From SAR116 cluster bacterium AG-337-N21 (GTDB taxonomy: Bacteria > Pseudomonadota > Alphaproteobacteria > Puniceispirillales > Marisalimonadaceae): 38,889 bases of DNA. Within the stretch, counting starts at the first letter, position 1. Each line of letters starts with the position of its first letter. Made by a program: the position numbers and the translations under genes. The DNA lies in the NCBI GenBank assembly GCA_003282145.1, contig QBZZ01000020.1:1-38889 (forward strand). The letters run 5' to 3'. Below the pieces are notes generated by a model that worked only from the letters and a program-made list of their open reading frames with translations, was not told where the DNA came from and made no database searches. Positions 1 to 38,889 of this stretch are shown piece after piece.

Positions 1-52
1 ACCATTTAAGAGATATGTTTAATCCTCGACTTCATTAAAAATAAATAATTGT

Positions 53-1036
53 TTAATCTTGAATTCTGTATGCTAGCCTAACAGCCGTTTTACCTTTGAA
101 TAACCTTTTAGTCGGCATTATTAAAATTGTTTCGTCATATGGAGCATAAACAAATTCCTGATCATCTTTACCAATAACAGTCCCTTTTTTTAGAACTTCA
201 AAGCCTTGCCAGTCACTAGAAAATTTAAATTTATCTGTCTTTATAGTGATAATTTCTCCTACTTGATAAACTTCTTTTTGAAATTTTTTAGGCTTTAATT
301 CATTTAGAAACTCTTCACCAAATTTTTTATCCATAGTGCTTGTGCTTCTAAGAAATCTTATCAGAGTTTCGATTGCTATTCTTTCAGACAGTTTTTCCCA
401 ATGTTGACCACATTCAACTAGGAGTGCATTTTTATTACTCTCTTTTCTTGAGAAGTCCAAGTAATCTCTCAATCTGATACCCTCTTTATGGCCTGTGTCT
501 GAAATAATAGGCATGCTCATTCCAACAGATTTAGCAAAGTTAATACCTTTTTCTAATGTACCTGCCATCATAAGTGGAACACATGGTTTTTGCATTGAGT
601 GAATATCTAATAAATAATCAGCTTGTGATACTATACTCTTGACTTCATTAGCTCTAAAAAATTCACAAGTCTTTTTTCTGGTAGTATCTTCCAAGACACC
701 ATCTGCCCATAATCTGTTAAAATCTTCATCAACCCATCTAGTTCTATTTGGATTTTTAGGATCAAATGCAAAATAAGCTTCAACATTCATGAAACCTAGA
801 GTTAATTTACCTGATTTAGGTCTAAAATTATTTTTTAAAAACCAATCTAAAGCAATAGCTCCACAAGGCTCATTCCCATGTACTATTGAAGATATAAAAA
901 CATGAGGACCACTCATACCGCTATCAAGTGATAATATATAATCAACTCCTGTATTTGTTTTTTTATAACTTGATATGTCAGGAGCAGTTAATTCTACCGG
1001 GAACTCATTAGCATAATCTAGTCTTGGGTCATTCAT
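53..1036 (-). CDS. Succinylglutamate desuccinylase/aspartoacylase-family deacylase
   Basis: A 327-residue zinc-dependent deacylase of the AspA/AstE branch of the M14 carboxypeptidase fold. The zinc motif is visible as H53-G-N-E56, with the third ligand H146 in an LLDIHS stretch. A D105-x-N-R108 substrate-binding motif and a likely catalytic E208 in LLVECGQ are also present. Length fits the family and there is no signal peptide, so it should act in the cytoplasm and remove an acyl group from an N-acyl amino acid; the exact substrate cannot be read. It starts 24 bases after the ABC ATPase gene on the same strand, so it is probably the third gene of that operon and may process an imported N-acyl amino acid or peptide. 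Confidence 0.85.
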   Translation of the reverse strand: MNDPRLDYANEFPVELTAPDISSYKKTNTGVDYILSLDSGMSGPHVFISSIVHGNEPCGAIALDWFLKNNFRPKSGKLTLGFMNVEAYFAFDPKNPNRTRWVDEDFNRLWADGVLEDTTRKKTCEFFRANEVKSIVSQADYLLDIHSMQKPCVPLMMAGTLEKGINFAKSVGMSMPIISDTGHKEGIRLRDYLDFSRKESNKNALLVECGQHWEKLSERIAIETLIRFLRSTSTMDKKFGEEFLNELKPKKFQKEVYQVGEIITIKTDKFKFSSDWQGFEVLKKGTVIGKDDQEFVYAPYDETILIMPTKRLFKGKTAVRLAYRIQD

Positions 1037-1060
1037 AATTCTTATCTCTAAATTACATTG

Positions 1061-2956
1061 TTAATTAATCATTCCTTCAAACGGTTTAACAAAATGTTCT
1101 TCACTCAATTTTACCATTTCTATTTTTTCAGGCTCATAACCATGTGGTTTTAAAAGACTAGGAATTTCGTCGCTCATCAAATTTAACTTTGTTTTTCTTT
1201 TACTGGGATCTGCTATTGGCACTGCAGCCATTAACTTTTTTGTATATGGGTGTTGCGGATTTTCAAAAATTTCACTTCTTAGACCAATTTCAACTATCTC
1301 ACCTAGATACATTACACCTATTCTATGACTAACTCTTTCAACAACTGCCATATCATGACTTATAAAGAGGTAAGACAGGCCAAATTCTTCTTGAAGTTCC
1401 ATCATTAAGTTAACTACTTGAGCTTGAATAGAGACATCTAGGGCTGAAACAGCTTCATCAGCAATGATTAATTTTGGCTCTAAAGCAAGTGCTCTTGCAA
1501 TCCCAATTCTCTGCCTCTGCCCCCCCGAAAGTTCGTGTGGAAATCTCAACGCATATTGTTCGTTCAATCCTACACGATTTAACAATTGCATAACTTTTTC
1601 AGTTGATCCTAATTTTTCATCTAATCCATGTACTAAAATAGGTTCAGCTATTATCTGTCCAACTGTCATACGAGGATTCAAAGATGCAAAAGGATCTTGA
1701 AATATCATTTGCATTTGTTTTCTGTATTGAATCATCTCTTTATTTTTTAAGTTGGTTAATTCTACCCCCTCAAAAACAACACTCCCTCTTGTTGGTGATA
1801 TTAAACCTATAATACTTCTTCCAGTTGTAGATTTTCCACATCCACTTTCACCAACCAGCCCAAAAGTTTCTCCAGGTTGCAAACTAAGATCAATATTTTC
1901 AACAGCATGAATATTACCTTTTTTTGTTCCAAAATCCTGTTTTATAGAAAACCTTGTTGTTAATCCTCTAACCTGAAGTAACGGATTAGAAACTCGATTT
2001 ACAGTATCTTTTATTTCAATTATTTTATTTTGAGTTGTTGTTTTTAATTGCTGATTGTCTGATGAATTTATATCTACATACATAAATTTAGCGGGTAGTA
2101 ACTTACCTTTCATACTTCCTAATTTTGGAACGGCTGCAAGCAATGATTTTGTATAAGGGTGTTGTGGATTATTGAAAATTTCTAAAGCAGATCCTTCTTC
2201 AACTTTTTTGCCAGCAAACATTACAACAACCCTATCAGCAATTTCTGCAACCACTCCCATATCATGAGTAATAAAAATTACCGACATTCCTATATCACGT
2301 TGTAACAATTTAATTAAATCGAGTATTTGAGCTTGTATTGTTACATCAAGCGCAGTTGTAGGTTCGTCAGCAATTAGTAAAGAAGGTTTACAACTTAATG
2401 CCATAGCTATCATGACTCTTTGTCTCATACCCCCTGAGAGCTCATGCGGATATTGGTTTAATCTTTTTTCAGGCTCAGGTATTCTAACTAACTTCAACAT
2501 TTCTAATGCTATTTCGAGAGCTTCCGCCCGAGTTTTTTCCTGATGCTTTAAAATTGTTTCTGTCATTTGCATTCGTATTGTGAATACTGGATTTAACGAT
2601 GTCATGGGTTCTTGAAAAATCATAGAAACATCGTTACCTCTAATATCTTTCATTATATCTTGGCTCTGTTGGGCTAAATCTAGATTTATTTTATTTTTAG
2701 TTTCTAGATTAATTTCTCCAGAAATTATGTTTCCACCTGAAAAATCAACAAGTCTCATTAGTGATAATGCAGTTACAGATTTACCTGAACCAGATTCGCC
2801 AACAATAGCAATTGTTTCTCCTTTTTTGATATCGAATGATACTCCATCAACAGCTTTAACCACTTGATCTTTTAAATTAAAATGAACTCTAAGATCTTTT
2901 ACTTCTATTACAGGTAAGGAGTTATTTTTTTTACTTTGTAAACCTGACTCATTCAT
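1061..2956 (-). CDS. Double-domain oligopeptide/dipeptide ABC transporter ATPase
   Basis: A 631-residue fusion of two nucleotide-binding domains, arranged as DppD-DppF or GsiA. Domain 1 has Walker A GESGSGKS at 53-60, signature LSGGMRQR at 173-180 and Walker B with DEPT at about 197. Domain 2 has Walker A GESGCGKS at 369-376, a second LSGGQRQR signature and an IIADEAVSALD Walker B. Each half ends with the NPQHPYTK stretch typical of oligopeptide-family ATPases. It should energise import of peptides or N-acylated amino acids. The matching permeases and binding protein are not in the window and may lie to the left. The ATG overlaps the stop of the upstream amidohydrolase gene by 4 bases (ATGA), with a GAGGG Shine-Dalgarno. 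Confidence 0.92.
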   Translation of the reverse strand: MNESGLQSKKNNSLPVIEVKDLRVHFNLKDQVVKAVDGVSFDIKKGETIAIVGESGSGKSVTALSLMRLVDFSGGNIISGEINLETKNKINLDLAQQSQDIMKDIRGNDVSMIFQEPMTSLNPVFTIRMQMTETILKHQEKTRAEALEIALEMLKLVRIPEPEKRLNQYPHELSGGMRQRVMIAMALSCKPSLLIADEPTTALDVTIQAQILDLIKLLQRDIGMSVIFITHDMGVVAEIADRVVVMFAGKKVEEGSALEIFNNPQHPYTKSLLAAVPKLGSMKGKLLPAKFMYVDINSSDNQQLKTTTQNKIIEIKDTVNRVSNPLLQVRGLTTRFSIKQDFGTKKGNIHAVENIDLSLQPGETFGLVGESGCGKSTTGRSIIGLISPTRGSVVFEGVELTNLKNKEMIQYRKQMQMIFQDPFASLNPRMTVGQIIAEPILVHGLDEKLGSTEKVMQLLNRVGLNEQYALRFPHELSGGQRQRIGIARALALEPKLIIADEAVSALDVSIQAQVVNLMMELQEEFGLSYLFISHDMAVVERVSHRIGVMYLGEIVEIGLRSEIFENPQHPYTKKLMAAVPIADPSKRKTKLNLMSDEIPSLLKPHGYEPEKIEMVKLSEEHFVKPFEGMIN

Positions 2957-3819
2957 AAGTAACCCTCATCAATTTCTTTTTTTATTTTATTAATTAGTTT
3001 TTCTAAATCTTTTTTTAAAATTTTGAAGTTGACTGTTTTTTTTCTTGTTTCTTCATTCATATATAATTTTCTATTTACCTCAATTTGAACTGAATTCTTA
3101 TTTTGCAAAGGATCACTATATGCTTTTACAAGTTCCATACCTTTATATGGATAATTGATATCCACAGAGTAGTTTAAACCCCTCAAAAAATCTACAATTA
3201 GATCTGTAAACTTTCTATGACAAGATGTTCCTTCTCTATCTCCTATTACAAAGTCTGGTCTTGTTGTGCCCTGTGATTGATCTGACATTGCTGTAGCTTG
3301 ATTTTGCATGGAGTGAGCATTTACGTGGTAAAACTTTCCATAATTTTTATAAGTTTCGTTTAGTGTGTGTTTAAGTATTTTATGATATGGTCTATGATAT
3401 AAATTAACTCTATCCATTAATTGTTTTAGTGTAATTTTATCTTTATACATTGGCTCTCCATTTGGAGGAATTTTTATCCAAACTAAACCAATGCCAAGTT
3501 CACTTTTAATAGTGGGATTAAATTTTATTTCGCTAATACTGTTATTTTTTTCATTTAAATCTTCAAATATGAAATCGGTTTCTGATCTATTAGGATCAAT
3601 ATATGACCTTGGAAATTTAGCTTCTATAAAAACTCCACCAATAGATGAAACATATTCATATAGCTCATTAACATGAGTATCTTCAGCTTGTCTTAGTTTT
3701 GAAGGTTCTGCTTGATGATTGAAATCTAATGGATATTCAGTGCCACTATGAGGAGAATCAATTATTAAAGGAATAGATTGACCTTCATCTCCTTCAACGT
3801 TTAGGATCTTATCAGACAT
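2953..3819 (-). CDS. N-formylglutamate amidohydrolase-family protein
   Basis: Matches the N-formylglutamate amidohydrolase (HutG-type FGase) family: a DSPHSG motif close to the N terminus, a DTHVNELY stretch, a KFPRSYIDPNR stretch and a later NAHSM motif supplying likely metal-binding His residues. The family hydrolyses N-formyl-glutamate or related N-acyl amino acids in the cytoplasm. The open frame extends to a TTG at 3831, but a GGAG six bases before the ATG at 3819 selects the shorter start. Translation is coupled to the ABC ATPase by a 4-base overlap. No histidine-utilisation genes are nearby, so a general acyl-amino-acid role is more likely than histidine breakdown. Confidence 0.85.
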   Translation of the reverse strand: MSDKILNVEGDEGQSIPLIIDSPHSGTEYPLDFNHQAEPSKLRQAEDTHVNELYEYVSSIGGVFIEAKFPRSYIDPNRSETDFIFEDLNEKNNSISEIKFNPTIKSELGIGLVWIKIPPNGEPMYKDKITLKQLMDRVNLYHRPYHKILKHTLNETYKNYGKFYHVNAHSMQNQATAMSDQSQGTTRPDFVIGDREGTSCHRKFTDLIVDFLRGLNYSVDINYPYKGMELVKAYSDPLQNKNSVQIEVNRKLYMNEETRKKTVNFKILKKDLEKLINKIKKEIDEGYL

Positions 3820-3868
3820 TTGAAGCTCCAAATTTTAAAATAATACCTAATTATTGAGTGTATAAAAA

Positions 3869-5038
3869 ATGAATATCAAGCAAAAAATTGAACAAATAAC
3901 TCCCGCAATGATTGAATGGCGACATAGTATCCACGAGAAACCTGAAGTAGCGTACCAAGAAAAAGATACTTCTGACTTTATCTCAAAGAAGCTAAATGAA
4001 TTTGGTATAGAAGTGCATCAGGGTATTGGTAAGACTGGTATTGTTGGAATTATTAAAGGTAAAAATAGTAATTCAAAAAAGACAATAGGAATAAGAGCTG
4101 ATATGGATGCTCTTCCTATGACAGAAAAGACTAATCTACCCTATGCATCCAAAAATGAAGGATCTATGCATGCGTGCGGTCATGATGGTCATTCAACAAT
4201 GTTATTGGGTGCAGCAAAATACCTTGCAGAAACACGAAATTTTCATGGAATAGTTTATTGCATTTTTCAGCCAGCAGAAGAAGGTGGCAACGCAGGTGCA
4301 AAGGCAATGATTAATGATGGTCTTTTTAAAAAATTTAAGATTGATACTGTCTGGGGAATACATAATTGGCCAGGAATACCTCTAGGCCAAGCTGTCATTC
4401 ATGAGGGTTTTGTAATGGCTGGGGGAGATATAATTATTTTTACAATTGAAGGAAAAGGAGGACATGCAGCCCAGCCTCAATATTCTAATGATCCAATGGT
4501 AGCTGCCGGTTTAACTATTACAGCTCTTCAAAGTTTAATTTCAAGACAATTAGATCCATTTAAAAATGCTGTTTTATCACTTACTAAAATTGAAGGTGGT
4601 TCAGCTTTTAATGTAATACCCGATACAGTAACAATTGGTGGAACCCTGAGGTCAACTAATACAATCATAAGAGATGACATGCTAAAGAAGATTAAGAAAG
4701 TTGCATTAAACGCATGCGCAATTTCTAACTGCAAAGTTAACATTGAAATTAGGCCGGGATATCCATCAACAATAAACGACAAAAAAAGTGCAAAATTAGC
4801 ATCAGAAATTTTTAAAAATACTTTTGGTGAAGCTTCAATCAATGTTAAAGAAACTCCAACTATGGGTTCTGAAGATTTTTCATATATGCTTGAAGAGAAA
4901 CCAGGAGCCTATATCTGGCTAGGAGCAGGTGAGGATGCAGAAAAGCTTCACAGTGCATATTATGATTTCAATGATGCACTATTACCAATTGGTGCTGAAT
5001 ACTGGGCAAACTTAGCTGAAACAATTCTTGTGGAATAA
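3869..5038 (+). CDS. M20D-family amidohydrolase (hippurate hydrolase/IAA-amino acid hydrolase type)
   Basis: A 389-residue metallo-amidohydrolase. It has the M20D hallmark HACGHDGH at 101-108, an earlier RADMDALP at about 77-84, the E137-E138 pair in QPAEEGG and H165 in GIHNWPG. A dimerisation domain with GKGGHAA and a C-terminal MGSEDFS ligand motif are also present. Such enzymes cleave N-acyl amino acids or amidated amino acids. The gene diverges from the N-formylglutamate amidohydrolase operon across a 49-base gap and its stop directly abuts the convergent tupC stop. The context supports N-acyl-amino-acid use; the substrate is not determined. Confidence 0.9.
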   Translation: MNIKQKIEQITPAMIEWRHSIHEKPEVAYQEKDTSDFISKKLNEFGIEVHQGIGKTGIVGIIKGKNSNSKKTIGIRADMDALPMTEKTNLPYASKNEGSMHACGHDGHSTMLLGAAKYLAETRNFHGIVYCIFQPAEEGGNAGAKAMINDGLFKKFKIDTVWGIHNWPGIPLGQAVIHEGFVMAGGDIIIFTIEGKGGHAAQPQYSNDPMVAAGLTITALQSLISRQLDPFKNAVLSLTKIEGGSAFNVIPDTVTIGGTLRSTNTIIRDDMLKKIKKVALNACAISNCKVNIEIRPGYPSTINDKKSAKLASEIFKNTFGEASINVKETPTMGSEDFSYMLEEKPGAYIWLGAGEDAEKLHSAYYDFNDALLPIGAEYWANLAETILVE

Positions 5039-5773
5039 TTATAAAAGAATTTCTCCATTAATATATTTTTTTGCCTCTTTAGTTAAAGGGTTTCTAAAAA
5101 ATACATTTGCATCTGTTTGCTCTAGTATTTTACCCTTATTAAAAAAAATTATATCAGATGCTAGTCTCTTAGCTTGAGTCATATCATGTGTAGTAAGTAA
5201 AATTGTAGCCCCTTTTTTACTCTCCTCTAGAATAATTTCTTCTATTAATTTCAATGAAAATGGGTCTAAATTTGCAGTGGGCTCGTCAAGTAGAAGAACT
5301 GATGGCTCAATTAATAAAGCTCTTGCTAGAGAAAGTCTTTGTTTTTCTCCTCCAGAAAGTAAGCGTGCAGGTTTATTATCATATCCCTCTAATCCAACTC
5401 TTTTTAAAATATTTTTAATAATTAATTTACCATTTTTATTTTTAACATTAGAAACAAAATCCATATTGGATTTTACATTTCTTCTTAACAAAGTTGGAGT
5501 TTGAAAAACCATTGCTTGCTTATTTCTAATTTCATCATTGTTGTAGATTTTGTTAAACGTTATTTTCCCATTATCTATATTTGTTAATCCATTTATGGTC
5601 TGTAAAAATATACTTTTGCCTGCACCGTTTGGTCCAATTACCGCAGTAATAGAATTGTTTTTAATGCTACAACTAACCTTGTCTAGAATTAGATCTTTTC
5701 CTAATGAAACTGATAGATCAATAACTTCAATGGGGGTTAATTTCATTAATTTTTTTTTGTTAGATTTATACAT
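5039..5773 (-). CDS. tupC: Tungstate ABC transporter ATPase
   Basis: A 244-residue ABC ATPase with Walker A GPNGAGKS at 47-54, signature LSGGEKQR at 139-146 and Walker B LLLDEPT at 160-166, followed by a TTHD switch histidine. Alone it could belong to several importers. The assignment as TupC rests on the neighbouring permease and on the TupA-like binding protein read divergently. The ATG at 5773 overlaps the end of the permease gene by 8 bases; a second ATG at 5746 is possible but lacks a Shine-Dalgarno. It would power uptake of tungstate, possibly molybdate, for the pterin cofactor made by the genes at 16-20 kb. Confidence 0.85.
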   Translation of the reverse strand: MYKSNKKKLMKLTPIEVIDLSVSLGKDLILDKVSCSIKNNSITAVIGPNGAGKSIFLQTINGLTNIDNGKITFNKIYNNDEIRNKQAMVFQTPTLLRRNVKSNMDFVSNVKNKNGKLIIKNILKRVGLEGYDNKPARLLSGGEKQRLSLARALLIEPSVLLLDEPTANLDPFSLKLIEEIILEESKKGATILLTTHDMTQAKRLASDIIFFNKGKILEQTDANVFFRNPLTKEAKKYINGEILL

Positions 5774-6473
5774 ACATTCTTCTTTTAGCCCTAATCTTTA
5801 GACGAATTAAAATAAAGTTTGTAGTTAATGCAATTGATAGAAGAATTATTCCCAAAGCTAATGCTAGAGACAAATTACCTTTAGAAGTTTCTAATGCTAT
5901 TGTTGTCGTCATAACCCTTGTTAAGTGATCAATATTTCCACCTACAATTATAACAGCTCCAACCTCTGATATAGCTCTACCAAATCCAGCTAAAACTACT
6001 GTAAGTATCGAATATCTAGCGTCAAAAAGATACGCTATGATCGCTTTATGAGATGGTACTACCAGAGAAGCAAAAAGAGACTTATATTCTTGACTAATTT
6101 CTTCTATGATTTGAGAGGTTAACGAAACTATAATTGGAGTTATTAATATCATCTGAGCGATTATCATTGCAGTTGGAGTATATAAAATGCCCAGCCAGCC
6201 AAATGGCCCAGACCTTGAAACTAGTAAATAAACAATTAATCCAACAACAACTGGTGGTAACCCCATCATAGTATTGAATAGAACTAAAAATGCGTCCTTA
6301 CCCCAAAAACTTTTAATGGCTAAAAAAGTTCCTGATGGCAAACCAATTAAACAAGAAAGAAGTAATGAAATACCACTCACTTTTAAAGAAAGTAATAATA
6401 TTTCAAATAAATCCTCATTAAGAGTAAAAACTAACTCAAATGATTTCGCAAATGCTTCTAGTAAAATATTCAT
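5766..6473 (-). CDS. tupB: Tungstate ABC transporter permease
   Basis: A 235-residue integral membrane protein with several hydrophobic helices. It carries the inner-membrane permease loop, seen as a GFGRAISEVGAVIIVGGN stretch near residues 160-180, which docks on the ATPase. This form, with a full set of helices and a GLPPVVVGL segment, is typical of the TupB/molybdate-type permeases. It overlaps tupC by 8 bases. It is read away from tupA, sharing the 89-base intergenic region that holds the inverted repeat at 6498-6537. No clear Shine-Dalgarno was seen before its ATG. Confidence 0.87.
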   Translation of the reverse strand: MNILLEAFAKSFELVFTLNEDLFEILLLSLKVSGISLLLSCLIGLPSGTFLAIKSFWGKDAFLVLFNTMMGLPPVVVGLIVYLLVSRSGPFGWLGILYTPTAMIIAQMILITPIIVSLTSQIIEEISQEYKSLFASLVVPSHKAIIAYLFDARYSILTVVLAGFGRAISEVGAVIIVGGNIDHLTRVMTTTIALETSKGNLSLALALGIILLSIALTTNFILIRLKIRAKRRMYV

Positions 6474-6497
6474 ATTATTATTGATTTACTATGTTTT

Positions 6498-6537
6498 AAA
6501 TTGCAATATTATGTGAAAATTACAATGATTGCAATTT
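6498..6537. promoter_or_regulatory. Inverted repeat between tupB and tupA, candidate operator
   Basis: A perfect 10-base inverted repeat, AAATTGCAAT at 6498-6507 and ATTGCAATTT at 6528-6537, separated by 20 bases. Each half also contains the self-palindrome ATTGCAAT. The half-site centres are 28 bases apart, close to under three helical turns, which fits binding of a dimer or tetramer to one face. It lies between the divergent tupBC and tupA genes, where a tungstate- or molybdate-responsive repressor would act. It does not match the classical E. coli ModE box. The regulators at 15503 or 16432 are possible partners; that link is inferred. Confidence 0.5.
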
Positions 6538-6562
6538 TTACGTTATATTAGTTAGGTAAAAT

Positions 6563-7369
6563 ATGTTTAGAATAAATTTATTTATTCTCTTGTTTTTATT
6601 ATTTCCAAGGATCTGCTCAGGTGATAATTCATTAATAGTTCAATCAACAACTTCGACCTATAACTCTGGTTTCTATGAGTACATACTCCCAATTATTAAA
6701 TCAGAGATAAATGTAGTTGCTCATGTTGTATCAGTTGGCACTGGCGCTGCACTGAAAAATGCAGCTAATTGTGACGGAGACGTATTAATAGTACATGCAA
6801 AAAAAAGAGAGTTAAAATTTGTTAAAAATGGATTTGGCCTTAAGAGATACAATTTAATGTATAATGATTTTATCATAGTTGGACCAAAAGAAAATCCTGC
6901 TAAAATAAATTTAACTGATGACCCTATTACATCTTTTAAAAAAATTTTTACCACATTCTCAATTTTTATATCAAGAGGCGATGACTCTGGAACCCATTTT
7001 AAAGAAATAAGTATATGGGACAAAGCTAAATTAAAGCCAATTAAATTCTCTGGAAAATGGTACAGAGAAACAGGTTCTGGGATGGGAACAACTCTTAATT
7101 TAGCAAGTGGTATGGATGCATATACATTAAGTGACAGAGCATCATGGATTAATTTTAACAATAAAGATAACTTACGTATTATAGCTGAAAAAAATAAAGC
7201 GTTATTTAATCAATATGGGATTACGATGGTTAACCCATCAAATTGTCCAAATGTGAAATTTAAAAACGCTAATAAATTTATTAGTTGGCTCTTATCAAAA
7301 AGAGGACAAAAGGTTATTGAAAACTTTAAATTGAAAGGAAAACAACTTTTTTTCCCTAACGCAAGTTAA
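6563..7369 (+). CDS. tupA: Tungstate ABC transporter substrate-binding protein
   Basis: A 268-residue secreted binding protein. Residues 1-20 form a signal peptide that probably ends near CSG. The mature protein starts with a TTSTYNSG motif at 29-36, which resembles the oxyanion-binding TTTS...DSG of TupA. It also has SRGDDSGTH at 138-145, a signature of TupA rather than ModA, and an ETGSGMGTTL plus YTLSDRA stretch. It should capture tungstate in the periplasm and hand it to TupB. It is transcribed divergently from tupBC. The residues flanking the RIC before the cleavage site do not make a good lipobox, so it is probably a soluble periplasmic protein. Confidence 0.9.
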   Translation: MFRINLFILLFLLFPRICSGDNSLIVQSTTSTYNSGFYEYILPIIKSEINVVAHVVSVGTGAALKNAANCDGDVLIVHAKKRELKFVKNGFGLKRYNLMYNDFIIVGPKENPAKINLTDDPITSFKKIFTTFSIFISRGDDSGTHFKEISIWDKAKLKPIKFSGKWYRETGSGMGTTLNLASGMDAYTLSDRASWINFNNKDNLRIIAEKNKALFNQYGITMVNPSNCPNVKFKNANKFISWLLSKRGQKVIENFKLKGKQLFFPNAS

Positions 7370-7439
7370 AGGTTTTCAAGCTATTTTAAGGGTAAGTTAT
7401 GAGAATTTTTCATTTTACAGAATAATTTTTTAATTTGAT

Positions 7440-8210
7440 CTATAAAGTGGCCGTAATGCCCCCATCAACATAAAGCGTGTGCCCATTAACAAAATTAGAT
7501 GCATCAGAACTTAAAAAAATACTTGCACCAACCAACTCTTCAACTTTGCCCCACCTACCTGCAGGTGTTCTATTTTCTAACCAAGAGGTAAAATCTTTAT
7601 CAGACACTAGTGCGGCATTCAAAGGTGTATCAAAATAACCTGGAGCAATAGCATTACATTGAAGTCCATATTTTGCCCAATCTGTTGCCATTCCTTTAGT
7701 AAGATTTCCAACAGCACCCTTAGTTGCTGTATAAGGAGCAATACCAGGTCTTGCTAATAAAGTTTGTACACTCGCAATATTTATAATTTTTCCTGAGCCC
7801 CTTTTGATCATATGCCTTGCTACTACTTGGCTTACATTAAAAACAGATGAAATATTTGTTTTTAATAATTGTTCAAATATTTCAGGTGGAAAATCTTCAA
7901 GTGGTGTTCGATGTTGCATTCCAGCATTATTTACTAATATTTCAATTGGACCTATTTCGTTTTCAAATTTATTAACAACATTATCAATTTCATTTTTGTC
8001 AGTAACGTCGAAAGATAATTGATACAAATTATTTTGTGGGGTAAGAGCTTTTGCTGCTTTATCTAATTTTTCTTTATTCCTTCCATTTAAAATAATTTCT
8101 GCGCCAGCTTCATCAAGTCCTTTAGCTAAAGCAAAACCTATTCCTTGAGATGAACCTGTTATAAGAGCTCTTTTACCTTTTAGGTTAAATAATTCTGTTC
8201 CAGAACTCAT
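7440..8210 (-). CDS. idnO: SDR oxidoreductase, probable gluconate 5-dehydrogenase
   Basis: A 256-residue classical short-chain dehydrogenase. The cofactor motif is T18-G-S-S-Q-G-I-G25, with NNAG at 94-97, catalytic S147 and Y160-x-x-x-K164, and a C-terminal VDGG. The N-terminal FNLKGKRALITGSSQGIG and overall pattern resemble gluconate 5-dehydrogenase (IdnO), which interconverts gluconate and 5-ketogluconate. The divergent neighbour is an L-idonate 5-dehydrogenase-like gene, which makes 5-ketogluconate from idonate, so the pair forms the known two-step idonate route. The substrate assignment depends partly on this context. Confidence 0.8.
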   Translation of the reverse strand: MSSGTELFNLKGKRALITGSSQGIGFALAKGLDEAGAEIILNGRNKEKLDKAAKALTPQNNLYQLSFDVTDKNEIDNVVNKFENEIGPIEILVNNAGMQHRTPLEDFPPEIFEQLLKTNISSVFNVSQVVARHMIKRGSGKIINIASVQTLLARPGIAPYTATKGAVGNLTKGMATDWAKYGLQCNAIAPGYFDTPLNAALVSDKDFTSWLENRTPAGRWGKVEELVGASIFLSSDASNFVNGHTLYVDGGITATL

Positions 8211-8323
8211 TCACTATCTCCAAATTAAATAAAAGTAAAATATATATAAATAATAAAAATATTGCTAATCATCTTTCAAAAATTTAACTTTAAAATCTTA
8301 ATTTCGAATGCAGGAAAATAGAT

Positions 8324-9355
8324 ATGAAATCAATAAAGATTCACGGGGCTATGGACTTAAGAATAGACGATTATCCATTAGGAAAAATGTCTTCTAATCA
8401 AGTTGAAATTTCTATTGCAACCGGCGGTATTTGTGGAACTGATCTCCACTATTATAAACATGGTGGATTTGGCCACATTAAGCTAAAGGAACCTATGGTA
8501 TTAGGACATGAAGTATCTGGCCATGTTACTAAATTAGGATCAAAAGTAACTAACTTATCTATTGGACAACTTGTTTCAGTATCGCCATCTAGGCCGTGTA
8601 ATAAATGTATGTTCTGTTTAGAAGGCAACCAGAACCATTGCATAAACATGAAATTTTATGGCTCTGCAATGCCCTTTCCTCATATTCAAGGCGCTTTTAG
8701 GGAAAGACTAATTACGGAGGATTATCAATGTGTGGCAGCAGACGGTTTATCACCAGAAGAAGCGGCAATGGCAGAACCGCTAGCAGTTTGTCTTCATGCC
8801 ATAAAACAAGCAGGAGATATTTTTGGAAAAAAAGTCTTAATAATTGGATCTGGTCCTATTGGGACACTTGTTGTTTTATCAGCCCGACGTGCAGGAGCAG
8901 AAGAAATATTAGTTACAGATATTTCAGATAAGGCTCTGGAATTTTCAAATTTAGTAGGGGCAGACAAAGTTATAAATACTTCAAAAAACTATCCTCAAAT
9001 TGAAAAATTTCAAGTTGGGAAAGGTTATTTCGATCTTGCAATTGAATGCTCTGGCTCTGCGTCAGGTATAAATGATGCTATTAAGTGTTTAAAACCAAAA
9101 GGTACTCTTATACAACTAGGATTGGGAGGGGATATTCTTATGCCATTAGTTTCCGTGACAAGTAAAGAATTGAATATTAAAGGATCATTTAGATTTCATT
9201 CGGAGTTTGAATTAGCTGTCAAGATGATGAAAAAGAAACTAATTGATGTTAAACCTCTTATTACGCACAGTATTCCTTTTCAAAACGCCGAACAAGGTTT
9301 CAAAATTGCAATGGATGAAAAAGAAAATAGTATGAAGGTTCAATTAATATTCTAG
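8324..9355 (+). CDS. idnD: Zinc-dependent alcohol dehydrogenase, probable L-idonate 5-dehydrogenase
   Basis: A 343-residue medium-chain dehydrogenase. Catalytic zinc ligands are C37 and H62-E63; the structural zinc site is C92, C95, C98 and C106. The Rossmann motif is GSGPIG near 176-181. The N-terminal GGICGTDLHYYKHGGFG and EPMVLGHE stretches are close to those of L-idonate 5-dehydrogenases. It would oxidise L-idonate to 5-ketogluconate. It is divergent from the gluconate 5-dehydrogenase gene and directly precedes the TRAP transporter, which probably imports the sugar acid. Related polyol dehydrogenases are the main alternative. Confidence 0.83.
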   Translation: MKSIKIHGAMDLRIDDYPLGKMSSNQVEISIATGGICGTDLHYYKHGGFGHIKLKEPMVLGHEVSGHVTKLGSKVTNLSIGQLVSVSPSRPCNKCMFCLEGNQNHCINMKFYGSAMPFPHIQGAFRERLITEDYQCVAADGLSPEEAAMAEPLAVCLHAIKQAGDIFGKKVLIIGSGPIGTLVVLSARRAGAEEILVTDISDKALEFSNLVGADKVINTSKNYPQIEKFQVGKGYFDLAIECSGSASGINDAIKCLKPKGTLIQLGLGGDILMPLVSVTSKELNIKGSFRFHSEFELAVKMMKKKLIDVKPLITHSIPFQNAEQGFKIAMDEKENSMKVQLIF

Positions 9356-9462
9356 TTTTATATGGTAAGTTTAATTAATTTGAATGGATAAAATTAATAA
9401 GGCTTGACTTATTTATCATTTGAAACGCACCATAAGAGATTAATTTTCATAGGGGAGTTGAA

Positions 9463-10449
9463 ATGAAAAATTTAAAAAAAATAATTTTAGGTGTATCAGC
9501 GTTGGCTGTTGCCTCAACCTTATCCATATCTGCTATAGCAGAAGAATGGCGTGGATGGAATATTCATAAACCAGGGTATCCAAATACAGTAGCTATGGAC
9601 AAGTTTGCCGAATTGTTAAAGGAAAAAACTGGCGGCGAGATTACTTTAAAAATGTTTCATTCAGGCGTATTGGGAAACCAACCTGATGCTATTGAACAAG
9701 TTAGAGTAGGAGGACTAGCTATTGGTAACTTCAATCTTGGTCCAATAGGGCCTATGGCTGCAGAGGCAAACGTAGTTTCATTGCCTTTTATATTTAAGGA
9801 CATGGGTCATATGCATAGAGCTTTAGATGGTGCTGCAGGAGACAAAATTAGTGCTGGGATGGAAAAAATAGGAATAGTTGCGCTTGCTTGGTATGACTCC
9901 GGAGCCCGTTCATTCTACAATTCTAAAAAACCAATTATGAAGCCATCAGACGTAAAAGGTTTAAAGGTAAGAGTTATGAATAACGACCTATACTCAGGAA
10001 TGATTTCTGCTTTAGGAGGAAATCCATCACCGATGGCTTTTTCTGAAGTTTTCCAATCACTAAAAACCGGTGTGGTTGATGGAGCTGAAAATAATTGGCC
10101 TTCTTATGAATCAACAGGCCATTTTGAAGTAGCAAAATATTATTCACTTTCTCAACATTTAATTATACCTGAATGTGTATGTATAAATGATAAAGTTTAT
10201 AATAACTTATCTGCTAAAAGTAAAAAGGCTGTAAAGGAAGCTGCAAGAGAATCAGCAGAATTACAAAGAGCTTTGTGGGAAAAAAGAGCTATTTCTAGCC
10301 GTGATAAAGTAATGAAAGCTGGGGTTAAATTTAATGAAATTCCAAATAAGCAAGCTTTCATGGACGCTATGAAGCCTGTTCACACAAAATACTTGTCAGC
10401 GAATCCTGATTTAGTTCCATTGGTAAACTTAATTAAAAATACTAAATAA
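9463..10449 (+). CDS. dctP: TRAP transporter solute-binding protein (DctP family)
   Basis: A 328-residue periplasmic binding protein with a clear signal peptide, cleaved after AIA at about residue 26. The DctP fold is shown by the FHSGVLGNQPDAIEQVR stretch, the ARSFYNSKKPI stretch and GLKVRVM followed by the FSEVFQSLKTGVVDGAENN signature, which carries the carboxylate-binding region. A strong GGGGAG-type Shine-Dalgarno precedes the ATG. The family binds carboxylates such as uronic or aldonic acids; the idonate/gluconate enzymes alongside suggest a sugar acid. A perfect hairpin follows the gene and may stabilise its message. Confidence 0.93.
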   Translation: MKNLKKIILGVSALAVASTLSISAIAEEWRGWNIHKPGYPNTVAMDKFAELLKEKTGGEITLKMFHSGVLGNQPDAIEQVRVGGLAIGNFNLGPIGPMAAEANVVSLPFIFKDMGHMHRALDGAAGDKISAGMEKIGIVALAWYDSGARSFYNSKKPIMKPSDVKGLKVRVMNNDLYSGMISALGGNPSPMAFSEVFQSLKTGVVDGAENNWPSYESTGHFEVAKYYSLSQHLIIPECVCINDKVYNNLSAKSKKAVKEAARESAELQRALWEKRAISSRDKVMKAGVKFNEIPNKQAFMDAMKPVHTKYLSANPDLVPLVNLIKNTK

Positions 10450-10459
10450 AACTTTAATT

Positions 10460-10488
10460 TTATTGGCCATATTTAATATGGCCAATAA
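10460..10488 (+). promoter_or_regulatory. Perfect inverted repeat between dctP and dctQ
   Basis: A 14-base inverted repeat (arms 10460-10473 and 10475-10488) around a single central T at 10474, with a GGCC core in each arm. As RNA it would fold into a stem of about 12-13 pairs. It lies 11 bases after the dctP stop and ends 22 bases before the dctQ Shine-Dalgarno. There is no U-run after it, so it is not a classical intrinsic terminator. It may instead protect dctP mRNA from 3' decay, or partly terminate, to give more binding protein than permease, as is known for binding-protein operons. Confidence 0.65.
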
Positions 10489-10521
10489 CAAATCTGACAA
10501 ATATTTATATGGAGATTAATT

Positions 10522-11040
10522 ATCAATAAAAAATCTCTTAAATTATTAGAAATTTATAATAACCTATTAGAAAAAATTGCTTACGTTTGTAATCTTGTAA
10601 CTGGATTTGCTCTGATTGTGATGACAGTAATTTTCAGCTGGTTAGTTTATGGAAGATATGTTTTAAACTCTACACCAACATGGGTAGAACAAGTTTCTCT
10701 TTTGCTTGTAGTCTTAATTGGTTTTTTAGGTGCAGCTATAGGAATTCACAAAGGGACACATTTAGGAGTATCCTACTTTAGAGACAGAATGCCTATTGTA
10801 TTAAAAATTATTTTTGACTTAACAACTCATTTTATGCTCATGATATTTGGTTATGTTATGATGGTATATAGTTATAAATTAGTTGTTTTCAAATGGAGCA
10901 CACAAATTCCTTTAATTCATATTCCAGAGGGGCTAAGAGCAGTCCCTATTATGATTTGTGGAGGATTAATTGTACTTTTTTCGATTGGTCATTTGTTAAA
11001 TTATAAGGGTACCATTACTAAGAATATCAAGCCTAAATGA
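10522..11040 (+). CDS. dctQ: TRAP transporter small permease (DctQ family), non-canonical start
   Basis: A small four-helix membrane subunit of the TRAP transporter. The first in-frame ATG is at 10618, but starting there would cut into the first transmembrane helix. The frame is open back to the TGA at 10495-10497 and upstream codons give a normal DctQ N terminus (NKKSLKLLEIYNNLLEKIAY). GGAG at 10511-10514 stands seven bases before an ATC at 10522, and an ATT lies at 10519; no ATG, GTG or TTG exists in frame before GTG 10615. The start is therefore inferred as ATC (about 172 residues). It sits between dctP and dctM. Confidence 0.8.
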   Translation: MNKKSLKLLEIYNNLLEKIAYVCNLVTGFALIVMTVIFSWLVYGRYVLNSTPTWVEQVSLLLVVLIGFLGAAIGIHKGTHLGVSYFRDRMPIVLKIIFDLTTHFMLMIFGYVMMVYSYKLVVFKWSTQIPLIHIPEGLRAVPIMICGGLIVLFSIGHLLNYKGTITKNIKPK

Positions 11041-11050
11041 GGTAGAAAAT

Positions 11051-12331
11051 ATGGGCTTATTAATAATGATGGGAATTTTTGCTTTCGGAGTGGTTATTGG
11101 AGTTCCTGTAGCCTTTGCTCTCGGCATTGGGGCAGTGTCAGCATTCTACTTTGAGGGATTACCCCTAATTATTGCTTTTCAAAGAATTATATCTGGAATA
11201 AATGTTTTTTCTTTACTTGCCATTCCTTTTTTTATTTTCGCAGGCGAATTAATGTTCCATGGAGGTATAGCAGTAAGGTTAGTTAGATTAGCCTCCTCTG
11301 CAGTTGGTGCTGTAAGAGGAGGTCTTGGTGTCGTGAACGTTTTTGCATCTATGCTTTTTGGAGGAATTTCAGGATCAGCAGTTGCCGACGTTTCAGCTCT
11401 TGGTTCAATATTAATTCCAGTGATGAAAGAAAAAGGATATGACGAAGACTACGCGGTAAATGTAACTGTCACCTCTTCTATTGCAGGCATCATGATACCG
11501 CCTAGCCACAATATGATTTTATTTGCTGTTGCGACTGGCGGTGGGGTGTCAATCACTCAACTCTTTTTATCTGGGATAATACCAGGCGTTGTCATGTGTG
11601 TTTGTTTGGCTTTAGTTGCTTACTTGGTGGCTGTTCAAAGAGGTTACAAATCAGAAGTTTTTCCGGGATACTATGCTCTGTTTTTACATTTTGTGACTGC
11701 ACTACCAGGTCTGTTTACTGCAGTTATAATAGTGGGGGGAGTATTATCAGGTATTTTTACAGTAACAGAATCAGGTGCATTTGGGACTCTTTATGCTTTC
11801 CTAGTTACAGTTTTTGTTTATAGGGCTTTAACTTGGGAAAATTTTAAAATTGCTGTGATTAATTCTGTTAAGACTACATCTATGGTTATGATACTAGTTG
11901 CTAGTGCATCTGCTTTTGGTTACATGTTAACTTTTTATCAAGTTCCATCCCAAATGATAACCTTTATGAATGGTATTTCAAGTAATCCTATTGTTATTTT
12001 ATTGATGATCAACATAATGTTATTAGTCTTGGGAATGATTATGGACATGGCTGCATTGATCCTAATTTGCACGCCAATTTTTTTACCATTAGCTGTATCT
12101 TTAGGGATGGATCCCCTTCAATTTGGTATGGTATTGATGATGAACTTAGGACTTGGTTTATGCACACCTCCAGTAGGTGCCTGTCTTTTTGTCGGCTGTG
12201 CAATTGGTAAAGTACCAATTGAACGAGTTGTAAAAACAATTTGGCCATTTTATTTTGCAATCTTTATTGCACTTATGCTTACTACTTTTATACCTGCTAT
12301 ATCCTTAACTTTACCAAATTTAATAAAATAG
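11051..12331 (+). CDS. dctM: TRAP transporter large permease (DctM family)
   Basis: A 426-residue, strongly hydrophobic protein with about twelve membrane segments. It has the DctM features GVPVAFALG near the N terminus, a FAGELMFHGGIAVRL stretch, FGGISGSAVADVSALG, the MIPPSHNMI motif and a C-terminal CTPPVGACLF. It forms the transport channel with DctQ and uses a sodium or proton gradient. It starts 10 bases after dctQ, with a GAGG just before the ATG, so the three TRAP genes and the lactonase after them form one operon. Confidence 0.94.
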   Translation: MGLLIMMGIFAFGVVIGVPVAFALGIGAVSAFYFEGLPLIIAFQRIISGINVFSLLAIPFFIFAGELMFHGGIAVRLVRLASSAVGAVRGGLGVVNVFASMLFGGISGSAVADVSALGSILIPVMKEKGYDEDYAVNVTVTSSIAGIMIPPSHNMILFAVATGGGVSITQLFLSGIIPGVVMCVCLALVAYLVAVQRGYKSEVFPGYYALFLHFVTALPGLFTAVIIVGGVLSGIFTVTESGAFGTLYAFLVTVFVYRALTWENFKIAVINSVKTTSMVMILVASASAFGYMLTFYQVPSQMITFMNGISSNPIVILLMINIMLLVLGMIMDMAALILICTPIFLPLAVSLGMDPLQFGMVLMMNLGLGLCTPPVGACLFVGCAIGKVPIERVVKTIWPFYFAIFIALMLTTFIPAISLTLPNLIK

Positions 12332-12370
12332 TTATCTTATTTAAATTTTTGTAATTTTGGAGAAAATAAA

Positions 12371-13267
12371 TTGAACAATATTCACGTAGATTGCGTGTTA
12401 GATATAAAAGCAGATTTAGGAGAAGGTCCTATTTGGTCAACTGCAGATCAAAATCTTTACTGGGTTGATATAAATAACTGCCAACTAAACAAGTTCAATC
12501 CCATAAATGGTAAAAATAAAACTATAAATGTTGGTAAACCAATTGGATGTTTTGCAATTAAAAAGAACCTTAATATTATATTAGCTCTTACTAGTGGTTT
12601 TTTTGAATTAAACCAAAATGATAAAAGTATGAAATTCATAAATAATCCAGAGAATAATATTTTAGATAATAGATTTAATGATGGAACCGTTGACTTAAAG
12701 GGAAGGTTCTACGCCGGAACAATGGCAATTAATGGTTCAAATATAGGTGCTGAGCCTAGAGGTAGTCTTTATTGCCTTGATAAGTCTGGTAGAGCAAAAA
12801 AAACTATGGAAGGTTTTCATACTATTAATGGCTTGGCTTTTTCACCTGAAGGTAGAACAGCTTACATATCTGATAGTGCTCCTTGGATCAGAACTATATG
12901 GGCATATGATTATGATTTAGATGAAGGTATTTGGTCTAACAAACGTATTTTCTTTGATACTAAGGTTACTGCAGGAAGACCAGATGGCGGTTGTATTGAC
13001 ACAGACGGTTGTTATTGGATGGCTGGAGTTTCTGGTTGGGAAATAGTACGACTTACACCAAAGGGCAGTATTGATATGATTATAAAAATGCCAGTAGAGA
13101 AACCTACTAAAATTGCCTTTGGGGGGAAAGATCTAGATATTATATATGTCACATCTATTGGAAAAGATATAACTAAAGGAACAGAAGAAAAACAACCTTT
13201 AGCAGGTGGAATATTTGCTTTGAAAGTTCCTGGAGTTAAAGGAATGCAATTTCCCTTTTTTGTATAA
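12371..13267 (+). CDS. SMP-30/gluconolactonase family lactonase
   Basis: A 298-residue six-bladed propeller of the SMP-30/gluconolaconase/LRE family. Metal ligands expected for the family are visible: E in DLGEGPIW near residue 19, N in the INGLAFSPEG stretch near 148 and D in AGRPDGGCID near 200. The family opens sugar lactones to aldonic acids. It starts with TTG, chosen by a GGAG eight bases upstream at 12359-12362. It follows dctM by 39 bases. The neighbouring idonate/gluconate dehydrogenases suggest that it feeds aldonates into that pathway. Confidence 0.87.
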   Translation: MNNIHVDCVLDIKADLGEGPIWSTADQNLYWVDINNCQLNKFNPINGKNKTINVGKPIGCFAIKKNLNIILALTSGFFELNQNDKSMKFINNPENNILDNRFNDGTVDLKGRFYAGTMAINGSNIGAEPRGSLYCLDKSGRAKKTMEGFHTINGLAFSPEGRTAYISDSAPWIRTIWAYDYDLDEGIWSNKRIFFDTKVTAGRPDGGCIDTDGCYWMAGVSGWEIVRLTPKGSIDMIIKMPVEKPTKIAFGGKDLDIIYVTSIGKDITKGTEEKQPLAGGIFALKVPGVKGMQFPFFV

Positions 13268-13272
13268 AACTA

Positions 13273-14157
13273 TTATTCTAAATCTAACTCTATCAAACCG
13301 CTTATGTATTCATTTGGTCCCAGAAAGTTACAATCTATATTTTCTTTTTTTCCTTGCGTTAAGTTAAAGCCGTCAGTTGGATGACTTACTGGCTCAATAC
13401 AAAAATATTTCTCTGCTTTTGGAACATGGACGATTAAATGGTTGAAAATTTTGTCCACTTTCATTGTAATTTTTTTCTTTTTATAAGGCCAAATAATTTG
13501 AACCTTTCCACTAAAATTTTCATAACACACTGTTTTTTCATTATTCCACAATGCTTTTCCATTTCTAAAATTAAAGGTATTTTCTACAGGCTTAGTTTTA
13601 GTTGGAAAATCTTCCGGTTGTCCTACCCATTCTCTTGAAGCATTGAATCTTAATTTAATCTCATCATTAAAATTAAAAAATGGGTGTATTCCAAATCCAA
13701 AAGGCATGATGTTTTTTGAATTATTCAGGAGTTTTAGTTCAATTTTGCATGAGAACGCAGTCAAATAAATTGATTGAGTTATTTCATATGACCAAGGCCA
13801 ACCGAATTTATCTGCTTCATGTCGATAAATTAAAATAACAGAAGAACTTGATTGTTCTACAATACTCCATTCACTTAAGTATCCATGACCATGAATTGCA
13901 TGAGGAAAAGCATTTTGATTCAAGTTATATTCTAATCCATTAAATCTAAATTTTGCATTCTTAATTCTATTAGAAAATGGAGCTAATGGAAAACTCCCAC
14001 CTTTAAACAAATGAATATACTTTAGATCATGGAGAGGTATTGGACGTAAAACATGAAAATCGTCAAAAATTAACCTACTAATTCTTCCACCAATTTCAGG
14101 TAAAAGATCTAATTTGATTTTCTTATTTTGTAGGGTAATTACTTTTAAAATTTTCAT
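13273..14157 (-). CDS. Aldose 1-epimerase family protein
   Basis: A 294-residue protein with the galactose-mutarotase fold: an N-terminal LLPEIGGRISRL, SFPLAPFSNRIKNAKF with the sugar-binding NR, a likely catalytic histidine in AIHGHGYL, FGFGIHPFF and a C-terminal FCIEPVSHPTDGFN containing the likely catalytic Glu. It interconverts anomers of an aldose or a related sugar. It overlaps the enolase-superfamily gene by 4 bases (ATGA), so the two are translationally coupled and should act on the same sugar. Its tail faces the lactonase gene with only 5 bases between. Confidence 0.87.
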   Translation of the reverse strand: MKILKVITLQNKKIKLDLLPEIGGRISRLIFDDFHVLRPIPLHDLKYIHLFKGGSFPLAPFSNRIKNAKFRFNGLEYNLNQNAFPHAIHGHGYLSEWSIVEQSSSSVILIYRHEADKFGWPWSYEITQSIYLTAFSCKIELKLLNNSKNIMPFGFGIHPFFNFNDEIKLRFNASREWVGQPEDFPTKTKPVENTFNFRNGKALWNNEKTVCYENFSGKVQIIWPYKKKKITMKVDKIFNHLIVHVPKAEKYFCIEPVSHPTDGFNLTQGKKENIDCNFLGPNEYISGLIELDLE

Positions 14158-15380
14158 AAATCATTTTTTGAGGTTTTTCTGATAATCGTATTTGGTGATT
14201 TTAAAAGGGAGTCCTGCAATTCTGTACCTAAGCCAATTCCATCCATAGGTAATGCAAACCCTTTTTCAATCTTAGGAAGGTTATTTACTAACTTTTTATA
14301 AAAGCCATTATAATAGGACCTTACACTTTCTAGTATCATTGAGCTTGAAAATGCAAGGCTTATATGAAGATTTGCAATCCAGACAATCGGCCCAGTACAA
14401 TCATGGGGACACATCATTCTGTTATTGGCATGAGCTATACCTGATATTTTTATAGCTTCTGAAATACCTCCAATCCAACCTAAATCATAGTGCATATAAT
14501 CTATAGCGTCTAAAGCTAAAGCATCACGATACCATATAGCTGTCCCTAAGGCTTCACTGCCTGCAACAGGAGCTATGATGTTTTTTCTAAACTCAGCAAG
14601 ATCTTTTAAGTGAGCCATATTTATAGGGTCTTCGTGCCAAAAAACATCAAATTCATCTACTTGACGGGCTATTTTTAAAGCTGGCGCTAATTGCCATAAT
14701 GAATGATATTCAAGCATTATATCAATCTTATTTCCAACAGCTTTACGTATTTTTTCAATTCGATTTATACCTTCCTTTAAATTTTCCAAGGATATCATTT
14801 GACCTTTCGTTGGAAATGCAAATTCATCAAATGGCCAAATTTTCATTGCTGAAACACCTTCATCCAATAGACTCTGTGCTAATTCCCCTGGGTTTTGAGC
14901 TTGCATTTCTAAATCGTCATAATTATTTTTTTCTTTTTTTACATTAGTTGATCCTACTGTCCGAGACTGCGAATTTGCATTCCAGTTATACCCATCAGCA
15001 GCACATGTATTATATATTGGTATGTAATCTCGACTTAGACCTCCTAACATGTCTACTAAACTCAAATTACAAGCTTTAGACTTTAAATCCCAAAGTGCTA
15101 TATCAACCGCAGAATTTCCTCTATATTCAACTGATCTTGTTGGGTATCCTATATATCTGTTAGCTGTCCAGTTAATTAGGTTATCTGAATGTTCATTTAT
15201 TCTAAGGGGGTCCCTGCCAATTAGATAGGGCGCACATGTTTCGTGCAAATAAGATATTATAGCTTTAGGGTTCCTAAATGTTTCTCCTAAGCCCGTCAAA
15301 CCCTCATCAGTATAAAGTTTAATCCAAACAAGATTAGAATATTCAGTATTTTGTATTGTTTCTATTGCAGTAATTTTCAT
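14154..15380 (-). CDS. Mandelate racemase/muconate lactonizing enzyme family protein, probable sugar-acid dehydratase
   Basis: A 408-residue enolase-superfamily enzyme. Visible functional positions are K180 in AMKIWPFD, E224-Y-H226 in place of the usual Asp-x-Asn or Asp-x-His first metal ligand, E250 in HEDP, E276 in AGSEALG, D299 in HYDLGWIGG and H326 in PHDCTGP. The last two look like the Asp-His general base pair of sugar-acid dehydratases. It probably removes water from an aldonic or aldaric acid, but the substrate cannot be named. AAGG six bases before the ATG overlaps the stop of the small upstream gene, so translation is probably coupled. Together with the epimerase and regulator it forms a minus-strand operon. 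Confidence 0.82.
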   Translation of the reverse strand: MKITAIETIQNTEYSNLVWIKLYTDEGLTGLGETFRNPKAIISYLHETCAPYLIGRDPLRINEHSDNLINWTANRYIGYPTRSVEYRGNSAVDIALWDLKSKACNLSLVDMLGGLSRDYIPIYNTCAADGYNWNANSQSRTVGSTNVKKEKNNYDDLEMQAQNPGELAQSLLDEGVSAMKIWPFDEFAFPTKGQMISLENLKEGINRIEKIRKAVGNKIDIMLEYHSLWQLAPALKIARQVDEFDVFWHEDPINMAHLKDLAEFRKNIIAPVAGSEALGTAIWYRDALALDAIDYMHYDLGWIGGISEAIKISGIAHANNRMMCPHDCTGPIVWIANLHISLAFSSSMILESVRSYYNGFYKKLVNNLPKIEKGFALPMDGIGLGTELQDSLLKSPNTIIRKTSKNDL

Positions 15381-15388
15381 TTAAGACC

Positions 15389-15493
15389 TTAAACCAAAGA
15401 AGTAAAAATAAATGTTTTGGCCCCTAAAAAGAAAAAAAATAGAGCAAGTATTATTGCAATCCCTAACAAACCCTTACCAATTTCTTTAAACAT
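15389..15493 (-). CDS. Small single-pass membrane peptide (34 residues)
   Basis: A short frame of 34 codons plus TAA. After a basic start (MFKEIGKG) it has one hydrophobic helix, about residues 9-32, rich in Leu, Ile and Phe. An AGG overlapping the TAG stop of the upstream regulator lies eight bases before the ATG. Its own stop overlaps the Shine-Dalgarno of the enolase-superfamily gene, which starts 8 bases later. This tight fit between two genes supports real translation. No known family was recognised. It could be a small membrane partner of the pathway or a translational coupler. Confidence 0.55.
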   Translation of the reverse strand: MFKEIGKGLLGIAIILALFFFFLGAKTFIFTSLV

Positions 15494-15502
15494 TTTTTTT
15501 GC

Positions 15503-16372
15503 CTATTTATTATTGAAACGTACTGTTCCTAAATCATTAATATTATAACCAAAAAAATTTGAAGCAGTATTTAAAAAATCGTCAGATCTAGAAAAACTCA
15601 AAAGTCTTTGAAAAGGTTTTTCAAACCAAGAAATTCTATTTACAACAATATCAAATCTTTCAGTAGCAATATGAAGAAATCCCAGTTGATGCTTTTTAGC
15701 CTCAGATGCAAGACCAAGAGTTACGTCTGCATTGTCAGATAAAATAAGTGAAACAGCGTCGTTTTCAGAGTAGGTGACTTCAGTGCCAATAAAATCAGAT
15801 GATTTAATATTTTCTCTTTTACATATATATCTTAAATAATTGTCTGATCCAGATCCACTTTGCCTAGTAACAAGTCTCTGACCAAGGAATTCATTTATAG
15901 ATTTCTTTTCACTTTTTTCTTTTGGTTTATAGATTAAACCTCTATCTCTTTTAGCCCATTCCATTAAAACAAAATCTTGTTTTTCTAGACATTTTTTTAC
16001 TATTGGAACATTCCAAGATTCCAAATCACTATCATAAATATGAAGCCCTGACGCCATACCCTGATTAAGTTTAAATCTTTCTAAACCTTCTGTACTCCCA
16101 TCAAATGACATTGCAATTCCAGATTTTGACTGTTTGACTGCTAATTCTAGAAGAGGATCATGACTTCCTAATAGTATATTTGGTGGATTTTTTTGATTAG
16201 ATATATTGTTTTGTCCACCAGAAATCCAATTTGATATTTCAGATTTAGAAAACAATAATTTACCCATTACTCTTGAATAAGGAACTTTGTCTGTAGAAAC
16301 TAAATCGTAAACTTTTCTTGGTTTAATTCTTAGAAACTCTGCTAATTCATCAGTTGTAAAGTATTCAGACAT
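15503..16372 (-). CDS. Excisionase-type HTH regulator with periplasmic-binding-like sensor domain
   Basis: A 289-residue regulator. Residues 1-52 form a MerR/excisionase-like helix-turn-helix (FTTDELAEFLRIKPRKVYDLV, then KLLFSKSEISNWI). Residues 65-289 resemble the type 2 periplasmic-binding-like domain (PBP-like, related to molybdate-binding proteins) fused to such HTHs, with GSHDPLLELA, RQSGSGSDNYLR and an ADVTLGLASEA stretch. It could sense molybdate or tungstate and control the divergent cofactor genes. It also leads the operon with the small peptide, dehydratase-like enzyme and epimerase, so a sugar-acid ligand cannot be excluded. It diverges from the ModE-like gene over a 59-base gap. 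Confidence 0.8.
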   Translation of the reverse strand: MSEYFTTDELAEFLRIKPRKVYDLVSTDKVPYSRVMGKLLFSKSEISNWISGGQNNISNQKNPPNILLGSHDPLLELAVKQSKSGIAMSFDGSTEGLERFKLNQGMASGLHIYDSDLESWNVPIVKKCLEKQDFVLMEWAKRDRGLIYKPKEKSEKKSINEFLGQRLVTRQSGSGSDNYLRYICKRENIKSSDFIGTEVTYSENDAVSLILSDNADVTLGLASEAKKHQLGFLHIATERFDIVVNRISWFEKPFQRLLSFSRSDDFLNTASNFFGYNINDLGTVRFNNK

Positions 16373-16410
16373 AAGCTCATTTCCATAATAAATATTTAGT
16401 GTATTTTTAC

Positions 16411-16425
16411 ATTATACTATATAAT
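16411..16425. promoter_or_regulatory. AT-rich inverted repeat between the two regulator genes
   Basis: ATTATA at 16411-16416 and TATAAT at 16420-16425 form a perfect 6-base inverted repeat around CTA, in the 59-base gap between the divergent regulators. The right arm also reads as a -10 consensus but is only six bases from the rightward ATG, so it would give a nearly leaderless message. It could be an autoregulatory operator. AT-rich palindromes arise easily by chance in this genome, so confidence is low. Confidence 0.3.
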
Positions 16426-16431
16426 TAGTTA

Positions 16432-16824
16432 ATGAAAAATAGATCTGTAAATTTAAAAAATTCTTCCTTACCACCTAGACTAATAAATGAAAATAAAAAT
16501 GGTGTTAAGATCAAAGTTTATATTAATAGTCATATGATTGGTGCTGGGAAAATGGAGCTGTTTAACTTAGTTGCTAATAAAGGTTCTATCAGATCAGCTG
16601 CAAAAGAAATGGGTATGAGTACAAGAAAAGCAACTATGCTTCTTAAAACTATAGAAGAAGCATTCTCAACACCTGTTTTAGAAAAAAAAAGGGGAAATAA
16701 AGGTACACATATTACTTCTTTTGGAAAAGAGCTTTTAATAAAATACTTAAATTTATGCGATCATTTATCAAATGAATCTCAAGAATTCATTAATTGGGTG
16801 GCATCAAAACAAACTCTTAAATAA
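16432..16824 (+). CDS. ModE-type winged helix-turn-helix regulator, DNA-binding domain only
   Basis: A 130-residue protein that matches the N-terminal winged HTH of ModE and LysR-like molybdenum regulators: GAGKMELFNLVANKGSIRSA, then AAKEMGMSTRKATMLLKTIEEAF and a basic wing (LEKKRGNKGTHITSFG). The C-terminal molybdate-binding (MOP/TOBE) domains of full ModE are absent; the protein ends shortly after the dimerisation helix. It is the first gene of an operon with fdhD (11-base gap) and mobAB. Without its own sensor it may respond to another protein or bind constitutively; that is inference. Confidence 0.85.
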   Translation: MKNRSVNLKNSSLPPRLINENKNGVKIKVYINSHMIGAGKMELFNLVANKGSIRSAAKEMGMSTRKATMLLKTIEEAFSTPVLEKKRGNKGTHITSFGKELLIKYLNLCDHLSNESQEFINWVASKQTLK

Positions 16825-16835
16825 AAGGTAAGACT

Positions 16836-17714
16836 ATGGAAAACAACAAAGAGTTTTATATTTCACCTAACTTAGAAAATGATAATCTAACTGAATCAAT
16901 CGAGTGTTTAAATGAATCTGGTGAAAATATTAAACTGCCTGTCGTTAAAGAAATTCCATTAACAATTTATCTTAACAGACAAGAAATTGTAACCGCCATG
17001 ACATTAGGTGATATGCCTGACTTATTAGCAGTTGGTTATCTGCTTAACCAAAATATGCTGAAGAGAGATGATGTCATTTCAAGAATTGATTATGATAAAG
17101 AACTCCAAGTTGTGATCGTAAGAACTGAACGAAAAACAAACTATGAAAAAAAAATGGAAAAGAAAATCAGAACAAGTGGCTGTGCAGTGGGTACAGTTTA
17201 TGGAGATATAATGGATGATTTTTCATCAATTAATCTTGATAAAAAAACAAAAATAAAAACTTCTTGGATTTATACGATTTCAAAAAAAGTTAATACAAGA
17301 CCCAGCTTGTATTTAAAAGCAGGAGCCCTTCATGGTTGCGTATTATGCCAAAAAGATTCACCTCTTATTTATGTTGAAGACGTTGGAAGACATAATGCGG
17401 TAGATAAGATTGCTGGTTGGATGTTTTTAAATAAAGAAAATGCAAATGATAAAATTTTTTATACTACTGGAAGACTTACTTCAGAAATGGTCATAAAAAC
17501 AGTTCAAATGGGAATCCCAATATTAATATCAAGGTCAGGTTTTACCGAATCAGGAGTTAAACTTGCCCGAGAAGCTGGTCTTACATTAATTGGAAGAGCT
17601 AAAGGTAAGAGGATGATAATTGCAAATGGTGTAGATAGAGTGAATTTTGATACTGACATCAAGGCAGTTGCGAATGAAGATGTGATGTCTGCACAAAGGT
17701 CTTTAATCAACTAA
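16836..17714 (+). CDS. fdhD: Formate dehydrogenase accessory sulfurtransferase FdhD
   Basis: A 292-residue FdhD protein. The sulfur-carrying cysteine pair is C168-V-L-C171, just before YVEDVGRHNAVDKIAGW at about 179-195. TSGCAVGT at 113-120 and YTTGRLTSEMVIK plus ILISRSGFTESGVKLA in the C-terminal part are also typical. FdhD moves sulfur from a cysteine desulfurase to the molybdenum or tungsten bis-pterin cofactor and is needed for formate dehydrogenase activity. No formate dehydrogenase subunit lies in the window. The gene sits between the ModE-like regulator and the mobA-mobB fusion. Confidence 0.95.
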   Translation: MENNKEFYISPNLENDNLTESIECLNESGENIKLPVVKEIPLTIYLNRQEIVTAMTLGDMPDLLAVGYLLNQNMLKRDDVISRIDYDKELQVVIVRTERKTNYEKKMEKKIRTSGCAVGTVYGDIMDDFSSINLDKKTKIKTSWIYTISKKVNTRPSLYLKAGALHGCVLCQKDSPLIYVEDVGRHNAVDKIAGWMFLNKENANDKIFYTTGRLTSEMVIKTVQMGIPILISRSGFTESGVKLAREAGLTLIGRAKGKRMIIANGVDRVNFDTDIKAVANEDVMSAQRSLIN

Positions 17715-17726
17715 AGGTTGAATAAT

Positions 17727-18860
17727 TTGGAAACATTAAACGAAATAATACCGTGTGTCATTTTAGCAGGAGGCAAAGGTAGAAGAATGGGTGGTAAAGA
17801 AAAAGCTTTGATCCATCTTTTGGATAGACCACTTTTATCTTATGTTTTAGAAAAAATATCAGGCAAAGTTGCACCTATTGCATTAAATATAAATACAAAT
17901 TTTGATAACTTTCAAAAGTTTGGTTATAAGATAATTAAGGATCCTATCAAAGGTCATTTGGGGCCACTAGCTGGAATTTTAGCATCATTAAATTGGGCAA
18001 AAGAGATAAATCAAGATTGGGTTTTGACTTTACCGTGCGATACTCCGTTTCTTCCTAAGAACCTAGTGAAATCTATGGTCGAAGCAAAGAATAAAACTCC
18101 AGAAGTTGATTTGGTGGTTGCAAAATCAAGAGGGTTTAATCATCCAGTAATTGCTTTATGGAAATCAGATATCAATAACAAATTACAAAATGCTCTAAAT
18201 GAAGGTGTTAGAAAAATAGATATTTTCACGGATCAACTTAACATTGCTTATGTTGACTTTGATAACATACAAAATTCAGACTTTGATCCTTTTACTAATT
18301 TAAATTCACCTCAAGATCTTATACTTGCACAACAAATCCTCGGCAAATTACCACCTTTGTTTGGGCTGGCAGGTTGGTCTGGATCAGGTAAAACAACTTT
18401 ATCAACAAAATTAATTAGAAATTTTACTAAAATTGGTATTGATGTCGGTACTCTAAAACATGCTCATCACAAGTTTGATATAGATAAACCAGGAAAAGAC
18501 TCTTACAACTTAAGAAAAGCTGGAGCAAAACCTGTAATTATTTCATCCAAAGAGAGGTTTGCCCTAATTCAAGAAAATGATCAAAATGAAGAAAAAAGCT
18601 TGTTCAAAATGTTGGAAATGTTTTCTAAAGAACCTATTAATAAATGCGACATTATTTTTGTAGAGGGCTATAAAAATGAAAACATTCCAAAGCTTGAAGT
18701 TCATAGATCTATTATTAATAAACCATTCCTTTTTAAGAATGATAAAAATATATTTGCCATAGCTTCTGACAATGCAAAAGTCACTACAATACCCTCACTT
18801 GATTTAAATAATATAAACTCAATAACAAATTTCTTAATTCATAAATATTCTTTAGAGTAA
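17727..18860 (+). CDS. mobAB: Fused MobA-MobB: molybdenum cofactor guanylyltransferase plus GTP-binding adaptor
   Basis: A fusion of two cofactor proteins. The N-terminal half is MobA: VILAGGKGRRMGG nucleotide loop, DPIKGHLGPLAG and LPCDTPFLP. The C-terminal half is MobB: Walker A GWSGSGKT about 210 residues in, then GTLKHAHHKFDIDKPGKDSY and a FVEGYK motif. MobA adds GMP to molybdopterin to give the guanine dinucleotide cofactor; MobB assists. The frame opens at a TTG at 17718 that lies directly on the AAAGG, so the TTG at 17727, nine bases after it, is the better start. It is the last gene of the operon with fdhD. Confidence 0.93.
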   Translation: METLNEIIPCVILAGGKGRRMGGKEKALIHLLDRPLLSYVLEKISGKVAPIALNINTNFDNFQKFGYKIIKDPIKGHLGPLAGILASLNWAKEINQDWVLTLPCDTPFLPKNLVKSMVEAKNKTPEVDLVVAKSRGFNHPVIALWKSDINNKLQNALNEGVRKIDIFTDQLNIAYVDFDNIQNSDFDPFTNLNSPQDLILAQQILGKLPPLFGLAGWSGSGKTTLSTKLIRNFTKIGIDVGTLKHAHHKFDIDKPGKDSYNLRKAGAKPVIISSKERFALIQENDQNEEKSLFKMLEMFSKEPINKCDIIFVEGYKNENIPKLEVHRSIINKPFLFKNDKNIFAIASDNAKVTTIPSLDLNNINSITNFLIHKYSLE

Positions 18861-18878
18861 TTTTCTAAATTATTTGAT

Positions 18879-20108
18879 TTATATACATCTGTGATCAAAT
18901 GGATAAAATTTCAATAATTCGCCTTTTTTAACTTCAATACTGTCATAAGGTATTTCAACTAAACCATCCGCTCCAATAAGTGATGAAATAACACCTGCTC
19001 CTTTTCTACCGTGTAAAATTATTTCTGATTTAAGTGAACTATTATTTATTTTAGCTCTTAAAAATTCTGTCCTACCTATTTTTTTTTTATGTTCAAATCC
19101 AGACGGTAATTTGAAAAAAACTGGATTTAAGTTAATTCCACCTGCTAGTTTATTTATTATAGGGTTGATTAATAATTTAGAGCATACAAATGCAGCAACT
19201 GGATTTCCAGGAAGACAAAATATTAGTTTTTTTTGAAGCATCCCAATACCCATTGGTTTGCCTGGTTTAATGGCTAATTGCCAAACTAAACTTTCAGCTC
19301 CAATATCTCTCAATGCATTTTGGGCATGATCTTCAATACCTTCTGATGCGCCACCTGTAGATATAACTACGTCACTTTTAGAAAGACAGTCTAGATATTT
19401 AGATGCTAAATCTGATCTATTATCTTTAACAATACCCATATCTATAATTTCAGTATTATTTGTTTGAAATAAAGATTTAAGCATTGGTCTATTAGAATCA
19501 TAAATTTGGCCATTAATAATGTTACTATATCTAGGGTCTATCAACTCATTACCTGTTGATATAATTGAAATTTTAATTTTATCATATACCTCAATTTTAT
19601 TTATGCCTGATGCTGACAACTGACCAATTTTGGATGAGTTTAAAATTTCACCTTTCTTAACAATTAATTCGCCTTTTTTGAGATTTTCGCCAATAGGCCT
19701 TACATTTTGTTGTGCCTTGATATCTCCCTTTATTATAACTTTTGAACCTTTTCTTTTACAATTCTCCTGCATAACCACAGTATCAACACCTTTGGGTAAA
19801 ATAGATCCAGTATAAATTTCAATAGCTTGATTGATTTTAATTTTATTATTGAAGGGTAAACCCGCTTTTGCCACACCCACTACTTCAAATTCAGTTTTAT
19901 GGTCTTTTATTAAACTTTTGCATAATATACCATAACCATCAACAGCAGAATTAAGTGTTTCTGGAAGATTTAATGTACTTTTAATTAGATTATAATTTAT
20001 TCTTTGAGTAGCTTCATTGACTAACACTTTAGTTTTACAATCTTTAGAACTAATCAATTTTATTAATTTATTTTTAGCGGTTTCTAACTTTGTAAGTTTA
20101 TGCACCAT
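18879..20108 (-). CDS. moeA: Molybdopterin molybdenumtransferase MoeA
   Basis: A 409-residue MoeA. It has AVDGYGI at 55-61, a PFNNKI and IYTGSILPKGVDTVVMQE region, ISTGNEL, the MoCF motif STGGASEG, KPGKPMGIG and LPGNPVAAFV, followed by the C-terminal domain. MoeA inserts molybdate, or tungstate in some organisms, into adenylylated molybdopterin in the cytoplasm. It is convergent with mobAB, 18 bases away. The full set (uptake, MoeA, MobA/B, FdhD) points to a bis-guanine-dinucleotide cofactor for a formate dehydrogenase-like enzyme. Confidence 0.95.
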   Translation of the reverse strand: MVHKLTKLETAKNKLIKLISSKDCKTKVLVNEATQRINYNLIKSTLNLPETLNSAVDGYGILCKSLIKDHKTEFEVVGVAKAGLPFNNKIKINQAIEIYTGSILPKGVDTVVMQENCKRKGSKVIIKGDIKAQQNVRPIGENLKKGELIVKKGEILNSSKIGQLSASGINKIEVYDKIKISIISTGNELIDPRYSNIINGQIYDSNRPMLKSLFQTNNTEIIDMGIVKDNRSDLASKYLDCLSKSDVVISTGGASEGIEDHAQNALRDIGAESLVWQLAIKPGKPMGIGMLQKKLIFCLPGNPVAAFVCSKLLINPIINKLAGGINLNPVFFKLPSGFEHKKKIGRTEFLRAKINNSSLKSEIILHGRKGAGVISSLIGADGLVEIPYDSIEVKKGELLKFYPFDHRCI

Positions 20109-20281
20109 GAAAGCTCTGAGAAGTTTGGTGTTATCACCATAATGGACGAACTTAATCTATCTCCTATTAGTTATTATTACGTATACTTAAAAAAAATAAA
20201 GTTATTTTATCACTTTTGTTTTAAGATAGATTTGTGATTTATTAATTTTTTAATATTAAAGTTTGTTATAGGCATCTTATA

Positions 20282-21682
20282 ATGAATGAGATTTGGAAAC
20301 TACCAGCTTTTAAAATAGCAGAGTTATTCATAAAAAAAGAAATTTCCGCAGTTGAGATTTGTAACGAAACAATTAAGCATATTGAGAATACAAACCCCAA
20401 AATAAATGCAATAGTTATAGATACTTTTACTGAGGCCAGAAATACCGCTCTTTCATTAGATAAAAAAATAAATAATGAAGAAAATTTGGGACAACTTGCT
20501 GGTGTTCCTGTTACTGTTAAAGTAAATACAGATCAGATAGGTTACGCAAGCACAAATGGTTTAAGGATACAAAAAGATCTCATCGCAAAAAAAGATAGTC
20601 CTGTTGTTAATAATCTAAAAAAATCCGATGCACTTATTGTAGGTAAAACAAATACACCTGCATTTAGTATACACTGGTTTACCAGAAATAGTTTACACGG
20701 ACATACCCTTAACCCACATAACAAGAATATAACACCAGGTGGTTCTTCAGGCGGAGCCGCAGCTGCCACAGCTTCAGGAATGGGGGCAATTGGTCACGGC
20801 ACTGATATTGCTGGCTCTATTCGTTATCCTGCTTATGCTTGTGGTATACATGGTTTGAGGCCAAGTTTAGGTCGTGTCCCAATGATAAATTATACTACCC
20901 CAGACAGACATATTGGTGGACAAATAATGGCTGTATCTGGTCCGCTTGCTAGATCAATCAAAGATCTTGAACTCGGTTTAAAAGCTATGAGTATTGAGAA
21001 TTATGATGATCCATGGTGGGTTCCTATACCATTTTCATTTGAAGCACCACAAAGAAAATTAGCCTTAATAACAGAAATTAAAGGGTTAAAAATTGATCCA
21101 ATAATAAAAGACGAATTAAAAAATGTTGCAAAATGTCTAGAAGATATTGGTTGGATAATTGAAGAACCGGATGCTCCAGATTTTCAAGAAGCAGCTAAAT
21201 TTCAAGCTGCTTTGTGGCTTGGGGAATTTAGGAGAACCGGCGGGGAAGCAATAAAAAAAGAAAATGATCCTGACGCAAATTTTATTTATGATCAAATGTC
21301 TAGAAGGTGTCCAGACACTAGCTTAGAAAACTTTATGGATGCTCTTCAAAACAGGGCAAGAATAAGTAGAGACTGGAACAGTTTCTTTGATAATTACCCT
21401 TTGATTATGTGTCCTGTGACTGGAGACTTACCTTTCCCAGACTTAAAAGACCTAGAATCACCCAAATCTTTTGATTTAGTTTTTGATTCAATGCTTCCTC
21501 AAATTGCACCTCCATATTTAGGACTTCCAGGTTTGACATTTTCAACAAATAAAACCAATTCCGGTATCCCACTTGGTGTTCAATTTATTACAAGAAAATA
21601 TAGAGAAGATATTTTGTTAAATGTAGGGTATGAGTTAGAAAAGTTTTTTCCTGAAATTACTCCTATATTGCCAAATTCATAG
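20282..21682 (+). CDS. Amidase signature family protein
   Basis: A 466-residue amidase with the Ser-cisSer-Lys triad: K80 in GVPVTVKVN, S155-S156 in PGGSSGGAAAA and S179 in DIAGSIRYPA. The following GIHGLRPSLGRVP is characteristic. Members hydrolyse amide bonds in small molecules or, as GatA, in misacylated tRNA. The lack of gatB/gatC neighbours and an unusual C-terminal half suggest a catabolic amidase rather than GatA. Its substrate is unknown. It stands alone, preceded by a 173-base gap after the moeA start. Confidence 0.9.
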   Translation: MNEIWKLPAFKIAELFIKKEISAVEICNETIKHIENTNPKINAIVIDTFTEARNTALSLDKKINNEENLGQLAGVPVTVKVNTDQIGYASTNGLRIQKDLIAKKDSPVVNNLKKSDALIVGKTNTPAFSIHWFTRNSLHGHTLNPHNKNITPGGSSGGAAAATASGMGAIGHGTDIAGSIRYPAYACGIHGLRPSLGRVPMINYTTPDRHIGGQIMAVSGPLARSIKDLELGLKAMSIENYDDPWWVPIPFSFEAPQRKLALITEIKGLKIDPIIKDELKNVAKCLEDIGWIIEEPDAPDFQEAAKFQAALWLGEFRRTGGEAIKKENDPDANFIYDQMSRRCPDTSLENFMDALQNRARISRDWNSFFDNYPLIMCPVTGDLPFPDLKDLESPKSFDLVFDSMLPQIAPPYLGLPGLTFSTNKTNSGIPLGVQFITRKYREDILLNVGYELEKFFPEITPILPNS

Positions 21683-21776
21683 TTAAAAATTTTTATGATC
21701 TTTGCTTGAAAATAAATATTGAAAATTGAATTTATAATACTATAGAATCATATTTATTCATTATGAAGTGCAAAAT

Positions 21777-22586
21777 ATGTTTAAATCAAATGTAAAAATA
21801 ACATATGCTGAATCATGGTTACCTATACATCACAGATTCTTAATTCATACCGTAGAACTTTTATCGGCCAGAATTTCTCTTGAAAAAAGATATAGAAATT
21901 TTATTTCATTATGCCAAGACAAAAGTGGAACAGATCTTTGGAAACACGCATTAAACTCTATGGGTATTCAAACACCCAAATTAGATCCTATCCCCAAAAG
22001 AGCAAAATCAAGAGGATTAATTATAGTAGCAAACCACCCTTTTGGAGTTGTGGATGGAGTTTTTTTATCTTGGTTTGCCTCAACATTAGATGAAAATTTT
22101 AAAGTTATTGCTCATGGAGTTCTTAGACAAGAACCTATACTTGCAGACAATATTCTTCCTATTGATTTTAGTAATAGTAAAAATGCAATGAGAAATAATG
22201 TTGTGACAAGACAAACAGCAATTAAAATTTTAAAAAATGGTGGGGTTGTTGCAATTTTCCCCGCTGGAGGAGTGGCTTGGTCAAGAAAAAAAGGGTTACC
22301 TATTCAAGAGGATGATTGGAAACCTATGCTTGGAAGACTAATCAATTATTCAAATTGTGATGTCATAATGACTAAATTTGACGGGCAAAACTCGAAGGCA
22401 TTCCAGTTAGCGTCTCGCGTTCATCAAACTATAAAGCAAAGTTTATATTTATATGAAATTAAGAAAAGTTTAGATAAACCAATGCAATTCAAAGTTTTGA
22501 AATATTTAAAAAATCAATCCTTACCTAATTTGAATGATAGAGATTTATCCTTATACCTTCAAAAAGAGTTGAATAAATCGCTTTAA
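21777..22586 (+). CDS. Lysophospholipid acyltransferase-family protein (PlsC-like)
   Basis: A protein of about 270 residues with the acyltransferase motif N-H-P-F-G-V-V-D, an HX5D variant of the PlsC HX4D box, followed about 65 residues later by AIFPAGGVAWSRKKG, the Gly-Ile/Phe-Pro block that binds the glycerol phosphate. It probably transfers a fatty acyl group to a lysophospholipid or a related lipid at the inner membrane. A GTG at 21768 also opens the frame; the ATG at 21777 is preferred because GAAG lies eight bases before it. The stop overlaps that of the convergent dioxygenase gene. Confidence 0.82.
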   Translation: MFKSNVKITYAESWLPIHHRFLIHTVELLSARISLEKRYRNFISLCQDKSGTDLWKHALNSMGIQTPKLDPIPKRAKSRGLIIVANHPFGVVDGVFLSWFASTLDENFKVIAHGVLRQEPILADNILPIDFSNSKNAMRNNVVTRQTAIKILKNGGVVAIFPAGGVAWSRKKGLPIQEDDWKPMLGRLINYSNCDVIMTKFDGQNSKAFQLASRVHQTIKQSLYLYEIKKSLDKPMQFKVLKYLKNQSLPNLNDRDLSLYLQKELNKSL

Positions 22587-23437
22587 GTATTAAACAACTT
22601 ACCACCTTTTTTTGAAAGTTCAGGTGGTGCTGTTGGTCTCTTTATGAACGTGTCAAGATCGTTAACATCCAAAAACTTATCTCCTGCTTTTATGATTTCA
22701 TCATTAGTTAATTTTTTTAGAGGAGTATATCTTGGATGATGATGCTCTATAAAAGGATTATTTCTTGCTGCATTATAACAACATAAAAGCGTCCAACGTC
22801 TATCTGGAGAATTATTTTTATCTGATCTATGGAGAGTATTACAATGAAAAAACAAAACATCGCCTGGGTCCATTTCACAATAAACCAAATTTAGATGTTT
22901 TTTTGCTTCCTCAACTCTTTTGAGATCCACTCCTACTTGTCCACTCTCAAGCAATGCATGGTCAATTCTACCCAAGTTGTTTGAACCTGATAAAACCTGT
23001 AAACATCCATTTTCACTAGTACATTTATCCAAAGCAATCATTACAGTTGCCATAAGTGGAAATAAACATCCATTATTATACCAGTAACCATAATCTTGAT
23101 GCCACTCCCAAGCGCCTCCCTCATAAGGTTCTTTAGCAGTGATTTTGGAGTGATAGTGGTAAACTTCACCTCCTAGTAAACTTTCCATCGTATCAACTAT
23201 TTTTTCCGATCTTGCCGTGACGCCATAAATACTATCGTCAGGATGGTTCCATGCCATCATTTTTGTTGTTAAGCCTTCAGAATCTTTTCTATCATATAAA
23301 TGATCCCTTATGGCTGGATCCTGTCTTGAGGCATTCTGCAAAAGTTCCGTTTCTTTTTCATTAAAAAAATTTTTAACTATAACATAACCATTTTTATGGA
23401 AGTCAGAAGTTTCAGATTTACTAAGAAATGATCCCAT
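22583..23437 (-). CDS. Phytanoyl-CoA dioxygenase (PhyH) family protein
   Basis: A 284-residue Fe(II)/2-oxoglutarate dioxygenase. The facial triad is H113-x-D115 in EWHQDYGYW and H203 in NTLHRSDKN, with R213 or R214 as a 2-oxoglutarate contact. The overall form (WHQD, GCLQVLSGSN, PGDVLFFH) is typical of bacterial PhyH proteins, which hydroxylate diverse small substrates. It starts with ATG and faces the acyltransferase gene, with a stop-codon overlap of 4 bases. No substrate can be assigned from the neighbours. Confidence 0.9.
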   Translation of the reverse strand: MGSFLSKSETSDFHKNGYVIVKNFFNEKETELLQNASRQDPAIRDHLYDRKDSEGLTTKMMAWNHPDDSIYGVTARSEKIVDTMESLLGGEVYHYHSKITAKEPYEGGAWEWHQDYGYWYNNGCLFPLMATVMIALDKCTSENGCLQVLSGSNNLGRIDHALLESGQVGVDLKRVEEAKKHLNLVYCEMDPGDVLFFHCNTLHRSDKNNSPDRRWTLLCCYNAARNNPFIEHHHPRYTPLKKLTNDEIIKAGDKFLDVNDLDTFIKRPTAPPELSKKGGKLFNT

Positions 23438-23473
23438 TTAATTTAATCTCCAAGTTATATTTTGTTTATAATA

Positions 23474-24091
23474 CTAAGACATATTTTTTAATTCGTGCCA
23501 ATTATAATAACTATTTTTAATATCAGCATCATAACCAAATGCCTCTAAAACTCTTTCTAAGTAGATTAAAAGATTTTTACTCAATATTTTTTTGTTCTTT
23601 AAATTATATTTATTCTTTAAAACTTCTACCCAAATGGTCATAGCACTATGTACAATTGCTATCGGAATAGGATCTATATTATTAATCGTTCCATTTTTAG
23701 TGTCAGTCACTAATACATTTACTAAATTTTTAAAATCTTTTTGTAAATAAGAAAGCTTTTTTAGGATAATTTCAGTAGAGCCATCGGTACTCTCTTTAGA
23801 ATTTGGTTCTTGCTCCCATTTCCTATCCAGTAAATCTTTTATGGGTGTTGGTATATTTGTAAGTTTTGAGTTAAGTTGTTGAAAATCTGATTCGATTTTA
23901 TTCAATAAAAGAATATTTTCATCATTGTTATTAATTTTAAATTTTTCACCAGACTTATAATTCTCAAAGATTACATACATTCTTCTAGAAGTTTTTATAA
24001 GTTCTGATAATGAGAGTTTGACAAAAACATTTTTTTTTGAACCTTTAATTATAGTTCGTAAATCAAACTCTATTTGTTCTCTTTTCTTCAA
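23474..24091 (-). CDS. Hypothetical protein, mostly alpha-helical
   Basis: A charged protein of about 205 residues that I do not recognise. It is rich in Lys, Asn, Leu and Ile, has no signal peptide or membrane helix and contains a KWEQEPNSKESTDGSTE linker near its middle, between two helical parts. The frame opens at a TTG at 24097, but AAAGG stands directly before it; the TTG at 24091, six bases after the AAAGG, is the better start. It lies on the same strand as the PhyH gene, 36 bases upstream, and may be co-transcribed. Its real function is unknown. Confidence 0.65.
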   Translation of the reverse strand: MKKREQIEFDLRTIIKGSKKNVFVKLSLSELIKTSRRMYVIFENYKSGEKFKINNNDENILLLNKIESDFQQLNSKLTNIPTPIKDLLDRKWEQEPNSKESTDGSTEIILKKLSYLQKDFKNLVNVLVTDTKNGTINNIDPIPIAIVHSAMTIWVEVLKNKYNLKNKKILSKNLLIYLERVLEAFGYDADIKNSYYNWHELKNMS

Positions 24092-24138
24092 AATCAACCT
24101 TTATGAAATAAATCTAATTTTTTTGTACAATTATATAA

Positions 24139-24153
24139 TGTATGTTGCATACA
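24139..24153. repeat. Short inverted repeat upstream of the hypothetical gene
   Basis: TGTATG at 24139-24144 and CATACA at 24148-24153 form a perfect 6-base inverted repeat around TTG, about 50 bases before the minus-strand hypothetical gene. The adjacent self-palindrome ATTATATAAT at 24130-24139 could hold a -10 element. Otherwise the 24098-24332 gap shows nothing recognisable. This may be an operator or chance. Confidence 0.3.
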
Positions 24154-24332
24154 CATTAGGTGCGTTTCTCTAGCTTTACTATATTGATCTTTGCTCATCT
24201 TTTAATTAATTAGATTACATTGTTGGATTCGTAACAAGTTTTTTATGTTGAAGTTTTATTGATACTATTATTTGAACCTTATTTTAAAAAAAATGTATAA
24301 ATACATCTTAGTTTAATAATGAAGGATGTTTA

Positions 24333-25220
24333 GTGCAATTCGCTGATATATTAAATAAATTTGTAAGTAAATTCTCAAAACCACTAATCGCAATAAGCCT
24401 CATGGTTATATCAGGTTTATTTTTTGTCTTTATGCATAGTGCTGTTAAGTATTTGTCGAATGAAATACATATTTTTGAGATCGCATTTTTTCGTTGTGCT
24501 TTGGTAATTTTTGTACTGGCACCAATAATTTTACAACAAGGTAAGAGTGTCTTTATTACTGGACAACCTAAAATTCAGTTTCTACGAATTACAACTAATT
24601 CCGTGGCTATGTTGTGTTTTTTTTACGGGATTTCTTCTACTCCGCTAGCTCAATTGACTACATTAGGTTTTACTGTACCAATATTTACAACCATATTGGC
24701 TGTTGTTTTTATGAAAGAAAAAATTAGGTTGCGAAGAACAAGTGCTTTAATCATTGGTTTTATTGGAACGTTAATTGTTATGCGACCAGATATTTCAATT
24801 GAATTAGGTGCCGTTTTAATTATTTTTTCTTCTTTTTTATGGTCTGTTTGTCTGATTTACATAAAAAAACTTACAGAAACTGACAGTGCAATTACTATTT
24901 CTCTTTATTTTGGAATAGGAATGATCCCAGCTACTTTTGTTATGGCGTTTCCTGTTTTTGAAATGATTGATTTAAGACAATTCATAATTTTAATATTCAT
25001 AGCCATAACCGGAACTTTAGCTCAAACAATAATGAATTTTGCATTTGAAAAAGGGGAATTAGCTTTGCTTCTACCTTTTGATTTTTTAAGATTGATATGG
25101 TCAGTTCTTATTGGTTATGCATTATTTGCAGAAGAACCTGAGATTACATTATGGATAGGTGGATTTTTAATAATTGGGTCAACATCATACATTGCATGGC
25201 GAGAATCGAAATTAAAATAA
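24333..25220 (+). CDS. DMT superfamily transporter (two EamA domains)
   Basis: A 295-residue inner-membrane protein with about ten transmembrane helices in two EamA repeats: the first starts near residue 18 with VISGLFFVFMHSAVKYLS, the second near 150. Typical features are FRCALVIF, FYGISSTPLAQLTTLGFTVPIF and MKEKIRLRRT. The family exports amino acids or other metabolites. It begins with GTG, chosen by AAGGA six bases before. It converges with pyrE with 12 bases between, which is chance neighbourhood rather than evidence of function. Confidence 0.88.
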   Translation: MQFADILNKFVSKFSKPLIAISLMVISGLFFVFMHSAVKYLSNEIHIFEIAFFRCALVIFVLAPIILQQGKSVFITGQPKIQFLRITTNSVAMLCFFYGISSTPLAQLTTLGFTVPIFTTILAVVFMKEKIRLRRTSALIIGFIGTLIVMRPDISIELGAVLIIFSSFLWSVCLIYIKKLTETDSAITISLYFGIGMIPATFVMAFPVFEMIDLRQFIILIFIAITGTLAQTIMNFAFEKGELALLLPFDFLRLIWSVLIGYALFAEEPEITLWIGGFLIIGSTSYIAWRESKLK

Positions 25221-25232
25221 ATTACAAACGAT

Positions 25233-25928
25233 CTATCCAGATAATGATGAGGCGCCACCATGATCAGCGGACCATTTCATTGGATCATTCAAGAAACTTT
25301 CTACCTCTGCAATCTCATTGTTTTCAAAGTAATTAAACTCCTTAGCTACTTTCAAAACATCCCACCAAGTGGCTAGTGAATGCATTTGTAGGCCAATATC
25401 TTCTAATGTTTTCCTTGTTTGTGGAAATATATCATAATAAAAAACTACGAAGGTGTGATCAACTTTGGCGCCAGCTTGGCGAAGTGCTTGACAAAACTTT
25501 ATTTTACTATTTCCATCTGTAGTTAAATCTTCAACCAAAAGTATATGTGAGTTATTTTCAAAATCACCCTCAATTTGAGCATTTCTTCCAAACCCTTTTG
25601 CTTTTTTTCTAACATATTGCATAGGTAGCATCATCCTGTCAGCGATCCATGCAGCAAAGGGAATACCTGCCGTTTCTCCTCCAGCGATTGAGTCAATACT
25701 TTCAAACCCAATATTACGTGTAATTTCAGATGCTGCAAAATCCATTAATGTATGTCTTACCCGAGGATAAGAAATTAGTTTTCGGCAATCTATATAAACC
25801 GGACTTGCCCAACCTGAAGTAAATTTGAACGGGTCTTTAGCACTAAATCTTACTGCTTCAACTTCTATTAGCATTTTAGCAGTTATCCTTGATATAACAC
25901 TTTTTTCGGGGAAACTAGTTGAAAACAT
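25233..25928 (-). CDS. pyrE: Orotate phosphoribosyltransferase
   Basis: A 231-residue type I phosphoribosyltransferase. The PRPP-binding motif reads [13 protein letters not shown], and [17 protein letters not shown] plus [16 protein letters not shown] are typical of PyrE; the [17 protein letters not shown] stretch holds the flexible catalytic loop. It adds ribose 5-phosphate to orotate in pyrimidine synthesis. AAGGAA lies eleven bases before the ATG. The usual pyrC or pyrF neighbours are absent. Confidence 0.93.
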
Positions 25929-26080
25929 TTTTAATTTTTTCCTTATCTAAACATGTTTATTAAGTGTTTAATATTCATACATTTGAAACATTTACCTACC
26001 TAACATTTTCAAAATATAAAGTATTCAGATAAATGATTAAATGAATATTTAAAGATAGAGTCATAAATCACTAAAATATA

Positions 26081-27358
26081 TCATTCATAATCATTTAAAA
26101 ATTTATTTAATGTTGAAACACTTTTCATAAAATCTTTTATCTCCATTCTTTCATCTGGATTATGAGATCCCTTGTCATTTCTTATAAAAATCATTCCTGT
26201 TTTTATACCCTGATTTGAAAATATAGCGGCATCATGAGTTGCGCCACTTGCTACAGAAACCCTTGGAAAACCTAAAGAATCACTTGCATCTAAAAGTTTT
26301 TTTATAATTTCTGGATTACATTCAGCTGGGTCTGATTTAATTACATTGTCAAACTCAAAACAAACTCCTTTTTCTCTTTCTATTGTTTTACATTCCGATC
26401 TTAATAATCCTTCTAATGCGTCCAAGGTTGAAATATCTTGGCTCCTTGATTCAAAACTAAATAAAATTTCTCCAGGTATTCTAGACATAGCCTGATTATC
26501 AACATCTGTATGAAAAATTCCTGAAGTTAAAACAAGATCACCACCATGTTGTTCTATTGTATTCCAATGATCGTCCATACGAGTTATCAAATCGGCACCA
26601 GCAAAAACGGCATCTTTTCTTAAATATCTTGGAATAGTACCGGAATGTCCAGCAGTACCCTTGCATCTTATTTTGTGATGACGATAATTACCTCGAATCC
26701 CAGTAACGATAGCAATTGGCCAATTTTTATCCACTAGAATAGGTCCTTGTTCAATATGTATTTCTATAAAAGCTTCAATCTCATTTTTATTTATTAAAGT
26801 TTTACATTTTCTAATCTGATCTAATTTTACACCAGATTCTGTCATAGCTTTTGATAATTCTTTTCCATTGCTTCTATGAGTAGAATTTAAATCTTCTTGG
26901 GATATTAAGCCAAACAATGCTTTAGAACCAATACAATTTTTTCCATACCAAGCGCTTTCTTCACCTCTTAATACTAACAATTTGATGGGCAAAGAAGTTT
27001 TGACTTTTTTTTCTTTTAAATAAACTAGAATTAAGAAACCAGCGATGACTCCTGCAAGTCCGTCAAAATTACCTCCCTGAGGAACAGAGTCTATGTGTGA
27101 TCCAATTAATATATAATTATTTTTTATAGATTGTTCTAATGATAAATAAACATTTGCAGCAGCATCTTTTTGGATATAGAAACCAAATTCTTTTGCTAAA
27201 TCTATCATATAATTTATGCTTATGGTTTCTCCTTTCCCATAAGATTCTCTAGAAACACCAACTTTATCTTTGGTTAATGCCTCAATTTCATTAAAAATTT
27301 TTATAGCTAATTCTTCAATCCATGCTTCCTTATGAAGAGGCATTGTATTTTTTGACAT
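26081..27358 (-). CDS. M20 family hydrolase (allantoate/N-carbamoyl-amino acid amidohydrolase type)
   Basis: A 425-residue binuclear-zinc amidohydrolase. The metal motif GSHIDSVPQGGNFDG is at 86-100, with H88 and D99 as ligands; the EE pair appears in VLRGEESAWYG, where the usual second acidic residue is kept. EIHIEQGP and GTAGHSGTIP (dimer domain) and a final GMIFIRNDKGSHNPDE give the last ligand. The family splits allantoate, ureidoglycolate or N-carbamoyl amino acids. No purine-degradation genes are close, so the substrate stays open. It has its own promoter region. Confidence 0.9.
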   Translation of the reverse strand: MSKNTMPLHKEAWIEELAIKIFNEIEALTKDKVGVSRESYGKGETISINYMIDLAKEFGFYIQKDAAANVYLSLEQSIKNNYILIGSHIDSVPQGGNFDGLAGVIAGFLILVYLKEKKVKTSLPIKLLVLRGEESAWYGKNCIGSKALFGLISQEDLNSTHRSNGKELSKAMTESGVKLDQIRKCKTLINKNEIEAFIEIHIEQGPILVDKNWPIAIVTGIRGNYRHHKIRCKGTAGHSGTIPRYLRKDAVFAGADLITRMDDHWNTIEQHGGDLVLTSGIFHTDVDNQAMSRIPGEILFSFESRSQDISTLDALEGLLRSECKTIEREKGVCFEFDNVIKSDPAECNPEIIKKLLDASDSLGFPRVSVASGATHDAAIFSNQGIKTGMIFIRNDKGSHNPDERMEIKDFMKSVSTLNKFLNDYE

Positions 27359-27450
27359 TTTTTAACATCCAATATTCTTTAAATAAATATGATTGATATA
27401 ACTATTAAATAAATGAATTTAAGATTCACTAAAATTTAGATTAAAATAAA

Positions 27451-28200
27451 TTACCTAATAAAAACAAATTTGTCTTCTTTTGATTTTTCAACATTATACG
27501 AATATCCGTCTAAGTTGAATTTTTTCAAATCTTCTTCGTTTACCAGACGATTTTGAATTATGAACCGAGCCATAGCTCCCCGAGCATTTTTAGCGTAGAA
27601 ACTTATGATTTTTTCTTTACCATTTTTACGTTGCATGAAAACAGGAGTGATAATATTTAAAGAAAGATTTTTAAGATTTATCGCATTAAAATATTCATTT
27701 GAAGCACAATTTACTAAAGTATCTGTTCCAATTTTTTTTGCGTGTTTATTCAGAATATTAGAAATTTTATGGTCCCAATATTCATATAATGAATTACCGT
27801 GGGATCCTTTTAATTTACTCCCCATTTCTAAACGGTAGGGTTCAATTGAATCAAGTGGTCGCAATAAACCATACAAACCAGACAAAATTCTAAGATGTTT
27901 TTGAGCCCATTCAAGGTCATGTTGATCCATCTTTTCTATATCTAAGCCTTTATACGTATCTCCTGCAAAGGCAAAGGCTGCAGCTTTTCTATCTTGCTTA
28001 CCAAAATCCGTAAATCTTTTCTTATTTAGTTCTGCTAATTGAGTGCTGATTCCCATTAAATCTTTTAAATTATCTGAACTTAATTTTCTGACTTCAGTAA
28101 TCAACTCATTTACGTTTTCAGCAAAAAATGGTTTGGTTTCTTTAACCTTATTAATAGGGTTCATATTAAGTTTTTTCGCTGGGGAAACGACTACTAACAT
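27451..28200 (-). CDS. yaaA: Peroxide stress protein YaaA (DUF328 family)
   Basis: A 249-residue YaaA protein. Typical stretches are LVVVSPAKKLN at the N terminus, AFAGDTYKGLD near the middle, ILSGLYGLLRPLDSIEPYRLEMGSKL split over about 105-130 and a C-terminal SFYAKNARGAMARF. In E. coli YaaA lowers free iron and limits DNA damage during peroxide stress; the same role is assumed here. GGAG six bases before the ATG fixes the start. It is a single gene, divergent from the EamA transporter. Confidence 0.93.
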   Translation of the reverse strand: MLVVVSPAKKLNMNPINKVKETKPFFAENVNELITEVRKLSSDNLKDLMGISTQLAELNKKRFTDFGKQDRKAAAFAFAGDTYKGLDIEKMDQHDLEWAQKHLRILSGLYGLLRPLDSIEPYRLEMGSKLKGSHGNSLYEYWDHKISNILNKHAKKIGTDTLVNCASNEYFNAINLKNLSLNIITPVFMQRKNGKEKIISFYAKNARGAMARFIIQNRLVNEEDLKKFNLDGYSYNVEKSKEDKFVFIR

Positions 28201-28350
28201 TTTTTTCTCCGTTATTATTTTAATTAAAATAATGCATATACTTAGAAAAGTCTAGATGATGGATTTTGTTCTAAATAAAAATTACCTACATCTAATTAAT
28301 ATGTTAAAAATCTAACTTATAAATTAGTATTTCTTAATCTTGGTCAATCA

Positions 28351-29253
28351 ATGGAACTACTTTCTTCCAAAAAAACTTTACCTATTGTCCTTTTAATAAT
28401 TTTAATTCTGGTTTGGACTTCAGTTTGGTCTTTATTTAAAATTGCAATAGAAGTCATTCCACCTCTAAGTTTTAGAGTTATTATTGGAATACCAGCTTTT
28501 ATTTTATTGTTAATTCTTGGTTTTAAAAAAGTTAAAACAATTAATATTCCTAAAGGTGATTGGAAATCTTTAATATTGATAAGTTTTTTTAATGTCACCT
28601 TATGGCAAGTATTAATGTTGTATGGAATAAGTATGCTTGGTGGAGGAAGAGCTGCTGTTTTAACTTATACAATGCCTGTATGGGCAACAATTTTTGCAGC
28701 TATTTTTGGTTATGAGAGAATTAATATTTCTATTATATTTTCTTTAGTTTTAGGAATGATGGGTATTTTTTTTCTTTCCATTGAAATAAATATTTTTGAA
28801 AATATTTTTGGTTTTCTTATCACCTTATCTGCTGGCTTAAGCTGGGCAGTAGGGACTATGATAGTAAAGTATGGTGGTATTAAATCTGATGGATTAATTG
28901 TGGCAGGTTGGCAGCAAATTATTGGAATAATCCCTATCATACCATTTGCTTTATATTTTGACCAAAACAATTTTGGATCTTTAGATTATATACATTTTTT
29001 TATTATTTTATACGGTATATTTTTGTCAAGCGCATATACCTATTGGGCTTATTTTACAATTTTACAAAAATTTTCAGTTAACGTAACATCTATATCAGTC
29101 ATGGCAGTTCCCATTTTAGCCATACTAGTAGATTATATTTTTGTAGATGTTAAATTCTCATGGTTAGATGTTTTAGCCCTAATTTTCATAGTCTCTGGTA
29201 TATATATTGTTGCAACAAAACCATTCAACAAAACTAAAAAATCAGTCAATTAA
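28351..29253 (+). CDS. DMT superfamily transporter (two EamA domains)
   Basis: A 300-residue membrane protein with about ten helices in two EamA repeats. It has the WTSVWSLFKIAIEVIPPLSFR opening, a GGGRAAVLTYTMPVWATIFA stretch and AGLSWAVGTMIVKYGG in the second repeat. It is only distantly similar to the other EamA protein in this window (at 24333). The family exports metabolites. Its 3' end overlaps the convergent small gene by 12 bases. Confidence 0.88.
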   Translation: MELLSSKKTLPIVLLIILILVWTSVWSLFKIAIEVIPPLSFRVIIGIPAFILLLILGFKKVKTINIPKGDWKSLILISFFNVTLWQVLMLYGISMLGGGRAAVLTYTMPVWATIFAAIFGYERINISIIFSLVLGMMGIFFLSIEINIFENIFGFLITLSAGLSWAVGTMIVKYGGIKSDGLIVAGWQQIIGIIPIIPFALYFDQNNFGSLDYIHFFIILYGIFLSSAYTYWAYFTILQKFSVNVTSISVMAVPILAILVDYIFVDVKFSWLDVLALIFIVSGIYIVATKPFNKTKKSVN

Positions 29254-29565
29254 AAATTTACTAAACTCCAAATCTTTAGAAATATTAATATCATTTACTT
29301 CTCCTTTTGAAATTTCAACTTTTGCTCCAGTGTCTCTTAATTTTTTTAAAACGTCTTCACCAAATAATTTCCATGTTTTTTCTTCAATTTTTTTGTTTGG
29401 CCAAACTGTCATAGAATATCTTTGTGTATCAGAAACATCTACAGACATCCTTAAGAGCATTCCTTCTGCAAACCCCTTTGTTTTTCCTATTTGGGATAAA
29501 AGATTTGATGCAGCTTCTTTTGAGAAGTCATTCATAAAAGATAATTTCACAATTCTTACATACAT
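29242..29565 (-). CDS. Small protein, possible dimeric alpha/beta-barrel
   Basis: A 107-residue protein with an opening beta strand (YVRIVKLSF), a helix, then RMSVDVSDTQRYSMTVWPN and a second helical part (WKLFGEDVLKKLRDTGAKVEISKGEV). The alternation recalls small ferredoxin-like alpha/beta-barrel proteins such as antibiotic-biosynthesis monooxygenase-like or stress-responsive barrels, but no clear family motif is seen. It lies 23 bases upstream of no other gene on its strand except the M20 gene further right, which may share its transcript. Function unknown. Confidence 0.65.
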   Translation of the reverse strand: MYVRIVKLSFMNDFSKEAASNLLSQIGKTKGFAEGMLLRMSVDVSDTQRYSMTVWPNKKIEEKTWKLFGEDVLKKLRDTGAKVEISKGEVNDINISKDLEFSKFLID

Positions 29566-29588
29566 TTACATAACCAGATAATATCAAC

Positions 29589-30722
29589 TTAAATCTTAAG
29601 TAAAAAATGTTCCAAAATTAGAAAATAATCAAGAAGATCTTTATTAATCAATTTTTCATTGGATTTATGGCCTTCTGATCCTGTTCCAGGTCCAATATTA
29701 ATAATATTAACATCATCATCTGCAAAATATCTACCATCACTTACACCAATGGAAGATAAAAATCTTGGTTTTTTACCCGTAATAACTTCTTTAGAATTAG
29801 ATAATTCTTTTAAATAAATATTAGATTTATTTGACTTAAATGGATTTGTGCCAGTAAGGAATTTAATTTTTGCGGATTTTTCAATTTTTAAAATAAAGTT
29901 TTTAATTTCAATAAAAGCTTTTTTTACATCTTCTTTATGAGTAATTCGTCTGTCAATAATTATCTCAGTTTTAGAAGGTACAACATTTACGTTTTCTCCA
30001 CCAGATACAATCCCTATATTGATTGTAGATTTGTGTGTTCCAACATCATATTTTTTTAGTTCTTTTTTAAATTTGGAACTAAGTTCACTTATTATTTTTG
30101 CAGATTTTTCAATTGCATTTATCCCTTTATGAGGCTCACCTGCATGAGAAGTTTTACCTGAAATCTTAACCGCTACCCAAAACACACCCCTTTCTTCTAT
30201 TACAAAATTATTATTAGTTGGAGCACCTAATATTAGGGTGTGTGGCTTTATTTTATTAGATTTTCTAAGATATTCTGTACCATCAGATCCTAAATTTTCT
30301 TCATCTGTTACAAAGGTAAAATCTATATTTTCTTTAATATTAGGAAATAAACTTTTAAAATTTTTTGCTAAATACAAATGCACTGCTGCACTTCCTTTGC
30401 AATTAACAGCACCTAGACCATATGAGTAATCTTTTTCAATTTTAAGACAATATGGGTCACTTTTCCACTCGCTCAAAATCGGTCTAACAGTATCTATATG
30501 TGAGTTAAAAACAATTGATTTTTTTAAACCTTTATAATTTGAAGCTATAACATTTATTTTATCTTCATTAACGCCAAAAGATTTAACCTCTAATCCACTA
30601 TCTTTAAGATATGAATATACTAATTTACAAAAATCTTTACTACTTCCTGGAGGATAACAAGTATCTATTTTAACAAGTTCTTTTAATAAATTTAATAATT
30701 CTTTTTCGATATCTTTATTCAT
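29589..30722 (-). CDS. M20 family deacylase/peptidase (ArgE/DapE type)
   Basis: A 377-residue zinc hydrolase: H75-x-D77 in NSHIDTVRP, a GAVNCKGSAA with an aspartate replaced by Asn-Cys around the bridging ligand, TDEENLGSDG with the Glu pair, a dimer domain (GKTSHAGEPHKG) and the final GTGSEGHKSNE. The family removes acyl groups from acyl-ornithine, succinyl-diaminopimelate or peptides. The GAVNCKG stretch, where most members have G-x-x-D-M/x-K-G, is unusual: the bridging Asp is not obvious, so activity is uncertain. The ATG has only a distant AAAGG. Confidence 0.82.
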   Translation of the reverse strand: MNKDIEKELLNLLKELVKIDTCYPPGSSKDFCKLVYSYLKDSGLEVKSFGVNEDKINVIASNYKGLKKSIVFNSHIDTVRPILSEWKSDPYCLKIEKDYSYGLGAVNCKGSAAVHLYLAKNFKSLFPNIKENIDFTFVTDEENLGSDGTEYLRKSNKIKPHTLILGAPTNNNFVIEERGVFWVAVKISGKTSHAGEPHKGINAIEKSAKIISELSSKFKKELKKYDVGTHKSTINIGIVSGGENVNVVPSKTEIIIDRRITHKEDVKKAFIEIKNFILKIEKSAKIKFLTGTNPFKSNKSNIYLKELSNSKEVITGKKPRFLSSIGVSDGRYFADDDVNIINIGPGTGSEGHKSNEKLINKDLLDYFLILEHFLLKI

Positions 30723-30911
30723 TTTAAATTTTAAAAAGCCTTTTCAATTAAGTTTTGTTGAAAATTTTATATTGTTATCAACCATTCATAATAATTTTTC
30801 TTTTTAATAACACTTAAATAACAATCTATATTTAATACTTTAAGGTCCATAGCTTTTAATAACAAATTTCTATAGTTTACATTAAACAAAGATTTACATA
30901 GGTTATGAATT

Positions 30912-31373
30912 ATGTTTAAGGAATTTTTAAAATCAAGGTTTATGTCAATAGTTTTTGTATTGGTTATTACTTCTACCAAACAATCATATTCAAATGAATT
31001 TGACAACATATCTGCTTGTGCTGGTATAGTTATTGGTGACGGAGCCTCTGAATTAAGAGACCTTGAAAATGAGGAAAATTTTGATGATGCCTTTGAACTT
31101 GCAATAAAAGCTTTCTATGGTGAAGGCTTATCAGGAAGTCGTTCTAGTGAAGATATTGTAATAGCTGAAAATATAATAGCATCAAATGTTGACAAAATTT
31201 ACATGCAACCCGAATGGACTGCAGATGTTTATCAAGAGGTAATTCGTTGCTATAGAATTCTAGGATTAAAGGTTCTCGAAAAATCAGTTATAATCAAGAT
31301 GAACATTAATATGATTAACGAATACTTAAATAAATATAAAGCTAGATTTAAAAGAATGATAAATGCTGGCTAA
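30912..31373 (+). CDS. Secreted hypothetical protein
   Basis: A 153-residue protein with a signal peptide (about residues 1-28, MFKEFLKSRF then a hydrophobic core and YSNEF). The mature part is mostly helical, with two cysteines, one in SACAGIVIG and one in IRCYRIL, that could form a disulfide in the periplasm. I do not recognise a family. An AGG ends nine bases before the ATG. It is the first gene of the accessory end of the window, next to a decayed membrane-protein gene. Confidence 0.7.
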   Translation: MFKEFLKSRFMSIVFVLVITSTKQSYSNEFDNISACAGIVIGDGASELRDLENEENFDDAFELAIKAFYGEGLSGSRSSEDIVIAENIIASNVDKIYMQPEWTADVYQEVIRCYRILGLKVLEKSVIIKMNINMINEYLNKYKARFKRMINAG

Positions 31374-31410
31374 GAGTATTGTGAAGTTCTTAATTAAATT
31401 TTCAATCCTC

Positions 31411-31788
31411 TTAAAATTGTATTATTTTTTTATCAAAAGATTTAGCTAATTTTCCTACTATCCCAAATGAAGTAGAGTTAGTTTCTAGAGAACCATCCGC
31501 ACCAAATGTTGTTTTTCCAATATTAGAGTTAAAAGTATCTCCTGAGCTAGCATTTAAAGTTGCCTTACCTAAGTCTGTGTAAAGGCCTTCAATTGAAATA
31601 TACTTGTTAATTTTCTTCCCAAGAAAAAAGATTTAGAAGTTGATTCCTCATCAAGTGTTGAACCAGAAACTTCAGTTATACCTGTATCAAAAACTTACTT
31701 TTCCTGTTGAAAAACCAATATTAAAACCTTCTGCCATCTCCAGAAAGCTGATAAAAATCATTTTAAACTTACTAATTAGTATTTTCAT
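31411..31788 (-). pseudogene. Decayed outer-membrane beta-barrel protein gene
   Basis: On the minus strand the frame from the ATG at 31788 reads a short basic/hydrophobic leader, then AEGFNIGFSTGKVSF, and stops at 31687-31689 after a run of five T. Removing one T lets the reading go on as DTGITEVSGSTLDEESTSKS and FFLG. A one-base deletion near 31625 then restores the first frame, which continues as KYISIEGLYTDLGKATLNAS and later FGIVGKLAKSFDKK up to a TAA at 31411. The alternating Gly- and aromatic-rich strands fit an OmpA-like or porin-like beta-barrel. Only the first part of the barrel is present, so the gene is both frameshifted and truncated. The rest of 31374-32007 contains the remnant below. 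Confidence 0.7.
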
Positions 31789-31823
31789 AATTTCACTTTA
31801 TTTTTTGTTTATTAAAATCATTT

Positions 31824-32077
31824 TCATCTAATTCTACAAAGTTTCCTTTTCCACCCTGTTAAATCTATATCTACGTTCTTATCAAGTATGTCGACTATTG
31901 TTTTTTTTAATCATCAAAACCATAATACTTTTTTTCTTTATTCCCTCTAAAATGCTTACTTAATCCTACTATTCTAAAATTCTGTTTTTTATCCTTAAAT
32001 CCTAAAATTAGCTCAATGGAGTCATTTGATTGGTCAAAAGCCCAAAGATATTTTGAATTAAATAACCTGAAAGCCAT
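31824..32077 (-). pseudogene. Remnant of an unknown gene overlapping the end of the truncated integrase
   Basis: A frame from an ATG at 32077 to a TAA at 31907 reads MAFRLFNSKYLWAFDQSND, then ELILGFKDKKQNFRIVGL and HFRGNKEKKYYGFDD. A +1/-1 step at the run of eight T (31901-31908) continues it as TIVDILDKNVDIDLTGWKR to a stop at 31824. The protein-like reading over two frames suggests the decayed end of a gene of a different origin, joined to the integrase gene near 32085-32105. I recognise no family. Confidence 0.45.
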
Positions 32078-32745
32078 CGTGAATAATTTTTGCTATTTGC
32101 ATTGTGTTTAAGGGAGGCAAAACTTTTTACTTTATGTATCTTATAAGGGTCAGGCATGACTTCTTGTAACCCACCATTCCACAAGGCTGCGTTGTCCTTA
32201 ACATACCATTTCTTTATTTTTGCAAACCCAAAAATTCTAAATAATCTTTGTTGAAGTCTTCGAGCAGTCTCTGTTTTAGATGACCAAATAGGTAACAACA
32301 GCTCATGAAGATCATCTGTGTTAATATCAATTAGTGGTTTTTTATCCAAATAAGGTACAGCGTAATTGGTTATGGTATTCCGCCATTGTTGTTCACTTTT
32401 TGGGTTTCTCCATTCTTCCTTCATCTTTGCCGTAATATAAAGATTTGCAATGTGAGAAAACTTTTTATTTTGTTGTTTTCTTATGACCTCTTGTTTTCTT
32501 TTATCCTCGATAGGGTCTATTTTATTTATAACTAAACGCCTATAATCTTCAGCTTTCTGCCTTGCGTCTACAATTGAGATTTCTGGGAAGGTTCCAAGAC
32601 CCATTTCTCTTGATTTATTATCTATAAGATAGCGATAGGACCATTTACCCCTTCCTTGGCTTAAAATTGAGATATAAAGCCCTTTTCCATCATGATGCTT
32701 ACCATTAGTTAGATGTAATAATTGTTTGTATTTTAGTTTGTGCAT
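32008..32745 (-). pseudogene. Truncated P4-type tyrosine integrase
   Basis: The 245 residues match the N-terminal and core-binding parts of P4-like integrases (DUF4102-type): DGKGLYISILSQGRGKWSYR, then MGLGTFPEISIVDARQKAE and the IANLYITAK core-binding domain, ending at KSFASL where the catalytic domain normally begins. Intact relatives have about 400 residues with an Arg-His-Arg-Tyr catalytic domain; none of these residues follows here. The last 30 or so residues come from unrelated DNA. The protein should not recombine DNA. It diverges from the intact integrase across a 251-base region with a likely att site. Confidence 0.8.
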
Positions 32746-32856
32746 GTCTTACTCCAGTCTACAACTTGGTCCACAAAGTGGATTGGTTAACGATGAATTA
32801 CACTGAAATATGAAAAAGAGGTCTGGTCAATATAATCAAGGCATTGCCTAGGTTTG

Positions 32857-32873
32857 TGACATAGCATGACATA
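32857..32873. repeat. Direct repeat TGACATA beside the att-like site
   Basis: TGACATA occurs at 32857-32863 and 32867-32873, one helical turn apart. It lies between the truncated integrase and the att-like site, where arm-type integrase-binding sites are expected. A short TCCAC-AAA-GTGGA inverted repeat is at 32770-32782. Neither is proven. Confidence 0.35.
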
Positions 32874-32888
32874 ACAAAGTTATATTCA

Positions 32889-32905
32889 TGGCGGAGAGGA
32901 AGGGA
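32889..32905 (-). other. Attachment-site-like serine-tRNA 3'-end fragment
   Basis: Read on the minus strand these 17 bases are TCCCTTCCTCTCCGCCA, which match the end of a bacterial serine tRNA: the T-arm end, a CCTCTCC acceptor strand, G discriminator and CCA. Only this end is present; no T-loop, anticodon arm or 5' half follows. Integrative elements often leave such a tRNA 3' end as att site. It lies between two divergent integrase genes, 144 bases from one and 92 from the other. The fragment also forms part of a GAAGGGA/TCCCTTC palindrome at 32899-32913. No second copy is in the window. Confidence 0.6.
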
Positions 32906-32967
32906 ATCCCTTCTTTACTCCAAAAATTCCTTATATACACTATACATAACAAATATACACTTGTAAA

Positions 32968-32989
32968 CTGGGTACATTCTGGGTACATT
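32968..32989 (+). repeat. Tandem 11-base repeat before the integrase gene
   Basis: CTGGGTACATT is repeated exactly, head to tail, at 32968-32978 and 32979-32989, seven bases before the integrase ATG. A second pair, ATATACAC at 32933-32940 and 32953-32960, is two helical turns apart. These are likely arm-type integrase-binding sites or an autoregulatory operator, since binding there would block the integrase promoter. No good Shine-Dalgarno is seen before the ATG. Confidence 0.45.
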
Positions 32990-32996
32990 TTTAAAA

Positions 32997-34337
32997 ATGA
33001 GCAGAAAATACCATAAAACTTTCATATCAAATAATGGTAATAACTTTTACCTTCAATTCCATATTAAAGACTGGATGAGACGATTACCAGATTTTATTAA
33101 TCTTCCTGCAAATAAGAAGAACTTTAAAGAAACTCTGAGAACATCTGACTATAATCTAGCCTATGAAAGGGCTAATAAAAGATTAAAAGAACTGCAGATT
33201 ATTGATAGACCAAAGCCTGGACCAGTTCTAGTAGGTGCAGATGCGTATTGGAAAGGCATTCAAGATTTTGAGACAATGACCGATACTGAATTAGATACAA
33301 TGTATGATTATCTAACTGAGTTAATTTCTAATAGTACAGTTTCTGACCATTTTGAAGAATTAAAAGTAACTGACGAGAAAAGTTATAGTCATGCAGAGAA
33401 TAGTCTGATGGCAATTGAAAGAGAAAAGGAGAAAAGAAGAACTAAATTTTATGATAAACCTCATCCCTATTCTGTTGGATTAAAAGCTATGTCTGATAGA
33501 TATATGGAAGAACTAGCAAGTGAAGGAAAGTCTTTTAAAACTCAAAATAAAGTTAAGAATGCATCTAAACGCTTTCTAGAATATAGAGAAATTTCTGATA
33601 TAGAATTAAGGTTAATTACTCCAAAGATAGTGAGTGATTACATAAAATTTGCTCGTTCAGAAAATAGAGCAGTAAGAACATTTAGAAACGATATTAATTA
33701 TCTTGGAGCAGTATTTGAGTTTGCTAAAAGAGATGGATATTTAAACAATATTGCTAATCCTTTTAGAGGTCAGAAAATTACTAACTTCAAAGAACCAAAT
33801 CTCAGAGAACCTTTTACATATGAGATGATACTAATGTTAATTGATTTAGCTTCAAAGGATGAAGAATTAACTCAACTCGTTTATGTGAGTTATTATACTG
33901 GGATGAGATTAGATGAAATTTTTACTGCAAAACTAGAAAGAATTGAAAATATTAGAGTGTTTAATGTTGCAGAAAAAGGAGGTAAAACAGAATCAGCTAC
34001 AAGAATAATTCCCCTTCATTCTGAACTTAAAAAATTCAAATTAACTGAATGGAAATCTCCTTCATCAACTGCACTTGGTAAGAGGTTTGGAAGGTTAAAA
34101 AATAAGATGTTGGAGCAACTTAAAATAAAAGAAGAAAACAATAAATTTGTACATCATTCTTTTAGACATGGATTTTCTACTATCTTATTAAATGCTAAAT
34201 ATTCAGAGTTGGAAATTGCTGATTTAACAGGTCATAAAAAATCTAATATCGGAAGAACTCAAGCTGGTAAATCTTACTTCTCAAGACAATCTATGACTAA
34301 GCTTATACAAATGATTGAAAGTATCCCAAAACTATAA
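32997..34337 (+). CDS. Tyrosine-type site-specific integrase (intact)
   Basis: A 446-residue recombinase. The N-terminal part (about 1-70, YLQFHIKDWMRRLP) resembles the short N-terminal domain of many phage-type integrases, a core-binding SAM-like domain spans about 160-255 and the catalytic domain follows. Catalytic residues are R304 in TGMRLDE, K330 or nearby, H387-x-x-R390 in HHSFRHGF, H413 in TGHKK and the nucleophile Y427 in KSYFS. All are present, so it should be active. It begins 92 bases from the tRNA-like att sequence and reads into the caspase region, which may be the cargo. Confidence 0.92.
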   Translation: MSRKYHKTFISNNGNNFYLQFHIKDWMRRLPDFINLPANKKNFKETLRTSDYNLAYERANKRLKELQIIDRPKPGPVLVGADAYWKGIQDFETMTDTELDTMYDYLTELISNSTVSDHFEELKVTDEKSYSHAENSLMAIEREKEKRRTKFYDKPHPYSVGLKAMSDRYMEELASEGKSFKTQNKVKNASKRFLEYREISDIELRLITPKIVSDYIKFARSENRAVRTFRNDINYLGAVFEFAKRDGYLNNIANPFRGQKITNFKEPNLREPFTYEMILMLIDLASKDEELTQLVYVSYYTGMRLDEIFTAKLERIENIRVFNVAEKGGKTESATRIIPLHSELKKFKLTEWKSPSSTALGKRFGRLKNKMLEQLKIKEENNKFVHHSFRHGFSTILLNAKYSELEIADLTGHKKSNIGRTQAGKSYFSRQSMTKLIQMIESIPKL

Positions 34338-34530
34338 AAGGCTAGGGAGGACCCACAGCCCCTATACGTTATAATATACTCAAGCTCTTACACAGATGTG
34401 TTCAAATAACTGTTAACCATTTTAATGGAGATTCAGAGTCCATACAGAGCTTTTAGTGTAATCAGAATTATGACATATGAGTGTGTATCTTTGACTCTGT
34501 AACAGGCTTAAATGAGCAGGAATGGTGGTC

Positions 34531-36126
34531 CTAGTTAAACTGTACAAGTACTCTGTCTTTATCACCTTGTAGTTCAGGTGTTTGTGAGCCAGATGATTGT
34601 TGTACAACATTCTGTTCTACATATGCGTGTAACTCACGTGCTGTAATCTTATTGTCATTGTTACTATCAGCATCACCTTCCATGCCCTTCATAAGGAAGT
34701 ATGAGAACATTCCATGTTTAGCTTCTTCTAGTGGTTTGCTTGTCTGGTCACCTGCAGCTGCACTAAAGACAGTAAAGTTGTTAGGTATGGATTGTTCTAG
34801 TGCACGGATAGCTATAGGTCTTGAGGCTATCAGCATATCTGTGCCACGAGTAGTGCCTGAGTAGCAGGTATCTAGGAATACGGTTACGCTTCTTGGGTTC
34901 TCAGAACTTATATCCCTAAATAATTTACTTCTGCTAATTGATGTTTCTTCTAATAATTCTGGCGAGCCATCAAATGGCAATAAAAATAAGTCTTTACCAT
35001 CATCCGAAGCAAGCCCATGGCCTGCAAAGAATATATATATATCTGTTTTTTCTTTTTTAATTGCTCGTCTTAGCCACTTTTTAACAGATAATAATATTGC
35101 TTTTTCATCCGCATTAGAACCACTTAAATATTTAATATTTTTTTCAATTACCCCTAGATTATTGGCAGCGAATTTTCTAAAAACTTTACTATCATTTTCT
35201 GCGTAAACAGCTTTACCAATACCAGTTTCATATCGTTCAATGCCAATTACAAGTGCGAGTGCATTAGAATTTTTGCGAATTTTATTTTTATTTGAAATTA
35301 ATTTTTCAAAATAAATACTGTCTTTATAACCGTCAACTAATCCAACAATTTTCAAAATTTTAGGTTTATTCTTTAAAATTTTCGGTATTTCCCTAGGCCC
35401 ATTAATAATACAGTGTGCATAATTTTGTTTATCACCCACGACAGCTCCATTTTCTTTTTTTACAGTTAAAACACCGTCTAACTCAGTAAAAACTGCTGTA
35501 TTTAGATGAAGTTTTGCTTTTAAGTCCACATATAAATATTGTATTTCGTCCATATGTTTCATCATTGGATAAAACTGTTTGCCAATCTCGTCCATGAAAA
35601 TTCTTAACTTAACTTTACCCTTAATATTTCCATTTACAAATACTCTCCCATCAACATTCAAAAAATTTTTAAATTCAAAAAAAACACTTTGATTCAACAT
35701 CCTTGTTATCATTCCATTTCTATTCTCTTCTTTAACACCAACAATATCAATTTGGTTTTTTGTATTAAGATTTAACATTTTATTTTTGTAAATTTTTGCG
35801 AAAATAGTTTTATTTAGGTTTTGTAAATAACTATACTTATCTTTAGGTTTCCATTCATTCTTAATTTTTTCCATGTTTTCTTTATTAGCTATAAAATAAT
35901 TTTTCCAATCAGACCTATTTTTGCCTACAGAAAATTTGCTATCAATTCTTGTTCTTACAGAATATGCATTACCATCAAATTTCAAATATGTTGATATACC
36001 CTCTTCAATGCACTTTAATTCGTATTGATTTTTATTAAATTCAATACTCAAATTTTTGTCTGCTTGAAAAGAAAAACTATTTGAGGGATAAAATAAAAGG
36101 AAAAAAAATATTAATCTATTTAACAT
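34531..36126 (-). CDS. Secreted caspase-like cysteine protease with EF-hand-like end (1)
   Basis: A 531-residue protein with a signal peptide (about 1-20). Residues 21-280 are an unrecognised, beta-rich and Lys/Asn-rich domain. From about 287 a caspase-like (peptidase C14) domain follows: ALVIGIERY, catalytic H370 in FFAGHG and catalytic C421 in LDTCYSG. Residues 487-498 form an EF-hand-like loop, D-x-N-x-D-x-K-I-T-x-x-E, so calcium may bind. The DNA for the last 130 residues is much richer in GC (50% in 34801-34860) than that for the N-terminal domain (23% in 35641-35700). It is the last gene of an operon with the lipoprotein (25-base gap) and caspase 2. Prokaryotic caspases can act in stress, development or defence; the role here is unknown. 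Confidence 0.85.
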   Translation of the reverse strand: MLNRLIFFFLLFYPSNSFSFQADKNLSIEFNKNQYELKCIEEGISTYLKFDGNAYSVRTRIDSKFSVGKNRSDWKNYFIANKENMEKIKNEWKPKDKYSYLQNLNKTIFAKIYKNKMLNLNTKNQIDIVGVKEENRNGMITRMLNQSVFFEFKNFLNVDGRVFVNGNIKGKVKLRIFMDEIGKQFYPMMKHMDEIQYLYVDLKAKLHLNTAVFTELDGVLTVKKENGAVVGDKQNYAHCIINGPREIPKILKNKPKILKIVGLVDGYKDSIYFEKLISNKNKIRKNSNALALVIGIERYETGIGKAVYAENDSKVFRKFAANNLGVIEKNIKYLSGSNADEKAILLSVKKWLRRAIKKEKTDIYIFFAGHGLASDDGKDLFLLPFDGSPELLEETSISRSKLFRDISSENPRSVTVFLDTCYSGTTRGTDMLIASRPIAIRALEQSIPNNFTVFSAAAGDQTSKPLEEAKHGMFSYFLMKGMEGDADSNNDNKITARELHAYVEQNVVQQSSGSQTPELQGDKDRVLVQFN

Positions 36127-36151
36127 TCATCTAAAGACCTAAACTATGGAA

Positions 36152-36571
36152 TCATTTCACTACTTTAACTGGTATAGCCCACCATTCTCCTATTGGGTCC
36201 CCATGTGGTTGGAAAAGGTGTTTCTTTCCTTCCCTCTGATTAGGTTTAAAACTACCTTTTATAAGAGTCATAGCTCTTACCCACATTATATCACTTAAGA
36301 ATCTCTTATCCATCTCATAATTCGCATTAACCAAAAAAGCCATTATTTCGGTATTACAGTGTTTTTTTGCTTCTAAACTACTTCTACTATCCATAACCCA
36401 ATTTTCATATTTTTCAATTTTGCCCAATGGGACTTGTGGTGCAAAAAATTTATCAAGGCAGTCTTCCAAGTCAACTTTGTAGGGATTATTTTTTGATTTA
36501 TAACTTGTGCTAGTTGTCTGACAGCTAGACAAAAAAACTGCAATAAGAATTATTATAGAAAACTTAAACAT
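36152..36571 (-). CDS. Small predicted lipoprotein of the caspase operon
   Basis: A 139-residue protein with a lipoprotein signal peptide: MFKFSIIILIAVFLSSCQTT, lipobox L-S-S-C with Cys17. It should be anchored to the outer or inner membrane. The mature part contains DCLDKFFAPQ, a second Cys in KKHCNTEI and a C-terminal PIGEWWAIPVKV; no family was recognised. It lies between the two caspase genes on the same strand, with gaps of 25 and 43 bases, so it may be a substrate, inhibitor or membrane anchor of the proteases. That link is an inference from position. Confidence 0.75.
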   Translation of the reverse strand: MFKFSIIILIAVFLSSCQTTSTSYKSKNNPYKVDLEDCLDKFFAPQVPLGKIEKYENWVMDSRSSLEAKKHCNTEIMAFLVNANYEMDKRFLSDIMWVRAMTLIKGSFKPNQREGKKHLFQPHGDPIGEWWAIPVKVVK

Positions 36572-36614
36572 AAAAACCTCCTCAGAAAAATTTAATGAAC
36601 TTAATTTTCATCTA

Positions 36615-37808
36615 CTACCCACCATTATGTATCTGCACTTTCTGGTCACGACCATAATACCTACGTGCATAATAGGTCATTGTATCTGATAAGTATTCTT
36701 TAAGCTCGTTATCACTTACCTTACCATCTTTATTACTATCACCTTCACCACTCATGGCTTTTAAGAAGTATTTGGTAAACAGACTGTGTGAGCTATCTTC
36801 TTCCCATGATGCCATCTGGTCTGAAGCTCCTGCTGCTATTACTTTGACATTATCTGGTATCATTGTTTTCTTAGCTCGAATGACTATAGGTGATGCTTTC
36901 GATACGAGTGAGCCAGATTGACTGCCACCAGAGAAACAGGCTTCAAGTATTACGGTCACTGACTTTGCGGGAAGTTTGCCTAGGTTTGAATACAAAGTTG
37001 ATAATTTATATCCAGTGAATTCTATTGTTTGTGAATCAGTATCTGTGGGTACAAGATAGGCGTCACCTTTTCCTCCTGGAGCACCATGACCTGCATAGTA
37101 GACATAAACATTAGACTTCTTAGGTTTGATATAATTGAATACCTGACCCTTGTAATTTTCTTTGTTGCCAAATACACCTAAGAGCTGTGAGCCTGTAGCA
37201 TCTTTGAGGTATATAATATTTCCTTCTTTTATACCTTTAGCTTTCATGAAGTATTGTTTTATGCCTTCTGCATCTGCATAGGCGGGATTAACATTAGGAA
37301 TGTCTTTACCCATCTTTTTGTAATTAGCATTACCAATGATAACAGCTATGTCGTTAGGGCTTAGTTTAGATTGAGCAAATTTAATGTTTATTGGTTGCTG
37401 GATAAACTTAGAAACATTTTTTTGATTTTCAAATTGAGTATCTGGTTTATTTACATTTTCTTGATATTTTTTAATAATTTTCTCAAGCTTTTTTCTTTTT
37501 TTTCTTTCTCCAATAAGTATACAGTCCAATCCTCTTCTTTTGGCTTCTTGAACTGCATTTAAATAAATTTTATTAGTTTCCCATTCAACATTGTCATCAC
37601 CAGTTGTGGCTTCTCTGCAAACAGCCTCATCTTTATAATGCTTAAAAAAGAAAATTGACCTTTCTTTCCTGCATTTTTGAATTTCTTCCTTTACTCCTGG
37701 GGCAAAAACAGACTGGCCTGTTAATTTATCACAAATGGATTTACTACTAGCAAATAGACTATTTGACGTAATTATGAACAAACAAATAAAAATTACTAAA
37801 TTTGACAT
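36615..37808 (-). CDS. Secreted caspase-like cysteine protease with EF-hand-like end (2)
   Basis: A 397-residue protein with a signal peptide (about 1-20, ending SLFA). Residues 21-145 have four cysteines (C26, C46, C64, C96) and a highly charged RKKRKKLEKIIKK segment. The caspase-like domain from about 150 has IAVIIGNANY, catalytic H241 in YYAGHGAPGG and C291 in LEACFSGG, and an EF-hand-like loop at 357-368 (D-x-N-x-D-x-K-V-S-x-x-E). The catalytic and C-terminal parts are clearly paralogous to the protease at 34531. GC content steps from 23% (37381-37440) to 48% (36901-36960) close to residue 146, the domain boundary. First gene of the operon. Confidence 0.86.
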   Translation of the reverse strand: MSNLVIFICLFIITSNSLFASSKSICDKLTGQSVFAPGVKEEIQKCRKERSIFFFKHYKDEAVCREATTGDDNVEWETNKIYLNAVQEAKRRGLDCILIGERKKRKKLEKIIKKYQENVNKPDTQFENQKNVSKFIQQPINIKFAQSKLSPNDIAVIIGNANYKKMGKDIPNVNPAYADAEGIKQYFMKAKGIKEGNIIYLKDATGSQLLGVFGNKENYKGQVFNYIKPKKSNVYVYYAGHGAPGGKGDAYLVPTDTDSQTIEFTGYKLSTLYSNLGKLPAKSVTVILEACFSGGSQSGSLVSKASPIVIRAKKTMIPDNVKVIAAGASDQMASWEEDSSHSLFTKYFLKAMSGEGDSNKDGKVSDNELKEYLSDTMTYYARRYYGRDQKVQIHNGG

Positions 37809-37859
37809 TTAACAGCTTGATATTATTATTTTCATATATTTTATAAGGATTATTTTAAA

Positions 37860-38345
37860 TTGAAATATTTATTTAGAATTTCTACAATTTTATTTTTGTT
37901 ATTTCCTGCTGTAGTTTTAGGAAATAATTTAAAAAAATGTAAAATAGAATTTGATAAATATATAGCTCCTACTATTGAAGGTTGTGACATAGTGATTAGT
38001 AAGAGGGGTAATACATCAAATTATAATTGTAAGTCTAATTTAAAACCCAAAATTACAGACATGCTATTGGGAATGTTAAGAAATCTACAATCTAATGAAT
38101 TTCCAACTTACGGTGATGTTTTTTTAAAAATTTCTCAAAATAGTGTGTCCGGAACTATTGAGTCACTTGACCCAAAACAAATTGATAATTTTTCATTTCC
38201 ATCTCTAAATAAAATTTCAACTGATAAATATTCTGGTATGTTAGATAATGGCATAAAAATGACTATAATAGCTGATGACAAAATCCAAATTACTTTTGCT
38301 GGAGGTTATGGCAAAATTTACGTAGATGGCTTTTGCGAAAACTGA
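37860..38345 (+). CDS. Secreted hypothetical protein, divergent from the caspase operon
   Basis: A 161-residue protein that begins with TTG, chosen by AAGGA about ten bases upstream. It has a signal peptide ending near VLG at about residue 21, then a mature domain with four cysteines (for example KKCKIEF, GCDIV, YNCKSN and the last FCEN) that could form two disulfides. The C-terminal ITFAGGYGKIYVDGFCEN looks beta-rich. I recognise no family. It is divergent from the caspase operon with only 51 bases between, so both may share a regulatory region. Confidence 0.7.
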   Translation: MKYLFRISTILFLLFPAVVLGNNLKKCKIEFDKYIAPTIEGCDIVISKRGNTSNYNCKSNLKPKITDMLLGMLRNLQSNEFPTYGDVFLKISQNSVSGTIESLDPKQIDNFSFPSLNKISTDKYSGMLDNGIKMTIIADDKIQITFAGGYGKIYVDGFCEN

Positions 38346-38474
38346 TTATATTTTTTATTTGTTTGCCAACTCCCTAAGTACCAAAATTACTTTCATCATT
38401 TTAAATGCATAGTAATTGTGATTACAATAAAATCACTCGGTAGACACTAGATTAGGTTTATGATTTAAGCAGTT

Positions 38475-38494
38475 ATATATTTTCTAAAATATAT
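38475..38494 (-). terminator. AT-only hairpin at the end of the last gene
   Basis: ATATATTTT at 38475-38483 and AAAATATAT at 38486-38494 form a perfect 9-base inverted repeat around CT, right at the stop of the minus-strand gene. With no G:C pairs the stem would be weak, so it is only a possible terminator. Confidence 0.25.
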
Positions 38495-38856
38495 TAATTA
38501 CGAGTGCATGTTCCCCAAACAGGAGATATGTCTCTATATCTTTTAAAGTCTACATCCACTGCAATTTTATTATTGCTTGTAAAATAAGTATATTTCAGTA
38601 CAACCTCAGTTTTTTCGTTACTTACGTCAACATCCCATCGGTATTTAATACCACTTTTTTTTAGGGGAGCAGAAAATTTCCATAATTTAACTTTATCATC
38701 TTCAATAGTAATTTTTTGATTTTCTGGAACCCAAGATTTTGCCATTTTTATTGGGTAAGATGATTGAGAATAATCGTCAAATAAACAATTTAAAGTCTCA
38801 GCATTTAAACTTAAAGGAAGTAGTATTATAGATAATAATATTAAATGTAGTTTCAT
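38494..38856 (-). CDS. Small secreted hypothetical protein
   Basis: A 120-residue protein with a signal peptide (MKLHLILLSIILLPLSLNAE) and a small beta-rich mature domain containing two cysteines, LNCLF near the start and GTCTRN at the end, likely joined by a disulfide. The frame opens at an ATG at 38868, but GGAG lies six bases before the ATG at 38856, so the later start is chosen. No family was recognised. It completes a run of small secreted proteins around the caspase operon. Confidence 0.68.
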   Translation of the reverse strand: MKLHLILLSIILLPLSLNAETLNCLFDDYSQSSYPIKMAKSWVPENQKITIEDDKVKLWKFSAPLKKSGIKYRWDVDVSNEKTEVVLKYTYFTSNNKIAVDVDFKRYRDISPVWGTCTRN

Positions 38857-38889
38857 GTTAATCTCCATTTATTTTACAAAAATGTATAT

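What the first reader, a model, noticed from the sequence alone, without database searches (positions are those of the whole stretch)
34531..37808. Operon of two secreted, EF-hand-ending caspase-like proteases around a lipoprotein
Two paralogous proteases with intact His/Cys dyads (H370/C421 and H241/C291), signal peptides and C-terminal EF-hand-like loops flank a small lipoprotein, all on one strand with 25- and 43-base gaps. Most bacterial caspases known from defence are cytoplasmic and tied to sensor domains; these should work outside the cytoplasm, possibly with calcium control, and the lipoprotein may be an anchor, substrate or inhibitor. The neighbouring integrase suggests mobile carriage. 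I know no described system of this make-up.
Basis: partly seen in the sequence, partly recalled or inferred. Interest (0 to 1): 0.78.

Follow-up and report, generated by a model that had tools for sequence, protein, structure and literature searches.

The report
Secreted modular caspases in marine bacteria
A marine SAR116-type bacterium carries two exported, probably calcium-binding relatives of the caspase proteases beside a lipoprotein; they belong to a larger family with a constant protease end and swappable front ends, carried in variable, possibly cassette-like DNA.

Summary
Two Peptidase_C14 proteases (A, 34531-36126; B, 36615-37808; minus strand) flank a 139-aa lipoprotein with 25- and 43-base gaps. 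Both have intact His/Cys dyads and one canonical EF-hand loop. Export is likely for B and the lipoprotein, weaker for A.

The caspase-lipoprotein-caspase trio is not conserved: no match to the lipoprotein in 60 other genomes. Its elements recur: 5 of 7 type-B caspases lie within 5 kb of a type-A one, and 16 of 74 named loci have tandem caspases.

The real feature is modular. A conserved C-terminal protease with a calcium loop is joined to unrelated N-termini, and an N-terminus has moved between A and B classes. The genome has six copies on three contigs; the window locus is part of an island absent from two close relatives.

Caspase A ends at a ~110-bp imperfect-palindrome repeat. In this genus such repeats form mostly same-orientation arrays, often near DUF6538 tyrosine recombinases. 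This looks integron-like, but integron integrase and classical attC cores were not found.

Function is inferred: exported, calcium-dependent effector proteases of envelope surveillance or conflict. New variant of a known kind.

The parts
34531..36126 (-). Caspase A (531 aa): weak signal peptide, orphan N-terminal region (about 1-260), type-A C14 domain (about 275-531)
35017..35019 (-). catalytic His370 of A
   Evidence: alignment columns
34864..34866 (-). catalytic Cys421 of A
34633..34668 (-). EF-hand loop of A, residues 487-498
36152..36571 (-). lipoprotein, 139 aa, lipobox LSSC with Cys17, no family
36615..37808 (-). Caspase B (397 aa): signal peptide, Cys-bracketed N-terminal module, type-B C14 domain
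37086..37088 (-). catalytic His241 of B
36936..36938 (-). catalytic Cys291 of B
   Evidence: codon read
36705..36740 (-). EF-hand loop of B, residues 357-368
37860..38345 (+). 161-aa secreted protein; weakly related to the N-terminal region of a type-B caspase in G012, clearly to a free 171-aa protein beside that gene
38494..38868 (-). 124-aa secreted protein, 91% identical to the gene beside B in G012
34347..34530 (-). imperfect-palindrome repeat (EL) and its tail, directly after the stop codon of A
32997..34337 (+). tyrosine recombinase, 446 aa, convergent with and about 10 bases from EL
32008..32745 (-). integrase of another type, 245 aa; matches the arm and central domains, no catalytic-domain match
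30912..31373 (+). 153-aa secreted protein that recurs on caspase or array contigs of other genomes; inferred first gene of the island

Best explanation
A and B are probably exported, paracaspase-like C14 cysteine proteases of a diversified family in SAR116 (Puniceispirillales) and other bacteria, many of them pelagic. Shown by sequence: intact dyads; a conserved C-terminal part with one EF-hand loop; largely unrelated N-termini, one of them exchanged between A and B classes; clustering in a variable island; a caspase 3' end that is shared as DNA between genes. Inferred: the proteins work in the periplasm or at the envelope. The calcium loop lets the protease fold and act only after export, because cytoplasmic calcium is low and seawater calcium is high. 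The N-terminal module decides where the protease sits and what it responds to. The lipoprotein made just before A holds or presents it at a membrane, or is its first substrate. The likeliest use is as a variable effector of envelope surveillance or conflict (phage, predator or competitor), because content differs strongly between close relatives. Diversity arises by swapping 5' parts onto a constant 3' part and by gain and loss of single genes.
For: Family, dyads and fold. His and Cys both visible in 62 of 64 relatives listed; one has Phe for Cys, one is cut before the His. EF pattern in 115 of 127 type-A and 6 of 7 type-B sequences; the seventh B is cut by a contig end. Simple export rule met by 97 of 118 caspases with a start, against 264 of 617 other ORFs of 200 aa or more in the same loci. 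Of 115 caspases with a readable neighbour upstream, 24 follow another caspase within 150 nt and 48 another same-strand gene, 31 of these 48 predicted exported. The B N-terminus matches the N-terminus of a type-A caspase in G012. The A N-terminus matches no other ORF fetched by then. GC 38.7% in the constant part of A against 25.8% in its N-terminus; 38.2 against 29.2% in B. Empty site in G009 and G015. One-gene caspase insertion.
Against: No substrate, expression, localisation or calcium data. A fails the stricter export rule, and 264 of 617 control ORFs pass it, so the rule is loose. Only 31 of 101 genomes, and 8 of 38 near-complete ones, have any C14 match, so the function is dispensable. 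PADLOC's caspase model matches only in part, and nothing else of defence was found among the 6 window proteins scanned. The periplasm of a marine cell is probably always calcium-rich, so calcium may be structural rather than regulatory. The AlphaFold model of A is poor over 91-265; Foldseek TM-scores of the best hits are only 0.34 (query) and 0.48 (target) for A, 0.40 and 0.43 for B.
Confidence: 0.45

Rival explanations
1. Housekeeping maturation proteases: the caspases trim or activate envelope proteins, the lipoprotein among them, much as C13/C14-type maturases do.
For: Predicted exported partners directly upstream in 31 of 48 non-caspase cases; some lipoprotein-caspase pairs recur in several genomes (CASRPSS type in G066, G068, G070; CQTPKYSKV/CQTPRYQKV type before caspases in G000, G012, G031, G032, G066).
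Against: C14 in 31 of 101 genomes only, with up to six copies in some and none in others, though many genomes are incomplete; the N-termini and partners differ too much for one conserved substrate.
Confidence: 0.25
2. Polymorphic secreted toxins: the variable part aims the protease at competitors or grazers, and the small secreted proteins or the lipoprotein protect the producer.
For: Constant catalytic end with exchangeable other end; a free-standing protein weakly like an N-terminal module beside B (window 37860-38345 against the B N-terminus of G012, 24% over 143 residues; E 0.005 in the full ORF set); decaying remnants.
Against: I did not search for a release machinery; the lipoprotein is not constant enough to be a shared immunity protein; the variable part is at the other end compared with known polymorphic toxins (recalled).
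Confidence: 0.15
3. Passengers of a recombination-prone island with little function for the cell.
For: Island absent from two close relatives; relics with stops and one Cys-to-Phe copy.
Against: Dyads kept in 62 of 64, calcium ligands kept in 42-46 of 46, and near-identical protein ends despite diverged DNA imply selection.
Confidence: 0.15

Closest known systems
Bacterial metacaspases with MORN or Sel1 repeats (aquatic survey, PMC4933709, one passage seen)
   Same: C14 domain behind repeat domains; aquatic bacteria. At E up to 0.01, MORN in 15 and Sel1 in 4 of 58 relatives scanned
   Different: The passage seen does not describe export, calcium loop, operons or exchange of N-termini; the window pair has neither repeat
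Orthocaspases / metacaspases with EF-hand or Ig-like domains (PMC6426788, passages seen: EF-hand in 7 and Big_7 in 15 archaeal proteins)
   Same: His/Cys dyad, extra EF-hand and Ig-like parts; Glucodextran_B (Ig-like, recalled) in 26 of 58 relatives at E up to 0.01, below the curated cut-off in the three shown
   Different: Here the loop is a conserved part of the C-terminal region itself, and the proteins are probably exported
Paracaspase MALT1 (PDB 8v4x, 7paw, 3uo8, 3v4o)
   Same: Best Foldseek matches of both models, E 7.5e-11 for A and 7.2e-10 for B
   Different: 13-18% identity, no calcium loop known to me; eukaryotic and cytoplasmic (recalled)
Integrons / CALIN cassette arrays (PMC9668308, passages seen)
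   Same: Imperfect palindromes behind genes, mostly one orientation, a nearby tyrosine recombinase in part of the cases, one-unit gain or loss
   Different: No IntI above the curated cut-off in 61 genomes; no GTTRRRY/RYYYAAC core pair; that paper calls integrons entirely absent from Alphaproteobacteria

Membership tests
Peptidase family C14 (PF00656) | profile match above the curated cut-off | tested here: met
   A 58.7, B 53.8 bits; cut-off 21.4
Peptidase family C14 (PF00656) | His and Cys catalytic dyad | tested here: met
   H370/C421, H241/C291
Peptidase family C14 (PF00656) | caspase fold | tested here: met
   AlphaFold domain models match MALT1, caspases and metacaspases by Foldseek, with modest TM-scores
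Peptidase family C14 (PF00656) | proteolytic activity after Arg/Lys | not testable with these tools
   no experiment
EACC1-associated caspase (NCBIfam NF047832) | score above 140 bits | tested here: not met
   66.4 and 73.3 bits
PADLOC defence caspase (PDLC02987) | full-length match in a defence context | tested here: not met
   E 3e-10 and 1e-4, positions 3-130 and 5-130 of 453 only; no other hit among 6 proteins scanned
EF-hand protein | canonical 12-residue loop D-x-[DN]-x-D-x-x-[ILV]-x-x-x-E | tested here: met
   both proteins, conserved columns
EF-hand protein | Pfam EF-hand above cut-off, or paired EF-hands | tested here: not met
   14.5 bits against 25.4 for B, none for A; one loop only
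Secreted / lipoprotein | signal peptide or lipobox | tested here: inconclusive
   rule-based only: B and lipoprotein pass, A passes the looser and fails the stricter rule
Integron (for the repeat arrays) | IntI integrase | tested here: not met
   0 of 61 genomes over the TIGR02249 cut-off; 57 have only weaker matches, as do all 14 control genomes
Integron (for the repeat arrays) | imperfect-palindrome sites behind cassette genes, one orientation | tested here: met
   24 of 28 adjacent pairs same orientation, 24 of 29 with a short hit left out at first; 28 of 38 directly behind a same-strand gene; 625 of 840 arm cells paired
Integron (for the repeat arrays) | R'' RYYYAAC and R' GTTRRRY cores (recalled consensus) | tested here: not met
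   3' end GTTAACA; no consistent 5' core by eye

The most novel reading that the evidence does not exclude
SAR116 bacteria have an integron-like cassette system of a new kind: ~110-bp imperfect-palindrome sites worked by DUF6538-type tyrosine recombinases instead of IntI. It moves single genes, among them exported calcium-dependent caspases, and together with recombination in the constant caspase 3' end it builds a combinatorial repertoire of envelope proteases, in a class where integrons are reported absent.
Probability: 0.35. Interest if true: 0.87.

Novelty: new variant of a known kind. Interest (0 to 1): 0.62.

Why it matters
SAR116 and SAR11 are abundant ocean bacteria (recalled). Several copies of exported caspase-like proteases with exchangeable front ends in small genomes would point to an unstudied layer of envelope defence or signalling, and a calcium loop gives a direct test of how such proteases are kept off inside the cell. 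If the repeat arrays are a recombinase-driven cassette system, they would fill a gap: one paper states that integrons are missing from Alphaproteobacteria (PMC9668308, passage seen).

Tried and rejected
Homogenisation of caspase ends by recent gene conversion as a general rule: rejected. Median DNA identity of the last codons is about the same within and between genomes; the 90th percentile within genomes is higher in the middle of the domain (0.84-0.87 against 0.72-0.82). Window A and the 714-aa caspase of C18, whose protein ends are nearly identical, are not among the pairs that reach 93% DNA identity in any 20-codon stretch. It holds for single pairs: G012 and tracts in G000, G034, G047 and G053. 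My de-duplication by the last 100 residues hid at least one gene (G012, L043:416-3454); one search uses another key, longer ends.

A marine/freshwater split of the calcium loop: suggested by the group tally, but the search pattern there was faulty. The columns and the pattern show that the betaproteobacterial copies of L156, L157 and L160 keep the loop and that it is lost or degenerate in the Magnetospirillum-like ones and a few others. Tally discarded.

Known RNA or attC family in Rfam: none in the window; only tRNAs above cut-off in six array loci. RNAalifold on the repeat alignment found no pairs, perhaps because of gapped columns. Single-strand DNA folding: one strand with z of -2.1 to -5.9 in five of seven copies tried, none in the window copy or in L206:2441 (window). 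In one search the pairing is mostly a matter of the consensus: with partners shuffled between sequences 612 cells still pair on average (3 of 500 shuffles reach 625), and slid controls reach more double-sided changes (21 against 15). So covariation is weak; the support is the paired fraction.

Phage origin: no DNA or protein match in 50,697 phage records. Plasmids: 31 records, all below 60% identity. tRNA as island site: none in the window.

Literature: SAR116 with metacaspase 0 papers; SAR116 with integron 1 paper, on Vibrio arrays; SAR11 with caspase 38 papers, none of the 10 listed being by title about SAR11 caspases. Papers were seen as search listings with abstract starts or passages (PMC3501461, PMC4933709, PMC6426788, PMC9668308); none was read whole.
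Full report
What is there. The window is contig C20 of a 2.04-Mb, 82% complete genome. Near its right end, on the minus strand, lie caspase B (397 aa), a 139-aa lipoprotein and caspase A (531 aa), with gaps of 43 and 25 bases. Both caspases pass the Peptidase_C14 cut-off. The dyads are H370/C421 and H241/C291. AlphaFold models give a confident caspase domain for A (10-residue blocks from 271 on at 80 or above, but for two near 61) and a fair one for B; the best solved matches are MALT1 paracaspase structures, E 7.5e-11 for A and 7.2e-10 for B, with modest TM-scores. Each protein has one canonical EF-hand loop near its end; Pfam's EF-hand model does not reach its cut-off, but the ligand columns hold D 42, N 42, D 46 and E 43 of 46 in a broad alignment.

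Organism. The taxonomy tool maps 'SAR116 cluster' to Puniceispirillales.

How common. The genome has six C14 genes on three contigs. Of 101 genomes searched, its own included, 31 have at least one; of 38 near-complete ones, 8. The same domain was found in Pelagibacteraceae, marine gammaproteobacteria, Rhodospirillaceae and freshwater betaproteobacteria (436 relatives among a capped list, 74 loci kept). Tandem caspase genes (same strand, gap up to 120 bases) occur in 16 of these 74 loci, 10 of them Pelagibacteraceae; one Candidatus Puniceispirillum contig has five in a row (L106).

Gene order. The lipoprotein has no match in 60 other genomes nor elsewhere among the 1,561 ORFs fetched by then. 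The pairing does recur: of seven type-B copies, five have a type-A gene within 5 kb (window, G000:C28, G012:C13, G024:C5, G034:C22); two do not in the stretches read (G075:C1, G024:C1). Of 115 caspases with a readable upstream neighbour, 24 follow a caspase within 150 nt, 48 follow another same-strand gene, 31 of which look exported, and 43 follow none. Several lipoprotein families take this upstream place.

Modularity. The C-terminal domains of 18 other A-type proteins are 50-70% identical to that of window A, while its first 280 residues match no other ORF fetched by then. The N-terminus of window B is related to that of the type-A caspase beside B in G012 (36% over 138 residues; 34% over 142, E 2.8e-17), although the two caspase classes are only about 31% identical. 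The 161-aa secreted protein beside B is clearly related to a free 171-aa protein beside B in G012 (38%, 2.6e-26) and weakly to the N-terminus of that B caspase (24% over 143 residues; E 0.005 in the full ORF set; 1e-5 in a set of six), so such modules may also exist alone. GC jumps from 25.8 to 38.7% inside A and from 29.2 to 38.2% inside B. In G012 two A-type genes with unrelated N-termini are identical over the last ~100 codons and at least 415 bases beyond the stop, after 46-83% identity upstream. At E up to 0.01, MORN repeats occur in 15, Sel1 in 4 and Glucodextran_B in 26 of 58 relatives scanned.

Island. In the close relatives G009 and G015 the peptidase gene (window 29589-30722) is followed by a 124-aa gene, LepA- and LeuA-like genes (these two names are recalled from the first residues). 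In G000 the LepA-side genes lie on contig C28, which starts in a type-B caspase and also holds a type-A one. So the window right of 30.9 kb and C28 1-7.2 kb are very probably the two sides of one island with four caspases; I infer this from gene order and did not join the contigs, which share no exact end overlap of 20-199 bases. The C28 type-B copy has Phe for the catalytic Cys. On C18, G000 has a 714-aa caspase between a lipoprotein and a MORN caspase that G012 lacks; the extra 2,225 bases are almost exactly that gene, and the flanks are 81 and 91% identical.

Repeat arrays. The non-coding DNA after the stop of A (34347-34530) is a repeat. A 200-base query of this kind matched 37 of 61 genomes. 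The core is about 110 bases, an imperfect palindrome with 22-base arms ending mostly in TGGTTAACA: 625 of 840 arm cells pair in 39 copies, at most 403 when slid, but 612 on average when partners are shuffled between sequences, so the palindrome is real and covariation weak. Of 28 neighbouring genus pairs within 5 kb, 24 have the same orientation (P 0.0002); with one short hit first left out, 24 of 29 (P 0.0005); within 2 kb, 16 of 17. Of 38 repeats examined in 16 loci, 28 follow a same-strand gene within 200 bases, 9 an opposite-strand one and 1 neither. Of 34 type-A caspases of the genus with a readable end, 12 have the repeat directly behind. By eye, genes between repeats are mostly about 100-400 codons and occur in different orders in different genomes; many homology blocks do not end at a repeat. 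G008 has one extra 620-base unit (repeat plus a 121-aa gene) that G011 lacks; flanks are 96 and 98% identical and the break falls in an imperfect 33-base direct repeat (30 of 33) with TATCTAGCCATACCC. The systematic search for such differences gave five rows, of which this and the C18 caspase are the clean ones.

Recombinase. No IntI passes its cut-off in 61 genomes. A DUF6538-type tyrosine recombinase has matches in 48 of 61 genomes. Of 34 genus matches used, 12 lie within 5 kb of a repeat, two of them pieces of one gene, against 0.45 expected by uniform placement without contig-edge correction. Of all 18 such rows in 14 genomes, 12 are convergent, and six are 286-363 bases from the repeat; 66 of 84 matches have no repeat within 5 kb. 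The window's 446-aa recombinase is likewise convergent, about 10 bases from the repeat. Its close relative was found in one other of the 37 genus genomes, G035 (84%), which has no C14 match.

How it may work. Shown: families, motifs, order, exchange. Inferred: export of A, calcium dependence, the role of the lipoprotein, and use in envelope surveillance or conflict. The simplest reading is a calcium-requiring protease that is silent in the cytoplasm and active after export, with the N-terminus giving place and trigger. I give this 0.45; rivals are maturation proteases, polymorphic toxins and passengers.

Limits. Many relatives are single-cell or metagenome assemblies (titles); amplification chimeras could fake inverted copies such as those of G012. 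Several contigs end in caspase genes, so copy numbers are lower limits. Export predictions are rule-based. Counts depend on the loci fetched; the loci were chosen for C14 or repeat matches.

Noticed in passing
window 34347-34530; L204, L206, L209, L210, L214: A ~110-bp imperfect-palindrome repeat forms mostly same-orientation arrays in many SAR116 genomes, in part beside DUF6538 tyrosine recombinases; integron-like without IntI.
   Followed up: partly
L208:3132-3751 against L218:6489-6521: One 620-base unit (repeat plus a 121-aa gene with a weak cupin match) is present in G008 and absent from G011, with the break in an imperfect 33-base direct repeat.
   Followed up: yes
L106:2-9527: Five caspase genes in tandem (gaps 5, -1, 5, 79) on a Candidatus Puniceispirillum contig.
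   Followed up: no
L008:1-1737: Type-B caspase with EAFFSG, Phe in place of the catalytic Cys, at a contig start; a possible pseudo-protease.
   Followed up: no
G024:C5:38366-38467, G014:C1:26623-26763, G032:C20:15434-15988: Remnants of caspase domains with stop codons, signs of turnover.
   Followed up: no
L008:1776-3230, L041:4229-5668, L068: A ~480-aa protein (SRPLDVHRWSDHPE type, related by eye; no Pfam match for the L008 copy) lies next to caspases in two genera; the L068 copy is short.
   Followed up: no
L040:14074-14406, L045:7188-7523, L206:2090-2431: Three small array proteins of 111-114 aa match DUF6974; similar ORFs recur by eye in other arrays.
   Followed up: no
L216:2039-2112: A tRNA gene lies about 70 bases from the 5' end of the DUF6538 recombinase on G016:C31, which starts with a caspase end; a possible island attachment site.
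   Followed up: no
window B residues 63-96 and other caspases: A short module (C-x-EA...W...EAKRRGL-x-C) recurs in caspase N-termini (14 matches to a strict pattern in 131 N-termini) and gave no Pfam match in window B.
   Followed up: partly
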